A DNA stretch of 64,000 bases, taken from positions 1 to 64,000 of the forward strand of contig NZ_SAIQ01000003.1 in assembly GCF_004118155.1 (NCBI RefSeq), read 5' to 3'. Under the pieces are notes generated by a model. The model worked only from the letters and a program-made list of their open reading frames with translations, was not told where the DNA came from and searched no databases. Below, piece after piece: positions 1-64,000 of this stretch. The stretch is from Edaphocola flava. Lineage in GTDB: Bacteria; Bacteroidota; Bacteroidia; Chitinophagales; Chitinophagaceae. Within the stretch, counting starts at the first letter, position 1, and each line of letters opens with the position of its first letter. The position numbers and the translations under genes are program-made.

Positions 1-1
1 A

Positions 2-304
2 AAAGCGGTAACAGTTGCCATTAAAGATTTTATCATTCCATCTTTACAATCAAATGGATTAATTTTCATTGATTTTACCTTATTAAAAAATCAATTTATA
101 GGAATAAATAAGGAGCGGGGAGACTGGGAGCACATACAGCAATTAAAAATGTTCGATGATACCAACTTCAACCGGAAGCTATTTGGAAAATTGACATATA
201 AAAATGGTAAAAAAGAAACGTGCTCTACAACAGTAAAAATCGGACTGAATATGAATTCTAAGCCAGTTTCTGTTTCCTTTTATCCCGAATTAACCTGTGT
301 ATGA
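2..304 (+). CDS. Hypothetical protein, C-terminal fragment
   Basis: An open frame enters from the left edge and stops with TGA at 302-304, leaving about 100 C-terminal residues. The stop overlaps the next start codon as ATGA, so the two genes are probably translationally coupled. The visible part has a hydrophobic strand-like stretch early on (SNGLIFIDFTLL), then a polar, Lys- and Asn-rich portion. No family motif is recognisable. Its coupling to a lipoprotein gene suggests an envelope-associated unit, but that is inference. The N-terminus lies outside the window. Confidence 0.6.
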   Translation, partial: KAVTVAIKDFIIPSLQSNGLIFIDFTLLKNQFIGINKERGDWEHIQQLKMFDDTNFNRKLFGKLTYKNGKKETCSTTVKIGLNMNSKPVSVSFYPELTCV

Positions 305-903
305 ATACCAGAGTACTAAAGATATTATTAGCATTATCCATCATGATTTCTGGCTGCAGCGAATCTTCCCAACAAGCACAGAAACAGCAAAGCCACTATC
401 CTACAATTGTTGATTCTTTACAGATCAATGACTGGTACGACAGTACCAAATGGTACTTGTACACTTATTATTGTATGGATACACCAGGCACATACTATGG
501 GGATATCAGAACCCAAACGATTGTCAACAAACCTTATTCAAGCCTTGAACTCCGTTTCGACTCTTTAGGATTGAGTGGAGATTCATGCGCATTTTACTTT
601 AGTTTTTATAATGATATTGATCACAAACTAATCAATCATTTTAACTATGATGAATGGACGGGAATGATAAACGGTTTAATGTTTACCGCCGATCAGCCGG
701 ATACACTAATGTACTTCGTCAGGAGTAATTCATCAATGCCTTTAGAGTCTCTTTCCTTTCCTAAGTGGATTTATGATACTACATCTTACAAAAAGGTTAA
801 ACCGCTTCAACCAGATATTATTCGTTTTATTAACAAGAATAAAAACATGCTGAATCCTTGGTTTTTAGAACAAGCTAAGAAAAGAGGCATAATAACTGAT
901 TAA
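301..903 (+). CDS. Hypothetical lipoprotein
   Basis: A 200-residue protein with a short hydrophobic signal (residues 5-18) and a lipobox ending in ISGC at Cys19, so it is probably lipidated and sits in the inner or outer membrane facing the periplasm. The mature part is rich in Tyr, Trp and Asp (a WYDSTKWYLYTYYC stretch near residue 45) and has no family signature I recognise. It starts inside the stop codon of the preceding partial gene (4-bp overlap). Function unknown. Confidence 0.7.
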   Translation: MNTRVLKILLALSIMISGCSESSQQAQKQQSHYPTIVDSLQINDWYDSTKWYLYTYYCMDTPGTYYGDIRTQTIVNKPYSSLELRFDSLGLSGDSCAFYFSFYNDIDHKLINHFNYDEWTGMINGLMFTADQPDTLMYFVRSNSSMPLESLSFPKWIYDTTSYKKVKPLQPDIIRFINKNKNMLNPWFLEQAKKRGIITD

Positions 904-985
904 ATTAGACTTCAAAATCAGTAAATACCGCCTTTGATAAAAATGCAAGAAAGTTTCTAATGAATTTCATTAGCCGTAAATTACA

Positions 986-1501
986 ATGATGAAAAAGGGA
1001 TTAAATATATTTCTGATTGCCTTGCTGTTAACTTTATGTTCCGGTTGCTCAATGGACACTTCGGAGGTGAAAGCCATAGCTGTAATAGAGATCGTTGGTG
1101 AACGTGATTATACATTGCTATTTGCGGAAAGCCAGAAAAATATTGATGATGCCATTACCCAAAACAAGGTATATGAGAGTGCAGATGTTGCAAATGAATA
1201 TGTAATGGAAAAAAAAGTTATCAGCAGAGCAGCAATTAATCATTTAGTTACATTCCTTCGGAAAGAGTGCCTGCAGGAATACCCGGATATTCCCGGCATA
1301 CAACCTGTTCATATCCTTAAAATCATTACCGCACAAAAAGTATATAATTGCTTTCTCACTACACGTAATAAAGCTGCCGCACTTGATTATTTAAGCAGAT
1401 TACAGGAATGGCTGCAACACTCACCATACGACAAAGAGTATGACGACTGGTATGGAATTATTAAATGGGAATCTGAGCGGCTGCGGGGAAGGACGGACTA
1501 G
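986..1501 (+). CDS. Hypothetical lipoprotein
   Basis: A 171-residue protein with a signal peptide and a lipobox ending in CSGC at Cys21. Two ATGs lie in tandem at 986 and 989, and either could be used. The mature part looks mixed alpha/beta, with a short SRAAINHLVTFLRKECLQ helix around residues 80-97. It lies 82 bp after the previous lipoprotein gene on the same strand, so the two may share a transcript. No function can be assigned. Confidence 0.68.
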   Translation: MMKKGLNIFLIALLLTLCSGCSMDTSEVKAIAVIEIVGERDYTLLFAESQKNIDDAITQNKVYESADVANEYVMEKKVISRAAINHLVTFLRKECLQEYPDIPGIQPVHILKIITAQKVYNCFLTTRNKAAALDYLSRLQEWLQHSPYDKEYDDWYGIIKWESERLRGRTD

Positions 1502-1601
1502 CCCTTCTTGTTTTGACAATATATCCTTTTCTATCCATTAACTCCACCTCTTGCATTCCTCCTGTACATCTACTACCTTTATACCTCCCAAAAACTAAGT
1601 C

Positions 1602-2033
1602 ATGAAAAGAATCATACAACTCAGCCTGTTTATATTGCTATCACTCTTTGCCCGCAATAGCTATGCACAGGGAGCCGAAATGGAGATCCGAAAAATGCTA
1701 CAACTGCAGCAGGAAGCCTGGAATGCCGGTGATATTCCGGCCTATATGAGCGGGTACTGGCAGCATGATAGTCTGGCTTTCATCGGCGGAAGTAAAACAA
1801 CCTATGGCTGGAAACCCGTACTGGACCGCTATCTGAAATCATATCCAGATAAGGCCACGATGGGCGAGCTCACCTTTTCTGAGTTGAATGTACATCCGCT
1901 CAGTAAGGGAGAGTATTTTGCGATTGGGAAATGGCATTTGAGCAGGAATAAAGGAGATGTGGGTGGCAGCTTTCACCTGCTGTACCGCAATATAAAAGGC
2001 AAATGGCTGATCGTGATGGATTATACCAATTAA
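1602..2033 (+). CDS. Secreted NTF2-like (SnoaL/DUF4440-type) protein
   Basis: A 143-residue protein. Residues 1-22 are a signal peptide ending in SYAQ, a typical Bacteroidota cleavage region. The rest fits the small NTF2-like cone fold: an N-terminal helix pair with QQEAWNAGDIPAYMSGYW (the usual 'W n.gD...y...y' motif), a FIGG/TYGW turn and a C-terminal sheet ending WLIVMDYTN. Members bind small ligands or act as uncharacterised isomerase-like enzymes, and the substrate here is unknown. It converges on uvrC and the two stop codons overlap by 4 bp. Confidence 0.72.
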   Translation: MKRIIQLSLFILLSLFARNSYAQGAEMEIRKMLQLQQEAWNAGDIPAYMSGYWQHDSLAFIGGSKTTYGWKPVLDRYLKSYPDKATMGELTFSELNVHPLSKGEYFAIGKWHLSRNKGDVGGSFHLLYRNIKGKWLIVMDYTN

Positions 2034-3853
2034 TCAGCACCTTCCTCATCCTTATGGAAATATTCATATACGACACGGGCTTTAGAAGCACCGATCGTTA
2101 AAGTCAGTTCTCTTTGGGTCATCTGTTTGATCTTCGCTACAGAACGATAGCGTTGTAATAGGGTAGTAGCGGTCTGCGCACCGATACCCGGTATATCCTC
2201 CAGTTCATTCTTGATCGTGCCTTTGCTGCGCACATCACGGTGAAAGGTAATCCCGAAACGGTGCACCTCATCCCGCACACGGCGGATCAGCAACAGGCTT
2301 TTACCATTGTACGGTAATTGCAGTGGATCACTATCGCCGGGATAGAAAATGCTCTCTTCCCTTTTAGCCAGGCCCACGATCGTCATTTTACCGACCAGTC
2401 CCAGCGCACTGATGCTCTCCATAGCCGCACTCAGCTGGCCTTTACCACCATCTATAATGACTAACTGTGGCAGCGGTTTCCCTTCCTTGATCAGGCGGGA
2501 ATAGCGCCTATGCACAATCTCAGCCATAGAGGCAAAGTCATTAATACCCTCAACCGTTTTAATATGAAAATGGCGATATTCTTTTTTATACGGCATACCC
2601 TCCTTAAAACAAACCATAGCGGCAACCGGGAAGCTGCCCTGGAAGTTAGAGTTATCGAAACATTCGATATGCACGGGCACCTCCTTCAGTTTCAGGTCAT
2701 GCTGTAACTGTACCAGGGTATCATTCATATCCTTTGTCGCCGCCTTATCCAGGTTCAGCCTGGTTTTCAGCTCCGACTGGCGCATATGCTCCTCTGCATT
2801 TTTATAACTCAGGTCCAGCAGTTTCTTCTTATCACCCAGCAATGGCAGGGTTTGGACCAGATCCGATTCCTCAGTCTGTATCTCAAAGGGCAGGATAATC
2901 TCCTTAGCCTGAGACTGGAATCGCGGACGCAGGAAGGCAATAGCGTAAGATAATAATTCTTCGGCAGTCTCCTCCAGTTTCTTCTCGATCTGCAGGCTTT
3001 TGCTTTGTACAATACTACCTTCTGCCACCACCATATAATTGACATAAGCCAGTCCGCCATGCTCTACAATACTGGCCACATCCAGGTTGCCCAGTCTGGT
3101 ATTCACCACAGAAGATTTGGTCTGGAAGCCTTGCAGGATATCGATCGTCTCTTTGGTATGCTGTGCCTTTTCAAAAGCCATCTGCTCTGCTTCTTCAGCC
3201 ATCTGCTGGCGTAAGCTACTCAACACGCCACTGATATTCCCTTTGACAATCTGCTTTACCTGCTGCACATCATTCTGATAATCGTCCAGGCTTTGCAAAC
3301 CCTCGCAGGGCGCCTTACAATTGCCCAAGTGGTATTCCAGGCATTTTTTAAACTTACCTTTCTTAATATTCTCCGGGCTCAGGTTAAGGCTGCAGGTACG
3401 CAGCGGAAAACGACGCTTCACCAGGTCCATCAGTGTATAGATCTGGCTGACCGAAGTATATGGCCCCAGGTATTCCGATCCATCTTTAGTAAATCTGCGG
3501 GTCAGGAATACACGCGGAAATGATTCATTCTTGATGGTGATGTACGGATACGTTTTATCATCCTTAAGGCTGATATTGTATGGCGGCTTGAAATGCTTGA
3601 TCAGCGAGTTTTCCAGCAGGAACGCATCATGCTCATCATTCGTCACCGTCCACTCTACATGCACAATCTGGTTGACCAGCGTATGGGTCTTTACATTATC
3701 GATCTTTTTGACAAAATAAGAACTGACCCTTTTTTTCAGGTTCTTGGCCTTACCTACATACAACAGCTTCTTCCCGGCATCGTAATAACGATACACACCG
3801 GGAGCATGCGGCAGCATAGGAGATATTTCAGCCTGGAATTGTTCTTTATTCAT
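2030..3853 (-). CDS. uvrC: UvrABC excinuclease subunit C
   Basis: UvrC makes the 3' and 5' incisions around bulky DNA lesions after UvrAB loading. The 607 residues match the family length. An N-terminal GIY-YIG nuclease domain is visible (GVYRYYD at 19-25, LLYVGKA at 30-36), then a Cys-rich region (CLEYHLGNCKAPCEG near 170), a UVR coiled coil near 205-240, the RNase H-like nuclease domain with ECFDNSNFQG near 398, and a C-terminal helix-hairpin-helix pair (DIPGIGAQTATTLL). It lies 15 bp after pepE on the same strand. It is the last gene of an apparent MFS-pepE-uvrC run. Confidence 0.97.
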   Translation of the reverse strand: MNKEQFQAEISPMLPHAPGVYRYYDAGKKLLYVGKAKNLKKRVSSYFVKKIDNVKTHTLVNQIVHVEWTVTNDEHDAFLLENSLIKHFKPPYNISLKDDKTYPYITIKNESFPRVFLTRRFTKDGSEYLGPYTSVSQIYTLMDLVKRRFPLRTCSLNLSPENIKKGKFKKCLEYHLGNCKAPCEGLQSLDDYQNDVQQVKQIVKGNISGVLSSLRQQMAEEAEQMAFEKAQHTKETIDILQGFQTKSSVVNTRLGNLDVASIVEHGGLAYVNYMVVAEGSIVQSKSLQIEKKLEETAEELLSYAIAFLRPRFQSQAKEIILPFEIQTEESDLVQTLPLLGDKKKLLDLSYKNAEEHMRQSELKTRLNLDKAATKDMNDTLVQLQHDLKLKEVPVHIECFDNSNFQGSFPVAAMVCFKEGMPYKKEYRHFHIKTVEGINDFASMAEIVHRRYSRLIKEGKPLPQLVIIDGGKGQLSAAMESISALGLVGKMTIVGLAKREESIFYPGDSDPLQLPYNGKSLLLIRRVRDEVHRFGITFHRDVRSKGTIKNELEDIPGIGAQTATTLLQRYRSVAKIKQMTQRELTLTIGASKARVVYEYFHKDEEGAD

Positions 3854-3868
3854 CGGATCATGTAATGC

Positions 3869-4570
3869 TTAAAAGGAAAGTACCGTACCGGCAGCCACCT
3901 CATAAGGAGCTTTACCAGCTTCAAAAATGCGGGTTTGTTCAGAACCCTCTGTAGTGACCTGATCGCCTGTAACCCTGATCCAGTTACCTTCTCTGAGGCC
4001 TACAACCGGAATAGTATTCTGGGTATGAAACTCCTTGATACGAGTTTCGCGGGTCTCACCATTATGTTTCAGATCCGGATTCGGGTCCAGGTAGTGCGGG
4101 TTCAGGTTAAAGGGAACCAGTCCCATGGTTTCAAAGCTAGGCGGATACACAATCGGCATATCATTGGTCGTTTGCATATTGATACCACCTATATTACTGC
4201 CTGCACTGGAACCCAGATAAGGCTTTCCGCTGCTGACTGCTGCTGACAGTTCGGTCATTAATCCCTGCTCATGCAGTTGTTTCACCAGCAGGAAGGTGTT
4301 TCCGCCACCGGTAAAAAAACCCTTAGCTTCCTGTATGGCTTGTTTCGGATCGGCAAAGGTATGCAACCCTTTTACGTTAATACCAATACCGGCAAAGTAT
4401 GTCGCTGCAATCGCGGTGTATTCATCATGTGAAATACCACCCGGGCGGGCATAAGGGACAAATATGATGGAGTCAATACCTTTGAATAAGTCTTTGATCT
4501 GCTCTTTGATATACGCCAGGTATTCGCCTCCAAATAAAGTGGAGGTACTGGCCAGGATAATATTCTTCAT
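3869..4570 (-). CDS. pepE: Dipeptidase E (peptidase S51)
   Basis: PepE is a cytoplasmic serine peptidase that cleaves Asp-X dipeptides. The conventional start MKNIILASTST at 4570 is preferred over an ATG 30 bp upstream because family members begin there, giving 233 residues, the usual length. The glycine loop FTGGGNTF (near 87-92) and the nucleophile elbow GSSAGSN (Ser at about 122) are intact. It lies 15 bp upstream of uvrC and 65 bp downstream of the MFS gene, so co-transcription is likely although the functions are unrelated. Confidence 0.93.
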   Translation of the reverse strand: MKNIILASTSTLFGGEYLAYIKEQIKDLFKGIDSIIFVPYARPGGISHDEYTAIAATYFAGIGINVKGLHTFADPKQAIQEAKGFFTGGGNTFLLVKQLHEQGLMTELSAAVSSGKPYLGSSAGSNIGGINMQTTNDMPIVYPPSFETMGLVPFNLNPHYLDPNPDLKHNGETRETRIKEFHTQNTIPVVGLREGNWIRVTGDQVTTEGSEQTRIFEAGKAPYEVAAGTVLSF

Positions 4571-4635
4571 GTATGCAATAATATCCTGCAAAAGTAGCAA
4601 ATCTGCGGCTTTTGTCCGGCTGCTTTGGAGAATAT

Positions 4636-5880
4636 TTAAGATACCTGTGGCGCCGCTTTGGGCTTACCATACAGGAGATGACTGATAAATACCAGTGCCG
4701 TAAAAAATGTACCCACCAGCACTACACCCGGCCACTGCCAGGCACGCCAGGCCTGTGCTGCCAAATAAGTACCCAACGAGCCACCTATGAAATAGCTGAA
4801 CATATACACAGTATTCAAACGGTTGCCGGCCGCCAGCCTTAAAGCAAAGAAGCTGGACTGGTTCATAATATGCATCGACTGCAGGCCCATATCGATCAGG
4901 ATAATGCCGATAATGAGTCCGATATATGTATAACCACCAAAGTAAAAAATGACCCAGCTGATAAGCATAATTAGTATAGCGTACAGCACAATCTGGAATG
5001 GACGTACCTTATTCGCGATCTTACCAACAATAGCGGCAGCCAGTGCCCCTACAGCACCAATCATACCAAAAGAACCCGCTACTGCTGCACCGGCATGAAA
5101 GGGCTCCTCTTCCAGGTGAAATACCAATGTGGTCCAGAAAGCACTGAATGCCGCAAATCCGGCACCACCACGGAATGCAGCCAGTCTTAATACCGGCTGT
5201 GTTTTGGTCAGGTGTACCAGTGAGCGCATCAGTTCCCGGTAAGTACCCTTAAAGGAAGGATGCACTTCCGGCAATTTAAGGGCCAATACCAGGGCCAATA
5301 CGCCCATACAGCCCGCAGCAATGTAGAACATAGCCTTCCAGCCCCAGAGATCACCTACAATACCACTGATTACCCTTGATAATAATATCCCTATCAGCAG
5401 TCCGCTCATTACCATACCTATAGAGGCACTCTGCTTTTCTTTCGTCGCCAGTTCTGCCGCCATAGGTACAAATAACTGCGGCACGACAGAGGTAAACCCG
5501 ATGAGGAAACTGATTGGAATCAGCCAATGTATAGACGGGGCAATGGTCATGCCCAGCAGGGACAGAATGATAAATATGAAATCAATCAGGATAAGGCGCT
5601 TACGGCGCAGCATATCGCCGAGTGGTACAATCAGTAATAAACCCATGGCATATCCGATCTGGGTAAACATAGCAATATTACTCACCTTCGCCTCACTTAC
5701 CCCCATATCTTTAGCAATCAGGCCCAGTAAGGGTTGATTATAATAATTATTGGCAACCACCAATCCGCTGGCAATGGTCATCAGCCATAAGACAGAACGG
5801 GTAAGGGCCGGACGGGCAGGCATTTCGCCGGTTACAGATGTGTTTCCTACAGGATCAGATACAGTTTGTTCGGGATTCAT
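4636..5880 (-). CDS. MFS transporter
   Basis: A 414-residue inner-membrane carrier with about 12 hydrophobic segments and a central cytoplasmic loop. The loop 2-3 motif A appears as PLGDMLRRKRLILI near residue 95. The N-terminal sequence (GLVVANNYYNQPLL) is typical of the YgaY/NepI-like drug:proton antiporter group in Bacteroidota. Substrate unknown, and sugar or drug efflux are equally possible from sequence alone. It heads the minus-strand run that continues into pepE and uvrC. The 244-bp region upstream also contains the divergent riboswitch of the fluoride transporter gene. Confidence 0.88.
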   Translation of the reverse strand: MNPEQTVSDPVGNTSVTGEMPARPALTRSVLWLMTIASGLVVANNYYNQPLLGLIAKDMGVSEAKVSNIAMFTQIGYAMGLLLIVPLGDMLRRKRLILIDFIFIILSLLGMTIAPSIHWLIPISFLIGFTSVVPQLFVPMAAELATKEKQSASIGMVMSGLLIGILLSRVISGIVGDLWGWKAMFYIAAGCMGVLALVLALKLPEVHPSFKGTYRELMRSLVHLTKTQPVLRLAAFRGGAGFAAFSAFWTTLVFHLEEEPFHAGAAVAGSFGMIGAVGALAAAIVGKIANKVRPFQIVLYAILIMLISWVIFYFGGYTYIGLIIGIILIDMGLQSMHIMNQSSFFALRLAAGNRLNTVYMFSYFIGGSLGTYLAAQAWRAWQWPGVVLVGTFFTALVFISHLLYGKPKAAPQVS

Positions 5881-6018
5881 ATGATTCAGAAAAGAGCAGG
5901 GCAGGTATTATCCTGCAAAACAACAGGATTAATAGCAATGTCGTATAGATGAAAAGCAATTTTGGTAATAAATTAACCTACTGCCACCACCGTGAGGGCA
6001 AATTTAATCAGGAATATG

Positions 6019-6026
6019 TATCTTTG
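6019..6026 (+). promoter_or_regulatory. Promoter -7 box of the fluoride transporter leader
   Basis: TATCTTTG is an exact match to the Bacteroidota -7 consensus TAnnTTTG. It places the transcript start near 6032, immediately before the fluoride aptamer. No convincing TTTG -33 box is seen at the usual 19-21 bp spacing. Confidence 0.6.
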
Positions 6027-6033
6027 CCCTACA

Positions 6034-6122
6034 AAAGGAAATGGTGTGCTTCCTTACCCAACCGCTTGCAAAAGCTGATGACGCCTGATTATATATCAAT
6101 ATTTACCTTATAATCAGGATTG
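6034..6122 (+). promoter_or_regulatory. Fluoride riboswitch (crcB motif) with translational expression platform
   Basis: The leader folds as the fluoride aptamer. Helix P1 pairs AAGGAA (6035-6040) with TTCCTT (6050-6055). The loop GGTGT (6043-6047) can form the pseudoknot with ACGCC (6081-6085). Helix GCTT/AAGC (6064-6067, 6072-6075) is capped by a GCAA tetraloop and followed by the conserved UGAUG (6076-6080). Order and motifs match the known Thermotoga petrophila aptamer. Directly overlapping the pseudoknot strand is a perfect 10-bp hairpin (6084-6093 with 6109-6118) whose 3' arm holds the AGGA upstream of the ATG at 6125. Fluoride binding should prevent this hairpin and turn translation on. 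Fold inferred by eye. Confidence 0.86.
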
Positions 6123-6124
6123 TT

Positions 6125-7441
6125 ATGCCCGTACCACAACACCAGACTACCGCCAGTTTCTCCCGTAATATTTACATACGATTCCGTTTATTGTTCCGCA
6201 AGTATCCGCTTATGCCATACCTGTTCAGATGGGTGCTGATCTGTCTGATCCTTGGTTTACTCATTGGTTCCGCCTCTGCCTTCTTCCTGCAAACCCTGCA
6301 ATGGGCCACAGCATTCCGGGAGGAGCATAGCTGGATTTTATTTCTGCTGCCGGTCGGTGGTTTCCTGGTCGGATGGGCATATGACCGCTATGGAAAAAGT
6401 ATAGTAAGCGGCAATAATCTGCTGATCGATACTATACTGGAGCCCGGCAAAACGATCCCGTTTAAAATGGCACCTATGGTATATGCCGGTACCATTATCA
6501 CCCATTTACTCGGTGGCTCCGCAGGACGTGAGGGCACCGCATTGCAAATGGCCGGTGCAATAGCCGATCAGCTGCACAAGCCATTTAAATTATCCAAAGA
6601 AGATCGTAGCACATTGCTGATTGCCGCAGTAGCAGCGGGTTTTGGCAGTGTTTTCGGCACACCGCTGGCCGGCGCATTATTCGGTATAGAGTTTTTTCTG
6701 TTGGGTCGCCTGCGCTACCAGTCATTGTTTCCCGCGGTGATGGCTGCTATACTGGCCGACCTGGTCACCCGCGCCTGGGGCGTACCGCATACGCATTACC
6801 CGATCGGCATCGTGCCGGCTTTATCGTTTAGTCATCTCATTTTTGTGCTTATTGCCGGCATCCTGTTTGGCTGGTGTGCCGCGCTGTTCAGCAAATGCAT
6901 GGAGTATTGCAGTACCAGCTTCAGAAAATATATTGCATACCCACCTTTTCGCCCGGTGGCGGGAGGTTTACTCATCCTGTTATTTGTATGGCTCTCTGGT
7001 ACTACAAAGTACTCCGGGCTGGGTATTCCGGCCATTGTATCCGCATTTGACACCACCGCAATGCCCTATGATTTTGCCTTGAAAATGCTGCTGACCGTCA
7101 TTACCTTATCTGCCGGATTTAAGGGTGGGGAAGTAACGCCTCTATTCTTCATCGGGGCCACATTAGGTAGTGCCTTAGCGTTTATTATACCCTTGCCGCA
7201 TGCATTGCTGGCGGGTATGGGCTTTGTTGCTGTATTTGCAGGAGCGACCAATACACCATTGGCCTGTACGATGATGGGCATTGAATTATTCGGTATGGAA
7301 TGTGGCGTATATATTGCGCTGGCCTGTGTTGTAGCCTATTTATGCTCAGGCAATAACAGCATATATAGCAGTCAACAGATCGACACTCCGAAACATCGTC
7401 GTTTCGGTCACCTCAGGGGCAAAAGAATGCAGGATCTGTAA
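6125..7441 (+). CDS. CLC-F type fluoride/proton antiporter (ClC family)
   Basis: A 438-residue ClC-fold membrane protein with many transmembrane helices. The filter sequences are those of the fluoride clade rather than chloride channels: GNNLLI replaces GSGIP near 96-101, GREGT (134-138, gating Glu136) replaces GREGP, and GGEVTPLF (334-341) carries the Val-Thr pair described for the Enterococcus CLC-F. Such proteins export toxic F- using inward H+ movement. The fluoride riboswitch upstream independently supports this function. It ends 3 bp before the convergent LytTR gene. The family assignment is firm; fluoride specificity rests on motif and riboswitch. Confidence 0.92.
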   Translation: MPVPQHQTTASFSRNIYIRFRLLFRKYPLMPYLFRWVLICLILGLLIGSASAFFLQTLQWATAFREEHSWILFLLPVGGFLVGWAYDRYGKSIVSGNNLLIDTILEPGKTIPFKMAPMVYAGTIITHLLGGSAGREGTALQMAGAIADQLHKPFKLSKEDRSTLLIAAVAAGFGSVFGTPLAGALFGIEFFLLGRLRYQSLFPAVMAAILADLVTRAWGVPHTHYPIGIVPALSFSHLIFVLIAGILFGWCAALFSKCMEYCSTSFRKYIAYPPFRPVAGGLLILLFVWLSGTTKYSGLGIPAIVSAFDTTAMPYDFALKMLLTVITLSAGFKGGEVTPLFFIGATLGSALAFIIPLPHALLAGMGFVAVFAGATNTPLACTMMGIELFGMECGVYIALACVVAYLCSGNNSIYSSQQIDTPKHRRFGHLRGKRMQDL

Positions 7442-7444
7442 ACT

Positions 7445-8206
7445 TTATTTATTATTGGCGTGCTTTTTTAAGTCTGCCATACTCAGCCTGCTGTTTTCGA
7501 TACGTTCCGTACCAAAATATATCGCTTCCGGGTCAAATGAGGTCATGTACTGCAGGTTCACACAGCAACTACGGTTCACCTGTACAAATGAGGCCTGCAG
7601 GCTTAAGGGGAGTAATTGTGTGCGCACAAAGGTTAGTGATCCCCTGATCGAATACTGGAATTGCACCTGTGCAGATTTTACTTTTACATAATTCTTACCC
7701 GCCTCCAGGCAGTAAATATCTTTCCAGAAAAACTTATTAGTCTTATGTCCTACCTTCACAAAGAAGTAATCGGGGCGGGTATCTTCCTGCTGATCGGATT
7801 CCGGCACCTTCTGTTGCAGATTACTGTTTTCGATAGCCGTTTGTATAGCTGCAAATAAGGTTGCAGAACCTGCCGGTTTGATCAGGTATCCCTGCGGCTT
7901 CTGGCGGGTGGCCGCCCTGATCGTGTTCAGATCATTATAGGCCGTAAGGTAAATAAAAGGAATATTGGGCCTGGTATCCTGGATAATGCCCCCTAATGCA
8001 ATCCCGTTCTTCCACTCCTCTGCCTCCTCAAGGTTTATATCCAGCAGGATCAGATCGGCTTCAGTATGGGCAATAAGATCTCTGGCCTCATCAAAATGAT
8101 AGCAGATACCACTCACATAATAGCCCAGATCCTCGAGGCTATACTTAAGGTGCTCCGCAATAAGGGCATCGTCTTCAATAATCAGAATGTTGATCTTATT
8201 TTCCAT
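7445..8206 (-). CDS. LytTR-family response regulator
   Basis: A 253-residue two-component regulator. Residues 1-125 form a CheY-like receiver with acidic pocket EDD near 11-13, phospho-acceptor Asp in LILLDINL, Thr in YLTAYND and Lys in LIKPAG. The C-terminal LytTR DNA-binding domain begins near FFVKVGHKTNKF. The start MENKINILIIEDD at 8206 is chosen because it begins right before the receiver; it overlaps the kinase gene by 11 bp, indicating translational coupling. The kinase-regulator pair is presumably cognate. Its target genes cannot be read from the sequence. Confidence 0.92.
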   Translation of the reverse strand: MENKINILIIEDDALIAEHLKYSLEDLGYYVSGICYHFDEARDLIAHTEADLILLDINLEEAEEWKNGIALGGIIQDTRPNIPFIYLTAYNDLNTIRAATRQKPQGYLIKPAGSATLFAAIQTAIENSNLQQKVPESDQQEDTRPDYFFVKVGHKTNKFFWKDIYCLEAGKNYVKVKSAQVQFQYSIRGSLTFVRTQLLPLSLQASFVQVNRSCCVNLQYMTSFDPEAIYFGTERIENSRLSMADLKKHANNK

Positions 8207-9887
8207 TGGGACAAATGATGGTGTATTGATAAGGATGCTCCGGATGGCGCAATACCTGGGCATGCAATTGCCTGCTCAGCAAAACTACGATTTCTGTGCC
8301 CAGTCCCGGCGGAGCATCTGCATTATGTGCATCTACAGAACCATTATCGGCATACCGGATCTCCAGCTGATCTTCCAGTACACGGAAGGCTACGGTTAGG
8401 TGCAGTGGTTCATTTCCGGTATCGGCATACTTTATCGAGTTAATGATCCATTCGTTCAATATCAGTGTCAGGGGCAATTGCTTTTTCTTAGGCAATCCTA
8501 TATGATCGGTACCGCTCACACTGACCGTTACCGGTTTACTGATAAAATAACAATTCACTACTGCTTGTACCAGTGCCTCTATAAAAGATTTAAAGTCCAC
8601 CGCCTGTTCATGACTACCGATCCGCTGATGCAGATCTGAGATGCTCTGCACCCGCAAGCGGGCTTCCTGCAGGTCTCTTACCGTCTCCTCATTCTGGCTT
8701 CTGCGCTCCTGCATCTGTAGCAGGCTCACAATCATCAGCAGGTTATTCTTAACCCGGTGCTGCATTTCCTTATTCAGCAGTGCAACATTGCCAATCTGCT
8801 GGTCCAGGTCTTCATTGGTACGGCTCAGTTTGGCAGAAAGCGCACGGTATTTTTTCACATTTTTATAGAGAAATATACTCAGCACTGTGATGGACAGAAA
8901 GCCGATCATAAACACCACAAAGCCCATCTCCTTCCATTGCTGCATGGTCTGTTCATACTGGATCTGCCGCCTTTCCGCATCCAGTTCCGATTTGGCCAGA
9001 TCATGCTCCAGCGCTTCCAGGGCCTTACCCTGGTTCAATTCTACGGTAAAATTATATTCTGCCAGCAGATAAGTATAGGCCTTGGTCGTATCCTTAACGG
9101 TACGATACAGCTGTACCAGGTTTGTAGCCAGGAAGGCACGGTCAAAACCTGTTGTGGTGCGGGCATACGCTTGTTCCAGAGAATCAAGATAGGGCGACCG
9201 CACCTTACCGTAATGATACACATCAATGCGGGAACGGGTCAGATAATAATTATCCAGGTAATTATAGGTATCCGGATCATTACGTATCCAGCTCCTTTTA
9301 AATAGATTGTTCAATATACTATCAGCCAGTGCATAATTGCGCACCTCGCTACTGATCAGGGCCATCTGGGAGATATAGCCTTGCTGCTTCCGGAACGCAG
9401 TATCCTTGATCAGCAGTGTATCGTACAGGTTCCTTAATATTTCCACCGCGTGCACACTATCATTGATCTTATCATAAGCATGCGCTACCAGCTGCTGTAC
9501 ATACAGATAGCGGGAGTATTGATCTGGAAGTTTACCAAATAAAGCCGCAGCTTCTTTAAAATAATGGATGGTACGCTGAGGTTCTTTATTCCAGGCATCG
9601 TAGATACGGCCTTTGGCAAACAGGGCTTCTGCCTTTAACCTGGCATTATGGGATTGTTCTGCGATAATCTGCGCACTATCGTAGTATTTCAGACTATGAG
9701 CGAAGGTGGTATAATTCTTTTTCTGTGCATATACACTGTCTCCTTTATGTAAGAGGACAAAAAATACAGCCTCCTGCTGCTGCAGACTCATTGCCGCTTT
9801 ATCTTCCCGAGTACAGGAAAACAATCCTGAAACAAGCGACCAGGAAAACAGGAAACAGAGAATAATATGACCGTATTGTTTACGCAT
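8196..9887 (-). CDS. TPR-containing sensor histidine kinase (HisKA_2 type)
   Basis: A 563-residue membrane sensor kinase. An N-terminal signal with a lipoprotein-like Cys (GLFSCTRE near 25) leads into a periplasmic helical repeat region of TPR character (about residues 35-300). One transmembrane helix follows (MGFVVFMIGFLSITVLSIFL, near 318), then the cytoplasmic kinase with phospho-acceptor His in NKEMQHRVKNNLLMIVSLLQ and an HATPase domain (ILNEWIINSIKYA; PPGLGTEIV). This layout is standard for Bacteroidota LytTR-paired kinases. A TACATTTG -7 box on the minus strand at 9899-9906 would give a leader of only a few nucleotides. Confidence 0.9.
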   Translation of the reverse strand: MRKQYGHIILCFLFSWSLVSGLFSCTREDKAAMSLQQQEAVFFVLLHKGDSVYAQKKNYTTFAHSLKYYDSAQIIAEQSHNARLKAEALFAKGRIYDAWNKEPQRTIHYFKEAAALFGKLPDQYSRYLYVQQLVAHAYDKINDSVHAVEILRNLYDTLLIKDTAFRKQQGYISQMALISSEVRNYALADSILNNLFKRSWIRNDPDTYNYLDNYYLTRSRIDVYHYGKVRSPYLDSLEQAYARTTTGFDRAFLATNLVQLYRTVKDTTKAYTYLLAEYNFTVELNQGKALEALEHDLAKSELDAERRQIQYEQTMQQWKEMGFVVFMIGFLSITVLSIFLYKNVKKYRALSAKLSRTNEDLDQQIGNVALLNKEMQHRVKNNLLMIVSLLQMQERRSQNEETVRDLQEARLRVQSISDLHQRIGSHEQAVDFKSFIEALVQAVVNCYFISKPVTVSVSGTDHIGLPKKKQLPLTLILNEWIINSIKYADTGNEPLHLTVAFRVLEDQLEIRYADNGSVDAHNADAPPGLGTEIVVLLSRQLHAQVLRHPEHPYQYTIICPNGK

Positions 9888-9979
9888 TCATCTTATTGCA
9901 AATGTACCGTCATGATGAGAATTATTATTGTAGTATATCCTCAAAAATAAGCATGTTCGCACTCAAAGTAAGCATTTTT

Positions 9980-10011
9980 TTTGGAGGACCGCAAGGCTTA
10001 GTTTTCCTTTG
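9980..10011 (+). promoter_or_regulatory. Promoter upstream of candidate small RNA
   Basis: A -33 box TTTG (9980-9983) and a -7 box TTCCTTTG (10004-10011, one mismatch to TAnnTTTG) are separated by 20 bp, the normal Bacteroidota spacing. The predicted start is near 10017. No credible protein gene follows, but a hairpin and terminator do. Confidence 0.5.
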
Positions 10012-10016
10012 CAGAC

Positions 10017-10161
10017 TAAACAATATACCAATCGATTCCGGTATTGAGCAGGAATCGCTAAAAGAATATAAATGGATCGGGCTACCATGCTTGTATAATA
10101 GCAGGTTCATCTATGAGTAATGAAGAGAGCTAAGCCATTTGATTTTTCAGATGGCTTTTTT
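10017..10161 (+). ncRNA. Candidate small RNA, about 145 nt
   Basis: This gene-free stretch has a promoter, a stable hairpin (CGATTCC 10033-10039 paired with GGAATCG 10051-10057) and a rho-independent terminator (AAGCCAT 10132-10138 paired with ATGGCTT 10151-10157, then a T tract). Short frames cross it but have no family features or coding appearance. It is divergent from the histidine kinase gene and ends 24 bp before the MITE copy. I do not recognise it as 6S, tmRNA or another known RNA. The identification rests only on promoter, hairpin and terminator. Confidence 0.42.
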
Positions 10162-10185
10162 ATAATACGCAATTAATAATCGCTA

Positions 10186-10244
10186 ACTGAGTATCCGCTT
10201 AAAGGAAACAAAGTCTAGTATTATATTTTAGGCATTCTATTTAT
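10186..10244 (+). repeat. MITE-like repeat, copy 1, left part
   Basis: Begins with the family's left end ACTGAGTATCCGC and runs to CTATTTAT, where the IS1595-family transposon inserted. The sequence continues at 14464 after the duplicated CTATTTAT, as comparison with the intact copy at 30546 shows. Confidence 0.88.
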
Positions 10245-10267
10245 GGCATTAATATACGACTTTACAC
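10245..10267 (+). repeat. Left terminal inverted repeat of the IS1595-type transposon
   Basis: GGCATTAATATACGAC and the following bases match the right end in inverse orientation at about 18 of 23 positions. It abuts the CTATTTAT target duplication. Confidence 0.88.
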
Positions 10268-10319
10268 TTAAGTCTCTTTGTTGTTAATTAATTTTGTTAT
10301 TTTCGGATTAAAAATCCTT

Positions 10320-10511
10320 ATGGCTAAGTTTATTAAAGTTACCTCTATATCTGGTTTGACTGAATACAATTTAAATGTAGAATATATTGTATTTTACTAT
10401 CCTTTAATTCAGTCAAAAACTACATCAATTTTACTTTCTACAGGTAGAGATTTAGAAGTATCCGATAATATATCTGAATTTGAAGCAAAACTTAATGCTG
10501 TCTCATTGTGA
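10320..10511 (+). CDS. Small FlbD-like hypothetical protein (transposon cargo)
   Basis: A 63-residue protein beginning MAKFIKVTSIS; the ATG at 10320 is preferred to an upstream in-frame ATG that would add an unrelated hydrophobic leader. The pattern (IKVT...YNLNVEYIV, a STGRDLEV strand, ISEFEAKL helix) resembles small FlbD-like and phage/ICE proteins that turn 'local sequence + threshold' into a compact beta sheet. That likeness is weak and no function is claimed. It is the first cargo gene after the left transposon end. Confidence 0.5.
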   Translation: MAKFIKVTSISGLTEYNLNVEYIVFYYPLIQSKTTSILLSTGRDLEVSDNISEFEAKLNAVSL

Positions 10512-10641
10512 ATTTTCTAACTTTCCAAAAAGGAATTCCTAGAAAATACCATATTGTAATAGTGTTTTGATCACTATATACAGATCCGTCATATGGTACA
10601 TGTATAATTTTCTTAGTAATCATAATTTTTTAAGTTTAAGT

Positions 10642-10670
10642 AGGTAGTCATTTGACTACCTTATTTTTTT
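10642..10670 (+). terminator. Rho-independent terminator after the small cargo gene
   Basis: AGGTAGTCA (10642-10650) pairs with TGACTACCT (10653-10661) and is followed by a run of T. The 130 bp between the stop codon at 10511 and this hairpin holds nothing recognisable. Confidence 0.72.
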
Positions 10671-10751
10671 CAAATCCTTTACTATACCGTATTTCCGGGT
10701 TTATCAACTTCATGTGCATATCTCGTTAATGATAAATCGCATGTAAAAAAT

Positions 10752-10759
10752 TATCTTTG
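10752..10759 (+). promoter_or_regulatory. Promoter -7 box of leader/attenuator region
   Basis: TATCTTTG fits TAnnTTTG exactly. Transcription would begin near 10765, 11 nt before the leader peptide start. No clear -33 box is seen. Confidence 0.5.
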
Positions 10760-10775
10760 TGTACAAGTTACGAAT

Positions 10776-10820
10776 ATGTTTTTTTGGTTATATAAAGTTG
10801 GTTTCGTATACTTATCTTAG
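10776..10820 (+). CDS. Putative 14-residue leader peptide
   Basis: ATG at 10776 and TAG at 10818-10820 enclose MFFWLYKVGFVYLS, in which six of 14 residues are aromatic. The stop codon touches the first base of the long antiterminator arm (10820-10834). The position between a promoter box and a terminator, plus the unusual composition, suggests a regulatory leader rather than a functional protein. This is inference from layout alone; no ribosome-binding sequence supports the start. Confidence 0.35.
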   Translation: MFFWLYKVGFVYLS

Positions 10821-10970
10821 AGGTTTAAATATTGCTGTAATTGTTAAAAGTTTGCATTTTAATAAATGCAATTGTACATTTGCAAATGCAAATTCATCGC
10901 AGGATTGTTAGATCAAACACTGCTAAAAGATGAACAATATTTAAACCTCAGCGGCAACTGAGGTTTTTTT
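10820..10970 (+). promoter_or_regulatory. Candidate antiterminator/terminator pair or structured RNA
   Basis: GAGGTTTAAATATTG (10820-10834) is perfectly complementary to 10935-10949. The distal arm overlaps the 5' side of a clear terminator, AACCTCAG (10944-10951) with CTGAGGTT (10958-10965) plus seven T. The two folds exclude each other. A further hairpin, TTGCATTT/AAATGCAA (10852-10859, 10864-10871), lies inside. Downstream is the 55-residue zinc-ribbon gene at 11047. It could be an attenuator for that gene or a free small RNA; the sequence alone does not decide. Confidence 0.5.
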
Positions 10971-11046
10971 GTTTTTATACAATAAAGTTTTTGGTCGAAA
11001 CAGAACGTTCCTGAAATTCTGATTATTAAACCCAAAATTTATAGCG

Positions 11047-11214
11047 ATGAATTTGCATCACAAGCCAGAATTTTGTTCCAAATGCAGCAATGCAATGAAA
11101 GAAGTTTTTATCCCTTGGAAAAGAGGTAAAAATGGAGTTAGGATTTATCCAAAAAATTCGAGATACTTCCACTTCTTTGTTTGCGAGAATCCAACCTGCA
11201 AACAGAACAAATAA
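11047..11214 (+). CDS. Small zinc-ribbon protein, 55 residues (transposon cargo)
   Basis: The frame encodes 55 residues with two cysteine pairs: FCSKC near residues 9-13 and VCENPTC near 45-51, spaced as in a small treble-clef or zinc-ribbon fold. A basic stretch (PWKRGKNGVRIYPKNSRY) lies between. Such proteins often bind nucleic acid or act as adaptors. The gene is followed by a strong terminator and preceded by the attenuator-like region. No named family is recognised. It is too short for most automatic gene calls. Confidence 0.62.
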   Translation: MNLHHKPEFCSKCSNAMKEVFIPWKRGKNGVRIYPKNSRYFHFFVCENPTCKQNK

Positions 11215-11236
11215 GAGCTAAAATCTAAGGATTTAT

Positions 11237-11259
11237 GAGGGGTTGCCGCCCCTCTTTTT
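11237..11259 (+). terminator. Rho-independent terminator after the zinc-ribbon gene
   Basis: GAGGGG (11237-11242) pairs with CCCCTC (11249-11254) and is followed by five T. It also separates the gene from the convergent minus-strand gene, whose stop codon is at 11258-11260. Confidence 0.85.
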
Positions 11260-11509
11260 ATTTCTTTGGTTTACCTTTTTTAAAGATACCTACAAGTACA
11301 TCGTCAAAACCAATTAATGGTCTTGCAGGTGCACTCATTTTAATGTTTCTGCTAAGTTTTCTTAAATGGAGTTTTTTGAATTCTTGCCAAGTTTCAGATA
11401 CTTCAAGAATACCTAATAATTTAAGAATCTCTTCATCAGATTTAAATGTCTTGAAGTATTCTTCTTCTCCATTAAGTCGTTTAACTTCTTTTGCTAATCT
11501 CTGATCCAT
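11258..11509 (-). CDS. Small hypothetical protein linked to the transposase
   Basis: An 83-residue basic protein: an N-terminal charged helical part (KEVKRLNGEEEYFKTF) and a C-terminal tail FDDVLVGIFKKGKPKK, which resembles the short 'F..al..ll..p..k' tails found on small proteins that accompany Bacteroidota IS1595 transposases. Its start overlaps the transposase stop by 29 bp, so translation is probably coupled. It may assist or regulate transposition. No function is proven. Confidence 0.6.
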   Translation of the reverse strand: MDQRLAKEVKRLNGEEEYFKTFKSDEEILKLLGILEVSETWQEFKKLHLRKLSRNIKMSAPARPLIGFDDVLVGIFKKGKPKK

Positions 11510-12497
11510 AAACTAAGGTTTGGTAAGTTAATCTCTTACCTGAAATACCTTGTAAAAATAAGTCTATTTTCTCGCTTAAAATACTCATTCTATTGTTAAA
11601 GCGGAAGGATCTCTCATTTAAGTACATTTGCAAGTGCTTTCTAGACACTTTATAATAAACACCTATTATTGATCTTTTTAAGTGACTCCAGTAATTTTCA
11701 ATCCTGTTAGTGGTTATATCTCCATCGGCATATTGTCCTCTACCATGATCAATAAACTCATGTTTATAATGTTTACTTAAACCCGCGTAACCCATCCACT
11801 CATCTGTAAGTAATCTACTTCCTCCTTTTATGTTTTGAAGAATTAACGGTTGTAACGTTTTTACTTTGGTATCTTCTACAACAAAGGTTTTAACTTTAGT
11901 AGGTCTGATAGTCACCTTTTCAATAACATACTCTCCATCTATTACCTTGTGAGGTCTTCTAACTAATTTGTATTCTCCTCTTTTAAGTAAGCCTACTACT
12001 GGTGTTTTATCTTTGAAGGATCTACCTTGAGACTTTTCAACTTTTTTGTCTTTGTGTCGGTTCTTATTTTTGCCTCCTACGAACGATTCGTCTGATTCAA
12101 TCTCTCCATCAAACTCATCATCTTCAGGGTCAATTGCAAATCTTAACCTTGCCAGTATAAACCATGCTGTTTTCTGAGTAACTCCTAATTCGTCTGCTAA
12201 CTGATAAGAAGAAATACCTCTTTTATTAACTATGAAAAGGTATATGGCTACAAACCATGTTCTAAATTCGATTTTAGATCCTTCAAAGATGCTATCTGTT
12301 CTTACTGTAAAATACTTCTTGGTGTTTACACAGCGGTATCTGTTACCTGCACATTTATAGACTTTGGAATCTTCATCGAAAGGAGAAACGATATTTCCGT
12401 TCCATCTCAGCATTTCAAGGTGATCAATACAGCTTTGTTCTGTGGGGAAAGCCTCCAGAAGTTGTTTAACACTCTTGTATGGTTTTACTGAGATCAT
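11481..12497 (-). CDS. IS1595-family (ISXO2-like) transposase
   Basis: The 338-residue enzyme moves the surrounding 4.2-kb element by DDE chemistry. The start MISVKPYKS at 12497 is favoured; longer frames add an unrelated hydrophobic leader. An N-terminal half-zinc-ribbon region (YKCAGNRYRCVNTKKYF) has lost some cysteines, as in many Bacteroidota members. A helix-turn-helix follows (QLADELGVTQKTAWFIL). Catalytic residues are visible as Asp136 in ESDESFVGG, Asp232 in LLTDEWMGY and the NRIENYWSHLKR block (Glu267). It appears intact. The transposase is divergent from the 150-residue cargo gene. Confidence 0.93.
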   Translation of the reverse strand: MISVKPYKSVKQLLEAFPTEQSCIDHLEMLRWNGNIVSPFDEDSKVYKCAGNRYRCVNTKKYFTVRTDSIFEGSKIEFRTWFVAIYLFIVNKRGISSYQLADELGVTQKTAWFILARLRFAIDPEDDEFDGEIESDESFVGGKNKNRHKDKKVEKSQGRSFKDKTPVVGLLKRGEYKLVRRPHKVIDGEYVIEKVTIRPTKVKTFVVEDTKVKTLQPLILQNIKGGSRLLTDEWMGYAGLSKHYKHEFIDHGRGQYADGDITTNRIENYWSHLKRSIIGVYYKVSRKHLQMYLNERSFRFNNRMSILSEKIDLFLQGISGKRLTYQTLVYGSEISKRS

Positions 12498-12560
12498 TAC
12501 AATACAAATATAAGTAGAAAAGTACATTAGAAGTGTAAATAAATACTTAAATTTGTTATT

Positions 12561-13013
12561 ATGATAGAACATTTACAAAAACTAGACTTTGTCCTTGACT
12601 ATTTTAAAAAGAAAAAAGAGTTCAGTGCCACATACAATTATTCATTAATTGAAACATATGTTAAAAGGACTCCAGAAATGAATATCACTACACTTATACT
12701 CAAGGAAATTTTAGAAAAATTGGTATCTGATGGTTATCTAACAAAAACTGAAAAACCTACAGGATTATCTTATTATAATATATCCTTTAAAGGGTTGGTT
12801 TTCGAGGGTTACGTCTTGGTATATACATTATCCCAAAAGGAAATACAAAGAGTGAATATGTTAGAGCAGGAACAAAGGGCTTTGGCTTATTCACAAAATC
12901 AGGTGGCTGAAAAGACAAAAAATCTGACTGTGTGGGTGGCAATTGGGACAATAATTGCGGCTGTTTATTATCTTCTTGAGATTTGGAAGTTCTTTTTTGA
13001 AAAAGATTCCTGA
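12561..13013 (+). CDS. Winged-helix-like protein with C-terminal membrane anchor (cargo)
   Basis: A 150-residue protein. Residues 1-75 look like a winged-helix fold (ETYVKRTPEMNITTLILKEI, then LEKLVSDGYLTKTE and a YNISFKG wing). A short linker coiled coil (LEQEQRALAYSQNQVAEKTK) leads to one C-terminal transmembrane helix (VAIGTIIAAVYYLLEIW). It resembles other membrane-tethered winged-helix proteins of unknown function common in Bacteroidota. It starts 63 bp from the transposase start on the opposite strand, so the two may share an operator region. Function unknown. Confidence 0.62.
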   Translation: MIEHLQKLDFVLDYFKKKKEFSATYNYSLIETYVKRTPEMNITTLILKEILEKLVSDGYLTKTEKPTGLSYYNISFKGLVFEGYVLVYTLSQKEIQRVNMLEQEQRALAYSQNQVAEKTKNLTVWVAIGTIIAAVYYLLEIWKFFFEKDS

Positions 13014-13140
13014 TCACCTTAAACAGTGCATCCCTAAATTTCATAAATTTGTGATTCATTGAAAAATCATTTTGAATTTGAATAAATAAAAGAAAATTTA
13101 CATATAAATACTTGTATCATATCATAGCTGACTACTCTAA

Positions 13141-13297
13141 ACTGCGACCTTAGATAACAAAGCCAATGCAGGATATGACTTAGATACGCCTATAAAGGTG
13201 TAACTCAGTCTTTGCATTGGTTGGATGTCGCAGTCCATGAGTGGTGAAGATACTGGTTACACCTAATTTTTTACAATCACTCATAAAAACTGCGACA
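13141..13297 (+). promoter_or_regulatory. Structured switch-like leader before the cargo lipoprotein
   Basis: A long nested hairpin can form: CTGCGAC 13142-13148 with GTCGCAG 13227-13233, CCAATGCA 13163-13170 with TGCATTGG 13213-13220, GACT 13177-13180 with AGTC 13207-13210, and ACGCC 13186-13190 with GGTGT 13197-13201. A second ACTGCGAC copy at 13289-13296, two bases before the ATG at 13299, can compete for the same partner. AGGTGTAAC (13196-13204) can also pair with GTTACACCT (13256-13264). The segment therefore has alternative folds, one covering the start codon. Upstream of 13141, from the stop codon at 13013, nothing recognisable is present. Confidence 0.48.
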
Positions 13298-13298
13298 A

Positions 13299-13790
13299 AT
13301 GACAAAACTCTTACCCTTAATTCTTCTACTATTCCTATTCTCTTGTCAGAATGGAAACACACAATCTCAAAAGAAACTCTACACTGAAGAAGAACTCCAA
13401 CGAGCGATCCTAAAAGCTAAAGATGAACAACAGAAAGTTGATGAGACAGCCGAAGCGGTTGCATCTGCTGCAAGAGCTACAATGGAACCTACAACAACCA
13501 TAACTCCAGCACCTCAAACCTACTATGTATTTGCAGCATTGGTAGTTTCTTTTGGTATAGGGGAAGAAAACTATCAGGTTTTGACAACTGAAATAATTGA
13601 ACGCACCCATAAACCCACTAGAGACGAAGAATATAAGATTCTTGATGACTTAACAAGTTCTCCTGATGTTCAAGCCAATAGTAGAGTTTATAAAAACTTC
13701 AAAACTCATAAACGTAAAGTCTATTCATTTAATTCATATGCAGACGCTAGTGAAAAACGTCAAGAAGTATTATCTAAAGGAATTCAATAA
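13299..13790 (+). CDS. Hypothetical lipoprotein (transposon cargo)
   Basis: A 163-residue protein with a 15-residue hydrophobic signal and lipobox LFSC at Cys16, so it should be anchored in the envelope. A charged helical stretch (EEELQRAILKAKDEQQKVDE) and a Thr/Pro-rich linker precede a C-terminal globular part. That part resembles the short alpha/beta pattern of small phage/ICE exclusion-type proteins, but no homologue can be named. It lies 25 bp upstream of the 102-residue gene. The start codon sits two bases after a possible RNA-pairing site. Confidence 0.58.
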   Translation: MTKLLPLILLLFLFSCQNGNTQSQKKLYTEEELQRAILKAKDEQQKVDETAEAVASAARATMEPTTTITPAPQTYYVFAALVVSFGIGEENYQVLTTEIIERTHKPTRDEEYKILDDLTSSPDVQANSRVYKNFKTHKRKVYSFNSYADASEKRQEVLSKGIQ

Positions 13791-13815
13791 ATTTAACCTT
13801 TAAAACCACTATAAA

Positions 13816-14124
13816 ATGGATCAAAACTTAAACCATGAGGTACTGAAAGTACTAGAAGATAATGGTATATTCCGTGCGAATAAGCCTGTAATGGGTGGAT
13901 ACATTATTTCATTTAAAGATAACCTGATAAACGTAACTGTAGGCCCTAACATCTACAAATATCAAATATCTGAGTTATTAGATTCAGATGAATACATAAA
14001 TATCATTCCAAAAGACCCTACTTTCACAAAGAATATTAAAGTTGAGATTGAATATCTAAAACCTGTTTACATAAGACGGGATTCATCAATGCTTCACATA
14101 GATGGTTATATTATTCTGAAGTAA
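13816..14124 (+). CDS. Hypothetical protein, 102 residues (transposon cargo)
   Basis: A soluble-looking protein with alternating beta-like segments (GGYIISFKDNLINVTV, KVEIEYLKPVYI) and no signal, membrane segment or known motif. It follows the lipoprotein gene by 25 bp on the same strand and probably shares its transcript. Its end overlaps the convergent small gene by 14 bp. Function unknown. Confidence 0.5.
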   Translation: MDQNLNHEVLKVLEDNGIFRANKPVMGGYIISFKDNLINVTVGPNIYKYQISELLDSDEYINIIPKDPTFTKNIKVEIEYLKPVYIRRDSSMLHIDGYIILK

Positions 14125-14362
14125 AAGGTAGAAATCCAGAATCTCTAAAATTCGTCACCCCTATTCTTAGTAGGTTTTCATAAAATTTTATAGAATTATT
14201 GACACTATCCCTGAAAGGCTTCATTCCTGGACTATCATTATTATCTATCTCATTTAATGATAAAATGAGTAAATCGTAGGGATGATTTTTATTGTAGTTC
14301 TCTAAAAGTTCTACAATTTGTGTTGCTACCTTATAGGCTTCTTGAATGGAATCCTTATTCAC
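14111..14362 (-). CDS. Hypothetical protein, about 83 residues (transposon cargo)
   Basis: The frame extends back to a GTG at 14386 that sits inside a terminator hairpin. The GTG at 14360-14362 is preferred because an AAGGAGG sequence (14368-14374) lies 5 nt upstream, an unusually strong Shine-Dalgarno for this phylum. The 83-residue product is helical and acidic (SIQEAYKVATQIVELLENYNKN), ending LPFTSE. It overlaps the convergent 102-residue gene by 14 bp. No family recognised; it might be non-coding. Confidence 0.42.
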   Translation of the reverse strand: MNKDSIQEAYKVATQIVELLENYNKNHPYDLLILSLNEIDNNDSPGMKPFRDSVNNSIKFYENLLRIGVTNFRDSGFLPFTSE

Positions 14363-14377
14363 AACAACCTCCTTTCC

Positions 14378-14402
14378 AAAGACCACTTATTGTGGTCTTT
14401 TT
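14378..14402. terminator. Bidirectional hairpin near the transposon right end
   Basis: AAAGACCAC (14378-14386) and GTGGTCTTT (14392-14400) form a perfect 9-bp stem with A and T flanks, so it could stop transcription from either side, including read-through out of the element. Confidence 0.7.
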
Positions 14403-14440
14403 GTTTTTGTTCACAAAATTTTTGAAAAGAATTGGCTCTG

Positions 14441-14463
14441 ATGTAAGATTGTATATTAGTGCC
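14441..14463 (-). repeat. Right terminal inverted repeat of the IS1595-type transposon
   Basis: Read inward from 14463 it begins GGCACTAATATACAAT and matches the left end at 18 of 23 positions. The CTATTTAT duplicate follows at 14464-14471. Confidence 0.88.
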
Positions 14464-14892
14464 CTATTTATATCTATTGGTACCTTTTGCCTTGATGCAA
14501 AAGGGTACCGCCAAAAAATCAAGGCTGTATACATCCCTGGCTAAAAATCAATGTGTCGGTCGGTCGCAAACGCAGACTCGCTGCGCTCAGACAGTGGTTT
14601 ACGACTTTATCGACCGAGCCAATGATTTTTGTAACGCCGGATTTATAAGGACATTCTAAGCGATCTGTTCTGTACGGATCGCTTATTGTTTTCATCACAG
14701 CGATAGCCATTTTGGTTGGAGCTGCGGATCGTTGAGCACCCAACGCATCACACGTTAAGCTCAGACGATCAAGGCACGCAACGGTACAAAATGGCGGTGC
14801 TATGCAATCGCCTTGATGAAATATCATTTTTGCACCTTTTGTTGCCGGACAAAAGGACGAATAAAATAGTTGCCTACATGCGGATAGTCAGT
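14464..14892 (+). repeat. MITE-like repeat, copy 1, right part
   Basis: Continuation of the repeat interrupted at 10244, starting with the duplicated CTATTTAT and ending at the right inverted end GCGGATAGTCAGT. Internal dyads include a TACCTTTTG/CAAAAGGGTA-type hairpin and a CCTTTTG/CAAAAGG hairpin near the right end. No matching target duplication remains (AATCGCTA on the left, AAATTTTA on the right). The 155 bp from 14893 to the Crp gene contain nothing else evident. Confidence 0.88.
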
Positions 14893-15047
14893 AAATTTTA
14901 TTTCTTGAAATGCTTACTGACACTCATTTTAAGCAGTATAAATATTTCTCATTGAATTGACCGCCATATCAATGGTAGTGTACACATTCCATTTCTTTAA
15001 ATCCAGGTAATAATTCAGACAGTGAGATTGCCAGTAACAAACCTATT

Positions 15048-15620
15048 CTATTTCCTTTCCAGCCTGCTTAAAGTCTCCCGCGATACACCCAGGTAATGTG
15101 CAATCATCGTTTTTGATACCCGTTGAAACAGGGCAGGGTATTGCTGCAACAACAGTTCGTATTTCTCTTTAGGCGAACTTTTCATCATAGATAAAACACG
15201 TCTCTGCAAGGCTACATAGCCACTGAAGGCTTTACGTCCGTGAAATATATACATTTTGGGCACCAGGTTACAAACAGTTTCCTTATCTGCAGCGGAAAGT
15301 TCCAGCACAAAACAAGGCTCCAGTGCCTGTACACACATATCACCACTGCTTTGTTTTGCATAAGCAGGGTAGTCTGATATCCACCAGTTCTCTATAGCAA
15401 ACTGGATAATGTGCTGGCGGCCATCTTCATCATGCATAAACGCTTTCAGACAGCCCTGCACCACCAGGAACTCGGCTTGCACCATATCGCCACTCTCGAT
15501 CAGTAATTGCTTTTTGGCCACCGTAAGCGGCTTATAATATGGGAGCAACAGGGCAAATTCTTCATCTGTAAGGGACACAACCTGTTCTATATGTCGGCGC
15601 AGAAAAGAGGCATATTCCAT
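15048..15620 (-). CDS. Crp/Fnr-family transcriptional regulator
   Basis: A 190-residue regulator: an N-terminal cyclic-nucleotide-binding-like beta barrel (FLVVQGCLKAFMHDEDGRQHIIQF) and a C-terminal helix-turn-helix whose recognition helix reads VSRETLSRLE. The Arg-Glu...Arg arrangement equals that used by CRP to read TGTGA. The start MEYASFLRRH at 15620 is chosen over an ATG 15 bp upstream. It is the last gene of the minus-strand run from the Old Yellow Enzymes, 54 bp after the DJ-1-like gene, and probably regulates it through the palindrome at 18739-18754. Effector unknown. Confidence 0.9.
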   Translation of the reverse strand: MEYASFLRRHIEQVVSLTDEEFALLLPYYKPLTVAKKQLLIESGDMVQAEFLVVQGCLKAFMHDEDGRQHIIQFAIENWWISDYPAYAKQSSGDMCVQALEPCFVLELSAADKETVCNLVPKMYIFHGRKAFSGYVALQRRVLSMMKSSPKEKYELLLQQYPALFQRVSKTMIAHYLGVSRETLSRLERK

Positions 15621-15674
15621 GTTGTAAATGTACAAAAGAAATATGCCTCGATGTATACTATCATTAAATCTAAT

Positions 15675-16436
15675 CTAGTCCAATGCCTTTTTAATCGCTT
15701 CACCTACAGCCTTTGCCGACTGTGGGTTTTGACCAGTGATCAATCGTTGGTCTACCGTTACATGCGGTTGCCATGCTGCAGAATGTTCATATTTTCCGCC
15801 ACGGGCTTTCAGCTGGTCCTCTAACAAGAAGGGCACCACACCACTCAGTTTCACCAGTTCCTCTTCTTCATTAGAGAAGCCGTTTACCTTTTTACCATCC
15901 ACAAGATACTTACCATTGCTCAATTGTATATTGACCAGGCCTGCCGGTCCATGACATACGGCGGCAACCACACCATTCTGCTCATAAATACGTGCCGCAA
16001 TAGCGGCCAGTGCTTTATTTTCCGGCAGATCCCACATAGCACCATGTCCGCCGGCATAAAATATAGCAGCATATTCTTCCGGTTTCACCTGCTCAGGGCG
16101 CATGCTGTTACTGATCTTCTGATGATATTCTTTATTTTCCCAGAATGCTTGGTTATCCGGATCACTCAGGTCAAAGCCGTCAACGGGCGGAGTACCTCCT
16201 TTCGGACTTACAAAATCGATTTCATACCCTGCATCAGTCAGCACTTTCCAGGGATGAGACACCTCGGCAAGGTAATATCCTGTTGGCTCACCCGTGCTGC
16301 CTTTGGTATCATGACTGGTGACTACAAATAAGATTTTCTTTTTCATGTTTGATGTTTTTTGCTGCGCCTGTAATGCACCGAAACCCGCCAGCATGGCGAT
16401 GACCAGTACCAGGACCTGTAATATATTCCGTTTCAT
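15675..16436 (-). CDS. Secreted DJ-1/PfpI-family protein (Hsp31-like)
   Basis: A 253-residue protein with a signal peptide (residues 1-25, ending ALQAQ), so periplasmic or extracellular. The nucleophile elbow AVCHGPAG carries the family's reactive Cys, and FYAGGHGAMWDLP gives the usual Glu/His region. Hsp31-like members deglycate or convert methylglyoxal, or act as chaperones; which applies here cannot be read. The ATG at 16436 is only 1 bp after the upstream enzyme's stop codon, showing strong operon coupling. Longer in-frame starts would overlap that gene and are rejected. Confidence 0.88.
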   Translation of the reverse strand: MKRNILQVLVLVIAMLAGFGALQAQQKTSNMKKKILFVVTSHDTKGSTGEPTGYYLAEVSHPWKVLTDAGYEIDFVSPKGGTPPVDGFDLSDPDNQAFWENKEYHQKISNSMRPEQVKPEEYAAIFYAGGHGAMWDLPENKALAAIAARIYEQNGVVAAVCHGPAGLVNIQLSNGKYLVDGKKVNGFSNEEEELVKLSGVVPFLLEDQLKARGGKYEHSAAWQPHVTVDQRLITGQNPQSAKAVGEAIKKALD

Positions 16437-16437
16437 A

Positions 16438-17547
16438 TTAATGATTAATTTGTTCCTGATAAGTTTTCCAGTCCAGGTATCCTTCCATACCCAGTCCATA
16501 ATGCAGTGCACGGTTGGGTGGGGTAACCGGCCAGTTGTTCCGGAGGCGATCAACCAGATCAGGATTCGCAATGTATACCTCTCCGAAAGCAGCAATATCA
16601 ATAGTGCCGGCTTCTATTAATGCAGTAGCCTTCTCACGGTCCATACCACCTGCCAGGATCAATACGCCGTCATACCAGCTGCGGAAGCGCTCCAGGAATC
16701 CATCAGGTAAGGCGAAGCTGCCACGGGACTGCTGGTCCATGATATGAATATACGCAATATTTCTCCGGGACAGTTCTGTCGCGAGGTACTGGTAAGTTTC
16801 TTCTATTTCCTCATAATGCGGCAATTCATGCAGTCCGCCATAAGGTGTCAGGCGTATCGCCACTTTATCAGCCCCGATTGCGGCAATAGATGCATCAATA
16901 GCTTCCAGCAGGAAACGGGACCGGTTGGCTACTGAGCCGCCATACTGGTCACTACGGTTATTGATATGCGGATTCAGAAATTGCTCAATAAGATAACCAT
17001 TCGCACCATGCAGCTCTACACCATCAAAACCCGCTGCTACAGCATTTTTAGCCGCATGAGCGAAATCCTGCACCACAGCCGATACCTCTTCTGTTGCCAA
17101 TGCCCTGGGCTGCGAAGCAGGTACAAATCCTTCTTTGCCCTCCGCATCATATCCCCAGGCAAAAGAGTTGGCAGCACGCAGATCAGAAGCCCCTACCGGC
17201 GCCTGACCTTTAGGCTGATTAGACGTATGGGAGACGCGGCCTACATGCCACAGCTGGGTAAAGATGGTACTCCCTTCTGCATGTACAGCATCCGTAACCT
17301 TTTTCCAGCCGGCTACCTGTTGCGGTGTATACAGTCCTGGAATATATAATACACCCATAGCCGTATCAGAAATAGCCGTACCTTCTGTAATGATCAGGCC
17401 CGCATCAGCACGCTGCGCATAATAGGTAGCATTAAATTCTTTAGGAATACCGTCAGCATTACGGGCACGGGTCATTGGTGCCATGGCAATGCGGTTTTTC
17501 AAATTCAGGGCACCGAAGCTAAGCGGTGCAAACAAATCTTTGGTCAT
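16438..17547 (-). CDS. Old Yellow Enzyme-type alkene reductase
   Basis: A 369-residue FMN-dependent flavin oxidoreductase of the TIM-barrel OYE family. Visible signatures are the NRIAMAPMTRARN start, TQLWHVGRVSH near 95-106, the substrate-binding HGANGYL near 180, and DQYGGS near 201. Such enzymes reduce the C=C bond of enals, enones and nitro compounds with NAD(P)H, in the cytoplasm. It lies between a second paralogue (11 bp away) and a DJ-1-like gene (1 bp away), consistent with a reactive-electrophile detoxification operon. Confidence 0.94.
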   Translation of the reverse strand: MTKDLFAPLSFGALNLKNRIAMAPMTRARNADGIPKEFNATYYAQRADAGLIITEGTAISDTAMGVLYIPGLYTPQQVAGWKKVTDAVHAEGSTIFTQLWHVGRVSHTSNQPKGQAPVGASDLRAANSFAWGYDAEGKEGFVPASQPRALATEEVSAVVQDFAHAAKNAVAAGFDGVELHGANGYLIEQFLNPHINNRSDQYGGSVANRSRFLLEAIDASIAAIGADKVAIRLTPYGGLHELPHYEEIEETYQYLATELSRRNIAYIHIMDQQSRGSFALPDGFLERFRSWYDGVLILAGGMDREKATALIEAGTIDIAAFGEVYIANPDLVDRLRNNWPVTPPNRALHYGLGMEGYLDWKTYQEQINH

Positions 17548-17558
17548 TGTTGCTTTGA

Positions 17559-18683
17559 TTAATAAGTTGAGGATAATGTTTGTGTTGTGGCAAACGGATA
17601 ATCTGTATATCCTTCAGCCGCACCACCGAAAAAATGTTCCCGCTTGGGTTCGTTTAATGGCAGATCATGCACCAGGCGATAGGGCAGATCAGGATTGGCT
17701 ATAAACGGACGACCAAAACCTATAAGGTCGGCCCATCCATTGCGAAGCGCCTCTTCTGCACGGGCTTTGGTATACTTACCGGAATAGATGAGGGTTCCTT
17801 TAAATGCAGTTCTATAGGCCTCTTTAAATGCGACCGGCATGACCGGCGCATTATCCCAATCTGCTTCTGCAATGTGGATGTAAGCAATACCAATTTCCTG
17901 CAATAGTCCGGCTGCTGCGATATAGGTCTCTTCCGGATGATCATCCATTGCGCCCATAAGAGTAGTCAAGGGCGCCTGGCGTACACCAACACGATCGGCT
18001 CCTATAGCTTCGGCTACCGCTGTGGTCACTTCTTTCAGAAAGCGAAGGCGATTTTTAAGGCAGCCTCCATATTCATCTGTACGCTGGTTGGTCTGAGAGT
18101 CTATAAACTGCTCTATGAGGTAACCATTGGCTCCATGCAGCTCGACACCATCAAAACCGGCAGCGATTGCATTTTGTGCAGCTTGCGCATAATCATGGAC
18201 AATGTCTTTGATCTCTGCGATGGTTAATGCCCGGGGCATAGAATGCTGTTCCATGGTGCCGAGTCCGGATTCTGCTGCTGCGCCTTCCGGAGCCAGGAAT
18301 ACTTTCACGCCTTCGGCCAGTATAGCTGAAGGAGCAACCGGTTGTGCCCCTTTTGGTTGCAGACTGGTATGAGAGATACGGCCTACATGCCATAACTGAG
18401 CAAAGATTTTTCCGCCGGCAGCATGTACCGCATCAGTAACTTGTTTCCATCCTGCAATCTGCTCCGGAGTATAGATACCGGGTGTCCAGGCATAACCTTG
18501 TCCCTGCCGGCTGATCTGTGTACCCTCAGAAATGAGGAGACCGGCAGAAGCCCTCTGGGCATAATAAGTGGCCATCAGCTCTGTGGCCACATTCCCTGCA
18601 GCGGAACGGGAACGGGTCATCGGCGGCATAACGATACGATTAGATAATGAGATTTGATTCAGTTGATATTGTTCGAATAACAT
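17559..18683 (-). CDS. Old Yellow Enzyme-type alkene reductase, second paralogue
   Basis: A 374-residue FMN enzyme of the same family as its downstream neighbour, with NRIVMPPMTRSRS, AQLWHVGRISH, HGANGYL and DEYGGC. The ATG at 18683 (MLFEQYQLN) is chosen because longer starts would precede the predicted promoter -7 box. It heads the minus-strand operon OYE-OYE-DJ-1-Crp. The two copies share most motifs but differ in loops, so they may have different substrates. A perfect CRP-type palindrome lies 56 bp upstream. Confidence 0.94.
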   Translation of the reverse strand: MLFEQYQLNQISLSNRIVMPPMTRSRSAAGNVATELMATYYAQRASAGLLISEGTQISRQGQGYAWTPGIYTPEQIAGWKQVTDAVHAAGGKIFAQLWHVGRISHTSLQPKGAQPVAPSAILAEGVKVFLAPEGAAAESGLGTMEQHSMPRALTIAEIKDIVHDYAQAAQNAIAAGFDGVELHGANGYLIEQFIDSQTNQRTDEYGGCLKNRLRFLKEVTTAVAEAIGADRVGVRQAPLTTLMGAMDDHPEETYIAAAGLLQEIGIAYIHIAEADWDNAPVMPVAFKEAYRTAFKGTLIYSGKYTKARAEEALRNGWADLIGFGRPFIANPDLPYRLVHDLPLNEPKREHFFGGAAEGYTDYPFATTQTLSSTY

Positions 18684-18708
18684 AAGGTGTTCCTTTTTTT
18701 GTACAATG

Positions 18709-18716
18709 CAAAGGTC
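18709..18716 (-). promoter_or_regulatory. Promoter -7 box of the OYE operon
   Basis: Read on the minus strand it is GACCTTTG (one mismatch to TAnnTTTG). The start would be near 18703, and the centre of the CRP-like palindrome would fall about 43 bp upstream of it, which is a typical activator distance. Confidence 0.45.
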
Positions 18717-18738
18717 ACCAGCCTGGCTGAAATGCACC

Positions 18739-18754
18739 TGTGATCAGGATCACA
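18739..18754. promoter_or_regulatory. Perfect Crp-type operator TGTGA-N6-TCACA
   Basis: TGTGATCAGGATCACA is a perfect TGTGA-N6-TCACA palindrome, equal to the classical CRP consensus half sites. It sits between the OYE operon and the divergent DinB-like gene. The operon's last gene encodes a Crp/Fnr protein with a matching recognition helix, suggesting autoregulation. No second site was found by reading. Confidence 0.7.
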
Positions 18755-18830
18755 AGTTTTTAGGCAGGCTTTAAATTTTACTTATTTTAGCAATCAGGCT
18801 ATAGAAATTTTTTATTTAAAACACCGCAAT

Positions 18831-19301
18831 ATGAGTGTCAGTAAACAACTCGCGCAACATCTGAGAGATGTTCATTTTGGTAAAAACTGGAGCTGGTCTA
18901 ACCTGAAAGATGCGCTGGACGGGCTATCCTGGCAGGAGGCACAAGTCTCTGTGCAGGGATTGAATTCAATTGCTATACTCACCTGCCATATTACATACTA
19001 TGTAAAAGTCATTTACAAGGTATTGGAAGGAGGGCCACTGGAGGGGAATGATAAGGATAGCTTTATGCTGCCGGATATTAAAGAACAATCTGACTGGAAC
19101 GCGCTACAGGAAAAAATATGGCAGCAAGCGGAGCTTACTGCCAGTGCTATAGAAAAATTGGATGATGTGCAGCTTGATGCTCTGTTTTCAGAAGCTAAAT
19201 ACGGTACTTATTTCCGCAATATAGCAGGTATGATCGAGCATATGCATTATCATTTAGGACAGATTGTACTGATCCGGAAACTCCTGACTGCAAAGGTTTA
19301 A
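18831..19301 (+). CDS. DinB/YfiT-like four-helix protein
   Basis: A 156-residue protein of the DinB metal-binding four-helix bundle. Candidate metal ligands are His in LTCHITYYVKV (near 53) and the HMHYHLGQI motif near 139. Members include thiol-dependent transferases and are often stress-linked; the precise substrate is unknown. Not related to DNA polymerase IV despite the name. Its stop overlaps the convergent NMO gene by 4 bp. Confidence 0.8.
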   Translation: MSVSKQLAQHLRDVHFGKNWSWSNLKDALDGLSWQEAQVSVQGLNSIAILTCHITYYVKVIYKVLEGGPLEGNDKDSFMLPDIKEQSDWNALQEKIWQQAELTASAIEKLDDVQLDALFSEAKYGTYFRNIAGMIEHMHYHLGQIVLIRKLLTAKV

Positions 19302-20365
19302 TATTCGTTGTTCAGTGCCGCAGTATCCATAACCAGGTCTGTAAGAATCTCTTTGGTACTGCGTTCCGGCAATCCGGATAAAGATTGTCCTGCCCACAGA
19401 TTTACAAAACCAGTATGACCGGCATCTCGCGCAGCTTTTCTCAAAGCCTGGGTAAGCCTGTTCTGATAAGGATAGGGCAGTATATGACCGGAATGTTCCA
19501 CTGCATCAATGAATGTGTTGCGCAGACCACGGGCATACCTCCCGGAGAAGCTGCGGGTCAGCATAATATCTGATTCTCCACAATCTTTCAGACCGGCTCT
19601 CTCAAATGGCTGCAAAGCACTTTCATGAGCATTCAGTAATAAAGTACCTACCTGAAAGCCGGATGCACCAATCATTTTTGCGGCAAGCACAGTACGGGCA
19701 TTATACATACCGCCTGCATAGATCAGGGGCACTTTTACACTATCATACACGCGGGAGAGTAAAGATAGTCCGCCAATCTGCGGAATATCTTCTGTGGCAA
19801 AACTGCCGCGGTGTCCGCCGGCTTCGAGCCCTTGCACACAGATCATGTCTATACCGGATTGCTCCAGTATAAGGGCTTCTTCAACAGAGGTACAGGTACC
19901 AATCAGCAGTACACCTTTGTCTTTACACTTACGGATGCTTTCTTCATCAAGATTGCCGAAGGTAAAACTGATAATGCGGCAACCTTCTTCCAGTGCGGCA
20001 TCCAGCTGTGCATGATAATCATCTACATTGATCTCATCAATACCGGGCAGGCTCACCTCAATGCCGTAATCTGCAGCCAGTGCTTCAATAAATTGCTTGC
20101 TACCGGCATATTGCGTTTTAAGGGCTTCATCGGCCTGTGGTACCTTATGTACAAAAAGATTTACGGCAAACTGACCGTTACATAAGGCTTTGGTTGCACG
20201 AATGGCCTGTACACTTTTTTCTACTGACCAGTCTCCTAAGGGCAGTGAGCCCAGGCAGCCGGTTTCTGTGGCTGCAGCCACCATTTCTGGTGTTGTAACC
20301 CCAAACATAGGGGCCTGTATAAACGGGTAAAGAATGTCTAACTGATGGATAATCGGTTGGTTCAT
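19298..20365 (-). CDS. Nitronate monooxygenase-like flavoprotein
   Basis: A 355-residue FMN-binding TIM barrel of the nitronate monooxygenase/2-nitropropane dioxygenase family. PFIQAPMFGVTTPEMVAAATETGCLG near the N-terminus and AGGMYNARTVLAAKMIGASGFQVGT near 215-239 are family motifs. It oxidises nitronates such as propionate 3-nitronate, a detoxification reaction. It is the last gene of a minus-strand run with PaiB (12 bp upstream) and a secreted protein, next to the alkene-reductase operon. Confidence 0.9.
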   Translation of the reverse strand: MNQPIIHQLDILYPFIQAPMFGVTTPEMVAAATETGCLGSLPLGDWSVEKSVQAIRATKALCNGQFAVNLFVHKVPQADEALKTQYAGSKQFIEALAADYGIEVSLPGIDEINVDDYHAQLDAALEEGCRIISFTFGNLDEESIRKCKDKGVLLIGTCTSVEEALILEQSGIDMICVQGLEAGGHRGSFATEDIPQIGGLSLLSRVYDSVKVPLIYAGGMYNARTVLAAKMIGASGFQVGTLLLNAHESALQPFERAGLKDCGESDIMLTRSFSGRYARGLRNTFIDAVEHSGHILPYPYQNRLTQALRKAARDAGHTGFVNLWAGQSLSGLPERSTKEILTDLVMDTAALNNEY

Positions 20366-20377
20366 GGAGATAATGGG

Positions 20378-20998
20378 TTAAGGGTTTTGGTCCAGGTGCT
20401 GCTGCATGTATTCTGCGGTGACTTGTGCTGCAGTATCAGGACTGGAGGATAGTGATGCAATAATATTTTGTTGTTCGTGTATGGTTTTATTCTGACTGAG
20501 TTTTTCTTTGGCCAGCAATTCCGTGACCTTTATGCGGAAGCCGGTTACACCGGCCATCAATCCGTTAATGTATTTTTCCGAAAGCCGCGCCCATTGTGCC
20601 CGAAAGGCTGTTTCATAATTGTCAATGGTGGCTTCCATTAATTCCTTTACAGCATCCGGTTCGGTAATCACCTCACCGGTGCCATAGGCATGTACGGCCA
20701 GATAATTCCAGGTAGGAACATTCTGCTCTTTTTCATAAAGGGAGGGGGAAATATAGGCATGCGGTTCATTAAAGACAACCAGTATTTTATGATTGCTGAT
20801 ATCTTTCCACTGATTATTTTGTTTAGCGAAATGACTGTACAGGAAGAGCTGTCCATCTTCTTCCTTAACCAGGAAGGGCAGATGTGTCGCTACAGGAACA
20901 TTATCATTGGAAGTAATGATCGTAGCAAAACTGAAGCGTTGCATAAATGCTACAATCCGCTCCCGGTCCTGCATAATATTGATTTTAGGAATGTACAT
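20378..20998 (-). CDS. PaiB-type FMN-binding regulator
   Basis: A 206-residue split-barrel flavin-binding protein of the PaiB family. The VPVATHLPFLVKEEDGQLFLYSHFAKQN pattern (starting near residue 36) and TWNYLAVHAYGTGEV (near 110) are typical. Members are annotated as negative transcriptional regulators or as general FMN-binding proteins. It lies 12 bp before the nitronate monooxygenase and 14 bp after the secreted protein gene, so the three are probably co-transcribed. Confidence 0.9.
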   Translation of the reverse strand: MYIPKINIMQDRERIVAFMQRFSFATIITSNDNVPVATHLPFLVKEEDGQLFLYSHFAKQNNQWKDISNHKILVVFNEPHAYISPSLYEKEQNVPTWNYLAVHAYGTGEVITEPDAVKELMEATIDNYETAFRAQWARLSEKYINGLMAGVTGFRIKVTELLAKEKLSQNKTIHEQQNIIASLSSSPDTAAQVTAEYMQQHLDQNP

Positions 20999-21012
20999 GT
21001 CTGCTGATTTTA

Positions 21013-21600
21013 TTAATCCAGTTTGCGCTGTTTACGGTCTGCCTTCTTATTACTGACAAACAGGTTTGAACATTGGTTGGCATACCGGTAATATATATCT
21101 TCAGAAAACTGGTCCAGGTATGTCTTGGGCAAAGGCATTTTTAGCTTGATGGGTTTCATTTTGATCAACTCATCATGCTCCATATCATAATAATTCCAGT
21201 TACCGATATAGTCACCCGTCAGCAGGTTTATGCTGGATTCCCCACTGCCATCATTTGCAGCATTACCAAACTCATAGCGGCTCATACCTATCAGCTGCAT
21301 TTTTCTCAGCTTGCCGTCGAAACGAAACTGGCAGGCGTAACCGGCACGCATCCAGTTATGGCGAAACTCAAAACCGTTTCGGGTTTCTTTCAGATAGGAA
21401 TTGTCATCCATCTCAGTAGATTTACTATGCACCGGTCTGAAAGCCTGGGTAGATAAACGGCACATTATCGTTCCTTCATCTCTGTTCAGCCTAACGGTAT
21501 CAGCAATACGGTCAAGGTCAAGGTCTCTGATCAGGATATCCTGTGCTTGTAAGGGTAAATAGCTATATAGAATAAGCAGTATGCATAATGTTTTTTTCAT
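21013..21600 (-). CDS. Hypothetical secreted protein
   Basis: A 195-residue protein with a signal peptide (CILLILYSYLPLQAQ). The mature part starts DILIRDLDLDRIADTVRLNRDEGT, a short Asp-rich segment like the FG-GAP/calcium-binding beginnings of secreted Bacteroidota proteins, then a beta-rich body with many aromatic residues. No family is assigned. It is first in the run with PaiB and NMO and divergent from the NAD-binding protein gene; the 173-bp gap between has no clear feature. Confidence 0.68.
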   Translation of the reverse strand: MKKTLCILLILYSYLPLQAQDILIRDLDLDRIADTVRLNRDEGTIMCRLSTQAFRPVHSKSTEMDDNSYLKETRNGFEFRHNWMRAGYACQFRFDGKLRKMQLIGMSRYEFGNAANDGSGESSINLLTGDYIGNWNYYDMEHDELIKMKPIKLKMPLPKTYLDQFSEDIYYRYANQCSNLFVSNKKADRKQRKLD

Positions 21601-21773
21601 ATAGGCGCCGCATTTGCCTCAAAGCTACGCCATAATTATATTTGAAAACAAGAAAAAACGTATCTTTAACCTATTAAAATCTCTTTATAAATATTATCCC
21701 TCCCGGGAATTACTACTCCGATACACATTATACGGAGCTTGAATAGTTTTATCACATTTTATAAAGAGTCATT

Positions 21774-22418
21774 ATGCAACAGCATACCATAGCCGTAATC
21801 GGCGGCACCGGCAAAGCCGGAACTTATCTCGTTATAACATTATTAGCACAGGGCTATAAGCTGAATATGCTCCTGCGTAACCCTGAGAAAGTGACAGGCT
21901 TACAGCATCCGCAGATCAATATTGTGGTTGGTACAGTACAACAAGCAGATGCGATTAATGAAGTCCTGAAAGGCTGTACCGCAGTAATCAGTACATTGGG
22001 ACTGGGCATTCCCGCTAGTGAGCCCGGCATTTTCAGTCAGTCGACCAGGAATATATTGCTTGCCATGCAGCAACAGCTCATTGGCCGTTACCTGGTCATC
22101 ACCGGCCTGAACGTAGATACCCCTTCAGATCATAAAGGCCCGGAAACCGCTGCAGGCACCGCATGGATGAAGGAGCATTTTCCCGTATCTACTGCAGATA
22201 AACAATCAGAGTATTCCTTACTTGCAGATAGTACAGCAGACTGGACAATGGTACGCTTACCCAGAATTGAGCAAACTGATCTACTCAAAGAGATCTGTAT
22301 AAGTCTTGAGGATTGCCCGGGAACCAGCATTAGTGCAAGCAGTCTGGCACACTTCCTCATAGAACAGATAAATGCTGAAACGTATATTCGTAAGGCTCCG
22401 TTTATCGCCGACAAATAA
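21774..22418 (+). CDS. NAD(P)-binding Rossmann protein (NmrA/SDR-like)
   Basis: A 214-residue short-chain-reductase-like protein. The dinucleotide-binding motif GGTGKAG (near 10-16) begins a Rossmann fold. LLRNPEKV follows the second strand, as in NmrA-like redox sensors and flavin reductases. The C-terminal substrate part (YSLLADSTADWTMVRLPRI) is similar to NAD(P)H-binding proteins of the anthrone oxygenase-like group. Substrate unknown. A rho-independent terminator follows 7 bp after the stop. Confidence 0.84.
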   Translation: MQQHTIAVIGGTGKAGTYLVITLLAQGYKLNMLLRNPEKVTGLQHPQINIVVGTVQQADAINEVLKGCTAVISTLGLGIPASEPGIFSQSTRNILLAMQQQLIGRYLVITGLNVDTPSDHKGPETAAGTAWMKEHFPVSTADKQSEYSLLADSTADWTMVRLPRIEQTDLLKEICISLEDCPGTSISASSLAHFLIEQINAETYIRKAPFIADK

Positions 22419-22424
22419 ACATAA

Positions 22425-22454
22425 AGGCAGTATATTAATTATACTGCCTCTTTT
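22425..22454 (+). terminator. Terminator after the NAD-binding gene
   Basis: AGGCAGTAT (22425-22433) pairs with ATACTGCCT (22441-22449), followed by TTTT. The remaining 140 bp to the kinase gene hold its promoter region; no exact consensus boxes were seen. Confidence 0.82.
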
Positions 22455-22597
22455 CATTTTCGGTCCGTACATATGCCTTTTCGGCACACAATTAAGACAT
22501 TTGGGGCGAAAAAACAGGATAACTTCTTATAAATTCAGCAACTTTGCATATATCCCGTTTTGTGCGGTACAAGTTATACAAGGGCAAATGACTATAA

Positions 22598-23677
22598 ATG
22601 ACAAATAAAAAGAATACATTTCTGAGCAATAACCGGAAGCGGCTTTTATTTACCGTTTCTGCATTCCTGTTATTGTACCTGGTTGCCTATATACTGGACC
22701 CGTTTTCTGCTCAGTGGTACGGCTTTTTTGAGCGCAGTCCGCTGCGTATGTTCAGAGAGTTGGGTACCAGCCTGGTGATCTGCCTGGCCATTTCAGAGTC
22801 GGCCATTACCATCAGCAATATCCTGAATAAATATATTCAATGGACCTCGCGGCCATTGACCCGGCTCATTCTGGAGACGGGCCTTAACCTGGTGCTGGTA
22901 TTAATCATCAACCTGCTGGTCAGTGCCTGGTGCCTGTACGGAGATCCGGAGATTGCCAATTACGTACCCTCGCCGGAAGAGCAGAGAGGCTTTATACAAT
23001 GGGTCATTGTAAGTATCATTATTTCCTTTATGATTATGGGCATCAATATCGGAAATTACCTGATCTCGAACTGGAAGAATGAAGTGATCAGGGTATCAGA
23101 ATTGAACCAGCTGGCTACAGAATCAGAACTGCAATCATTAAAACTGCAATTAGATCCTCACTTCGTATTCAACAACTTAAGTGTGCTATCTGAACTCATA
23201 CTTGAAGATCAGCAACTGGGCTACGCCTATGCAGAGAACTTCTCTAAGATTTACCGGTATATGCTGGTCAATGCCAAGAAAGACCTTATTCCGCTGGAAG
23301 AGGAACTCAAATTCCTGGACTCATACATGTTCCTGATTGAGAACCGTTTTGGTTCTGGTGTTCATTTTAATATCAATGTGCACCCGGAAGCTAAGGCAAT
23401 GGGTATGCCACCATTAACCATACAGATGCTCGTGGAGAATGCACTGAAGCATAACCGCACCAATAAAAAGGAACCCCTGACTATTGACATTTATGACCAG
23501 GAGGGCACCGCACTGATCGTAGCCAATAACCTGCTTCCGATAGAGCGGACTATAGATTCGTCCGGCATTGGTCTGCGTAATATTTTGCGCCGCTACCACT
23601 TGTTGTCGCAGCAGGAACCCAAAATTGCGGCAGATCAGCAGTCCTTTAAAGTAATCGTACCATTGATAAAGATATGA
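22598..23677 (+). CDS. LytS-type sensor histidine kinase
   Basis: A 359-residue kinase with four transmembrane helices (about residues 15-160), a short coiled linker and the His_kinase domain in which LDPHFVFNNLSVLSELI (near 187) carries the phospho-acceptor. An HATPase region follows (LTIQMLVENALKHN; SSGIGLRNILRRY). No separate input domain is visible, so it may sense membrane state. It overlaps the regulator gene by 4 bp (ATGA), and the tripartite efflux operon lies just downstream. Confidence 0.94.
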   Translation: MTNKKNTFLSNNRKRLLFTVSAFLLLYLVAYILDPFSAQWYGFFERSPLRMFRELGTSLVICLAISESAITISNILNKYIQWTSRPLTRLILETGLNLVLVLIINLLVSAWCLYGDPEIANYVPSPEEQRGFIQWVIVSIIISFMIMGINIGNYLISNWKNEVIRVSELNQLATESELQSLKLQLDPHFVFNNLSVLSELILEDQQLGYAYAENFSKIYRYMLVNAKKDLIPLEEELKFLDSYMFLIENRFGSGVHFNINVHPEAKAMGMPPLTIQMLVENALKHNRTNKKEPLTIDIYDQEGTALIVANNLLPIERTIDSSGIGLRNILRRYHLLSQQEPKIAADQQSFKVIVPLIKI

Positions 23678-24429
23678 TCGAAACCATACTCATTATAGAA
23701 GACGAAAAACCTAATGCTGACCGGCTGAAACGCCTGATCAAAGCGATTAAACCGCAGGTAGAGATACTGGCGGTAATAGACAGTGTGGCCGATAGTATAG
23801 CCTGGTTTGGGGCACATGAGCAACCGGATATGGTGCTCTCCGACATACGCCTGTCCGATGGCATTAGTTTTGAGATATTTGATAAGATCACCCTTACCTG
23901 TCCCATTATTTTCACCACAGCTTATGATGAGTATGCAATAAAAGCATTTAAGTACAACAGTATCGATTACCTGCTCAAGCCTATTGAACAGGAAGAACTT
24001 GAGACAGCCTTTATCAAATGGGATTCTATAGTCACTACAGGAGACCCGGTGTCTCTGAAAGGCTTGCTGGATTATATTCAGCCCAGAGAGTTCAGAACCC
24101 GCTTCCTGTTGCCGTTTAAAGATGGATACAAATCTCTCAAAGTGGAAGACATTGCTTATTTCTATTCTGAGTTTAAGATCACCCATGCACACCTGCAGCA
24201 GGGACAGGAGGATATTGTCCCTCAGACCCTGGAAGAGCTGGAGCAGCAGCTGGACCCGAAAGTATTCTTCAGGGTAAACCGTCAGTACATCGTACATATT
24301 AACGATATACAGCGGGTGCACAATTACTTTAACGGCAAACTGAAGCTGGAACTGAAGAGCAATCCAGCGGCAGACATCGTAGTGAGCCGCGATAAGGCAC
24401 AGCTATTGAGAAACTGGATGGATTTTTAA
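23674..24429 (+). CDS. LytTR-family response regulator
   Basis: A 251-residue regulator with receiver motifs IIEDEKP, MVLSDIRL (phospho-acceptor), FTTAYDEYA and YLLKPI, and a C-terminal LytTR domain (FLLPFKDGYKSLKVEDIAYF...RVNRQYIVHIND). It is translationally coupled to the LytS-like kinase. The next gene is the adaptor of an RND pump, 306 bp away, and the regulator could control it; this is inference from position. Confidence 0.94.
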   Translation: MIETILIIEDEKPNADRLKRLIKAIKPQVEILAVIDSVADSIAWFGAHEQPDMVLSDIRLSDGISFEIFDKITLTCPIIFTTAYDEYAIKAFKYNSIDYLLKPIEQEELETAFIKWDSIVTTGDPVSLKGLLDYIQPREFRTRFLLPFKDGYKSLKVEDIAYFYSEFKITHAHLQQGQEDIVPQTLEELEQQLDPKVFFRVNRQYIVHINDIQRVHNYFNGKLKLELKSNPAADIVVSRDKAQLLRNWMDF

Positions 24430-24735
24430 TCATCAGGTATCAACCGGAGCTGGGATGTAATCCTATTAAAAATGAACGATACTATGATTGCATTTGAGAT
24501 CATGGTTAATTTATTTTTTCGAAGCAGTATGCCACTAAGTATAGGCCTGCTGTTTTCGTCTTGTTGCTAAGCCCAGGATACATTGAGGCCATGCAGCATA
24601 CATTTTTATTGCCTGTAAATCCGGCTGATGAAGCCCTACAGTTCAGCAATAAAATTTGACGGTTCGGTTAGTTTTAACGGGAACGCCTTTTTATGTTTTA
24701 TTTCTTTTGCAAACACAATTTAATACCTCTATACA
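24430..24735 (+). other. Intergenic region upstream of the RND operon
   Basis: No gene is visible in this 306-bp stretch. It holds the promoter of the efflux operon; a TTCTTTTG -7-like sequence (24702-24709, one mismatch to the consensus) lies 27 bp before the start codon, but no matching -33 box was found. No obvious LytTR direct repeats were recognised by eye. Confidence 0.4.
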
Positions 24736-25881
24736 ATGACAAAATTATTTGCTCATAAGCATATCATATCACGCGCAGCATTATTCCTGGCCGTTTCAGC
24801 AGTACTCAGTTCCTGTGGCAACGATCAGTCGCAAAACATGCAGCCGCCGCCAGCGGAAGTAGACTTTATGGAAGTTCTCCCCGGTTCGGCATTAATGGAA
24901 CAAAAATATCCCGGCACAATTGAAGGTGCTGTAAATGTAGAAGTCAAAGCACAGGTAAGCGGTTATCTCGAAGCCATATACGTACATGAAGGCGATTATG
25001 TACAGAAAGGCCAGGCCCTGTTTCGCATTAAGGGAGATGTATACCGCGAGCAGGTCAATAACAGCCAGGCAGCCCTGAAAGCCGCAATGGCCGCAGAAGA
25101 ATCTGCCCGTATTGAAGTCGAAAAGATCAGACCGCTGGTAGAAGGCAAGGTAGTAGCCGATGTACAACTGAAAACAGCTCAGGCCAATTATGCCGCTGCC
25201 AAAGCACAGGTGTCACAAGCCCGTGCTGCCGTAGGTTCATCACAGATCAATGCCGATTTCAGCCTCATCAAAGCACCGGTAAGCGGTTATATCGGGCGCA
25301 TTCCGAATCGTATCGGTAACCTGGTAACCCCTGCGGACATGACACCCTTAACGACATTATCAGACATCAATAAAGTATTCGTCTACTTCAACCTGAGTGA
25401 GCCCGACTTCCTCGCCTGGATAAAGGAAAAGGAAACCGATACCGGCATGAATACTGTTGAGATGGTCATGGCGGATGGTACACCATATCGCCTGAAAGGC
25501 AAACTGGAAGCAGCGAGTGGTAACATAGACCGTACCACAGGCAGCATTGCCATGAAAGCCGTGTTTGACAATCCTGACAAGCTATTGCGCTCGGGTGGTT
25601 CGGCCAAAATCCTGCTGAAGAAAAGCCTGAACAGCACGCTGCTGGTACCTATGGCCAGTGTAAAGGATATTCAGAACAAGTATTTCGTTTTTGTCCTGGC
25701 CGATAGCAATAAAGTAGCCATGACGCCTATCGAGGTAGGTGGCCATGACGGGAACAATTATATCCTGAACGGCGGACTGAACAACGGTGCCAAAATTGCC
25801 ATCAACCGAATTGATGTGCTGAACGATGGTATGGTGGTCAAACCCATTATGATACCGGCAGATTCCGTTTTACACAAATAA
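24736..25881 (+). CDS. RND efflux periplasmic adaptor (membrane-fusion protein)
   Basis: A 381-residue lipoprotein (lipobox LSSC, Cys27) of the AcrA/MexA type. It has the biotinyl-lipoyl half-motif (VKAQVSGYLEAIYVHEGDYVQKGQALFRI), a helical hairpin (SQAALKAAMAAEESARIEVEK) and the second lipoyl half (IKAPVSGYIGRIPNRIGNLV). It links the inner-membrane pump and outer-membrane channel. It is the first gene of a three-gene RND operon, 37 bp before the pump. Confidence 0.95.
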   Translation: MTKLFAHKHIISRAALFLAVSAVLSSCGNDQSQNMQPPPAEVDFMEVLPGSALMEQKYPGTIEGAVNVEVKAQVSGYLEAIYVHEGDYVQKGQALFRIKGDVYREQVNNSQAALKAAMAAEESARIEVEKIRPLVEGKVVADVQLKTAQANYAAAKAQVSQARAAVGSSQINADFSLIKAPVSGYIGRIPNRIGNLVTPADMTPLTTLSDINKVFVYFNLSEPDFLAWIKEKETDTGMNTVEMVMADGTPYRLKGKLEAASGNIDRTTGSIAMKAVFDNPDKLLRSGGSAKILLKKSLNSTLLVPMASVKDIQNKYFVFVLADSNKVAMTPIEVGGHDGNNYILNGGLNNGAKIAINRIDVLNDGMVVKPIMIPADSVLHK

Positions 25882-25918
25882 ACCATTTTATCAACGATCA
25901 AGGTTCAACATATAAACC

Positions 25919-28900
25919 ATGTTAAAAAGAATTATAGACAGACCCGTACTGGCAACCGTCATCTCTGTGGTGATCGTCATACTGGGTATTATAGGCCTGA
26001 GCAGGCTGCCCATAACCCGCTTCCCGGACATCTCTCCGCCGACCGTAATGGTAACCGGCAGTTATCCGGGCGGAAACAGTGAAGCCGTATTGCGCTCCGT
26101 AGTAACCCCGCTGGAAGAGCAGATCAATGGGGTGGAAAATATGCAGTACATCAAATCTACCGCCAGTAACGATGGTAGTTTCTCAGTACAGATTGTATTC
26201 AAACAAGGGGTAAATCCCGACCAGGCTGCCGTAAACGTGCAGAACAGGGTACAGCAGGCCACGCCTATATTGCCCGCAGAGGTGGTGCGTATGGGACTGA
26301 CTACATCTAAGCAGCAGAACAGTATGATCATGATCTTTACGATCGCGACCAAAGACAATGCAGCATACGATGAGCTGTTCCTGCAGAACTATGTAAACAT
26401 AAACCTGATTCCGCAGATCAAACGTGTGCCCGGAGTAGGGCAGGCACAGATGTTTGGTACCAAAGACTACTCCATGAGGGTATGGCTGAATCCGCAGCGC
26501 ATGGCTACATACGGACTTATTCCTGCAGATGTAACCAATGCGATTGCCAGTCAGAGCCTGGAAGCCGCACCGGGTAAGCTGGGAGAGGAATCAGATGCGG
26601 CACTGGAATATGTAATCCGTTATAAAGGTAAAAAAGCGAAACCGGAAGAGTATGAAAATATCATTGTCAAGCGCAATGGTAGTGACCTGGTGCGCCTGCG
26701 CGATGTGGCCCGTATCGAACTGGGATCGATCAGCTATAGCGGAGATAATAAACTGAATGGTAAAAATGCCGTTACCATCGCCATCCTCCAAACCTCAGGC
26801 TCTAATGCCAATGAGATTGAGATCGGGGTAAAGAAAGAGCTGGAGCAAGCGGCCAAATCCTTCCCTCCGGGTATCGAATACCACAGTATGATGAGTACCA
26901 AAGACCGTCTGGACGAAGCCACAGGGCAGGTAAAGTCTACACTGATCGAGGCATTTATCCTTGTATTCATTGTAGTATTCCTGTTCTTACAGGATTTCCG
27001 TTCGACCATCATCCCGGCAATAGCCGTACCAGTAGCGATTATAGGAACCTTCTTCTTCCTCTTAGCCCTCGGCTTTACGATCAATATCCTTACGCTCTTT
27101 GCCCTGGTACTGGCCATCGGTATTGTGGTAGATGATGCTATCGTCGTCGTCGAAGCCGTGCATAGCAAGATGGAGGGATCGCATATGAGCGGACGAGAAG
27201 CCACACACAGTGCGATGGGAGAGATTACCGGTGCAGTTATTTCCATCACCCTGGTTATGGCTGCGGTATTTATCCCGATTGGATTTATGACTGGTTCATC
27301 CGGTTTATTCTATAAGCAATTTGCTTATACCTTAGCCATTGCCATTATTATTTCTGCTGTAAACGCTCTTACATTAACCCCGGCATTATGTGCGCTGTTA
27401 CTGAAAAATACACATGCCACTGAAGGCGGTAAGCAAATGGGATTCGGGAAGCGCTTCTTTACCGCATTCAATTCCGGCTTTGATAATTTCACCGGCAGAT
27501 ACATAAAAGGCGTACGCTTCTTTACCCGCAAAAAATGGCTGGGCGCGGGTTTTGTCCTGCTCATCACGGGTGTAGCCATCTGGCTCATGACCAGTACACC
27601 GCGTAGTTTTGTACCGATGGAGGATGATAGCTTTATTGCCTATAGTCTGAGCATGCCACCGGGCACTGGTCTGGACCGTACTACAGAAGTGGCAGAAAAA
27701 ATAAATAAAATGCTGGCCAATGTAGAATCGGTAGAAAGTAATTCCGGCATTACCGGTTTCAATATCCTCAGCAACAGTGCAGGGCCATCTTATGCCATGG
27801 GCTTTATCAAACTGAAACCAGCAAAAAACCGCGGCAAAGTAAAAGACATTGAAGAGATCTTCAACATCATATCAGAAAAACTGACTACGATCAAAGAGGG
27901 TACGGTAATGGCTTTCCGCTTCCCACCGGTTGACGGTTACGGGGTCATGAGCGGTGCCGAGCTGGTGCTACAGGACCGTATGGGCAAAGATCCGGCATCG
28001 ATCAAAGCGATGGCCGATAATGTGATCGGACAGATCATGCAGCAGCCAGGTGTACAGTATGCCTATACGATGTTCCGTGCCGATTATCCGCAACTGGAAC
28101 TGGAGGTGGACGAAGATCGTGCCAGCCAGATGGGTGTAGATGTGAGCGGTATGCTGGCAGCTATACAGACCTATTTTGCCGGAGACCAGTCCCTGAACTT
28201 TACCCGATTCGGGAAATTCTACCGGGTGAATATTAAGGCGGATGGCGTATTCCGTACCGACCAGGAGGCCTTCAACGAGATTTTTGTCCGCAATGATAAA
28301 AATGAAATGGTGCCGGTAAAATCAATGGTTACGCTGAAAAAGGTATACGGACCGGAGTCTGTAAATCGCTATAACATGTACAATGCCGTAACCATAAATG
28401 TGGTTGCCGCACCGGGATATAGTAATGGTGCCATTATGAACACACTGGAGCAAAATGTCCTGGGCAAGCTGCCTTCTGATTATAGTTTTGAGTGGACGGG
28501 CCTGAGCCTGGAAGAAAAAGCTTCGGGCAACCAGACTATGCTGATCCTGGCGCTGAGCCTGCTCTTTGTATACTTCCTGCTGGCGGCACAATATGAAAGC
28601 TATCTGCTGCCACTGGCTGTACTGCTCTCTATTCCTACGGGTGTACTAGGTGCCTTCCTGGGTATCCGTGCGATCGGACTGGACAATAATATTTATGTAC
28701 AGGTAGGGCTCATCATGCTGATCGGTTTGCTGGCCAAGAATGCCATTCTTATTGTAGAGTTCGGCGTACAGCGCCGCAGGGCTGGGTTGTCTATTATAGA
28801 TGCCGCACTGGATGCAGCCAAAGCCCGTCTGCGCCCTATTATTATGACCTCTCTGGCCTTTATCGTAGGTATGATACCGCTGATGATGGCAAAAGGCGGC

Positions 28901-29080
28901 TCAGCTGCCGGTAACCGCTCGATCAGTACGGGTGCTGCAATGGGTATGCTGAGCGGGGTAGTACTGGGTATCGTGGTGATACCGCTGTTATTTATGTTAT
29001 TCCAGTACCTGCAGGAGAAAGTATCGGGTAAGCATAAAATGGTTACACAAGCTAATTTAAACGAACATGAAGATCACTAA
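25919..29080 (+). CDS. RND multidrug-type efflux pump (HAE1/AcrB-like)
   Basis: The 1,053-residue inner-membrane trimeric pump matches the AcrB family length. Residues MLKRIIDRPVLATVISVVIV start TM1; the proton relay motif GIVVDDAIVVVEAV lies in TM4, and TLTPALCALLL follows in TM6. The large periplasmic porter loops lie between TM1/2 and TM7/8. HAE1 pumps export hydrophobic compounds, and the substrate is unknown. Its end overlaps the outer-membrane factor gene by 14 bp. Confidence 0.96.
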   Translation: MLKRIIDRPVLATVISVVIVILGIIGLSRLPITRFPDISPPTVMVTGSYPGGNSEAVLRSVVTPLEEQINGVENMQYIKSTASNDGSFSVQIVFKQGVNPDQAAVNVQNRVQQATPILPAEVVRMGLTTSKQQNSMIMIFTIATKDNAAYDELFLQNYVNINLIPQIKRVPGVGQAQMFGTKDYSMRVWLNPQRMATYGLIPADVTNAIASQSLEAAPGKLGEESDAALEYVIRYKGKKAKPEEYENIIVKRNGSDLVRLRDVARIELGSISYSGDNKLNGKNAVTIAILQTSGSNANEIEIGVKKELEQAAKSFPPGIEYHSMMSTKDRLDEATGQVKSTLIEAFILVFIVVFLFLQDFRSTIIPAIAVPVAIIGTFFFLLALGFTINILTLFALVLAIGIVVDDAIVVVEAVHSKMEGSHMSGREATHSAMGEITGAVISITLVMAAVFIPIGFMTGSSGLFYKQFAYTLAIAIIISAVNALTLTPALCALLLKNTHATEGGKQMGFGKRFFTAFNSGFDNFTGRYIKGVRFFTRKKWLGAGFVLLITGVAIWLMTSTPRSFVPMEDDSFIAYSLSMPPGTGLDRTTEVAEKINKMLANVESVESNSGITGFNILSNSAGPSYAMGFIKLKPAKNRGKVKDIEEIFNIISEKLTTIKEGTVMAFRFPPVDGYGVMSGAELVLQDRMGKDPASIKAMADNVIGQIMQQPGVQYAYTMFRADYPQLELEVDEDRASQMGVDVSGMLAAIQTYFAGDQSLNFTRFGKFYRVNIKADGVFRTDQEAFNEIFVRNDKNEMVPVKSMVTLKKVYGPESVNRYNMYNAVTINVVAAPGYSNGAIMNTLEQNVLGKLPSDYSFEWTGLSLEEKASGNQTMLILALSLLFVYFLLAAQYESYLLPLAVLLSIPTGVLGAFLGIRAIGLDNNIYVQVGLIMLIGLLAKNAILIVEFGVQRRRAGLSIIDAALDAAKARLRPIIMTSLAFIVGMIPLMMAKGGSAAGNRSISTGAAMGMLSGVVLGIVVIPLLFMLFQYLQEKVSGKHKMVTQANLNEHEDH

Positions 29081-30482
29081 ATCATATATCCTCCTGATTG
29101 CAGGACTTGCCCTCACGGTAAGTTCCTGCGATGTGGGAAAGAAATACAGCCGTACAGCACTCAACCTGCCACAGGAGTTCCGCGAGCCGATGGCACTCAC
29201 TGCCGATACGGTGCAGTTACCCTGGCGCACTTTTTTCAAAGAGCCGCAACTGGTACAGCTGATAGAAAAGGCATTGGTACAGAATAATGATATAAATATT
29301 GCCTTAAAAAGCATGGAGCAGCTGGACCTGGCGTATCGTCAGGCTAAGCAATCCTTATTACCTACACTGGACCTGAATGCCGGTGCCAACAGAACCTGGC
29401 CCTCCAAGAACAGCCTGAACGGCTCACTGACTGAGCAGTTTATCGGTACTCCCTATATGGACGATTACAGCGCTATGCTGCGCCTGTCCTGGGAGATAGA
29501 CATCTGGGGTAAGGCCAAAATGCAGAAGACAGAAGCAAAGGCCAATTATTTTGCGCAGAAAGAAAACCTTAGTGCATTGAAAACACGCATCATCACACAG
29601 GTGGCACAGGCCTATTACAGCCTGATGAGCCTTGATGAACAATTGCGGATCGCGCAGCAGAACATTGCCCTGAGTGATAGCACACTCACCATGATGTGCC
29701 TGCAATTCAATGCCGGACAGATCAATTCCCTGGCTGTAGAGCAGGCCGCAGCACAGCAGAAGACCGCAGAGCTATTGGTGCCCATGGCCGTGCAGAATAT
29801 CCGTATACAGGAGAATGCCTTAAGCATTCTATGCGGCAGCTATCCCGACAGTATCAGCAGGGCAGCCAATATGCTGGATGCCACGCCGGAAGATCATTTT
29901 GCCTATGGCGTTCCAGCTGCATTATTAAGCCGCAGACCAGATGTAAAGGCAGCTGAACTGGCGGTGATTTCTGCCAATGCCCGCACCGGTCTGGCCAATG
30001 CGGCAAGGTATCCGAGCTTCAGCCTTAGTCCGCAGGTTGGGGTCAATTCTTATAAGTTCAACACCTGGTTTGACCTTCCCGGCTCTATAACCAAGACCCT
30101 GGCGGTAAACCTGACACAGCCTTTATTTAATAAACGTGCCCTGAAGACAGCTTATGAAACTGCAGTACTCGAACAGGAGAAGGCAACAATCCAGTTCCGG
30201 CAATCCGTGATGACTGCGGTAGGAGAAGTATCCGATGCACTAGCCCGTTCTAAAGGGGCAACAGAACGCAATGTACTGGTACAGCAGAAAAGTGCCTCAT
30301 TGAACAAAGCTATCTCTGATGCCATGAAGCTATATCGTGCAGGTATGGCTACTTACCTGGAGGTCATTACGGCACAGAACAATAAACTACAGAACGATCT
30401 GGAAGCCATTAGCATCAGGCTGGAAAAATTGAATGCCATGACCGAATTATACCGCGCATTGGGTGGTGGTAGTGATGAATAA
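29067..30482 (+). CDS. TolC/NodT-family outer-membrane factor
   Basis: A 471-residue outer-membrane channel lipoprotein (lipobox SSC, Cys21) with the duplicated TolC coiled-coil region (QNNDINIALKSMEQLDLAYRQ early; KSASLNKAISDAMKLYRAG late). It would complete the adaptor-pump-channel pump. It overlaps the pump gene by 14 bp. A strong terminator follows 20 bp after the stop, then a MITE-like element inserted right behind it. Confidence 0.95.
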   Translation: MKITKSYILLIAGLALTVSSCDVGKKYSRTALNLPQEFREPMALTADTVQLPWRTFFKEPQLVQLIEKALVQNNDINIALKSMEQLDLAYRQAKQSLLPTLDLNAGANRTWPSKNSLNGSLTEQFIGTPYMDDYSAMLRLSWEIDIWGKAKMQKTEAKANYFAQKENLSALKTRIITQVAQAYYSLMSLDEQLRIAQQNIALSDSTLTMMCLQFNAGQINSLAVEQAAAQQKTAELLVPMAVQNIRIQENALSILCGSYPDSISRAANMLDATPEDHFAYGVPAALLSRRPDVKAAELAVISANARTGLANAARYPSFSLSPQVGVNSYKFNTWFDLPGSITKTLAVNLTQPLFNKRALKTAYETAVLEQEKATIQFRQSVMTAVGEVSDALARSKGATERNVLVQQKSASLNKAISDAMKLYRAGMATYLEVITAQNNKLQNDLEAISIRLEKLNAMTELYRALGGGSDE

Positions 30483-30503
30483 TATTGCCCAAAGTATTGT
30501 TGT

Positions 30504-30537
30504 AACAGGCTTCCGTTCATAACGGAAGCCTGTTTTA
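30504..30537 (+). terminator. Terminator of the RND operon
   Basis: AACAGGCTTCCGTT (30504-30517) pairs with AACGGAAGCCTGTT (30521-30534) in a perfect 14-bp stem and is followed by T/A bases. The MITE-like element inserted immediately behind it, so operon expression is likely unaffected. Confidence 0.85.
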
Positions 30538-30545
30538 TATTATTA

Positions 30546-31060
30546 ACTGAGTATGCGCTTAAAGGAAACAAAGATTAGCATTATGATTTAGGCATTCTAT
30601 TTATATCTATTGGTACCTTTTGCCTTGATGCAAAAGGTACCGCCAAAAAATCAAGGCTGTATAAATCCATGGCTAAAAATCAATGTGTCGGTCGGTCGCA
30701 AACCAGACTCACTGCGTTCAGACAGTGGTTTGCAACTCTATCGACCGAGCCAATGATTTTATGAACGCCGGATTTATAAGGCCATTTCGAGCGATCTGTA
30801 CAGTACGGATCGCTTATTGTTTTCTAAGCTAGCGCACGCGCCCTCGCGTGTGCCGGTTTGGGAACGCGCGCCAGAGAAGAGCTTCAGCAACCGAAAGTTT
30901 CGTACCCTGAGGTCCTCGAAGGGTAAGCTCAGACGATCAATGCACGCAACGGTACAAAATGGCGGTGCCTTGCAATCGCCTTGATGAAATATCATTTTTG
31001 CACCTTTTGTTGCCGGACAATAGGACAAACAAGATAGTTTACTATATACGGATAGTCAGT
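30546..31060 (+). repeat. MITE-like repeat, copy 2 (intact, with target duplication)
   Basis: The 515-bp element has left end ACTGAGTATGCGC and right end CGGATAGTCAGT (inverse ACTGACTATCCG), flanked by the perfect 8-bp direct repeat TATTATTA (30538-30545 and 31061-31068). Internal dyads include a 12-bp stem GGTACCTTTTGC/GCAAAAGGTACC (30612-30641) and a second complex hairpin in the right half. No transposase is encoded. A stretch near 30830-30920 differs from the other copies (an extra GC-rich segment). Confidence 0.93.
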
Positions 31061-31147
31061 TATTATTACTATCTGAACAAAGGATATTTTCAATTCTGAC
31101 ACTTTAGCCCTAACTTTGCCTTTCTCAGGCATTGCATTAACTCGGGT

Positions 31148-31525
31148 TTGAAAAAACTACTCTTACATATCATTATTATTTTGTTCATACTGGATACAAC
31201 TTCATTGTATCAGGTGTTCAAGATGCCTTCCCTTATCAATCATTTCACAGAGCATCAGCATTTAAATCCTCAAATGGGATTAATAGATTTCATGTCGATG
31301 CATTACTGGGGAGAAGACATTAAGGATAATGATTATGAAAAAGACATGCAGCTTCCGTTCAAGAAGATTGACATACAACAGACCTGTTTCCTGTTTATCC
31401 CCCAAAGCCATACAATTGTCTTCCATGACATCTCCTGGCCTTCCGGTCCGAATTATGGCCTGATGCATTCGCAGAATCACTATAACACCATACTGGGTAC
31501 ACTCTTCCGGCCTCCGCAGGCATAA
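31148..31525 (+). CDS. Small hypothetical protein upstream of the metal pump
   Basis: A 125-residue protein starting with TTG at 31148. It has an N-terminal hydrophobic segment (LLLHIIIILFILDTTSLYQVF) that could be a signal or membrane anchor. The C-terminal half contains many His and Met residues (MGLIDFMSMHYW, SHTIVFHDISW), compatible with metal contact. Such small genes precede CusA-type operons in related bacteria, so a role in metal sensing or sequestration is plausible. It lies 102 bp before the favoured start of the pump. Confidence 0.6.
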   Translation: MKKLLLHIIIILFILDTTSLYQVFKMPSLINHFTEHQHLNPQMGLIDFMSMHYWGEDIKDNDYEKDMQLPFKKIDIQQTCFLFIPQSHTIVFHDISWPSGPNYGLMHSQNHYNTILGTLFRPPQA

Positions 31526-31627
31526 ATACATGTGTTTATACTACAGGACAATCCTCCTGTAATGGGTATACCATGCAGCAATATTTTTGCTTCGCATGGA
31601 TTGTATATTATGTATTTATTCCAGATC

Positions 31628-34600
31628 ATGCTTAATAAAATCATTCAGTTTTCTGTTAAAAACAAACTGGCTGTCGGCATCCTCATACTGGTATGGATCG
31701 CTTTCGGCGCCTACCAGCTGAGCCGCCTGCCAATCGATGCGGTACCGGATATTACCAATAACCAGGTACAGGTCATCACCACCGCACCTGCACTGGGTGC
31801 AGAAGATGTAGAAAGGTTTATCACCTTTCCTATAGAACAGGCCCTCAGCAATATACCCGGCCTGAAAGAAAGCCGTAGTATGTCACGCTTCGGTCTGTCC
31901 CTGATCACCGTTGTCTTTGAAGACGGATCAGATATATACTGGGCGCGACAGCAAGTAACCGAAAGGCTTGCGCAGGCAGAGATCAGTGCCGATGCCAGCA
32001 CACCCCAGATGGGTCCGGTCACTACCGGACTGGGCGAGATATACCAATATGTATTAAAACCCGAAAATGGCTATGAGCATAAATATTCCCTGGCCGACCT
32101 GCGTACCATCCAGGACTGGGTGGTGCGCAGACAACTGCTGGGTACACCTGGCGTAGCCGATGTATCCACTTTCGGGGGCGAACTGAAACAATACGAAGTA
32201 GCCGTTCAACCCGCACAACTCAAAGCCTTTAACCTGAGCATCAGTGATGTGTTTACCGCACTGCATCAGAACAACCAGAATACGGGTGGGGCCTATATAG
32301 AAAAAGGACCATCTGTATTATATATCCGCAGTGTGGGCCTTGCGGGTAACCTCGACGACATCCGCAATATCGTGATCAAAACCAGTACAGACGGTACGCC
32401 CGTACTGGTGCAGCATGTAGCCGATGTGCGCCTGGGTGCTGCTATACGCTACGGAGCGCTAACGATGGCGGGCAAGGGCGAACTGACCGGAGGCATTGTA
32501 ATGATGCTGAAAGATGCCAACTCTTCCGAAGCCATAAAACAGGTTAAAAAACGCGTTGCGGAGATCCAGAAAACCTTGCCGGAAGGCCTCACTATAGAGC
32601 CTTTCCTGGACCGGACCAAGATGGTAAACAATGCTATTGGTACAGTAGAAAAGAATCTGCTGGAAGGTGCGCTGATCGTGGTTTTGGTACTGGTTATCTT
32701 CCTGGGCAATTTGAGGGCTGGGCTCATCGTAGCCTCCGTAATTCCATTGTCCATGTTATTTGCCGTTTCTATGATGAACCTGTTCGGGGTGAGTGGCAAC
32801 CTGATGAGCCTGGGCGCACTGGACTTCGGATTGATTGTAGACGGTGCCGTAATCATAGTTGAAGCCATACTGCATCATATCCATTTCTCTAAAAAATATA
32901 CAGGCATTAACCAACTGTCTAGAGCAGAAATGAATGCAGAGGTCAGCGGTTCTGCATCACGCATGATGAATGCAGCGGTATTCGGACAGATCATTATCCT
33001 GATTGTATACCTCCCGATCCTGTCCCTGTCCGGTATTGAGGGTAAGATGTTCAAACCTATGGCCCAGACCGTAGCCTTTGCTATTATGGGTGCCTTTATA
33101 TTATCCCTGACCTATGTTCCCATGATCAGCTCAATGTTCATCAGCCGGAAGATCAGCCATAAACCCAACTGGTCGGATCGTGTAATGGCCAGACTGGAAG
33201 CGGCGTACAGCAAATCTTTACAAAAAGCCCTGAACATCCGGAAAACAATGGTGCTTACCACCTTTGCCTTATTCGGACTGGCTTTGCTGGTATTCAGCCG
33301 CATGGGTGGTGAGTTTATTCCGCAACTGGAGGAAGGCGATTTCGCTACAGAAACCCGTCTACTCGTTGGTACCAACCTATCCACTACCATTGATGCCTTC
33401 AATCGTATTTCGGACCGTTTGAAAAAAGACTATCCTGAAGTGGAGAAGATTGTATCCCGTATCGGTAGTGCAGAAATCCCCACCGATCCTATGCCGATAG
33501 AAGGTGGTGATATGATCATCGTATTAAAAGATAAATCAGAATGGACCAGCGCCCGTTCCTTCCCGGAACTGGCCGAGAAAATGGCGGCAACGGCACAGGA
33601 AGTCGTTCCGGGTGTGACTACCGGATTTCAATACCCGGTGCAGATGCGCTTTAATGAACTGATGACGGGTGCCAAACAAGATGTGGTCTGCAAGATATAC
33701 GGTGAAGATCTCGATAAACTGGCAGCCTATGCAGAACAACTGGGCGATATTTCCCGCAGCGTGAAAGGTACTGCTGACTGGTATGTCGAAAAAGTAACCG
33801 GTATGCCGCAGGTAGTTATTGATTTTAATCGTAGTGAAATAGCCAAATACGGTCTGAACATAGATGAGCTGAACCGCACGATCAATGCGGCTTTTGCCGG
33901 TGCAGCAGCCGGACAGGTGTATGAGGGTGAGAAGCGTTTTGACCTTGTGGTCAGGGTAGGTAGTGAAGGCAGAAAGAGTATTGAAGACATACGCAACCTT
34001 TCCGTATCTACACCAACCGGCATACAGCTCCCATTATACCAGGTGGCTACAATTGAAGAAGTAGAAGGTCCCAACCAGATACAAAGAGAGAATGCGCGTC
34101 GCAGGATTATCGTCGGCTTTAATGTAAGGGGCAGGGATGTGGAATCGATTGTAAAAGAACTCAAAGATAAAGTGGCCGCAAAAATGAAGCTGGAACCGGG
34201 TTATACCATGACTTACGGAGGAGCATTTGAAAACCTGCAACAGGCCAAGTCGAGACTGACCATAGCCGTGCCGGTCGCATTGCTGCTCATTTTCATCATG
34301 CTCTACTTCGCATTCTCTTCTGTCAAAGACGGATTACTGATTTATACGGCAATCCCATTATCTGCCATAGGCGGGGTCTTTGCCCTTGCTCTCAGGGGTA
34401 TGCCCTTCAGCATATCGGCTGGTGTAGGATTTATTGCCTTGTTCGGTGTGGCCGTGTTGAATGGTATTGTATTGCTTTCGGAATTTAACCGGATTAAAAA
34501 AGAAGGCGTCATAACAGATCCCCTGCAATTGGTCATGACCGGCACCCGAAACCGTTTGCGCCCGGTACTGATGACTGCTGCGGTAGCCTCTCTGGGCTTC

Positions 34601-35983
34601 CTTCCTATGGCCCTTAGTAATGGAGCCGGTGCGGAGGTACAGCGTCCGCTGGCTACAGTTGTGATCGGCGGTCTGATCACCGCTACATTCCTGACCCTAT
34701 TCGTATTACCGGCATTATACCTGTTGTTCCAACACAAAAAGAAGATAAATGGCAAAGTCGCAGCAGTATTGCTCTTGCTGCTCTTGCCCGCTACCATGCA
34801 GGCACAGCAACAGCAGGACATAACATTGGATGAGGCCTTGAACCTGGTGAAGAAAACCAATCCGCGCATGAAACTGGCGCAACTACAGGCACAGGCCAGA
34901 AGGCAGGAAATACCGGCTGCATTCAATCTGCCCAAAACCAGTATAGATGCAGATTACGGGCAGGTAAGCAGCATTAACCATGATACCCGCTTTGGCATTA
35001 ATCAATCCTTCAGCTTACCGGCTGTATACCAGTCGCAGCGTAAAGTAATGGAAGCAGCCTACACAGCAACCCTGATCAATGTAAAACTGACTGAGCAGGA
35101 GCTGGCAGCGGCATTGCGCCACAGCTTTTACCAATACGTACAGCTTGAGGCCAGACAGCAATTACTGCAATATGCAGACAGTATTTACAGTTTGTTTGAA
35201 AGCCGCTCCGAGCTTCGCTTTGAGAAAGGTGCGGCCAATATACTGGAGCAGACTACTGCAAGGGCACATCGGCAGGAGATCAGTAATCAATTGCAATTGG
35301 TAGCGGAAGATATGGCCCTGGTCAGTAAGCAATTCAACTTCCTGCTACAGGACAATACCCAATATGTACCCAAAGCAGCAGCCAAGATCAGCTGGCAAGC
35401 GGAAACCCTTGATACCACTGCTTCAATAGTACATCTGCCCATAGCAGCACTGGCGGCGCAGAAGGCAGAAATAGCCCATTATCAATGGAAGGCGGAACAG
35501 GCACAAAAGCTACCGGAACTCAGTATCGGATACAATAACCAGAGCCTTATCGGGGTGCAGCAGATAGCGGGCGCGGAACAATATTTCGGTGCCGGAAAGC
35601 GGTTCAGCTATATTACCGCCGGTGTAAGTATACCTATATTCTCCCGTTCTATTGCCGCCAGAGCTGCGGCGGCAAAAACAGACTGGCAGCGCAGCAGAGC
35701 CGAAGCGGATTATACCCTTAGCCAGCTGCAAACAGCCATCAGCCAGGCTTTTGATCAGGTACGAAAATATACCACAGGATTGCAGTATTACGAGCACAAA
35801 GGATTGCATTACGCAGAGCAAATCATTAACACCGCAGATGAAGAATTTAAGGCTGGTGAGATTGATTACCTCCAATGGGTTCTGCTCGTCGATCAGGCGA
35901 TCAGCATCCGTACGGCACATTTAAATATGCTGGAGCAATATAATACAGCAGTCATTGAATTATTAAAATTAACCAATCAGTAA
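31628..35983 (+). CDS. CusA/CzcA-type metal efflux pump fused to a TolC-like channel
   Basis: A 1,451-residue fusion. The N-terminal ~1,040 residues are a heavy-metal RND pump (start MLNKIIQFSV, LDFGLIVDGAVIIVEA in TM4, GEFIPQLEEGDFATETRL before the porter loop). The last ~400 residues, after a hydrophobic linker and AQQQQDITLDEALNLVKK, match the outer-membrane factor family. The fusion is a known arrangement in Bacteroidota and explains why no separate channel gene is present. The ATG at 31628 is preferred because the upstream in-frame stretch has no family match. It exports a transition metal, copper or zinc-like; specificity is not readable. Confidence 0.94.
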   Translation: MLNKIIQFSVKNKLAVGILILVWIAFGAYQLSRLPIDAVPDITNNQVQVITTAPALGAEDVERFITFPIEQALSNIPGLKESRSMSRFGLSLITVVFEDGSDIYWARQQVTERLAQAEISADASTPQMGPVTTGLGEIYQYVLKPENGYEHKYSLADLRTIQDWVVRRQLLGTPGVADVSTFGGELKQYEVAVQPAQLKAFNLSISDVFTALHQNNQNTGGAYIEKGPSVLYIRSVGLAGNLDDIRNIVIKTSTDGTPVLVQHVADVRLGAAIRYGALTMAGKGELTGGIVMMLKDANSSEAIKQVKKRVAEIQKTLPEGLTIEPFLDRTKMVNNAIGTVEKNLLEGALIVVLVLVIFLGNLRAGLIVASVIPLSMLFAVSMMNLFGVSGNLMSLGALDFGLIVDGAVIIVEAILHHIHFSKKYTGINQLSRAEMNAEVSGSASRMMNAAVFGQIIILIVYLPILSLSGIEGKMFKPMAQTVAFAIMGAFILSLTYVPMISSMFISRKISHKPNWSDRVMARLEAAYSKSLQKALNIRKTMVLTTFALFGLALLVFSRMGGEFIPQLEEGDFATETRLLVGTNLSTTIDAFNRISDRLKKDYPEVEKIVSRIGSAEIPTDPMPIEGGDMIIVLKDKSEWTSARSFPELAEKMAATAQEVVPGVTTGFQYPVQMRFNELMTGAKQDVVCKIYGEDLDKLAAYAEQLGDISRSVKGTADWYVEKVTGMPQVVIDFNRSEIAKYGLNIDELNRTINAAFAGAAAGQVYEGEKRFDLVVRVGSEGRKSIEDIRNLSVSTPTGIQLPLYQVATIEEVEGPNQIQRENARRRIIVGFNVRGRDVESIVKELKDKVAAKMKLEPGYTMTYGGAFENLQQAKSRLTIAVPVALLLIFIMLYFAFSSVKDGLLIYTAIPLSAIGGVFALALRGMPFSISAGVGFIALFGVAVLNGIVLLSEFNRIKKEGVITDPLQLVMTGTRNRLRPVLMTAAVASLGFLPMALSNGAGAEVQRPLATVVIGGLITATFLTLFVLPALYLLFQHKKKINGKVAAVLLLLLLPATMQAQQQQDITLDEALNLVKKTNPRMKLAQLQAQARRQEIPAAFNLPKTSIDADYGQVSSINHDTRFGINQSFSLPAVYQSQRKVMEAAYTATLINVKLTEQELAAALRHSFYQYVQLEARQQLLQYADSIYSLFESRSELRFEKGAANILEQTTARAHRQEISNQLQLVAEDMALVSKQFNFLLQDNTQYVPKAAAKISWQAETLDTTASIVHLPIAALAAQKAEIAHYQWKAEQAQKLPELSIGYNNQSLIGVQQIAGAEQYFGAGKRFSYITAGVSIPIFSRSIAARAAAAKTDWQRSRAEADYTLSQLQTAISQAFDQVRKYTTGLQYYEHKGLHYAEQIINTADEEFKAGEIDYLQWVLLVDQAISIRTAHLNMLEQYNTAVIELLKLTNQ

Positions 35984-35993
35984 ACGCATTCAG

Positions 35994-37130
35994 ATGAATA
36001 AATATATTGTTTTAATAGGCCTGATCCTGTTATCGGCCTGCGGACAAAATAAACAACAGGATAAAGAAAAGGTAGCGGCAAAAGCCGGCAGCAATACACC
36101 GGAAACAGTAAGTTTCAGTCCGGCACAACTGTCTTCTGCGGGTATTGAAGTGGGTAATCCGACCATGCAAAGTATTAATAATACGCTGGTATTGCAAGGT
36201 AAGATTGATGTTCCGCCGCAAAGTATCATCAGCCTGAGTTTCCCGCTGGGCGGCTACCTGAAATCGACCAAACTACTGCCTGGCGCCCCGGTGCGCAAAG
36301 GACAGGTACTGGCCGAACTGGAAGACATGCAGTTTATACAACTGCAGCAGGACTATCTCGTAGCCAAAGAACGACTTGTACTGGCACAGGCAGAGTATAA
36401 CCGGCAAAGGGATCTGAATGCCAGCAAAGCCAGCAGTGATAAAGTGATGCAGCAGGCCAGGGCGGAAATGGAGACACACCGTATACTGGTAAAGTCTCTG
36501 GCCCAGAAGTTGCAGGTCATTGGTATTAGTCCCTCAAACCTGAGTCCCGATCATATCAGCAGAACGGTGAGTATCACCTCACCGATCAATGGTTATGTGT
36601 CTAAGGTAAATGTGACTATTGGTAAATATACCTCACCGGCAGATGTGTTGTTTGAACTCATCGACCCGCGGGATATACACCTTATGCTACACGTATTTGA
36701 GCAGGACCTGCAATCCATCTCCATAGGGCAGGAGGTCATGGCTTATACCAATAACAACCCGGATGAAAAGATACCTGCTGAGGTGATCCTGATCGGGAAA
36801 AGCCTGGACGATAACCGCATTGCAGCAGTACATTGCCATTTCAAGCAATACAGACCAGAGCTGGTTCCGGGCATGTTTATGAATGGAGCTGTTGCTATCA
36901 CAGAACAAAATGCATTGACAGTACCAGAAGCAGCGATTGTGCGCTGGGAAAATAAGTTTTATGTATTCCAAGAAATGGGGCAGGGCAGGTTTCAAATGCT
37001 TCCGGTCATCCCGGGTATCAGCAAAGACGGCTTACAGCAGTTTACGGCAAGTGGTGTTAATACCAGTACACGTCTGGTGCTGAAAAATGCTTATGCTGTG
37101 CTGATGAAGATGAAGAATACGGAGGAGTAG
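35994..37130 (+). CDS. CusB-type metal efflux adaptor
   Basis: A 378-residue periplasmic adaptor lipoprotein (lipobox LSAC, Cys16). The lipoyl half-motifs (SFPLGGYLKSTKLLPGAPV and ITSPINGYVSKVNVTIGKY) flank a helical hairpin (QQDYLVAKERLVLAQAEYN). It follows the fused pump-channel gene by 10 bp and would join its two parts. The fused gene plus this adaptor make a complete tripartite system in two genes. Confidence 0.93.
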   Translation: MNKYIVLIGLILLSACGQNKQQDKEKVAAKAGSNTPETVSFSPAQLSSAGIEVGNPTMQSINNTLVLQGKIDVPPQSIISLSFPLGGYLKSTKLLPGAPVRKGQVLAELEDMQFIQLQQDYLVAKERLVLAQAEYNRQRDLNASKASSDKVMQQARAEMETHRILVKSLAQKLQVIGISPSNLSPDHISRTVSITSPINGYVSKVNVTIGKYTSPADVLFELIDPRDIHLMLHVFEQDLQSISIGQEVMAYTNNNPDEKIPAEVILIGKSLDDNRIAAVHCHFKQYRPELVPGMFMNGAVAITEQNALTVPEAAIVRWENKFYVFQEMGQGRFQMLPVIPGISKDGLQQFTASGVNTSTRLVLKNAYAVLMKMKNTEE

Positions 37131-37161
37131 AAACAGGCATTGATATTCAAACAATGTTATT

Positions 37162-37194
37162 AAATGTCCGGGTACTTATAGTACCCGGACATTT
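37162..37194 (+). terminator. Hairpin terminator after the CusAB-type genes
   Basis: AAATGTCCGGGTACT (37162-37176) pairs perfectly with AGTACCCGGACATTT (37180-37194). It has few following T residues, so efficiency is uncertain. Its place rules out the upstream ATG starts of the tyrosinase frame. Confidence 0.7.
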
Positions 37195-37303
37195 ATATTT
37201 AAGTGTATCACCACAATTTCTGTTATTTCCCCACATTGAGAAAAGGGTATTTTACCCGCTGTTTACGCTATTTGCTTTTAATATCACCTTCAACAAAACT
37301 GCA

Positions 37304-38836
37304 ATGACAACTTTAGAACAATTAAACCAGGCCCCGACATGGCATGGTGCCATTAAAAACTATTTTACACCCGGCGATATTGCCTGTATGAGATCTGTAC
37401 GCGGCTTCGATCTGGGCAACTATTCTTTTGTGGTAAGTCACGCACCGGATATATACCAGCGTGTATCGCTCCCTCCCGATGCTCCGGGCCGTATGCCGGA
37501 AGACAGTGATCCATGGACCAGTGACATGATCAGCAACTTTCTGGCCTGGATGGAAGCCGGATACCCTGAAGGCAAGCCGGAACCGGTAATGATGCGCAAA
37601 ATGGAGGCCGCAGCTGTAGCCGGTCGTTTAAGAAAAAGCCTTACTTCTCTTTCTTCGGAAGAGGTTGACTTATTAAAAACAGCCTTTGCCGGTATTATGG
37701 CACTGGGTACAGAAGACCTGAACGGATATTTCCAGAATGCCGCCATACATGGCCTGCCTCTGGCTTATTGCCAGCACCACGATCCGGGATTCCAGCCCTG
37801 GCACAGGGTGCAGATGTGGGCTTTTGAAAATTGCCTGCTTACCATAAAAGGTTGCGAGAATGTTACCCTTCCGTACTGGGATTTTAATGAATTGCTACCT
37901 TCCTGGATGTACGAAGCACCATTTGACTCCTATACTTTACCGGTTGATATTTCGGCAGGCAGTACCAGTCCTTACTATAAAAAAGGCTATCAGACACAGC
38001 GCTATAGTCCGCAGCAGATCATGACCAATTTCAATAATGATGTGGTTAAATCATTTGCGAATGCACAGACAGAGCAATGGTGGGATAATTTTAATGGTCT
38101 GCTGGACAATACACCTAACCTTGATTTTATACAGGGACATGATTCCGGACATGATAGTACGGGCGATACCATGAGCCGCCAGAATGTATCGGCTTTTGAC
38201 CCCATATTCTGGTTCTACCATTGTAACCTCGACCGTATGTGGTGGATATGGCAGGCCAACCACGATGCACAGGATTATGAGGGCTTCATGAAGACCATCA
38301 AAAACAAAAACAGCTCCAGTTATACTGTATTTACCAATAATGTAGTCGGCAAGATGAATCCATGGGCACTGAACCTTAAGCGTGATGACCTTACGGCTGC
38401 CTATACCATAGATCTGAACAATTTTGATGTTGCTTATGAGTCTATGGTACTGTCCCTGCCAGAACCGATCGAGCATAAACAAGTGAGCCTGGGTATGGCC
38501 CGTGTCTTCGAAACCGATATACAGGAGGTGAATGTGCGCGTAGACAACCTGAACAGAACCCGCATTCCGGGCACCTTTAAAGTGCATTTACTTAAAGACG
38601 GAGTAATTATTGATAGCTCTGTATTTTTCCAGCCGGATGAGGTACAAAAATGTGAGAACTGTATGAAAAATCCGGTAGTGCATTTTGATTTCAGACTACC
38701 GCTGCAAGCTGTTGAAGGCGGATTGTTAAGCATACAGGTTGAGCCAAATGAAAAAGAAATGTACGGAGATACCGTGCCGCTGAAAGTACTGGGCAATCCT
38801 GAAATCAGTGTGGCCCTGCTGATGAAAGCGCCATAG
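37304..38836 (+). CDS. Tyrosinase-family copper enzyme
   Basis: A 510-residue protein with a type-3 copper centre. The first copper region reads AAIHGLPLAYCQHH...PGFQPWHRVQMWAFE (near 190-220) and the second ...GHDSGHDSTGD...FDPIFWFYHCNLDRMWWIW (near 325-365), giving the expected His sets. A C-terminal beta domain follows with a CENCMKN pair of Cys. It lacks a visible signal peptide. It would oxidise phenols or diphenols to quinones. The ATG at 37304 (MTTLEQLNQ) is chosen because earlier starts cross a terminator hairpin. The neighbouring metal pump and MerC-like gene suggest copper supply or resistance. Confidence 0.88.
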   Translation: MTTLEQLNQAPTWHGAIKNYFTPGDIACMRSVRGFDLGNYSFVVSHAPDIYQRVSLPPDAPGRMPEDSDPWTSDMISNFLAWMEAGYPEGKPEPVMMRKMEAAAVAGRLRKSLTSLSSEEVDLLKTAFAGIMALGTEDLNGYFQNAAIHGLPLAYCQHHDPGFQPWHRVQMWAFENCLLTIKGCENVTLPYWDFNELLPSWMYEAPFDSYTLPVDISAGSTSPYYKKGYQTQRYSPQQIMTNFNNDVVKSFANAQTEQWWDNFNGLLDNTPNLDFIQGHDSGHDSTGDTMSRQNVSAFDPIFWFYHCNLDRMWWIWQANHDAQDYEGFMKTIKNKNSSSYTVFTNNVVGKMNPWALNLKRDDLTAAYTIDLNNFDVAYESMVLSLPEPIEHKQVSLGMARVFETDIQEVNVRVDNLNRTRIPGTFKVHLLKDGVIIDSSVFFQPDEVQKCENCMKNPVVHFDFRLPLQAVEGGLLSIQVEPNEKEMYGDTVPLKVLGNPEISVALLMKAP

Positions 38837-38880
38837 CCGATTTAAGTAAGACATAACATTAACCTTAAAACTTATGGTAT

Positions 38881-39354
38881 ATGGCCCAGGAATTATCGTC
38901 ACCCTGCTGTGGTGCACATCATAAGCACCCCATACAGAAGCCGGCAGGAGTAAAGGTCAAAAAGACCCTGCGATCAGTACCCGGCGCATTGCTCAGTGCA
39001 GGCATTGTATTGTTTCCCAAATGCCCGATGTGCTGGGCAGCTTATATGAGTATGTTTGGCAGCGTAGGGCTCTCGAACATTCCTTATATGAAATGGCTAT
39101 TACCAGTATTGATTGGCTTTCTGCTCATCAACCTCTATTTCATTTTCCGGAAGGTGAGGAGCAGGGGATATGGTCCTTTTATCTGCAGCCTCATGGGAGC
39201 CGTCATCATCATTGCCTGTAAGGTACTGTTCCCCGAGATGAAGTACCTGCTGATGCTGGGTATAGCACTGGTATTTTCCGGCTCGCTCTGGAACAGCTTT
39301 GCCCGGCAGAAAGATCCATCGCAATACAGCACTGATGCCGGCATTACAGTATAA
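38881..39354 (+). CDS. MerC-like membrane protein
   Basis: A 157-residue protein with four hydrophobic segments. Near the N-terminus it has a Cys/His cluster (PCCGAHHKHP), and the first helix carries FPKCPMCWAAYMS, reminiscent of metal-binding MerC/MerT-type Cys motifs. A role in metal uptake, storage or copper delivery to the adjacent tyrosinase or pump is plausible but not shown. It lies 44 bp after the tyrosinase gene. A terminator follows directly. Confidence 0.68.
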   Translation: MAQELSSPCCGAHHKHPIQKPAGVKVKKTLRSVPGALLSAGIVLFPKCPMCWAAYMSMFGSVGLSNIPYMKWLLPVLIGFLLINLYFIFRKVRSRGYGPFICSLMGAVIIIACKVLFPEMKYLLMLGIALVFSGSLWNSFARQKDPSQYSTDAGITV

Positions 39355-39357
39355 ATA

Positions 39358-39395
39358 TAAACCCTGTACAATCATTTGTATGGGGTTTATTGTTT
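39358..39395 (+). terminator. Terminator after the MerC-like gene
   Basis: TAAACCC (39358-39364) pairs with GGGTTTA (39383-39389) and the stem continues with wobble pairs to a TCAT loop; T-rich sequence follows. The next MITE-like copy begins 10 bp later. Confidence 0.7.
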
Positions 39396-39404
39396 ATGTA
39401 ATTA

Positions 39405-39700
39405 ACGGAGCATCCGCTTAAAGGAAACAAAGCCTAACGTTATGTTTTAGGTATGCTAATTATATCTATTGTTACCTTTTGCCTTGATGCAAAAGATAAC
39501 GCCAAAAAATCAAGGCTGTATAAATCCCTGGCTAAAAATCAAGGTGGTCGGTCGGTCGCAAACCAAACTCACTTCGTTCAGACAATGGTTTCCGACTGAA
39601 TCGACCGAGCCAATGATTTTCTTGACGCCGGATTTATAAGGCCATCATAAGCGATCTGTTCTGTACGGATCACTTGCCTGTTTCATCATAGCAAAGCAAT
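39405..39700 (+). repeat. MITE-like repeat, copy 3 (right half missing)
   Basis: Starts with the left end ACGGAGCATCCGC and follows the family through the large left dyad and the GCGATCTGT...ACGGATC palindrome, then diverges near 39700. The right end is absent, probably by deletion next to the dinB gene. Confidence 0.82.
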
Positions 39701-39741
39701 TTTTGCCATTTCGATGCCCTTTAGTGATTTTATCAGTACAC

Positions 39742-40824
39742 TTAAAACAGTTTGAGCTGTTTTTCATCTGTATGCTGCTGATCAAAGTTTGATAAGCCTA
39801 CACCTAAAAGGCGTACCCGTTTATCGTGAAGAGTGGCTTTTTCCAGGATTATTTTTACCGCATCCAGAATAGACTCGTGATCGTTGATCCATTCCGATAA
39901 AGACAGGCTGCGGGTCATAAGGGAAAAGTCGTGAAATTTGAATTTAACCGTTACCGTTCTGCCTTTCAGTCCATGACGCTCCAGGCGCTTGGAGAGCCGT
40001 CCAGAAAGCGTTTCCAGTTCGGGCAGCATCGTTTCCTTTGTAATCAGATCATCCTGGTAGGTATCTTCTACACTAACCGATTTGGTTTCGCGGTGCGGTT
40101 GTACGGCACGGTTATCGATACCCCTGACAATCAGGTAATAGAATTTGCCGGGTTTACCGAAATGCCGGATCATTTCTGCCTCTGTCAATTGCTTGAGATC
40201 AGCACCCGTATGCAGTCCCATGGATTTCATTTTAGCAGCCGTAACCTTGCCCACACCAAAGAACTTCTCTACCGCCAGTGCTTCCATAAAGGCCTCCACC
40301 CTTGATGGTCCGATGAAGGTGAGCCCGTCGGGTTTATTCATATCAGAGGCAATCTTGGCTACAAACTTATTAATGGAAACACCTGCAGAAGCGGTTAGTT
40401 GTAATTCTGTCCTGATCGCATCTTTGATCTGTGTAGCGATCTCTATGGCCGAACCGATGCCTTTTTTATCCATGGTTACATCAAGATAAGCCTCATCCAG
40501 AGAAAGGGGTTCAATAATATCAGTATATCGCCTGAAAATCTCCCTGATATGGTTGGATACGGCTTTATAGGCATCAAAGCGGGGAAATACAAATATAGCT
40601 TCGGGACATAGTCTCTGTGCGGTTTTGGAAGACATGGCCGAGCGGATACCGAACTTCCTGGCCTCATAACTGGCCGTAGCTACCACACCACCGCGTCCCT
40701 CCGGAGAGCCCCCTACAACCAGTGGCTTGCCCCGGTATTCGGGAAAGTCTCGCTGCTCTACAGACGCATAGAATGCATCCATATCGATATGGATTATCTT
40801 CCGTTGCGTGCCCTCTGTAGTCAT
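39742..40824 (-). CDS. dinB: DNA polymerase IV (Y-family)
   Basis: A 360-residue translesion DNA polymerase. Catalytic acidic residues are visible in IIHIDMDAFYASVEQ (near 10-24) and EPLSLDEAYLDVT (near 105). The thumb has helix-hairpin-helix motifs (FFGVGKVTAAKM). The C-terminal little finger ends LLGVGLSNF and a possible clamp-binding tail (KQLKLF). It is the only gene on its strand in this stretch and is not linked to other SOS genes. Confidence 0.95.
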   Translation of the reverse strand: MTTEGTQRKIIHIDMDAFYASVEQRDFPEYRGKPLVVGGSPEGRGGVVATASYEARKFGIRSAMSSKTAQRLCPEAIFVFPRFDAYKAVSNHIREIFRRYTDIIEPLSLDEAYLDVTMDKKGIGSAIEIATQIKDAIRTELQLTASAGVSINKFVAKIASDMNKPDGLTFIGPSRVEAFMEALAVEKFFGVGKVTAAKMKSMGLHTGADLKQLTEAEMIRHFGKPGKFYYLIVRGIDNRAVQPHRETKSVSVEDTYQDDLITKETMLPELETLSGRLSKRLERHGLKGRTVTVKFKFHDFSLMTRSLSLSEWINDHESILDAVKIILEKATLHDKRVRLLGVGLSNFDQQHTDEKQLKLF

Positions 40825-41006
40825 CTGGATTAGGTTATGATCAATGTGTTGGAATCAAAATTAAGAAAAGGCCGGAGAATAATAATGTGTACAGCAGAAC
40901 AATAATCCACAATATCATATGGTGATTTTGCCAATCAGATATTTGCAACTAATTTTAGCGTACCGGTTTCATCCATTTTTCATCCTTTATATAAAGAATC
41001 AAAAAC

Positions 41007-41627
41007 ATGAGTAAAATAATTTTCGACAGTGCAATATCACTCGACGGTTTTTTCGCAGGGAATAACAGAAGTCCTCAGAACCCGATGGGTGGTGTGTCAG
41101 CGCAGATTCATTCCTGGATGTTTCATCAAAAAGCATTCTGGAACCATTTAGGGCTCGATGGCGGTAACGAAGATGGGCCTGATGGACAATTGATCAGAGC
41201 AACGATTGAACGAACTGGTGCATATATTATGGGTAAACGTATGTTCGAAGAAGGAGCAGCGAGCTGGCCGAATGATTTATACAAGGCAGACGTTTATGTA
41301 CTCACCCATGAAAAGCGGGAGCCCTGGGTTCAGCAAGGAACAACCACTTTTTATTTTATAAATGAGGGTATACATACAGCACTACAAATGGCAAGGGAGT
41401 CCGCAAAGGGGAAGGATATTCGCATACAGGGAGGGGCCAATACTATTCAGCAGTTTTTGAATGCCGGATTGGTAGACGAATTTTTTATTCATATTGCCCC
41501 TGTTTTCCTCGGAAACGGTATCCGTTTATTTGAGGGAATTGATAAAGATAAATATGACCTAACCATTGCTGAGGTTATACCATCTGATCTGACCACTCAT
41601 ATCAGGTATACACTGACAAAAAAATAA
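41007..41627 (+). CDS. Dihydrofolate reductase-like (RibD C-terminal) protein
   Basis: A 206-residue protein of the RibD C-terminal/DHFR fold, with SISLDGFFAGNNRSPQNP near the start, YIMGKRMFEEGAASWP near 73 and IQGGANTIQQFLNAGLVDEFFIHIAPVFLGNGIRLFEG near 144-180. NADPH-dependent reductases of this group have varied substrates, and none is indicated here. It lies 8 bp upstream of the next lipoprotein gene, probably co-transcribed. Confidence 0.87.
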   Translation: MSKIIFDSAISLDGFFAGNNRSPQNPMGGVSAQIHSWMFHQKAFWNHLGLDGGNEDGPDGQLIRATIERTGAYIMGKRMFEEGAASWPNDLYKADVYVLTHEKREPWVQQGTTTFYFINEGIHTALQMARESAKGKDIRIQGGANTIQQFLNAGLVDEFFIHIAPVFLGNGIRLFEGIDKDKYDLTIAEVIPSDLTTHIRYTLTKK

Positions 41628-41635
41628 CACTGAGC

Positions 41636-42340
41636 ATGAGAACATTACTGTTACTGACCCTGTTGCCGTTTTTTACGGCTTGCGAAGCGCAAACCAAAAC
41701 CTATTCTTCCAGACTGGAATACGGGCTTAAAGGAGCGGTAAAAGAAGTGAACACCTATGGCTGTATCGCAAAAAATGACCAGATACCTAAAGATACCACC
41801 GGTTTTATTTCAAAATTCAAAATGACCTTTGATGAGCCGGGCAATGCCATAGAAACCTACAATGTATATAGTCCAATGAAGTCCGGAGGCATAACACCAA
41901 CAAGCCGGACTATTTATTCCGGTAACGGGAAGGACATCAGCTACAGATTACTTTCAGCGCTTGAAGAGGGGAGGGAAAAAGAATCACATCACCAATATGT
42001 CTGGCAGGATGATTATACCTACAAAATCATCAATATGGATGACACAACATCCTCACAAACCATTACGCTGGATAAAGATTTCAGTATTATAAAAATGGTT
42101 ACTGAAAGCGATTCATTTTATGCAGTCGACCAACGAGAAACCATTTACAAAAATGGCAAAATTGCTAAAGTAATTACCCGCTCAACCGACAAAATGGATG
42201 GAGAGACCAATAACTCCATAAGCATTTGGGTCGTTAAGGAATATGATAAACACGACAACCCAAGTGTGCTGTATATATACGACAATGCCGATGAGCAAGA
42301 CCTGAAAACGGTGGTGTTTAAGACATATCAGTATTACTGA
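41636..42340 (+). CDS. Hypothetical lipoprotein
   Basis: A 234-residue protein with lipobox FTAC (Cys16) and a beta-rich body. The mature part, starting with YSSRLEYGLKGAVKEVNTYG, resembles RHS/YD-like secreted proteins of Bacteroidota in its antiparallel strand pattern (GNAIETYNVYSP, GKIAKVITRS). No function is assigned. It follows the reductase gene by 8 bp and ends at the border to the AT-rich island. Confidence 0.65.
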   Translation: MRTLLLLTLLPFFTACEAQTKTYSSRLEYGLKGAVKEVNTYGCIAKNDQIPKDTTGFISKFKMTFDEPGNAIETYNVYSPMKSGGITPTSRTIYSGNGKDISYRLLSALEEGREKESHHQYVWQDDYTYKIINMDDTTSSQTITLDKDFSIIKMVTESDSFYAVDQRETIYKNGKIAKVITRSTDKMDGETNNSISIWVVKEYDKHDNPSVLYIYDNADEQDLKTVVFKTYQYY

Positions 42341-42415
42341 GATTACAAATATTTTGAAAATTATATTATTGCGCCTATTTTTGAGTTGTCTGCTATATTC
42401 CGACACAACCCATTT

Positions 42416-43066
42416 ATGAAAGAACAATTACTGAAAGCCTATCAAGACAGACAAGCAGACTTCAAAACTGTTAAAGCAAAATTTTCTGACGAAGATATGG
42501 CTGGTCCATTTCTTATGTCGCCAAACGACAAGTATGCACAACAACCATTTCCTTTACTAATTGTTGGACAAGAAACTAATGGCTGGGACTACCACGTTGA
42601 CGACTTGAACAAGCAAATGCGAGTTTACGAAAACTTCAATGTGGGTATTAACTATTACGCATCAACTTTTTGGAACGTAACACGAAAAGTAGAACAAGCA
42701 CTAGGAAACGAACCTCATACTTGTTCATGGACAAACATCAGCAAGTTTGACCTTGACGGTGGACGCTCTTATGGCGAATATGAAACTGCAATTGCAACTT
42801 TGGACAATTTATTGTTGACAGAAATAAAAATAATCAAACCAAAGGTTTGCTTATTTCTTTCTGGACCATCTTTTGACGGACGCCTAAAAAATATTTTCCC
42901 TGACATTGAATTTGCAGCGGTTACTGGACATTCCTCAAGAGAACTTTCACAACTTAAACATTTAGACTTACCAACTTTTACATTTAGGTCATATCATCCA
43001 AACTATTTACGACGTAGCGGACTTGAACCTGAATTTATCAACTTCATCGCTAGCCTAACCAAATGA
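42416..43066 (+). CDS. Uracil-DNA glycosylase-superfamily-like protein
   Basis: A 216-residue protein of AT-rich composition. PLLIVGQETNGW (near 45-56) and RSYHPNYLRRSG near the C-terminus follow the UDG superfamily plan (an active-site loop and a conserved HPxxL motif). Its best guess is a DNA-base-excision or nuclease-like protein of that fold; the catalytic Asp is not certain, so activity may differ. The ATG at 42416 is preferred because the longer frame adds residues without similarity. It starts an AT-rich island with a nuclease and methylase. Confidence 0.5.
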   Translation: MKEQLLKAYQDRQADFKTVKAKFSDEDMAGPFLMSPNDKYAQQPFPLLIVGQETNGWDYHVDDLNKQMRVYENFNVGINYYASTFWNVTRKVEQALGNEPHTCSWTNISKFDLDGGRSYGEYETAIATLDNLLLTEIKIIKPKVCLFLSGPSFDGRLKNIFPDIEFAAVTGHSSRELSQLKHLDLPTFTFRSYHPNYLRRSGLEPEFINFIASLTK

Positions 43067-43273
43067 TACAGCACACAACATTGGGTTTGCCCAAAGCGGA
43101 GCGTCCGTGCTAGATTGAACATTCGTTCTTCTATTGAGCATTTGTGCAAAAAATCCCCACCATCAAAAAGTCCCAAAGCCGTTACCTGCAAGCCTAAAAG
43201 ACGACACCTAGACAGTAAATTGAGTTTAAAAAAACAAAAATTGGTACCTTCGCCAAATTAAGAAGCAAAATAA
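43067..43273 (+). other. Cassette-border-like intergenic segment
   Basis: This 207-bp gap is GC-richer than the island genes. TGGGTTTGC (near 43083) can pair with GCAAGCCTA (near 43190) over a ~115-bp span, and the near-direct repeats CCCAAAGCGGA/CCCAAAGCCGT occur. It resembles spacers seen between small AT-rich genes in Bacteroidota. A TAnnTTCG-like box (TACCTTCG, 43244-43251) may start the HNH gene. No gene is visible. Confidence 0.35.
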
Positions 43274-44326
43274 ATGATAGAAATTTTCAATCAATCCGTA
43301 GCTACAGAAAGATTTAGCATAGCACCAGTTACTACAGGAGTATTTCGCGAAACAGAATTTACAACATACAATACACAATTAGAAGAACATTTCACTCCAC
43401 AACAGGCAAAAAAACTGCTTCAAGCAATTCTAAGATTCTCATTCTATATTGAACCTGTAAAACAACCAAAAATTGAGACTACTAAATTTGAAGTTCGTTG
43501 GGCAGACTGTTTGGCGGCAGACCCAAGATTTTGTTCCTACGATAATTGTTTATTGATATTCAGAAAACTGCTTGCTGACATCGTAGCACAGCTTGGACAC
43601 GTAGAAAATAAATCTTTACTCGAAATAATTATTAACCATAGACTTACTGCCTATGAACTCAATATTGGTTACATAAACAGAATTCAGGACGCAAGCATAC
43701 ACACTGTAGAAAATGTTTCATTCTTTTGGGGAAATGAAATTAAACAAGTCTATCAGTTAAGACAGTATTTACTAAATCCGAACAATCACAATTTTATTGG
43801 TTTTTTCAGAGAAACATATAGTAAAATAGCTGTTAAATCATTTCTCACCGACAGAGTGTTAACTGGCTTACACAAAACAAATCGAGAAAAAAGGTGGGAA
43901 TGCCACCCTAACTCTGTTCACTTTGCACATCGTAATGAATGTTTAGCTATTGAGTCCAAATTAATCAAGCAGATATGTCATTTCGATGGTTTTCCTATTG
44001 AATTGAGAACATTACTCAGCGAAAATAATGTCATCATTTTTTCAAATGAAGTCACAAAATGTCCTATTACTCTTGACACTTTATCGTTTGAGAATTTTCA
44101 AAATGAAGTATTAAATCCAGTATTAGGCAAATCATCTTTTCAAGTAGGTCATTTACATCCCTTAAAGTCACTTGGTGAGAATGAATATAGTGGACATACA
44201 GCTAACAATATAAGCTGGATTTCTTTGGTTGGGAACAGAATCCAAGGAGAACTATCCGTTGAAGAAACAAGGGAGCTTATATTGAGAATCATTGAAAACT
44301 ATAGAAATGCTGGAATCGTAGATTAA
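43274..44326 (+). CDS. HNH-type nuclease-like protein, candidate restriction enzyme
   Basis: A 350-residue protein of AT-rich composition. The N-terminal ~250 residues are not recognised. The C-terminus has a ββα-metal pattern: CPITLDTLSFENF (near 263), then FQVGHLHPLKS (GH at 292-293), and NNISWISLVGNRIQG (Asn at 311-321), matching the spacing of HNH endonucleases. It converges on a DNA methylase gene and overlaps it by 4 bp. The natural reading is the restriction half of a restriction-modification pair. No recognition sequence can be inferred. Confidence 0.58.
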   Translation: MIEIFNQSVATERFSIAPVTTGVFRETEFTTYNTQLEEHFTPQQAKKLLQAILRFSFYIEPVKQPKIETTKFEVRWADCLAADPRFCSYDNCLLIFRKLLADIVAQLGHVENKSLLEIIINHRLTAYELNIGYINRIQDASIHTVENVSFFWGNEIKQVYQLRQYLLNPNNHNFIGFFRETYSKIAVKSFLTDRVLTGLHKTNREKRWECHPNSVHFAHRNECLAIESKLIKQICHFDGFPIELRTLLSENNVIIFSNEVTKCPITLDTLSFENFQNEVLNPVLGKSSFQVGHLHPLKSLGENEYSGHTANNISWISLVGNRIQGELSVEETRELILRIIENYRNAGIVD

Positions 44327-46296
44327 TATTCGAGTTCAATTGAAGCAACATCTAGACAAGCTTGCCTTGCAAGTTCTCGTGCCTCAATTCTGTCCTCCAA
44401 TGCTTTCTTGACATTATTCTCTATTCTCTTTCTTAAACCACTATCTTTCGGTATTGGTAATATTAAATCGTGAATTCTATTTCCCAAACTATCAATAATA
44501 TCTTGGGTGAATCTTTTTGACTTAATTTGTTCTTGAACTGGAGCAGATGATAACACAGCAAGCAAGATGAAAGGAGAAATGACTTTTTTGTCAATTACTC
44601 TAATTTTATATAAATGGCTTTGATAAACTATCTTAGTGTCATACTTTGATACCATTGCACAAGTACCAATTAGGTATGTTCCATCTTTAACCATTAAAAT
44701 ATCCCCTTCTTTAACATCTTGCTTAGAAGAATACATACGATAAATATCTTCACTTAGCCCGTGTTTGGGGTCAAGTTTTATTTCCCAATTTGAAATATCG
44801 GAAGTACGTACAAATGGAATATCACCTGTACCATACGCTAATTTACCAGCTTCATTACCAGTCTTAAGTTCAATAATACCTTGATTAACTAAGTCACCGA
44901 AGCGGACAATGTCGTGAGTATCTTTTACTGATTCAAGAGAATTTTTTATTGCAGGGTTGTAGTATCTTGGGGATAAAATATTGTTTTCAATATCTTTTGT
45001 AGCTACAATATAGCCCAATTTACCTTGGTCAAATTTCTTACAACTTTCAAACTTTTGATAATTCTTTAATATGCTAGGTAAATCATCTTGCTCAATGTTT
45101 CTTCCTCTGCTATCGTGTCCGCACCACTTAGCTTCTGCCATAAATATATTGTCAATTTCATTTTTCTTTTTAGTGTTTTTTATAAATAGTATTAAACAAG
45201 CCTTAGTATGAGTACCACCCTTTCCAGAAGTTTTAAAGAAGTCTTCTGGCATACCTAATATTGCTTGAAAATCGCCTTTGCTTCGCATATAGTCAACAAC
45301 ATAACTATAAGACTTACTTGTTATCAAACTTTCTGGAACTACCATCCCTAAGCGACCTCCTTCTTTTAATAGATTGATACATTTTTCAACAAACAAAACT
45401 TGTGGTGGTACATTAAGTTGAAGCTTACCGTTTCGTTGAAAAGAATTGCTTTCTGCATCAAACTTCCAGTCAAAACCTAATTCAAATGATTTTTGAATTT
45501 CTTTTGTAGTTGAAACTATATTTTTCCCGAAAGGTGGATTAGTTAAAACAATATCGAAAAACCCTTTGTCTCTAATTTTCAAAGGTTCATTTTTTTCATT
45601 TATCCAAGCAAGAGAGTCTCCACACTGTATATTACACTCAGCTAGGCTCATCATTGCTATACGTGTTGCAGCTAATTTTGCTAAATATGAATCCTTTTCT
45701 ATACCATATAAACTTGAAACGATATCTTTATTTGAAACATTTTTTTTAGTTAGAAATTGAAATGCTGAACTTAAAAAACCACCTGCACCTGACGCTGGGT
45801 CAATTATCTTTTCTCCAGCCTTCGGTTTAACCAAGGAAATTAATAGTTCAACTCCATTTTGTGGTGTAAAAAACTGACCTTCTTCTTCCCTTACACCAGT
45901 GCTCACAAACACCTCGTATAAATCACCAAATGGGTCTCTATTAACATTTCTGAAATCAATTTTATTAAGTTCAGTATCGACAAATTGAATACTAAGCGGG
46001 TCTAATTGAATTTCTTCTGTTTTTTCAAAGACATAGGGCAGTTTCTTCTTTAATTCAGAAAACACCTCTCTATACTTTTTTGACAAATTCAATGCATCAC
46101 CGCCTTCCACTTTAGCATCAAAATGAGTTTCTATATAATGTTTACAGAAAAAACATTTGACAACTTCTTCTAATAATGCTCTATCTCTTGTTGCACCGAC
46201 AAAGCGACCAGCCAAAAAATTTTTAATTTGTTTGAAAACATCTTTTTGAGTTTGTTCAACAAAAAAACTGGTTTGAAAGGCTATATTTTTACTCAT
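44323..46296 (-). CDS. N6-adenine methyltransferase fused to a specificity (TRD) domain
   Basis: A 657-residue fusion. Residues ~30-420 are a type I-like N6 methylase: EEGQFFTPQNGVELLI, motif I DPASGAGG (166-173) and catalytic motif IV NPPF (253-256). Residues ~440-657 look like one HsdS-type target-recognition domain plus a coiled C-terminus (FGDLVNQGIIELKTG...DIPFVRTSDISNW...QSHLYKIRV). There is no nuclease or helicase domain. The start MSKNIAFQTS at 46296 is chosen because the TATGTTTG promoter box lies at 46336-46343. Paired with the convergent HNH gene it suggests a type II-like restriction-modification system. Confidence 0.86.
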   Translation of the reverse strand: MSKNIAFQTSFFVEQTQKDVFKQIKNFLAGRFVGATRDRALLEEVVKCFFCKHYIETHFDAKVEGGDALNLSKKYREVFSELKKKLPYVFEKTEEIQLDPLSIQFVDTELNKIDFRNVNRDPFGDLYEVFVSTGVREEEGQFFTPQNGVELLISLVKPKAGEKIIDPASGAGGFLSSAFQFLTKKNVSNKDIVSSLYGIEKDSYLAKLAATRIAMMSLAECNIQCGDSLAWINEKNEPLKIRDKGFFDIVLTNPPFGKNIVSTTKEIQKSFELGFDWKFDAESNSFQRNGKLQLNVPPQVLFVEKCINLLKEGGRLGMVVPESLITSKSYSYVVDYMRSKGDFQAILGMPEDFFKTSGKGGTHTKACLILFIKNTKKKNEIDNIFMAEAKWCGHDSRGRNIEQDDLPSILKNYQKFESCKKFDQGKLGYIVATKDIENNILSPRYYNPAIKNSLESVKDTHDIVRFGDLVNQGIIELKTGNEAGKLAYGTGDIPFVRTSDISNWEIKLDPKHGLSEDIYRMYSSKQDVKEGDILMVKDGTYLIGTCAMVSKYDTKIVYQSHLYKIRVIDKKVISPFILLAVLSSAPVQEQIKSKRFTQDIIDSLGNRIHDLILPIPKDSGLRKRIENNVKKALEDRIEARELARQACLDVASIELEY

Positions 46297-46672
46297 ATTC
46301 TGAAATTTTGCTTTATGATTACAGGTTCTGTATCGCAAACATACAAAAACAAATGCTGAAAATAGACTGTTCAGCTCAAGATTTTTTCAACAATAAGCAG
46401 ACAATCGAGAAAAAGCCAGCAGACAACAGGTTCTTGGCAAAAAAGCGGGTTCAGTGCATAAATGAAGTTTTGTGCTTTGTATCAAGTTCAGTGCTGGCAG
46501 AGAGTTTAGTACTTCGAAATACGCTTCTTCGCCAAGCGCCAAAACGTTCAGTTAAACATCTTAATTAAAAGATATTAAAAAAAGACTACAGGATTCGAAT
46601 TCCATCAAATCTTTTACGACAGCGGATTACAGCATTAAGGGGTCAAAATAAGTATAAATTTATTCGAACACA
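46297..46672 (-). other. Gene-poor border of the island
   Basis: No protein gene is supported here. The methylase promoter -7 box is at 46336-46343 (TATGTTTG on the minus strand). The rest is AT-rich with short inverted sequences and no recognised element. Composition returns to the genomic average at the tRNA. Confidence 0.45.
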
Positions 46673-46695
46673 AAACCCGCGCTGAGCGCGGGTTT
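46673..46695 (-). terminator. Terminator after tRNA-Pro
   Basis: AAACCCGCGC (46673-46682) and GCGCGGGTTT (46686-46695) form a perfect 10-bp stem with T-rich sequence on the minus-strand 3' side. Confidence 0.8.
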
Positions 46696-46715
46696 CATTT
46701 TTAAACTATAAAAAG

Positions 46716-46789
46716 TCGAGACGACTAGATTCGAACTAGCGACCCCTTGCACCCCATGCAAGTGCGCTACCGGGCTGCGCTACGTCTCG
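46716..46789 (-). tRNA. tRNA-Pro (anticodon GGG)
   Basis: A cloverleaf is visible on the minus strand: acceptor CGAGACG/CGTCTCG, D stem GCGC/GCGC, anticodon stem CTTGC/GCAAG with loop ATGGGGT (GGG after T33), and T arm GCTAG-TTCGAAT-CTAGT. No CCA is encoded. It borders the AT-rich nuclease/methylase island, with its 3' end facing the island. No repeated 3' segment was found as evidence for an attachment site. Confidence 0.93.
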
Positions 46790-46890
46790 AGCATGAATGC
46801 ATTGCTGCATCAGGGTTATTGGGGTAGCAAATATATACCAATTTTTTTCTTTTTTCAATCAAATAAAAAAAGAAACTTTGCAACGAATTC

Positions 46891-48099
46891 ATGGAAAATC
46901 AGCTGTCTATACAAGCGCGTTTTAAGGCCTCCGGTACCTGTGTACTGGTGCCAACTTACAATAATGCGGGAACGCTGTCCTCTGTCCTGGATGGCATTTT
47001 ACAGTATACAGACCAGGTACTGGTGGTCAATGATGGGTCTACCGATGAGACGGCCAGCATCCTTGCACATTACCCGCAGATTGAGGTAGTATCTTACAGC
47101 CCTAACCGGGGTAAGGGACATGCCTTAAAAACCGGTTTCCGCAAGGCCTTATCTATGGGCTATACCTATGCAATTACCATAGATAGCGACGGACAGCATT
47201 ACCCATCCGATCTGCCTTTATTTATTGACGCGATTGAAGCACAACCCAACCGGCTGATCATTGGTGCTCGTAACCTGAACCAGGAAAACGTGCCGACAAA
47301 AAGCAGCTTCGGTAATAAATTTTCCAATTTCTGGTTCTGGGTGGAGACCGGCATTACACTGCCCGATACCCAATCCGGTTATCGCTTATATCCACTGGAG
47401 CAGGCCGGCAAACTGAAATACTTTACCCGTAAATATGAACTGGAGATCGAAGCTCCGGTACGCATTGCCTGGAAAGGTATTCCGGTCAGTTATATTCCTA
47501 TACAGGTTTACTATCCGCCTGCAGCCGAAAGGGTATCGCATTTCAGACCGTTCAAAGATTTTACGCGGATCAGTATCCTTAATACCTTTCTTACGTTTAT
47601 TGCCCTGCTGTGGATACACCCGCGCAATTTCATCCTGAAACTAACAACCAGAGAAGGTTGGAAAGGCTTATACCAATCGGTATTGCTCAAACCGGAAGAG
47701 TCTAATGCGCGCAAAGCCTCCAGTATTGGTTTTGGGGTATTTATGGGCATTGTACCGGTATGGGGTTTTCAGCTGGCCATAGGCATCCCCCTGTCTATAT
47801 TTTTCAGGCTGAATAAAGGATTATTTCTGCTGGCGGCCAATATCAGTATATTTCCCATAACGCCCATCTGGTGGGCACTGAGCCTGATGTGCGGCAAATG
47901 GATCCTGGGCTATACCGACTGGACCTTTAAGCCACAGGACATGAGCCTGGAGCAGTTTAAGGAAGCTGGTACGGCATTCTTCCTCGGCGGCACAATATTA
48001 TCCGTTGCCTGCGGTGCCCTGGCTTATATCATTTCCCTGCTGCTCTTGCAGCGTTTCCGTAATATGAGTAGCGCAGAAAAAACAGATGCTGTCCGCTAA
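46891..48099 (+). CDS. GT2 glycosyltransferase fused to a DUF2062 membrane domain
   Basis: A 402-residue protein. Residues 1-~250 are a GT-A glycosyltransferase: VLVPTYNNAGTL, VVNDGSTDETA and TIDSDGQHYPSD (DXD) are intact. The C-terminal ~150 residues are the DUF2062 type membrane domain (KASSIGFGVFMGIVPVWGFQ..., FPITPIWW). Fusions of this sort are common in Bacteroidota; the acceptor is probably a lipid or polyprenyl carrier or cell-surface glycan, though unknown. A MITE-like copy lies directly behind the stop codon. Confidence 0.9.
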   Translation: MENQLSIQARFKASGTCVLVPTYNNAGTLSSVLDGILQYTDQVLVVNDGSTDETASILAHYPQIEVVSYSPNRGKGHALKTGFRKALSMGYTYAITIDSDGQHYPSDLPLFIDAIEAQPNRLIIGARNLNQENVPTKSSFGNKFSNFWFWVETGITLPDTQSGYRLYPLEQAGKLKYFTRKYELEIEAPVRIAWKGIPVSYIPIQVYYPPAAERVSHFRPFKDFTRISILNTFLTFIALLWIHPRNFILKLTTREGWKGLYQSVLLKPEESNARKASSIGFGVFMGIVPVWGFQLAIGIPLSIFFRLNKGLFLLAANISIFPITPIWWALSLMCGKWILGYTDWTFKPQDMSLEQFKEAGTAFFLGGTILSVACGALAYIISLLLLQRFRNMSSAEKTDAVR

Positions 48100-48127
48100 G
48101 TACATTATAGAAATTCATTTTTTTTAC

Positions 48128-48594
48128 ACTGAGTATACGTTTAAAAGAAACAAAGTCTAGCATTATGCTTAGAAATTCTTTTTATATCTATTGCTACCTT
48201 TTGCCTTGATGCAAAAGGTACCGCCAAAAAATCAAGGCTGTATAAATCCCTGGCTAAAAATCAAGGTGTCGGTCGGTCGCAAACCAGACTCACTTCGCTC
48301 AGACAGTGGTTTCCGAATTATCGACCGAGCCAATGATTTTCTTGACGCCGGATTTATAAGGCCATTCTAAGCGATCTGTACTTGTACGGATCGCTTATTG
48401 TTTTCATCACAGCGATAGCCATTTTGGAGTGGAGCAGCGAACGCATCACACGTTAAGCTCAGACGATCAATGCACGCAACGGTACAAAATGGCGGTGCAC
48501 CGCAATCGCCTTGATGAAAACAAAGGCATTTTTGGTCCTTTTGTTGCCGGACAAAAGGACGAACAAAATAGGCTACTACATGCAAATAGTCATA
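48128..48594 (+). repeat. MITE-like repeat, copy 4
   Basis: Nearly full-length: left end ACTGAGTATACGT, right end ATAGTCATA (slightly altered). The flanks TTTTTTAC (48120-48127) and TTTTTTAT (48595-48602) agree at 7 of 8 positions, consistent with a decayed target duplication. Strong dyads occur in both halves, e.g. GTCCTTTTG/CAAAAGGAC near 48537-48560. No protein is encoded, although spurious frames occur. Confidence 0.9.
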
Positions 48595-48630
48595 TTTTTT
48601 ATTTAGTTTCAGCTCAAATTTGAACCTGCT

Positions 48631-49245
48631 ATGCGCATGAACCTGCCTGACATACCGGAAGAGGACTTTGCAAATGGCCTCAGGGTTGAAGCCCTCAGCA
48701 CTGCCAACTGGTCGCAGTTCACCCGACTCTTTGGGCCCAAAGGAGCTTGTGCCAACTGCTGGTGTATGTATTTTCGCAGATCAAAAACTGATTTTGAGGA
48801 GGGCAAAACGGACGATGGTAATAAGGAGGCCATGAAGGCCCTGGTCTGGAACAATCAACCCACCGGCATCATCTGCTTTTATGAAGATATGCCTATTGCA
48901 TGGTGTGCCTTCGCGCCCCGGACTGACTTTGATAAACTGAAACGATCCCGTGTACATAAGCCTATAGATGAGGAGCCGGTATGGTCTATACCCTGTATGT
49001 TTATCGATAAGGCCTACCGCAGACTGGGGGTATCTGTTGCACTTTTAAAAGGAGTGATTGAGTATGCGAAAGCAAACGGAATCCGTATTATAGAAGCATA
49101 TCCTACCATTCCGACACAGGACAAGCTACCGGATGCATTTGCCTGGATCGGTTTGTACAAATCATTTGAACGGGCGGGATTTGAAATTGTGGACCGTAGT
49201 TCAAAACACAGACCTATGGTGCGTTTTTATACAGACAGATTATAA
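48631..49245 (+). CDS. GNAT-family acetyltransferase
   Basis: A 204-residue GNAT-like protein. The acetyl-CoA segment is weakly visible around PCMFIDKAYRRLGVSVALLKGVIEYAKANG (near 120-150), after an unusual Cys-rich loop KGACANCWCMYFRRSK (near 38-53). The C-terminal part (IGLYKSFERAGFEIVDRSSKHRPMVRF) has the family's last strands. The Cys pair suggests metal or redox control but this is not proven. Substrate unknown. Confidence 0.8.
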   Translation: MRMNLPDIPEEDFANGLRVEALSTANWSQFTRLFGPKGACANCWCMYFRRSKTDFEEGKTDDGNKEAMKALVWNNQPTGIICFYEDMPIAWCAFAPRTDFDKLKRSRVHKPIDEEPVWSIPCMFIDKAYRRLGVSVALLKGVIEYAKANGIRIIEAYPTIPTQDKLPDAFAWIGLYKSFERAGFEIVDRSSKHRPMVRFYTDRL

Positions 49246-49256
49246 GTATTGATATT

Positions 49257-49646
49257 ATGAAAGCAAAAGCCCTGAATATATTGCTGATACTGACTTCCCT
49301 CATTGGTTACCTGGAGTGGGGTAAGGACGCATCGGTATTTTTCTTCCAGGCAGAATTGCAGATATTGAATAAACTTTTTACCGATCCGCAATCGGTACTA
49401 CACCCCCTGATACTGTTACCACTGGCTGGCCAGCTCTTATTGTTGTTTACTTTATTTCAGAAAAAAGTTTCGCCCTACCTGACCTATTTTGGAATGGCGG
49501 CTATAGCCCTACTGATCCTGTTTATGGGCATTGTAGGTCTGATCAGTTCCAATATCAGTATTGTGATCTCCTCCATACCTTTTGTGGTAACCGGCATGGC
49601 CACCATCAGATATTACCGGTATAGCAGGGTGGTGGCTACTGCATAA
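49257..49646 (+). CDS. Hypothetical membrane protein
   Basis: A 129-residue protein with four predicted transmembrane helices and no recognised motif. A polar segment GYLEWGKDASVFFFQAE lies between helices 1 and 2. It lies 11 bp after the GNAT gene and 20 bp before the broken VOC gene, so the three are probably co-transcribed. Confidence 0.62.
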   Translation: MKAKALNILLILTSLIGYLEWGKDASVFFFQAELQILNKLFTDPQSVLHPLILLPLAGQLLLLFTLFQKKVSPYLTYFGMAAIALLILFMGIVGLISSNISIVISSIPFVVTGMATIRYYRYSRVVATA

Positions 49647-49666
49647 ATTAAAATATACATTTATAT

Positions 49667-50185
49667 ATGAAAAGAATTTTATTCCCGGCACTGGCCCTGA
49701 TTGCCTCATTCGGACTGGGTTTCAGCGCTAAAGAACTCGTGGGTAAAGACCAGGCTAAACCTAAAAGAGTAACCGGCATCGGTGGCATATTTTTCAAATG
49801 CAAGGATCCTAAAAAGATCAGGGAATGGTATGCGCAGCATTTAGGCCTGAATGTAAATGATTAAGGATCTGTATTTGAATGGTACCAGGGCGCAGACAGT
49901 ACCCGTAAGGGTTTTACTCAATGGAGTCCGTTTAAGGAAACGACTAAATACTTTGCTCCTTCTGAGAAGGATTTCATGATTAATTATCGTGTGGCTGATC
50001 TTGGCCGGCTGGTAGAACAGTTAAAGACAGAAGGTGTTACGGTATTAGATACCATAGAGAGCTATTCTTATGGCAAGTTTGTGCATATTATGGATATCGA
50101 AGGCAACAAGATTGAGCTCTGGGAGGCTAATGATATTGAGTTTGAACGCCTGGGGCAGAGTATGGGTAGTAAGACTACGAAATAA
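49667..50185 (+). pseudogene. VOC/glyoxalase-like gene with in-frame stop
   Basis: One frame continues from 49667 to 50185 except for a TAA at 49862-49864. Before it there is a signal-like N-terminus and a GIFFKCKDPKKIREWYAQHLGL beta-alpha unit; after it GSVFEWYQGADSTRKGFTQWSPF and the second VOC unit (MDIEGNKIELWEAND). The expected residue between NVND and GSVFEW is probably Tyr, so one base change explains the break. The reading frame is otherwise intact, so the event looks recent. Alternatives are a sequencing error or suppressed termination. Confidence 0.82.
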
Positions 50186-50220
50186 TAAAGGAGCCCTAGA
50201 CAGATCTCCCTTATTATTAT

Positions 50221-50495
50221 ACAGACTATCTGCATGTAGTAACTTCTCTGTCCTTTTGTCCGGCAACAAAAGGACCAAAAATGCCTTTGTTTTCATCAAG
50301 GCGATTGCGGGGCACCGCCATTTTATACCGTTGCGTGCATTGATCGTCTGAGCTTAACATGTGATCCGTTCGGTGCTCAACGATCGCAGCTCCACTCCAA
50401 AATGGCTATCGCTGTGATGAAAACAAGTAAGCGATCTGTACAGTATAGATCGCTCAAAATGGCGTTAAAAAATCATATCGTGAGCGACAATTAAA
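50221..50495 (-). repeat. MITE-like repeat, copy 5 (inverted, left half deleted)
   Basis: On the minus strand this reads as the right half of the family, ending at ACAGACTATCTGC. It includes the GTCCTTTTG/CAAAAGGAC-type hairpin and the GCGATCTGT palindrome. Beyond the GCGTTAAAAAATCAT remnant the left half is gone. It lies between the broken VOC gene and surE. Confidence 0.82.
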
Positions 50496-50496
50496 A

Positions 50497-51291
50497 CTAT
50501 CCTTCCACTTCCCAGTTTCTCCGTATCCAGCTACCTACTACTTCATCTGTAAGATCAAACTTCACCGGAACGACAGAGGCATAGCCCTGTTTCAGGTTTT
50601 CCAGGTCTGTATCAGCGCCCATATCATTGTTCACAAACTTACCGGTCATCCAGTAATAGTCATTCCCACGGGGATCTACGCGTTTTTCAAAATTCTCTTT
50701 CCACTGTGCACTGGCCTGACGGCATACTTTAATTCCTTTAAAATCGGCTTCTGAAACCTTGGGTATGTTAACATTCACCAGGAAATTCTCAGGAAGGTGG
50801 CTGCCCAGCATTTGCTGTGTTACGGTACGCACTACTTTTTTAGCAATACTGAAATCGGCATCCCACCTAAAATCCTGCAGGGAAAAACCAGCAGCAGGTA
50901 TACCGTCTATCGCCGCTTCCATAGCTGCAGACATGGTTCCCGAATAGATCACATTAATAGAAGCATTAGAACCATGGTTGATCCCACTCAGACAGATGGT
51001 AGGCTTACGGTGCAGCAGGATGTCCTGTGCCATCTTTACACAATCTACCGGAGTACCACTGCACTGATACGCTTCAATACCCATTTCTTCAAACAGGTGC
51101 ACTTTTACCAGCCTCAGGGTGTTGCCTATGGTTACAGCATGTCCCATACCGGATTGCGGGCTGTCCGGTGCTACTACAATAATTTCGCCCAGGTCCGCCA
51201 CAGCTTCAATCAGGTTGGCGAGTCCCGGTGCGGTAATACCATCATCATTAACGATTAATATCGTTGGTTTGTAAGTTGTTGTCCTTTCCAT
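50497..51291 (-). CDS. surE: 5'/3'-nucleotidase SurE
   Basis: A 264-residue metal-dependent phosphatase hydrolysing nucleoside monophosphates. The metal site is visible: NDDG (15-18), APDSPQSGMGHAVT (Ser ~46) and SGINHGSN (Asn ~100). The length fits the family. It stands alone on its strand, converging on the remnant MITE. Its start is 114 bp from the divergent flippase gene. Confidence 0.95.
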   Translation of the reverse strand: MERTTTYKPTILIVNDDGITAPGLANLIEAVADLGEIIVVAPDSPQSGMGHAVTIGNTLRLVKVHLFEEMGIEAYQCSGTPVDCVKMAQDILLHRKPTICLSGINHGSNASINVIYSGTMSAAMEAAIDGIPAAGFSLQDFRWDADFSIAKKVVRTVTQQMLGSHLPENFLVNVNIPKVSEADFKGIKVCRQASAQWKENFEKRVDPRGNDYYWMTGKFVNNDMGADTDLENLKQGYASVVPVKFDLTDEVVGSWIRRNWEVEG

Positions 51292-51405
51292 ACAGGCTAC
51301 AAGATTACTAATTTTTTGTCAGCCGTGCCGATTAAGTTTTGTGTATGGCTATTCTGTTAAAACTTTTACGGATCATTGCTTGCGATATAGTTTAAATCTT
51401 TAAGT

Positions 51406-52950
51406 TTGCGGGTTAAAACCCCCAACTTGGCAGCAGTAAAACAATTAGCCGGACAAACACTATGGTATGGCATGAGTAACGTGGCCGCACGCCTGCTCAA
51501 CAGCCTTATACTACCTTTGCTTTCTTACCTGCTGGTATCGAATGCACAGATGGTACAACAGGGTAGTGTAACCCTTATCTATTCTTATTTTGCCTTACTG
51601 AATGTAATCTTTACCTATGGCATGGAAACGGCCTATTTCCGCTTCTGTTCCAGGGAGAAAGAGCGGCAGAAAGACTTTTTTAATACCGCATTCGGTTCGC
51701 TGCTGTTCAGTACCATCATTCTTTGCCTGCTTTTATACGCACTACGGGTACCGGTAGAGCGCTTTGTAGAACTGGAGGGGCATACCGAGTATATCAGTCT
51801 TACAGCATTGATTCTTTTCTTTGATACCATACAGACCATTCCTTTTGCATTACTGCGCCAGGAGCAGAAGCCCAGAAAGTATGCTTTTATAAAGGTCTTC
51901 GGTATTGTAGTCAATATCATCATGGTGACCTTCTTTGTCGTGATCTTGCCGAAACTCGCCAATCATTATCCTGATAGTATATGGAGCTGGCTGGTCAATA
52001 GTTTTACGGTGGTCTCCTTCGTACTGATCGCAAACCTGATACAAAGCATCTTTGTATTCCTGATGCTGTTCAATGAGTGGAAGCAGTTTACCTTTAAAAT
52101 AGACAAGGCCTTATGGAAAAAGATGTTTGCCTACAGCTCACCCATGATCATTATCGGTCTGGCTGGTATGGTGAATGAGGTAATAGATCGCCAGATGCTG
52201 GTGAAGCTGATTCCGAATACAAAGGAATACGCGATGAGGATACAGGCTATTTACTCTCAGAACTATAAGCTGTCAATCATTATCACCTTATTTGTAACGG
52301 CCTTCCGTATGGCGGCAGAACCTTTCTTTTTCAGCCGCTCGCAGGATAAAAATGCCCCGGAATTATATGCCAGGGTGATGAAATGGTTTGTAATTACGGT
52401 ATGTCTTGCCTTTCTGACCACAGCACTGTTCCTGGATGATGTATGGAAATACTATATGGGTGCGCCTTATCGTGTAGGCCTGTTTGTAGTGCCGATATTG
52501 CTGATTGCAAATGTATTCAGTGGTATATATTACAACCTGTCGATCTGGTATAAGATCACGGACCGTATGCGCGTAGGCATTTACATAACCTTATTCGGAG
52601 CGGCGATTACGTTTGCGGGCAATTACCTGTTCATCCCTAAATACGAAATGCTGGCATCGGCCTGGACAACCCTGATCTGTTATGCCAGTATGGTGGTGGT
52701 CTGTTATATCTCCGGGCAAAAATATTATCCGGTTCCATATCCGATTAAACGTATTCTGACCTATCTTACCGTTATTATATCATTATATCTGCTGCATAAA
52801 GGAATCATCACTTATGTATTCCCGGACAGCAATGCCTTAATCAGACTGGCTTCAGGGATTATCCTATTTATTTCTTTCTTATTTTTAGTGCTCCGATTAG
52901 AGCGCAATGAACTGAAAGCAATGCCGGTAATCGGTAAATTTTTAAAATAA
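51406..52950 (+). CDS. Polysaccharide flippase (Wzx/MATE-like)
   Basis: A 514-residue membrane protein with about 12-14 transmembrane helices of the MATE/PST flippase superfamily. AGQTLWYGMSNVAARLLNSLILPLLSYLL is the typical start, and SSPMIIIGLAGMVNEVIDRQML lies at the second-half start. It would flip undecaprenyl-linked glycans. The start is TTG at 51406; the ATG at 51472 would remove the first helix. No glycan biosynthesis genes adjoin it. Confidence 0.86.
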   Translation: MRVKTPNLAAVKQLAGQTLWYGMSNVAARLLNSLILPLLSYLLVSNAQMVQQGSVTLIYSYFALLNVIFTYGMETAYFRFCSREKERQKDFFNTAFGSLLFSTIILCLLLYALRVPVERFVELEGHTEYISLTALILFFDTIQTIPFALLRQEQKPRKYAFIKVFGIVVNIIMVTFFVVILPKLANHYPDSIWSWLVNSFTVVSFVLIANLIQSIFVFLMLFNEWKQFTFKIDKALWKKMFAYSSPMIIIGLAGMVNEVIDRQMLVKLIPNTKEYAMRIQAIYSQNYKLSIIITLFVTAFRMAAEPFFFSRSQDKNAPELYARVMKWFVITVCLAFLTTALFLDDVWKYYMGAPYRVGLFVVPILLIANVFSGIYYNLSIWYKITDRMRVGIYITLFGAAITFAGNYLFIPKYEMLASAWTTLICYASMVVVCYISGQKYYPVPYPIKRILTYLTVIISLYLLHKGIITYVFPDSNALIRLASGIILFISFLFLVLRLERNELKAMPVIGKFLK

Positions 52951-52971
52951 ACTTTAGCAAATACAAGACAT

Positions 52972-53931
52972 ATGAAACTCATTTTAACCTCACTGACGGC
53001 TGTATCTTTACTGTTCTCTTCCTGCGGAAACGGGAACCAGACGGAAACGGTTACGGAGCAGACAGAAGTGAAAGTACCTGCCTTCAACGCGGATAATGCC
53101 TATAGTCATATACAAAAACAGGTAGATTTCGGTCCACGCCTGCCCAACTCTCCAGCCCAGGAACAATGTGCTGCCTGGATGGAAAGCGAGCTGAAAAAAT
53201 CATGCGATACTGTGTACCGCCAGGAGACCAGCTTTACCGCTAAAGATGGTAAGAGCCTGCGTTGCATCAACCTGATCGGCGCCATCAATCCTAAAGCAAC
53301 ACATCGCTTGCTGTTACTCGCACACTGGGACAGCAGGCCATGGGCTGACCAGGAAGATAAGACCAAACCTGTACTGGGAGCCAATGACGGCGCCAGTGGT
53401 GTAGGTGTACTGATCGAATTGGCTAATGTACTGAAGCAAAATAAATTTGACGGCGACCTGGGTATAGATATCCTATTGACGGATGTCGAGGATTATGGTA
53501 AAAGTGAGTGGGGTGAAGACTCTTATGCATTGGGTACACAGTACTGGGCTAAGAACCCGCATACGCCGGGCTATAAAGCCATTGGCGGTATTCTGCTGGA
53601 TATGGTAGGCAGTAAAAATGCCCGATTTGCGCTGGAAGGCAACTCTAAACAATATGCCGGTGCTATTCAGCAGGGGGTTTGGGAAGCTGCGGCCAAAGCC
53701 GGTTATTCTTCTTATTTTGTATTTGAGCAAGGTGCTACCATTACCGATGATCATATGCCGGTAAATGAAATTGCCCGCATCCCTACAATTGATATCATTG
53801 ACCTGCCGGCCAATACCAATACCGGTTTTGCCCACTACTGGCATACCACTAAAGACGATATGAGCAATGTAGATAAAAATACCCTCAAAGCGGTAGGACA
53901 GACATTGCTGCAGTATATATATACGCTATAA
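52972..53931 (+). CDS. M28-family glutaminyl-peptide cyclotransferase-like lipoprotein
   Basis: A 319-residue lipoprotein (lipobox SSC, Cys17). It has the zinc-dependent M28 plan: LLLLAHWDSRPWAD (His/Asp), GANDGASGVGVLIELANVL, LLTDVEDYG and HYWHTTKDD at the C-terminus. These features match Bacteroidota glutaminyl cyclases, which cyclise N-terminal Gln on exported proteins, a common maturation step in this phylum. It acts in the periplasm. It follows the flippase gene by 21 bp. Confidence 0.88.
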   Translation: MKLILTSLTAVSLLFSSCGNGNQTETVTEQTEVKVPAFNADNAYSHIQKQVDFGPRLPNSPAQEQCAAWMESELKKSCDTVYRQETSFTAKDGKSLRCINLIGAINPKATHRLLLLAHWDSRPWADQEDKTKPVLGANDGASGVGVLIELANVLKQNKFDGDLGIDILLTDVEDYGKSEWGEDSYALGTQYWAKNPHTPGYKAIGGILLDMVGSKNARFALEGNSKQYAGAIQQGVWEAAAKAGYSSYFVFEQGATITDDHMPVNEIARIPTIDIIDLPANTNTGFAHYWHTTKDDMSNVDKNTLKAVGQTLLQYIYTL

Positions 53932-53955
53932 TATTTCAATCGAAAACCAACCTCT

Positions 53956-54564
53956 ATGTTTACACCGGTCATTAGTTTAGATAAAGATGTTGTGCTGGAA
54001 GATGAAAGGGTACGATTACGCCCTTTGGAAGAAAGTGATATACAATACTTCATACCCTATGTACTGAACGAGCCGGATATCTGGCAATATTCCCTGGTGC
54101 GGCCTTCTGATGAAGAAAGTATGACGGCATATGTACACAATGCGGTAACTGCCCGTAAAGAGGGCAGGGAATACCCCTTTATCGTGTTTGATAAACAAAC
54201 CGGTACCTATGTGGGCAGCACCCGCTTTTATGATATTCAACCACAGCACCGAAGCCTGCAGTTGGGTTATACCTGGTACGCCAAAGCCCAGCAGGGAACG
54301 GGACTGAACAAACACTGCAAGTATCTGCTCTTATCTTTTGCTTTTGAGCAATGGGGTATCGAAAGGGTAGAACTGCGTGCAGATACCCGCAATGCCCGCA
54401 GCATAGCTGCCATGAAACGCATCGGCTGCACTGTAGAGGGAACGCTGCGCAGCCATTGCCTTACAGCCGATGGCAGCCGCAGAGACAGTATTGTACTGAG
54501 TATATTGAAAGAAGAATGGCAGAACGGAAAGAAAGAACAATTACAGCAGCAGCTGCATCCATAA
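53956..54564 (+). CDS. GNAT-family acetyltransferase (RimJ/RimL-like)
   Basis: A 202-residue protein with RLRPLEESDIQYFIPYV near 20 and GYTWYAKAQQGTGLNKHCKYLLLSFAFEQWGIERVELRAD near 97-137, typical of RimJ/RimL-like N-acetyltransferases. Ribosomal or small-molecule substrates are possible. It lies 24 bp after the M28 gene and 17 bp before the permease gene. Confidence 0.87.
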   Translation: MFTPVISLDKDVVLEDERVRLRPLEESDIQYFIPYVLNEPDIWQYSLVRPSDEESMTAYVHNAVTARKEGREYPFIVFDKQTGTYVGSTRFYDIQPQHRSLQLGYTWYAKAQQGTGLNKHCKYLLLSFAFEQWGIERVELRADTRNARSIAAMKRIGCTVEGTLRSHCLTADGSRRDSIVLSILKEEWQNGKKEQLQQQLHP

Positions 54565-54581
54565 ATTAATTATTATAGCAT

Positions 54582-55643
54582 TTGACATTTGCGTATTTCA
54601 TAAAGAAAATCGGTTATGCTCTCTCTGTACTCTGGGGGGTGATTACACTTGTATTTGTACTCTTCAATGCCCTGCCCGGTGATCCGGCGAGGCTTACGTT
54701 GGGGCAGCGCAGTGACCTGGCTTCTATCGAACATGTACGCAAAGAACTGAACCTGGATAAGCCTTTGCTGACCCGTTACGGTTACTACCTGAATGATATG
54801 CTGCCCCTGACGGTGCATGAACGAGATTCTGTAAACCAGGCTAAGTATCAGTATGCCTCTTTAGTGAACTTGGGTGCTGACCATGCACTGGTCTGGAAAA
54901 AACCATACTTTGGCCGTTCGTACCAGACCAAGCGGCTGGTATGGGATGTGCTGGCCGATGCGATGCCGGGCACTATGGTCCTGGCACTTTCTGCCATGAT
55001 CTTTGCAACGGTGATCGGCATCCTACTCGGTATGCTGGCCGCTGTAAAGAAAGATACTTTCTGGGACATCAGTGCTATTCTGGGTTCTGTAGTAGGTATT
55101 TCGGCACCGTCTTTCTTTGCCGGGCTTATCATTGCCTATATTTTTGGTTACCTGCTCAGCGGTATTACGGGCTTACCAATGGTGGGCAGTCTTTGGGAAT
55201 ACGATGCTTTCGGAGGCAGGAGACTGGCCATACAGCACCTGATCTTACCGGCCCTGACACTGGGTATACGCCCACTGGCTATTATTGCACAACTGACCCG
55301 CAGTGCGCTGTTGGATGTACTGTCGCAAGACTATATCCGCACAGCTTATGCCAAGGGTTTAAGCAAGACCAAAGTTGTATTCCGTCATGCGCTGCCCAAT
55401 GCACTCAATCCCGTAGTGACGGCCATTTCTGGCTGGCTGGCTGAACTGCTCGCCGGTTCTTTCTTTGTGGAATTTATCTTCAGCTGGAAAGGCCTGGGTA
55501 AGCTAACAGTTGATGCACTGGATAAATTTGACTTCCCTGTAGTGATGGGTGCCGTATTGCTTTCTGCCACTATCTTTGTTGTGGTAAGTGTACTGACCGA
55601 TCTGCTGTACACCAAACTGGACCCGCGCGTAAAACTGAATTAA
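54582..55643 (+). CDS. DppB-type peptide ABC transporter permease, orphan
   Basis: A 353-residue inner-membrane permease. FALPGDPARLTLG-like N-terminal segment (LPGDPARLTLGQRS) and the EAA-type loop DYIRTAYAKGLSKTKVVFRHALPNALNPVV are diagnostic of the DppB/OppB family. A long insert between TM1 and TM2 is present. The start is TTG at 54582. No DppC, ATPase or binding-protein gene is near, so partners must lie elsewhere. The stop overlaps the phosphatase start by 1 bp. Confidence 0.9.
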   Translation: MTFAYFIKKIGYALSVLWGVITLVFVLFNALPGDPARLTLGQRSDLASIEHVRKELNLDKPLLTRYGYYLNDMLPLTVHERDSVNQAKYQYASLVNLGADHALVWKKPYFGRSYQTKRLVWDVLADAMPGTMVLALSAMIFATVIGILLGMLAAVKKDTFWDISAILGSVVGISAPSFFAGLIIAYIFGYLLSGITGLPMVGSLWEYDAFGGRRLAIQHLILPALTLGIRPLAIIAQLTRSALLDVLSQDYIRTAYAKGLSKTKVVFRHALPNALNPVVTAISGWLAELLAGSFFVEFIFSWKGLGKLTVDALDKFDFPVVMGAVLLSATIFVVVSVLTDLLYTKLDPRVKLN

Positions 55644-56194
55644 TGCGTCATTCACTATATACCAGCCTCTATCGCTGGATGCTACCGGCATTACTGATGC
55701 TGGGCCTGTCCCAATCGCTCCGGGCACAGGATACTATTTTACCCATCAAAAATATACACCAGGTCAGTGCGCAGCTGTACCGTTCAGGACAGCCGCACCG
55801 TAAGGGTTTCAAGGCTTTGGAAACCGCCGGATTTACAGACGTGATCAACCTGCGTACAATCTGGTCTGATCGCTGTTGCAGCGGAAAAGCAAAAATCAAC
55901 CTGCATCATATTAAAGTAGTTACTGCAAGCATGACAGAAGAGGATCTTGTGGTTATTTTCAGGCAGATAGAACAATCTGAGGGCAAGGTACTGGTTCATT
56001 GCTGGCACGGATCGGACCGTACAGGAACTGTAGTAGCCATGTACCGCATTCTGTACCAGGGTTGGGACAAAGAGAAAGCCATATCCGAAATGATGTATGG
56101 CGGATATGGCTTTCATAAAATATTTGGCAACCTGCCCCGGCTGATCCGGAGCATAGATATCGAAAAGTTTCGATTGGCTATAAATCAACACTAG
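55643..56194 (+). CDS. Secreted tyrosine/dual-specificity phosphatase-like protein
   Basis: A 183-residue protein with a signal peptide (residues ~8-28). The phosphatase loop HCWHGSDRTGTV (near 117-128) fits HCxxGxxR, with the catalytic Cys and Arg. It is a small DSP/PTP-like fold related to plant/fungal-type and bacterial PTEN-like enzymes. Secretion suggests a periplasmic phosphoester substrate such as inositol phosphates, but this is inference. Its start is coupled to the permease stop; it converges on polA with 4-bp overlap. Confidence 0.85.
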   Translation: MRHSLYTSLYRWMLPALLMLGLSQSLRAQDTILPIKNIHQVSAQLYRSGQPHRKGFKALETAGFTDVINLRTIWSDRCCSGKAKINLHHIKVVTASMTEEDLVVIFRQIEQSEGKVLVHCWHGSDRTGTVVAMYRILYQGWDKEKAISEMMYGGYGFHKIFGNLPRLIRSIDIEKFRLAINQH

Positions 56195-58998
56195 TGCGCT
56201 TCCAGCCAGTTCAGGCCATGACCTGCTTCTGCTTCTACAGGCACATCATTTGGTAATGGTAAGGCTGCACGCATATGTTCGAGTACCAGTGCTTTCACAG
56301 TATCCAGTTCTTCTTTATATACATCCAGGATCAACTCATCATGTACCTGTAAGATCATTTTGGAACGTAATTGTGCGTCACGTAAAGCCGCATCAATACG
56401 AATCATTGCCAGTTTGATCATATCTGCAGCCGTTCCCTGTATCGGTGCATTGATCGCAGCACGCTCTGCATATCCTCTCACCACTGCATTACCGGACTGA
56501 ATATCTCTTAACCAGGTCTTACGGCCCAGTAAGGTTTGTACAAAACCGTTTTCTTTGGCGAAGTTCATCATATCATCCATATACTGGTTGATGCCTGCAA
56601 ATTCACGTTTATAATTATCAATGATCTCCTTAGCCTCAGTACGGCTGATACCTAAGTTAGCCGCCAGCCCAAAGGCGCCTTGTCCGTATATAATACCGAA
56701 GTTTACACTCTTGGCTTTATAACGCTGTTCCTTAGTCACATCGGCAATATCAATACCATATACCTTTGCCGCTGTAGCTGCGTGAATATCGGCACCACTG
56801 CGGAAGGCTTCACACATATTGGGATCGCCACTGATTGCCGCTACAATGCGCAATTCGATCTGGGAATAATCGGCACTTAGTAAGATATGCTGCTCATCTC
56901 TTGGAATAAATGCTTTTCTGATCTCGCGCCCGCGATCGGTACGCACCGGTATATTCTGTAAGTTAGGATTGTTACTGCTCAGACGGCCCGTTACAGCAGT
57001 AGTCTGGCTGTAAGAGGTATGTACTCTGCCTGTTTTCGGATTGATCATCAGTGGCAGGGCATCTACATAAGTATTGCGCAGTTTGGTCAGTTCCCGGAAA
57101 CCAAGGATATCATCTACGATCTTATGTTCGCTGGCCAGCTTCAATAATACATCCTCACCGGTTGCATATTGTCCGGTCTTTGTTTTTTTCGCTTTAGGAT
57201 CGAGCTTTAATTTATCAAACAGTACTTCTCCCAATTGTTTAGGAGAGGCCAGGTTGAAGCGCACGCCGGCAGACTGGTATACATTCTCTTCAAAGATTCT
57301 TGCATCGCGCTCCAGTTCTTTAGAATAGTCCTGCAGGAACTGCTCATCAATCCGTACGCCTTCCACTTCCATATTCGCCAGTACTTTCACCAGCGGATTA
57401 TCAGCTTCATTAAACACTTTTTCTACTGCTTTTTCGATGATCAGCGGAGCCAAAGCTTCTTTTAATTGCAGGGTAATATCAGCATCCTCAGCAGCATATT
57501 CGGCCACCTGCGATACCGGTACATCGCGCATCGTAAGCTGTCCTTTCCCTTTTTTACCGATCAGTTCGGTTATGGAGATAGGATCGTACTGCAAGAATTG
57601 CTGTGCCAGCAAGTCCATGCTGCGCCTGCCTTCCGGCTCTATTACATAATGCGCTACCATGGTATCGAAAACCGGTCCGGCAAGAAATTGCTGATACCAT
57701 TTCAGTATTATAATATCATATTTGATATTCTGTCCGATCCAGGTAATGGAATCATCGTTGAAGAGTGGGGCGAAAGCGGCAACAGTCCTCATCGCCTCAT
57801 CCTGGTCTGCACTCACGGGCACGTAATAAGCCGTACCTTTTTCTACGGCAAAGCTCATGCCCACCATCTCTACATTATTTGGATCGGTACCGGTGGTTTC
57901 GGTATCGAAACAGATCTCTTTATATTTTTTAAGTTCCTCAATCAATGAGGCAATCGCCTCCGGTGTATCTACAGTATGATACTGGTGTGGTGTGTCTTTT
58001 GCGGTTTTGAAGGATACAAACAGCTCCGGGGCAGCAGTTGCTGTATTGCTTTTGCTTTCTGCAACCGCCACTTCATTACCAAAAAGATCTAACTGTACTT
58101 TTTCATTGGTGGTCACTTTAAAGGCATCACCCAGTATACGTTTGCCCAGTGTGCGGAACTCCAGTTCGGTAAATACTTCTACCAGATCCGCTTCATTCAT
58201 TTCGCTCAGGCAAAAATCCTCTTCATGAAAATGCACTCCCGGTACATTGGTAATGATGGTAGCCAGTTTTTTGGAAAGAATCGCACTTTCTTTGCCCGCA
58301 CGCACCTTTTCCCCTAATGCTCCCTTAATGCTATCCGCATTGGCCAGTACATTCTCCAGTGTATCGTATTCTTTAAGCAGTTTTGCGGCTGTTTTTTCAC
58401 CCACACCGGCAATACCCGGAATATTATCTACTGCATCGCCCATCAGGCCCAATATATCTATTACCTGCTCACAACGTTTAATATCCCATTTGGCACATAT
58501 CTTCTCCCCATCCAGAATCTCTTCTTTATTGCCCATATAAGCAGGCTTGAAAATATATACATTGTCTTTGCAGACCAGTTGTCCATAGTCCTTGTCCGGT
58601 GTTACCATATACACCTCATATCCGGCATCGGCTGCCTGCCAGGCCAGTGTACCGATGATATCATCGGCCTCGTAACCATGGCTTTCAATAATCGGAATAT
58701 TGAAGCCTTCTATAATACGTTTAATATCCGGAATAGCGGCCAGCAAATCTTCCGGGGCTTCCTGTCTGTTAGCCTTATAATCTGCAAAATCAACATGACG
58801 CTCTGTATCGCCGGGTGTATCGAAACAGATAGCGATATGTGAGGGCTGGTATTTTTTGATCAGGTCGATAAGGGTATTGGTAAAGCCAAACTGCGCATTT
58901 GTATTTTTTCCGGTAGAGGTAATCCTCGGACTGCGGATAAGGGCATAATATGCTCTGAATATAAGTGCAAAGGCATCCAGAAGGAACAATTTTTTCAT
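56191..58998 (-). CDS. polA: DNA polymerase I
   Basis: A 935-residue polymerase for Okazaki fragment processing and repair. All three domains are intact: 5' nuclease (KLFLLDAFALIFRAYYAL; EADDIIGTLAW), proofreading exonuclease with DTETTG (near 367) and YAAEDADITL, and polymerase motifs LLSADYSQIELRI (A), RYKAKSVNFGIIYGQG (B) and ILQVHDELILDV (C). The full proofreading residues are kept, unlike in many Pol I relatives. A TATCTTCG box at 59003-59010 would predict a leaderless or near-leaderless transcript. Confidence 0.97.
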   Translation of the reverse strand: MKKLFLLDAFALIFRAYYALIRSPRITSTGKNTNAQFGFTNTLIDLIKKYQPSHIAICFDTPGDTERHVDFADYKANRQEAPEDLLAAIPDIKRIIEGFNIPIIESHGYEADDIIGTLAWQAADAGYEVYMVTPDKDYGQLVCKDNVYIFKPAYMGNKEEILDGEKICAKWDIKRCEQVIDILGLMGDAVDNIPGIAGVGEKTAAKLLKEYDTLENVLANADSIKGALGEKVRAGKESAILSKKLATIITNVPGVHFHEEDFCLSEMNEADLVEVFTELEFRTLGKRILGDAFKVTTNEKVQLDLFGNEVAVAESKSNTATAAPELFVSFKTAKDTPHQYHTVDTPEAIASLIEELKKYKEICFDTETTGTDPNNVEMVGMSFAVEKGTAYYVPVSADQDEAMRTVAAFAPLFNDDSITWIGQNIKYDIIILKWYQQFLAGPVFDTMVAHYVIEPEGRRSMDLLAQQFLQYDPISITELIGKKGKGQLTMRDVPVSQVAEYAAEDADITLQLKEALAPLIIEKAVEKVFNEADNPLVKVLANMEVEGVRIDEQFLQDYSKELERDARIFEENVYQSAGVRFNLASPKQLGEVLFDKLKLDPKAKKTKTGQYATGEDVLLKLASEHKIVDDILGFRELTKLRNTYVDALPLMINPKTGRVHTSYSQTTAVTGRLSSNNPNLQNIPVRTDRGREIRKAFIPRDEQHILLSADYSQIELRIVAAISGDPNMCEAFRSGADIHAATAAKVYGIDIADVTKEQRYKAKSVNFGIIYGQGAFGLAANLGISRTEAKEIIDNYKREFAGINQYMDDMMNFAKENGFVQTLLGRKTWLRDIQSGNAVVRGYAERAAINAPIQGTAADMIKLAMIRIDAALRDAQLRSKMILQVHDELILDVYKEELDTVKALVLEHMRAALPLPNDVPVEAEAGHGLNWLEAH

Positions 58999-59414
58999 TG
59001 GACGAAGATACTGGATCGCCGGAAACTAAAAAAATTGCAATAGAGCATTTAAGACCAGTGAGCAAAGACCTGAAAACAGTCAGTTTATACTGCTTTCCTC
59101 GCGCACAGATATCATATACTCTGGTCACCCCTCACCAGTCTATGGCATAGGAATTTTATCATTAAAACCACCGGCCTCAAAAAATCATATCGCCATCGAT
59201 GCCACCCCATGTCGTCCATTCTTAAACAAAAAATGCTCTAATGTATTTTCTATCAGTGCTTTAACCCAGTTTCATTAAAGAAAAAGTCTTCTGCTTGCAG
59301 AAGCTGGAGGAGAAACACTTAATAATAAGATAACATTGAACTATATGTGAGCTTAAAAGAGAAAATTACTTTTGCCGAAATTTTAAAATCAGATTACGAA
59401 ATCATTATTAAATT
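58999..59414. other. Intergenic region between polA and the porin
   Basis: This 416-bp region holds two divergent promoters. A TACTTTTG box (59367-59374) precedes the porin gene by 41 bp; a TATCTTCG box (59003-59010, minus strand) precedes polA. A short CTTCTGC/GCAGAAG hairpin occurs near 59288-59304. No gene or known RNA is evident in the rest. Confidence 0.5.
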
Positions 59415-60761
59415 ATGAAGAAATTATTACTGATCGGCAGTGCAACCTTAATGACTGCTTCAGCCATCTGGGCTCAGGAAACCAAACTGGACGTATATCC
59501 TAAGCGCAATATGGGTAATGATCTCCTGATCGACATGATTGATACGACTACTGCTATGGGTAAAAAGATGTTATCTATTGCAACTAAGTTCGGGAATATC
59601 AGCTTCTCCGGTTACTTGCAACCGCAGTTTCAATATATACAGACACCAGGTGCGGCCAGCTATAATGGTGGTGACTTTGCCCCTAATTCAGACAATCGTT
59701 TCCGTATACGCCGTGGTCGTTTGCGTATGGACTATACAGGATATGACAGCAAAGGCAGACCTTCCTCCTATTTCGTTTTACAGTTTGACGGTACGGAGCG
59801 TGGTGTAAATGTGCGTGACTTCTGGGGTCGTTATTACGAGAATGAACTGGAACTGTTTCACTTTTCTGCAGGTATGATGGCGCGTCCGTTCGGTTTCGAA
59901 CTGCTGTACTCTTCTGTAAACCGTGAAGCACCGGAGCGTGGCCGTATGTCGCAGATACTGATGAATACGGAGCGTGACCTCGGTTTCATGTTCTCCTTTG
60001 CCCCAAGAAAGAAAGATACTAAACTGAAATGGCTGGGTGTTGATGTCGGCATCTACAACGGGCAAGGTCTGACCGGCACCCAGGAGTTTGACAGCCATAA
60101 AGATGTGGTGTCAAAATTATCTTTTAAGAAAATACATATCCCTAACACTAAGGTACAGTTCTCTGCCGGTGTCAGCTATTTCAATGGAGGTATAGCCAGC
60201 CAGAACAATACTTATTACCGTTATACCAATGACCTTATGACGGCAGACAGTGCGGCAAAAAATACGGGTAAGATATTGCCCAGACAATATTACGGTGCAG
60301 ATGCTCAGATACAAATTGCCAATAAAAAAGGCTGGTCTGAGTTCCGCGGTGAGTATATTACCGGTAAGCAGACGGGTACGTTAAGCACTACCATAACTCC
60401 GGGCTCTTACCCTCTGACCAGTACAGGCAGCATTGCTCCTCTGGCAGTAAGAGACTTTAACGGTGCTTATTTCTATTATTTACAACACCTGGGTTCTACC
60501 AAACATCAGCTGGTACTGAAGTACGACTGGTACGATCCGAATACCCGCGTATCGGGCAATGCAGTAAGCGCTGCTAAAAACCTGACTGCGGCAGATGTAA
60601 AGTATAATACTTTTGGAGGTGGTTATGTATACTACGTGACCCCAAACCTGAAAGTAACTTTATGGTATGAGCATCCGGTAAACGAAAAAACAAGCATCAA
60701 AGGCATGGAGAATGATCTGAAGGACGATAACTTTACCTGTCGTGCACAATTCAGTTTCTAA
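59415..60761 (+). CDS. Phosphate-selective porin O/P-type outer-membrane protein
   Basis: A 448-residue beta-barrel with a signal peptide (ASAIWAQ near 20). GYLQPQFQYIQTPGAASYNGG and FRIRRGRLRMDYTGY near 60-110 are features of OprO/OprP-like porins. The last residue is Phe, as for typical outer-membrane barrels. It probably carries phosphate or anions; no pst or pho genes are next to it. A perfect terminator follows. Confidence 0.88.
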   Translation: MKKLLLIGSATLMTASAIWAQETKLDVYPKRNMGNDLLIDMIDTTTAMGKKMLSIATKFGNISFSGYLQPQFQYIQTPGAASYNGGDFAPNSDNRFRIRRGRLRMDYTGYDSKGRPSSYFVLQFDGTERGVNVRDFWGRYYENELELFHFSAGMMARPFGFELLYSSVNREAPERGRMSQILMNTERDLGFMFSFAPRKKDTKLKWLGVDVGIYNGQGLTGTQEFDSHKDVVSKLSFKKIHIPNTKVQFSAGVSYFNGGIASQNNTYYRYTNDLMTADSAAKNTGKILPRQYYGADAQIQIANKKGWSEFRGEYITGKQTGTLSTTITPGSYPLTSTGSIAPLAVRDFNGAYFYYLQHLGSTKHQLVLKYDWYDPNTRVSGNAVSAAKNLTAADVKYNTFGGGYVYYVTPNLKVTLWYEHPVNEKTSIKGMENDLKDDNFTCRAQFSF

Positions 60762-60769
60762 TCATACAT

Positions 60770-60824
60770 CCAGATAAAAAAGGATCGGCCCGGAAATATT
60801 CCGGGCCGATCCTTTTTTATCTGG
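60770..60824. terminator. Bidirectional 24-bp stem terminator
   Basis: The segment 60770-60793 is perfectly complementary to 60801-60824, with T tracts on both strands. It serves the porin gene and, on the other strand, the DUF58 gene, whose stop codon (60817-60819) lies inside the stem. Confidence 0.93.
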
Positions 60825-62178
60825 ATTGCTTTAATAATTGTTTTAATGCCGTTTCATTTTTGAGGATCGCTTTTCGCTGTGGAGAAATCATCCAGGCTGT
60901 ATGCCTTTGTTCTGTTTCGGGTTGCGGATGTTTCATAAATACCCGTTTCAGCCAGGAAAAAGAATAATGATCAAAGCCTTCTGATAATGTTACCATGTGT
61001 ACATATTGATCATCGGAAAGCTTTTCCAGCAATTGTTTGACTTCATTATAATCGCTCAGGGAATGGATACAGAATATGCTTCCTTTCTGCGGATCGGCAT
61101 AATGCAGCAAAGTAGTTTCCTGTTGCCAGACTGCCTGTGTAATACGGTGTTGCACCTGTTCCGCCTCCGGACGATCTGTCCTGTCTGCCTTTACGTTCTG
61201 TTCGGATACATAATGGATCATCAGTCCGTCATTTTGCTGCAATTGCATATAGAGGCTCCAGACTGCCTGTTTGTAATAATTGAGCATTTCATCTGCAAGG
61301 CCGTCATCCAGCAATAAGCCTCCAATGTGGTTGTAAAAACTGGCATAGAAATAACATTCAGAAGCATACGGGTTGCGGATCTCCGGATTGCGTACAACCA
61401 ACTCACGGCTACGTCCATATATTTTCCAGACAATGCGGCGCACATCATCACCGTATTCAAATTGCTTATAATTGAGGTATTCGCCTTCTACCTTACGCAT
61501 CTGTTCTATGCGCACATCTATTTCCTGCTGTGCCTGTGGCAATACCTCTGCAACATTGATCCTGTTTGCCTGCGGCGGATGGTAAAACTCGCCCTGTAAG
61601 GGTTGCGGCACATAAAGGCGTATCAGCCGGAACATATCTTCAAAGTATAAGGTAGCACCTGTAACCTGATAGGCTTTGATGTCTCTGAAATACAAATCAC
61701 TTGTCCCGGAAAACTGCTGCACCTTAAGGCTGTGGCTGCGCCTGAGCACAGAGGCCAGTACAAAAGGTTTGCTCAGTCCATAACGGTCTATACGAAGCCT
61801 GCCGGAAATAAAACCAAGAAAAGGTCTCCAGTCATACTGAAGAGTAGGGTGAATGTGCAAAGCAGCATCCTGCATATCGCCCGTCTGCAGATCCAGTTTA
61901 AACGATGCCCGGCCGCTACGGTTCAATATGCGATAACGCATATAGGCCAAGATAGTGGTAAGCAACGATATTCCGATCAATATAAGTGCGAGCAGCCCTG
62001 CAATCTTGACCAGCAAGACCAGTAAGGACTGGTAACTATTGTGATCACTATCATTTGAAGCATCGACCGGGTATACATAACGATAAGTCAGCCATGCCAG
62101 CAAACCGATCAGGAATATATTAAACCGGACCGGACTGTGGGTGAGTATAAACCTTATTTTAAGGAGCAGCTGCTTCAA
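60817..62178 (-). CDS. DUF58-like membrane-associated protein
   Basis: A 453-residue protein with two N-terminal transmembrane helices (residues ~18-35 and ~50-77). FEYGDDVRRIVWKIYGRSRELVVRNPEI (near 250) is the DUF58 signature motif seen in proteins linked to MoxR ATPases. No moxR gene is near. DUF58 proteins are thought to be vWA-like scaffolds in cell-envelope processes. It follows the SpoU gene by 10 bp. Confidence 0.8.
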   Translation of the reverse strand: MKQLLLKIRFILTHSPVRFNIFLIGLLAWLTYRYVYPVDASNDSDHNSYQSLLVLLVKIAGLLALILIGISLLTTILAYMRYRILNRSGRASFKLDLQTGDMQDAALHIHPTLQYDWRPFLGFISGRLRIDRYGLSKPFVLASVLRRSHSLKVQQFSGTSDLYFRDIKAYQVTGATLYFEDMFRLIRLYVPQPLQGEFYHPPQANRINVAEVLPQAQQEIDVRIEQMRKVEGEYLNYKQFEYGDDVRRIVWKIYGRSRELVVRNPEIRNPYASECYFYASFYNHIGGLLLDDGLADEMLNYYKQAVWSLYMQLQQNDGLMIHYVSEQNVKADRTDRPEAEQVQHRITQAVWQQETTLLHYADPQKGSIFCIHSLSDYNEVKQLLEKLSDDQYVHMVTLSEGFDHYSFSWLKRVFMKHPQPETEQRHTAWMISPQRKAILKNETALKQLLKQSR

Positions 62179-62188
62179 AAGCGGATTT

Positions 62189-62722
62189 TTATTGATTAAA
62201 GGTACGAATCAGTTCCCAAACTATGATTCCTACTGAAACGGAGATATTCAGTGAGTGCTTGGCTCCGAATTGCGGAATCTCCACCACCTGATCACAAAGT
62301 GCCAGTGCATCATTGCTTACGCCCTCAACCTCATTACCAAATATAACGGCAATTTTCTCTGTGGGATTATATTGTATCGTTTCCAGGGAGATGCTGTTAT
62401 GTACCTGCTCTGCGGCTATAATGCGGTACCCGTCTGCTTTAAGCTTTTCCAGTACCGGAACAATGTTTTTTTCATACTGCCAGTGTACAGTCTCTGTTGC
62501 ACCCAATGCGGTTTTATGAATTTCACGATGCGGAGGGCTGGGGGTGTACCCGCAGAGCACGATCGATTCCAGGCCGAAACTATCTGCCGTACGGAAAACC
62601 GAGCCCACATTATGCATGCTGCGTACGCTATCCAGTACTATAGTGAGGGGAAAAGTATGTGCTGCTTTGGCATCGGCAACGCTGAGGCGCTGCAATTCAT
62701 TCATTTCTTTTTTACGGAACAT
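62189..62722 (-). CDS. SpoU/TrmH-family RNA 2'-O-methyltransferase
   Basis: A 177-residue SPOUT methyltransferase that methylates ribose 2'-OH in tRNA or rRNA using a knotted SAM site. Motifs are visible: SVRSMHNVGSVFRTAD (motif 1), VIFGNEVEGVSNDA (motif 2) and IPQFGAKHSLNISVSVGI (motif 3). The start MFRKKEMNELQRL at 62722 fits family proteins; earlier ATGs are possible. It lies upstream of the DUF58 gene on the same strand. Confidence 0.92.
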   Translation of the reverse strand: MFRKKEMNELQRLSVADAKAAHTFPLTIVLDSVRSMHNVGSVFRTADSFGLESIVLCGYTPSPPHREIHKTALGATETVHWQYEKNIVPVLEKLKADGYRIIAAEQVHNSISLETIQYNPTEKIAVIFGNEVEGVSNDALALCDQVVEIPQFGAKHSLNISVSVGIIVWELIRTFNQ

Positions 62723-62783
62723 TGGAGATGTCATAAGATTGCAAAATAACAAAATGTTGGTGTCCGGCTAATGGTTTTTTGTA

Positions 62784-62791
62784 TAATTTTG
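62784..62791 (+). promoter_or_regulatory. Promoter -7 box of clpS
   Basis: TAATTTTG matches TAnnTTTG and would give a leader of about 25 nt before the ATG at 62822. Confidence 0.6.
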
Positions 62792-62821
62792 CCAGACATT
62801 TAATTCTATATTAATATAAGT

Positions 62822-63139
62822 ATGTATCCTGATATGATGAATATGTCGCCGTACAGCACCGTGGCGCATACACAAATTGATATTGACACCGATGTACTGG
62901 TAGCTGAAGAGACCGGGCTGATCCAGAGCCTTATCGTGTGGAATGATGAAGTAAATACCTTTGACTGGGTGATAGAATCGCTGGTAGATATTTGCAATCA
63001 TACCCCTGAAAGTGCAGAACAATGTGCACTGATTGTACATTTCAGCGGCAAATACGCCGTAAAAAAAGGAGACTTCGACACCTTAAAACCAATGTGCGAA
63101 GCACTGCTGGACAGAGGGATTTCAGCCACTATAGGCTAA
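62822..63139 (+). CDS. clpS: ClpS-type adaptor of the ClpAP protease
   Basis: A 105-residue protein with the ClpS core: SLIVWNDEVNTFDWVIESLVDIC (near 36-58), then HTPESAEQCALIVHFSGKYAVKKGD, and GISATIG. It brings N-degron substrates to ClpA. Several in-frame ATGs lie near the start; the first, at 62822, is 31 bp after the promoter box and is used here. The gene converges on the thioesterase gene with 4-bp overlap. Confidence 0.92.
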   Translation: MYPDMMNMSPYSTVAHTQIDIDTDVLVAEETGLIQSLIVWNDEVNTFDWVIESLVDICNHTPESAEQCALIVHFSGKYAVKKGDFDTLKPMCEALLDRGISATIG

Positions 63140-63579
63140 ACCATACTGTATTGCATAGAGGTTGAACTCAGGTTGCTGGTCGCTTTGGCCAGCAGGGTAT
63201 TGTTTTCAAAATGATGTACCCTTACCTCTACATGCATGATCTTTTTACCCATACGAATCACTTCTGCCGTGGCTTTCAAACGTTCACCATTTTTAATAGC
63301 GTACAGGAAGTCTACATTCAGATTGATGCTGGTATAGTGCGTTTCAGCCTCCATTGATAATACTGCAAAGCCGATCACTTCATCAATCACCAGGCTCATC
63401 ATGCCACCGTGGATATTCCCGTAAGGATTACACATCTCCGGTCTCACCAGCATAGACACTACTGCTTTATTCTTTTCTATCGCTTCCATACGCACATTCA
63501 GCCAGCTGCCCGCAGGCGATGGGGTATTATTCAATTCCTGTCCGATGAGCGATTGTAATAAAGAAAGAGACAATTTCAT
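63136..63579 (-). CDS. PaaI-type hotdog thioesterase
   Basis: A 147-residue acyl-CoA thioesterase-like protein with the hotdog motif NPYGNIHGGMMSLVIDEVIGF (near 54-74), including the HGG active-site region and following Asp/Glu. The start ATG at 63579 (MKLSLSLL) is preferred over an upstream GTG. Substrate is probably an aromatic or short acyl-CoA. No paa genes are near. Confidence 0.87.
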   Translation of the reverse strand: MKLSLSLLQSLIGQELNNTPSPAGSWLNVRMEAIEKNKAVVSMLVRPEMCNPYGNIHGGMMSLVIDEVIGFAVLSMEAETHYTSINLNVDFLYAIKNGERLKATAEVIRMGKKIMHVEVRVHHFENNTLLAKATSNLSSTSMQYSMV

Positions 63580-63672
63580 ATCCGTATTTTGAGGGCACAA
63601 AAGTAACAGAATTTTACAGATCTAATCTCACAAATTGTGTTAAGTTTGTAGATAGATGTAATTGAAGACCTT

Positions 63673-64000
63673 ATGACATTAACTCAACTAGAATACGTAG
63701 TAGCCGTAGCCACTTATAAAAGTTTCGTTGCTGCTGCGGAAAAGTGTTTTGTAACACAGCCTACCTTAAGCATGCAAATTCATAAGCTGGAAGAAGAATT
63801 CGGCGTAAAGATATTTGACCGCAATAAACATCCGATTGCAGCGACTGAAATCGGTGCACAGATCGTTGCACAGGCCAAAAATATCCTGGCAGAATCGGCT
63901 AAGATCAGCCAACTGATCCAGCAAAGCCAGAGTGAGGTTAACGGTGTATTCAAACTGGCGGTTATCCCTACCATTTCTCCTTATATACTGCCTAAATTTT
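63673..64000 (+). CDS. LysR-family regulator (OxyR-like), N-terminal part
   Basis: The frame starts with ATG at 63673 and runs off the window edge after 109 codons. MTLTQLEYVVAVATYKSFVAAAEKCFVTQPTLSMQIHKLEEEFGVKIFDR is the LysR helix-turn-helix. It continues through a linker helix into the effector domain start (VFKLAVIPTISPYILPKF). Similarity of the N-terminus to OxyR-type regulators is good, but the redox Cys region is outside the window. A peroxide-response role is thus likely, not proven. Confidence 0.85.
   Translation, partial: MTLTQLEYVVAVATYKSFVAAAEKCFVTQPTLSMQIHKLEEEFGVKIFDRNKHPIAATEIGAQIVAQAKNILAESAKISQLIQQSQSEVNGVFKLAVIPTISPYILPKF

Follow-up and report, generated by a model that had tools for sequence, protein, structure and literature searches.

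A 4,219-bp transposon of the IS1595 family has inserted into a MITE-like element in the genome of Edaphocola flava, and comparison of this transposon with its relatives indicates that a group of IS1595-type cargo transposons share, in addition to the transposase, a predicted structured leader RNA of ~190 nt that is placed before an exchangeable cargo gene. Positions given here are those of the analysed stretch of 64,000 nt (the window), unless another sequence is named. Nested insertions, MITEs and passenger-bearing IS1595 elements (tISs) have all been described before; the leader RNA that forms a conserved part of these cargo transposons appears to be undescribed. We consider it likely that the locus as a whole is explained by two successive insertions and by a transposon-borne leader RNA that would act as a two-state switch for the cargo.

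The left part of the MITE-like repeat (10186–10244, forward strand) carries the terminal repeat ACTGAGTATCCGC and ends with the first copy of a target duplication, and the right part (14464–14892, forward strand) carries the terminal repeat GCGGATAGTCAGT. The duplication, CTATTTAT, is 8 bp long and exact (left copy, 10237–10244; right copy, 14464–14471), and between its two copies lies an insert of exactly 4,219 bp (10245–14463) within the repeat of ~480 bp. The ends of the insert (GGCATTAATATACGAC and GGCACTAATATACAAT; in longer form, GGCATTAATATACGACTTTA and GGCACTAATATACAATCTTA) are inverted and identical at 16 of 20 bases. The left terminal inverted repeat, GGCATTAATATACGACTTTACA, occupies 10245–10266 on the forward strand, and the right one occupies 14442–14463 on the reverse strand, its 22 bp being identical to both ends of the related transposon L033. 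When 50 shuffled loci were scored by ends plus duplication, all fell short of the real ones, and a chance resemblance is thereby excluded. The preliminary description of this locus had placed the break of the repeat after 10244 and its resumption, with the duplicated CTATTTAT, at 14464; both borders were read directly and are correct to the base. The length and inverted ends that it gave for the insert were confirmed, and its figure for the right end of the MITE (14892) agrees with ours. The source assembly consists of 15 contigs, and repeats of the MITE type can cause misjoins, so that an assembly join or a recombination chimera might in principle imitate such a structure without any transposition. 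However, the borders show exact inverted ends and an exact 8-bp duplication, relatives carry identical ends with duplications of their own, and the outer flanks are collinear with those of a congener (G001), which makes such an artefact extremely improbable. The nested insertion of an IS1595-family transposon in a MITE-like element is thus confirmed.

The transposase of the insert (11481–12497, reverse strand; its start, at MISVKP, was assigned by homology) had been described as ISXO2-like and the transposon as a member of the IS1595 family; the family assignment was borne out by matches to Pfam PF12762 (DDE_Tnp_IS1595; 141.5 bits against a cut-off of 27, E = 2.8e-41) and to NCBIfam NF033547 (transpos_IS1595; 190 bits against a cut-off of 75). 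The transposon ends begin with GG (GGCATTAATATAC and GGCACTAATATAC), as is characteristic of the IS1595 family. An N-terminal zinc ribbon is present in all IS1595 groups except IS1016; in this transposase, the zinc ribbon PF12760 matched weakly and below the cut-off (E = 0.035). Members of the family usually contain a single transposase gene, with exceptions. The additional ORFs of the 4,219-bp element therefore place it among the passenger-bearing tISs, a known departure within the family. These ORFs are, on the forward strand, a small ORF of 63 aa near the left end (10320–10511; MAKFIKVTS…), a 150-aa ORF (12561–13013) with an N-terminal wHTH-like region and a C-terminal membrane segment (both by inspection, with no confident family), a cargo gene encoding a predicted lipoprotein of 163 aa (13299–13790), and a second cargo ORF of 102 aa with no family (13816–14124). 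An 83-aa ORF on the reverse strand (11258–11509) lies downstream of the transposase gene and overlaps it. No convincing match to the cargo was obtained in Pfam, NCBIfam or PADLOC. The transposon is present in a single copy of its sequence in the genome, where the only other match to it is a 116-bp diverged transposase piece at C1:977040.

A scan of GTDB genomes identified two close relatives of the transposon, one in a Taibaiella MAG (L033) and the other in Bacteroidetes bacterium 43-16 (L034), which are the same sequences as the elements of the congeners G004 and G003, respectively. Taibaiella is a member of the Chitinophagaceae. Both transposons have the ends of the window element and 8-bp duplications of their own (TAATTTTT and TTATTTTA), and thus the similar inverted ends that the preliminary description had expected in relatives are present in two congeners. 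In comparison with L033 and L034, the transposase is 85–86% identical and the 83-aa ORF 58–62%, whereas the right-hand cargo differs. The predicted lipoprotein has a relative (45% identical) in L034 only; the 63-aa ORF has a relative in the corresponding position of L034 (40% identity), whereas L033, L142 and L153 contain small ORFs that resemble it in length and start.

IS1595-family elements are characterized by 8-bp duplications and GG ends, and their members with passenger genes are designated tISs (PMC8101967, PMC12561309, PMC5704250). The window element resembles MTnSag1/tISSag10 and tISCpe8 in its IS1595 transposase, inverted ends, 8-bp duplications and passenger genes (PMC5704250, PMC8101967). 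It and its relatives differ from those elements in their Chitinophagales hosts, in a cargo that consists mostly of small secreted or membrane proteins, and in the conserved structured leader RNA preceding the cargo gene. ISApl4, of the IS1016 group of the family, likewise has GG ends and AT-rich 8-bp target duplications, but it is only 712 bp long and contains a transposase without passenger genes (PMC12561309).

The interrupted repeat belongs to a genuine MITE-like family, which has the terminal inverted repeats ACTGAGTATCCGC and ACTGACTATCCGC, many copies and no long conserved ORF. A whole-genome search yielded at least 45 matching pieces (the best 40 of 109 candidates being scored at first look), and 53 matches to the left end were found in the genome when up to three mismatches were allowed. 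The 44 elements bounded by their ends in the host genome range from 96 to 655 bp in length; most are 474–484 bp, and some have been shortened by internal deletion, the smallest to 96 bp. Exact duplications of 8 bp or more flank 21 of these 44 elements, and a duplication with at most one mismatch flanks 30, compared with 0.8 and 5.6, respectively, expected when the right flanks are paired at random. Alignment of the rejoined halves with the copy at 30546, a check proposed in the preliminary description, gave one match of 92% over 283 bp and another of 88% over 154 bp; the expected similarity was thus found, but in two blocks rather than as an unbroken repeat, because the central segment of the 30546 copy is different. 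A better unbroken reference is therefore provided by the other copies in the genome, which align over their full length.

Copies of the MITE number in the dozens in the congener G001, are more diverged in G002 and are mostly fragments in G003 and G004, and a core of ~65 bp also occurs in further genera of the family. Neither the end matches nor the retrieved regions revealed an autonomous parent. Similar to QMITE2 of Coxiella (PMC10969869), the element is short, non-coding and multicopy with inverted ends, and it shares with QMITE2 the 7–9-bp duplications and the AT-rich intergenic sites; it differs from QMITE2 in its larger size (mostly 474–484 bp), in its ends and in that no autonomous parent was found. 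The MITE consensus can be folded extensively, yet compensatory changes are present in only 4 of 111 pairs. The candidate interpretation of the MITE as a constrained structured RNA was dropped on this count, and its stem-loops may be mere MITE structure. No match was obtained between the MITE and Rfam at either gathering or relaxed thresholds.

The nesting permits no other order than MITE first and transposon second. In G001, whose flanks are 93–94% identical, the sequence corresponding to window position 10181 directly abuts that corresponding to 14897. Neither element is present at this site, from which it follows that both were inserted recently on the branch of the host, and the order of events given in the preliminary description is borne out by the nesting and by the empty site. 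The duplication generated by the MITE itself is indistinct at this locus (AATCGCTA versus AAATTTTA, with a TTTATCTT-like sequence in G001) and has probably been eroded through decay. The most plausible course is that a MITE-like element of ~480 bp, one of dozens in the genome, entered an AT-rich intergenic site, and that the 4,219-bp IS1595-family transposon with its passenger genes later entered the MITE at CTATTTAT. The latter step would have followed the usual DDE mechanism, in which the inverted ends of the GGC type are bound by the transposase, strand transfer occurs with an 8-bp stagger, and the subsequent gap repair duplicates the target.

The non-coding stretch between the ORFs at 12561–13013 and 13299–13790 shares 81% identity with its counterpart in L033, up to a point near the start codon. 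It contains the conserved structured leader RNA (model R1/R2; 13113–13301, forward strand), which ends at the start codon of the lipoprotein gene (13299). The elements of the predicted RNA, all on the cargo strand, are as follows: R1 (13132–13148; CTACTCTAAACTGCGAC), the 5′ strand of the outer helix; X1 (13185–13190); aX (13197–13204), which can pair with X1 or with X2 (13256–13263), X2 being a repeat of X1; aR (13227–13244), which is able to pair with R1 or R2; a terminator-like segment composed of X2 and a following T-rich run (13256–13274); and R2 (13278–13296), a near-copy of R1 that abuts the start codon. Neither this RNA nor the cargo-bearing nature of the element had been noticed in the preliminary description.

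In the five sequences from which a first covariance model was built, the three strands R1, aR and R2 change together. With this model, 12 of 149 related genomes yielded 18 full-length matches, and a second model gave 25 matches, overlapping the first set, in 20 of 398 genomes of the order; together, the two models identified 36 distinct loci in Chitinophagales genomes. The main fold (P0-P1-P2-P3) is kept in 97.4% of pair cells of the 18-sequence alignment, with compensatory changes in 16 of 24 pairs and 79 compensatory cells, compared with 19.3 in shuffles; when the partner strands are slid, only 27–45% of cells remain paired. The alternative pairing (aR with R2, aX with X2) is kept in 84% of cells (68% in its outer part) with 32 compensatory cells compared with 13.8. 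The best 18 sequences were both retrieved and aligned with the first model, into which the main fold, but not the alternative one, was already built, so that the alignment is biased towards the main fold. Compared with the main fold, the alternative pairing is weaker, and it arises in part from the resemblance of R2 to R1. In pseudoknot-free predictions, the energies of the two folds are close (median difference, 2.5 kcal/mol), and single-sequence folding favoured R1:aR in 17 of 23 cases and aR:R2 in 6. For the window sequence, the full-length RNA is predicted to prefer aR:R2, and the RNA without R2 to prefer R1:aR plus X1:aX. Rfam 15 contained no match to the window leader at E ≤ 5 or to eight further loci at E ≤ 0.5. 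A survey of the literature on IS1595 elements with leader RNAs or riboswitches returned no relevant paper by title or abstract, many subscription papers being outside its scope.

The RNA is linked to IS1595 transposons. Twelve of the 18 RNAs of the first set lie within 5 kb of an IS1595 transposase gene, compared with ~0.1 such neighbours expected by chance from the 26 IS1595 transposase genes in the ~49 Mb of the same 12 genomes. We identified 13 transposons of 2.9–4.7 kb that enclose both an IS1595 transposase and the leader RNA; all have GG-type inverted ends and 8-bp duplications (12 exact and one with a mismatch). The host genome itself carries one of them, L153 (G000:C1:974585-978042), as a second, diverged element. 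A cargo ORF begins at the last bases of the RNA in 12 of the 13 transposons, and their cargo includes predicted lipoproteins and membrane proteins. At 16 of the 18 first-found loci, the start codon is no more than 10 nt from the end of the RNA, and the downstream genes are mostly unrelated. Elsewhere, the RNA precedes genes for an SGNH-like hydrolase and an acyltransferase-like protein (both by inspection), a LytTR protein (L147) and an AIPR/AbiU-like protein (L144). Since an IS1595 transposase is absent from the 5-kb surroundings of approximately one-third of the strong RNAs, the leader is not exclusive to IS1595 transposons. Three of the RNAs without a nearby IS1595 transposase adjoin genes of the primase/helicase type, with DUF6371 genes at all three loci and additionally a D5_N-type gene at one, and these loci are probably other mobile islands.

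The presence of the same RNA before unrelated genes in related elements suggests a portable, cis-acting expression switch for the cargo. Transcription would place the RNA at the 5′ end of the cargo mRNA, where it would adopt two states. In the ON state, R1:aR and X1:aX would form, so that R2 and the start codon remain accessible; in the OFF state, aR would instead bind R2 next to the start codon, and X2 may be taken up by aX immediately before the terminator-like T-rich run. The closeness of the two folds in energy and the preferences predicted for the window sequence would suit a leader that decides on cargo expression during or after transcription. Such an arrangement resembles attenuators and riboswitch-type leaders, in which one strand has two mutually exclusive partners, the downstream one being adjacent to the start codon or to a T-rich run. 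The present leader differs from the known examples in being located on mobile elements before unrelated genes, with no known ligand and no match in Rfam.

The same sequence might instead function as single-stranded DNA or as a set of protein-binding sites, such as a transfer origin or a recombination site for cargo swapping. The repeats R1 and R2 with the inverted aR would also fit a multi-site DNA target, the IS1595-type cargo element MTnSag1 is mobilizable (PMC5704250), and the homology between the window transposon and that of L033 stops at the start codon, as at a point of cargo exchange. However, P2 and P3 show independent compensatory changes that are unexpected of binding sites, the RNA has the same orientation as the cargo and in most cases stops at the start codon, nearly all leaders have a T-rich run after X2, and no relaxase or recombinase gene was noticed among the ORFs selected for searching in the 13 transposons; we therefore consider a role at the DNA level to be quite unlikely. 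It also seems unlikely that the leader is a free-standing, trans-acting small RNA that ends at the T-rich run and precedes the cargo incidentally. Three weaker, distant relatives do match only from model position 20 to 162–180, near the T-rich run, with the next gene 5–76 nt further, but in most strong members R2 extends past this run and stops exactly at the start codon. As for the cis-acting switch, we give about even chances to its broader form, namely that the leader represents a new class of structured regulatory RNA, carried by a group of IS1595-type cargo transposons and some other mobile islands of Chitinophagales as a plug-in switch for exchangeable cargo and perhaps silencing it until the cell signals, for instance, stress or phage attack.

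The nested insertion itself is an ordinary event, preserved here as a clean textbook case, and the leader RNA, which appears to be new, is the part of greater interest: one transposon family carries a conserved folded RNA before its cargo although the cargo genes are unrelated. If the RNA is indeed a switch, a mobile element can supply its own control for any gene that it carries, and the RNA would serve as a sequence tag with which to locate such cargo, one island providing an example in a protein of the abortive-infection type.

The genome carrying the window holds a second IS1595 cargo transposon (L153, G000:C1:974585-978042), which is diverged in sequence, also contains the leader RNA and is flanked by an exact target duplication, TAAAATTT. 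Weaker relatives of the leader RNA were found in the same genome (L171/L177, G000:C10:283876-284082) and in that of a congener (L132/L152, G001:C3:255850-256058). These two RNAs are closely alike, and each has an IS1595-type transposase at a distance of 4-7 kb; at both loci, the RNA ends without the start codon of a cargo gene.

The leader RNA also occurs near DUF6371 genes at three loci, L144 (G010:C155) and L146 and L150 (both in G031). At L144, a D5_N-type gene is also located nearby and an AIPR/AbiU-like gene lies immediately downstream of the RNA. These three loci probably represent a different kind of mobile island that has the same leader RNA.

A further structured RNA and a candidate one were noted in the window. 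The first is a fluoride riboswitch (Rfam RF01734, 48.5 bits) at 6028-6094 (+). The second, at 10820-10970 (+) within the transposon, consists of a stem of approximately 20 bp enclosing a loop of approximately 100 nt, followed by a terminator-like T-run, and could be a small RNA.

The MITE-like family has at least four additional copies within or just past the window, counting those at 30543 and 64649; copies or fragments are located at 39402-39703, 48126-48593 and 50220-50471. In the copy at 30543-31063, an unrelated sequence takes the place of the central segment. Genome-wide, the copies appear to be mosaics built from a few variant blocks, which suggests recombination or gene conversion among them. 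The GGTACCTTTTGCCTTGATGCAAAAGGTACC core (MITE positions ~74-138) is also present in several other genera of Chitinophagaceae and may itself be a repeat element of greater age.

Follow-up and report, generated by a model that had tools for sequence, protein, structure and literature searches.

A conserved, putatively bistable leader RNA heads an envelope-directed cargo operon in an IS1595-family transposon of Edaphocola flava

The window, i.e. the whole 64,000-nucleotide stretch of Edaphocola flava DNA analysed here, contains a complete IS1595-family transposon of 4219 bp at positions 10245-14463, coordinates that a first-pass annotation had already placed exactly. The element is bounded by terminal inverted repeats (TIRs; left, 10245-10266 on the + strand; right, 14442-14463 on the - strand; the pair being GGCATTAATATACGACTTTACA / GGCACTAATATACAATCTTACA) and by an exact 8-bp target-site duplication (TSD), CTATTTAT, at 10237-10244 and 14464-14471. 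Its flanks are the two halves of a dispersed repeat, which adjoin, overlapping by up to 8 bp, at about 26 other places in the genome by a hand count of the matches listed; the genome thus retains some two dozen joined copies, which represent unoccupied target sites. GC content falls from about 0.45 outside the element to about 0.30 inside it. The transposase (11481-12494, - strand; 337 aa from this ATG, in a reading frame open to 12572) matches NF033547 with 190 bits, against a cut-off of 75, and PF12762 with an E-value of 3e-41. Transposase type, TIRs with an 8-bp TSD and an insertion with visible empty sites all agree with IS1595. The searched genome contigs contained one close relative of the transposase, at locus L039, and IMG/VR gave no match to it.

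The cargo consists mostly of orphan ORFs. A 63-aa ORF (10320-10511, +) had been called FlbD-like, a label that is not supported: Pfam (where FlbD is presumably PF06289), NCBIfam and PHROG gave no match at E-values up to 1, 0.1 and 0.01, respectively, and BLASTP gives no alignment with the similarly placed ORF of L096. A conserved small ORF of 43 aa (MITKKI...WYFLGIPFWK; 10492-10623, -), which had been overlooked, has homologues in L039, L043 and L096 (E 3e-6 to 6e-5). The 83-aa ORF at 11258-11509 (-) overlaps the stop of the transposase gene and has homologues at the same position in L039, L040 and L041, as befits the transposase partner it was thought to be. For the 150-aa ORF (12561-13013, +), a probable winged helix with a C-terminal membrane helix, single-sequence AF2 predicts the order H-E-H-H-E and then one long helix (pLDDT 70, pTM 0.40, in one of five models), which points weakly to the winged-helix protein suggested earlier. 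Near the right end lie a 102-aa orphan ORF (13816-14124, +), a 91-aa ORF of doubtful coding status, whose start falls within a terminator (14111-14386, -), and that terminator itself, which a stem-loop scan places at the end of the cargo operon (14378-14400, +). Terminator matches number eight, against 1.4 in shuffled sequence, and include four distinct + strand stem-loops; three terminators had been annotated.

A small RNA is predicted on the + strand at 10886-10970, with its terminator at 10943-10970 and preceded by TACATTTG (10875-10882, +), which, as read from the sequence, resembles the Bacteroidota -7 box. Its 5' segment, ATGCAAATTCATCGC (10886-10900), is complementary to 11044-11058, 15 nt that include the start codon of a 55-aa Zn-ribbon-like ORF (11047-11214, +), and through this pairing the RNA would probably hold that ORF down. 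The complement is kept, with changed sequence, in three to five relatives. It is clear in L224 (the window), L226, L228 and L231, with p values of 0 to 0.0025, and marginal in L227 (0.015); L225 does not support it (0.15), and it is absent in L229, L230 and L232.

A second structured RNA heads the cargo operon. Behind a promoter-like stretch conserved in the alignment with L039 (13039-13111, +) comes a leader (13112-13301, +) that ends in the ATG (at 13299) of a gene for a 163-aa lipoprotein (13299-13790, +). Its strands follow the order A5 B5 B' A' B3 A3. Both A5 and A3 are complements of A', and B5 and B3 stand in the same relation to B'. On the + strand of the window, the 5' competitor strand (13132-13148) comprises CTACTC (P1a), TAAA and CTGCGAC (A5, 13142-13148); P2 (13162-13170 with 13213-13221) and the apical P3 (13185-13190 with 13197-13202) occupy 13162-13221; B', GGTGTAAC (13197-13204), can pair locally in P3 or with 13256-13263 in a pseudoknot; the central strand A' (13227-13233) sits within a 3-bp mini-stem, GGA-T-GTCGCAG-TCC (13223-13236); B3, GTTACACC, and a T tract (13267-13272) span 13256-13272; and A3 (13290-13296), a second copy of the CTGCGAC of A5, stops 2 nt before the ATG. 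The fold has a z-score of -6.3.

Evidence that this structure is conserved comes from two alignments. In nine sequences, 18 of the 31 pairs show compensatory changes, and the 15 pairs of the alternative helix and pseudoknot are all intact at 100%, with 13 compensatory cells (slid controls, 24-56%). In a 75-sequence alignment, itself fitted to the RNA model, 27 of 31 pairs are compensatory (629 compensatory cells), pairing reaches 96.7% as against 31-42% when slid, and covariation is 0.726 versus 0.210 in shuffles. Conserved structure with compensatory changes, one mark expected of a cis-regulatory leader RNA, is present. The conserved helices contain many G-U pairs, and for this reason a reading as invertible DNA or as an attC-like single-stranded DNA was dropped. 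The first pass had noticed two switch-like RNA segments, and both hold up beyond what was claimed for them, one by leader covariation and the other by the small-RNA complement.

Relatives of the leader were found at 84 places in 49 of 394 genomes of the family. BLAST with the leader reached 16 of these 394 genomes at E ≤ 0.01, four of which were judged credible; plasmid DNA and INPHARED phage DNA gave no match. No Rfam 15 covariance model scored above its gathering threshold, and a permissive search produced only names far below theirs. The RNA was within TIR/TSD bounds at 16 of 18 tested loci with both RNA and transposase; among held-out loci it was bounded in 16 of 60, with a transposase in 20 of 60. 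An architecture scan gave scores of 51-69 at the RNA in 15 of 15 elements selected for bearing it, compared with any match in 32 of 300 shuffled elements (10.7%; best 59.5) and in four of 13 elements without the RNA, none above 50. In viral contigs, pattern scans that fix A5 and A' by construction found 5+1+6 loci, and the RNA model supports four of these 12. Of the aligned RNAs, 33 of 75 have a transposase in the fetched stretch; around six RNAs lacking one (L128, L129 and L131-L134) no TIR or TSD was found, and the idea that they are non-autonomous IS1595 copies is therefore not supported. The observation that was to refute the earlier proposal of a mobile module, cargo genes existing stably apart from such elements, is partly borne out: both the leader RNA and the Zn-ribbon ORF are also found outside IS1595 elements.

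The gene behind the RNA differs between elements, but in most cases its product is secreted, a lipoprotein or a membrane protein. Between the window and L039, 81.5% of the RNA is shared, while their RNA-led genes are unrelated; the window lipoprotein has 45% identity with its RNA-led counterpart, also a lipoprotein, in an IS1595 element of L164. In a held-out test 41 of 55 RNA-led proteins were envelope-directed versus 148 of 430 in the background (p=1.6e-8), and among hand-listed ORFs the figures were 18 of 19 versus 11 of 53 for other cargo (p=1.3e-8). The envelope rule did not flag 15 of 57 RNA-led proteins, or about 10 after reading by eye, and RNA-led genes do include soluble ones, e.g. 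a phage EcoRI-type methylase in L238. The commonest named proteins are EGF-like or collagen-like, which speaks for the surface rather than for defence.

We favour, at a probability of roughly 55% and judging from sequence, the reading that this IS1595 transposon, with passenger genes, carries a cargo operon headed by a bistable, probably translational, leader switch. In one state, A5:A' and B5:B' form a rod and the strand that adjoins the start codon would be left free; in the other, A':A3 would sequester A3, and B':B3 could add a pseudoknot or a kissing contact. A ligand, a protein, a phage, envelope stress or folding kinetics might trigger the change. The first would permit and the second block translation of the first cargo gene, so that the RNA would gate a replaceable envelope-directed protein, here the lipoprotein, while itself staying from element to element. 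The leader and the small RNA together would enable the transposon to bring along envelope cargo kept quiet until needed. Nested energies of the two states are close, differing by a mean of -1.4 kcal/mol (sd 4.3) over 17 RNAs; in the window the nested model, which does not count the pseudoknot, favours the blocked state by 4.7 kcal/mol.

The A3 repeat, at least 8 nt long in 40 of 75 RNAs, far exceeds its controls (6.8, maximum 13, with partners swapped; 1.75, maximum 7, shuffled) and, in each of the 17 RNAs measured, is separated from the ATG by 1-5 nt. The other 35 RNAs have no such repeat, and sequestering the start codon therefore cannot be what the family as a whole does. They speak for a possible, if doubtful, alternative in which a pseudoknot terminates the leader, as a small RNA or as a transcription attenuator, with B':B3 and the T tract ending the transcript, P3 acting as antiterminator and A3 being acquired later in a subset. 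A T tract follows B3 in nearly all 75 RNAs (conserved T columns 192-195), 0-3 nt behind it in the relatives read, and the viral copies L238 and L244, by eye, lack A3 but have P1 and P3, a pyrimidine-rich tail and possibly a pseudoknot. Against this stand the A3 repeat in the other half, with its short distance from the ATG, and the envelope genes that begin directly behind the RNA. A3 presence is only weakly tied to IS1595 (p=0.06) and to envelope genes (p=0.07).

It is unlikely that the RNA represents a new class of mobile-element RNA, found across several bacterial groups in IS1595 transposons, integrative elements and phages, in which a self-matching three-strand-exchange switch, with a recognition strand that drifts while all its copies co-vary, silences exclusion or effector genes that act on the envelope until it is flipped by a signal of infection or entry; each element would then have its own "code", like plasmid incompatibility RNAs. 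Quite unlikely, too, is a ligand-binding riboswitch with the P2/P3 region as aptamer and A'/A3 as expression platform. Anatomy and position are riboswitch-like, and some bases outside the counted helices are near-invariant (A16, A19, T123-126, GG142-143 and CC155-156 of A4), but the GG and CC among them form a mini-stem, no extended invariant unpaired core was seen in the aligned relatives, divergent members (L051, L083, L095) have little core sequence in common although they retain the architecture, and no common pathway was seen among the led genes. Very improbable is an ordinary transposon whose passenger genes follow no special logic, the RNA being just a structured 5' UTR that belongs to a lipoprotein operon, widespread and caught by chance: passenger genes are known in IS families (PMC7986276), 42 of 75 RNAs have no transposase in the fetched stretch and 13 bounded IS1595 elements without the RNA carry cargo too, but covariation and dual pairing require selection to act on the RNA itself, which occurs in 14 of about 52 loci found transposase-first, with many different A sequences.

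Compared with known systems, the element has the IS1595 hallmarks (ISXO2-like DDE transposase, TIRs starting GG, 8-bp TSD, passenger genes) and differs in that a conserved structured RNA heads its cargo operon, an arrangement of which the literature searched gave no description; "more elaborate than a normal insertion sequence", the first-pass wording, was an understatement. Translational riboswitches and pseudoknot leaders such as SAM-II and preQ1-II use mutually exclusive helices, one of them reaching the start codon, and a pseudoknot. The leader resembles them in all three respects, but it matches no Rfam 15 family, shows no fixed aptamer core, and no metabolic regulon unites the genes it leads. 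Hok-type metastable mRNAs and type I or type III toxin-antitoxin RNAs combine small proteins with competing folds or antisense segments, and are likewise mobile-element RNAs; here, however, most of the led proteins, 33-797 aa in length, are secreted or reside in membranes, and tandem repeats of the ToxI kind are absent from the window. If correct, our favoured reading would add a widespread structured RNA class absent from Rfam 15 and would show transposons gating carried genes by RNA. Since the individual bases of the A, A' and B strands are known, compensatory mutants would test the switch directly, and the leader could serve as a search handle that flags mobile envelope and exclusion genes unrecognised by protein profiles.

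The RNA leader fits the mobile regulation module that had been suggested for this cargo; the defence or exclusion role suggested alongside finds no convincing PADLOC match among five window proteins (best SIR2, 0.006), the lipoprotein matching no known defence protein, and finds hints only among relatives. The 76 RNA-led proteins show no general defence enrichment, with an AbiU match in one; matches to TraT (L041, 0.002) and Leukocidin (L126, 0.0065) fell under curated cut-offs and were set aside. Resemblance to mobile superinfection-exclusion cargo, from which the window proteins differ, is seen in one relative, L128, whose RNA leads an Imm_superinfect ORF (PF14373, 4.8e-17) adjoining OLD-AAA and UvrD genes. 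Other cargo of RNA-bearing elements includes PD-Lambda-2_B (L102, 4e-19) and PDC-M36A (L042, 3e-17).

The transposon at 10245-14463 is delimited by 22-nt inverted repeats and flanked on either side by CTATTTAT, and its transposase exceeds the NCBIfam cut-off for IS1595, a family reportedly studied by Siguier et al. in 2009. Searched by blast against the genome it comes from, the stretch has flanks that are the two halves of a dispersed repeat; the other copies of this repeat are unbroken, so that both the insertion and the empty site are visible (about 26 pairs of adjacent halves, counted by hand from the blast listing). This repeat is about 100 bp long and has dozens of genomic copies, one of which holds the transposon; the same search places copies at 10185-10244 plus 14464-14500, 30544-30633, 39403-39492 and 48128-48214.

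A whole element with perfect terminal inverted repeats (TIRs) and an 8-bp target-site duplication (TSD) is also present in a Taibaiella MAG (L039, 2864-6739), with a transposase 86% identical to that of the window. Its transposase side is the same, comprising transposase, partner ORF and the 43-aa MITKKI ORF (10492-10623, minus strand, in the window), whereas the genes on its cargo side differ. The single long cargo-side stretch common to both is 13039-13318 (81.5%), which is non-coding and ends at the initiation codon of the leading cargo gene; this gene encodes a lipoprotein in the window and a 132-aa secreted protein in L039. The first cargo genes of three further relatives (L043, L049, L072) are different again. 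The element in L164, bounded by TIRs and by an exact TSD, has in this position a gene whose product is related (45%) to the lipoprotein of the window.

Within this stretch lies a structured leader RNA (13112-13301; folding z = -6.3), with strands in the order A5, B5, B', A', B3, A3; A' is complementary to both A5 and A3, and B' to both B5 and B3. In an alignment of nine relatives, 18 of 31 consensus pairs have compensatory changes. A further 15 pairs, which make up the alternative helix A':A3 and the pseudoknot B':B3, form in every one of these nine sequences (100%) and include 13 compensatory cells, slid partners reaching 24-56%. Across 75 of the matches to a covariance model, in an alignment that favours the structure since it was fitted to that model, 96.7% of cells are paired and 27 of 31 pairs are compensatory (629 cells), with slid versions at 31-42%. 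The A strand occurs as CTGCGAC, CTACGAC, ATACGAC, TTACCAC, TAACCAC, TCTTCCA, CCGACCA, CGTCCAA and others, its partners changing in step. The third pair of a GGN/NCC mini-stem around A' forms in 64 of 65 scorable RNAs (shuffled mean 54, maximum 58), and because it is framed in this way A' may be exposed as a loop. In 40 of the 75, the 3' copy A3 is present with a length of at least 8 nt.

A' and B' each have two mutually exclusive pairings, one of which ends 1-5 nt 5' of the ATG, and the nested energies of the two states are near-equal (mean difference -1.4, sd 4.3 kcal/mol, 17 RNAs). The A':A3 state would conceal the start and halt translation, and the T tract 3' of B3 would also allow a role in termination. 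No description of such an RNA was found in Rfam 15 or in the literature searched, which covered IS1595 with passenger genes, riboswitches, structured RNA and Chitinophagaceae, with most subscription papers lying outside it. Part of PMC2864571 is a table of motif names, and part of PMC7986276 covers IS elements with passenger genes (tIS).

In overlapping genome draws, the covariance model matched 84 places in 49 of 394 family genomes, besides 11 of 298 genomes from the order and 3 of 395 from a phylum sample. Among 18 tested loci that have both RNA and transposase, 16 have the two enclosed by TIRs and an 8-bp TSD (one TSD mismatch in L042; none such in L079 and L103; L049, at a contig end, was excluded). 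Starting from the transposase, about 52 distinct loci, after merging fragments by hand, were found in 33 of 147 genomes, and 14 had the RNA, or 13 if the weak L103 is dropped. Sixty of the 84 family places, previously unseen and with E up to about 1e-8, served as a held-out set; a transposase accompanies the RNA in the stretch at 20 of them, and 16 have TIR/TSD bounds. From these counts, IS1595 is a main carrier of the RNA, though others exist. The L128 RNA lies within an integrase-type element adjoining OLD-AAA and UvrD genes, others are close to HsdM (L132) or a C5 methylase (L138), adjoin a phage-type integrase (L237) or precede an EcoRI-type methylase on a contig with a terminase-like ORF, read by eye (L238), and a viral contig (L244, 2166-2576, minus strand) has two tandem copies of the fold with different strands 5' of a 661-aa ORF; L131-L134, L235, L238 and L244 reach no more than 34-53 bits and by eye are without A3. 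At L128 (5038-9754) the RNA heads Imm_superinfect, and the OLD-AAA/UvrD neighbours are Gabija-like by content. In three RNA-bearing IS1595 loci, tRNA matches (53-59 bits) lie immediately beside the transposase gene (L043 4808-4879, L103 3885-3958, L126 4277-4348), those of L043 and L126 within element bounds.

Of 19 RNA-led ORFs in a first set, 17 of them from IS1595 loci and the others from L128 and L129, a hydropathy rule assigns 18 to the secreted, lipo- or membrane proteins; among other cargo ORFs, listed by hand, the figure is 11 of 53. Three held-out places have no ORF; the rule classes 42 of the remaining 57 likewise (at 60 aa or more, 41 of 55 versus 148 of 430 background ORFs), and five further signal peptides were seen by eye. 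Pfam matches among 76 RNA-led proteins were EGF_TEN (6), collagen (5), LytTR (2), RDD (2) and Por_Secre_tail (2), with one each for Acyl_transf_3, DnaJ, Imm_superinfect, AIPR, subtilase, ResIII and others. PADLOC gave isolated single matches only among these proteins, which does not establish the defence role that the first-pass annotation had raised as one possibility for the cargo. Given the set counts and the Pfam and PADLOC results, the property common to RNA-led proteins is "envelope".

The element has a second candidate RNA. Directly 3' of a -7-like box, the segment 10886-10900 is perfectly complementary to 11044-11058, where the Zn-ribbon ORF (11047-11214) starts, and a terminator (10943-10966) lies between the two. 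We read this arrangement as a putative small RNA that would repress its neighbour; a leader folding in cis is the alternative. The ORF is present in 9 of 294 family genomes, and among these relatives a complement of altered sequence is seen again in L226 (p 0), L228 (p 0.0025) and L231 (p 0), is marginal in L227 (p 0.015) and weak in L225 (p 0.15), and was not found in L229, L230 and L232; the L226 locus adjoins an IS1595 transposase. The 5' segment of the putative small RNA, 10886-10900, also matches, with 0-1 mismatch, a stretch in four other IS1595 loci (L076, L107, L110, L111), where its position would make it antisense to the transposase gene; this may be chance. A 15-nt perfect inverted repeat (10820-10834/10935-10949) spans its promoter and overlaps the terminator stem, making antitermination possible. 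Elsewhere in the window, a fluoride riboswitch (RF01734, 48.5 bits) lies at 6028-6094 on the plus strand, ahead of an ORF at 6125-7441.
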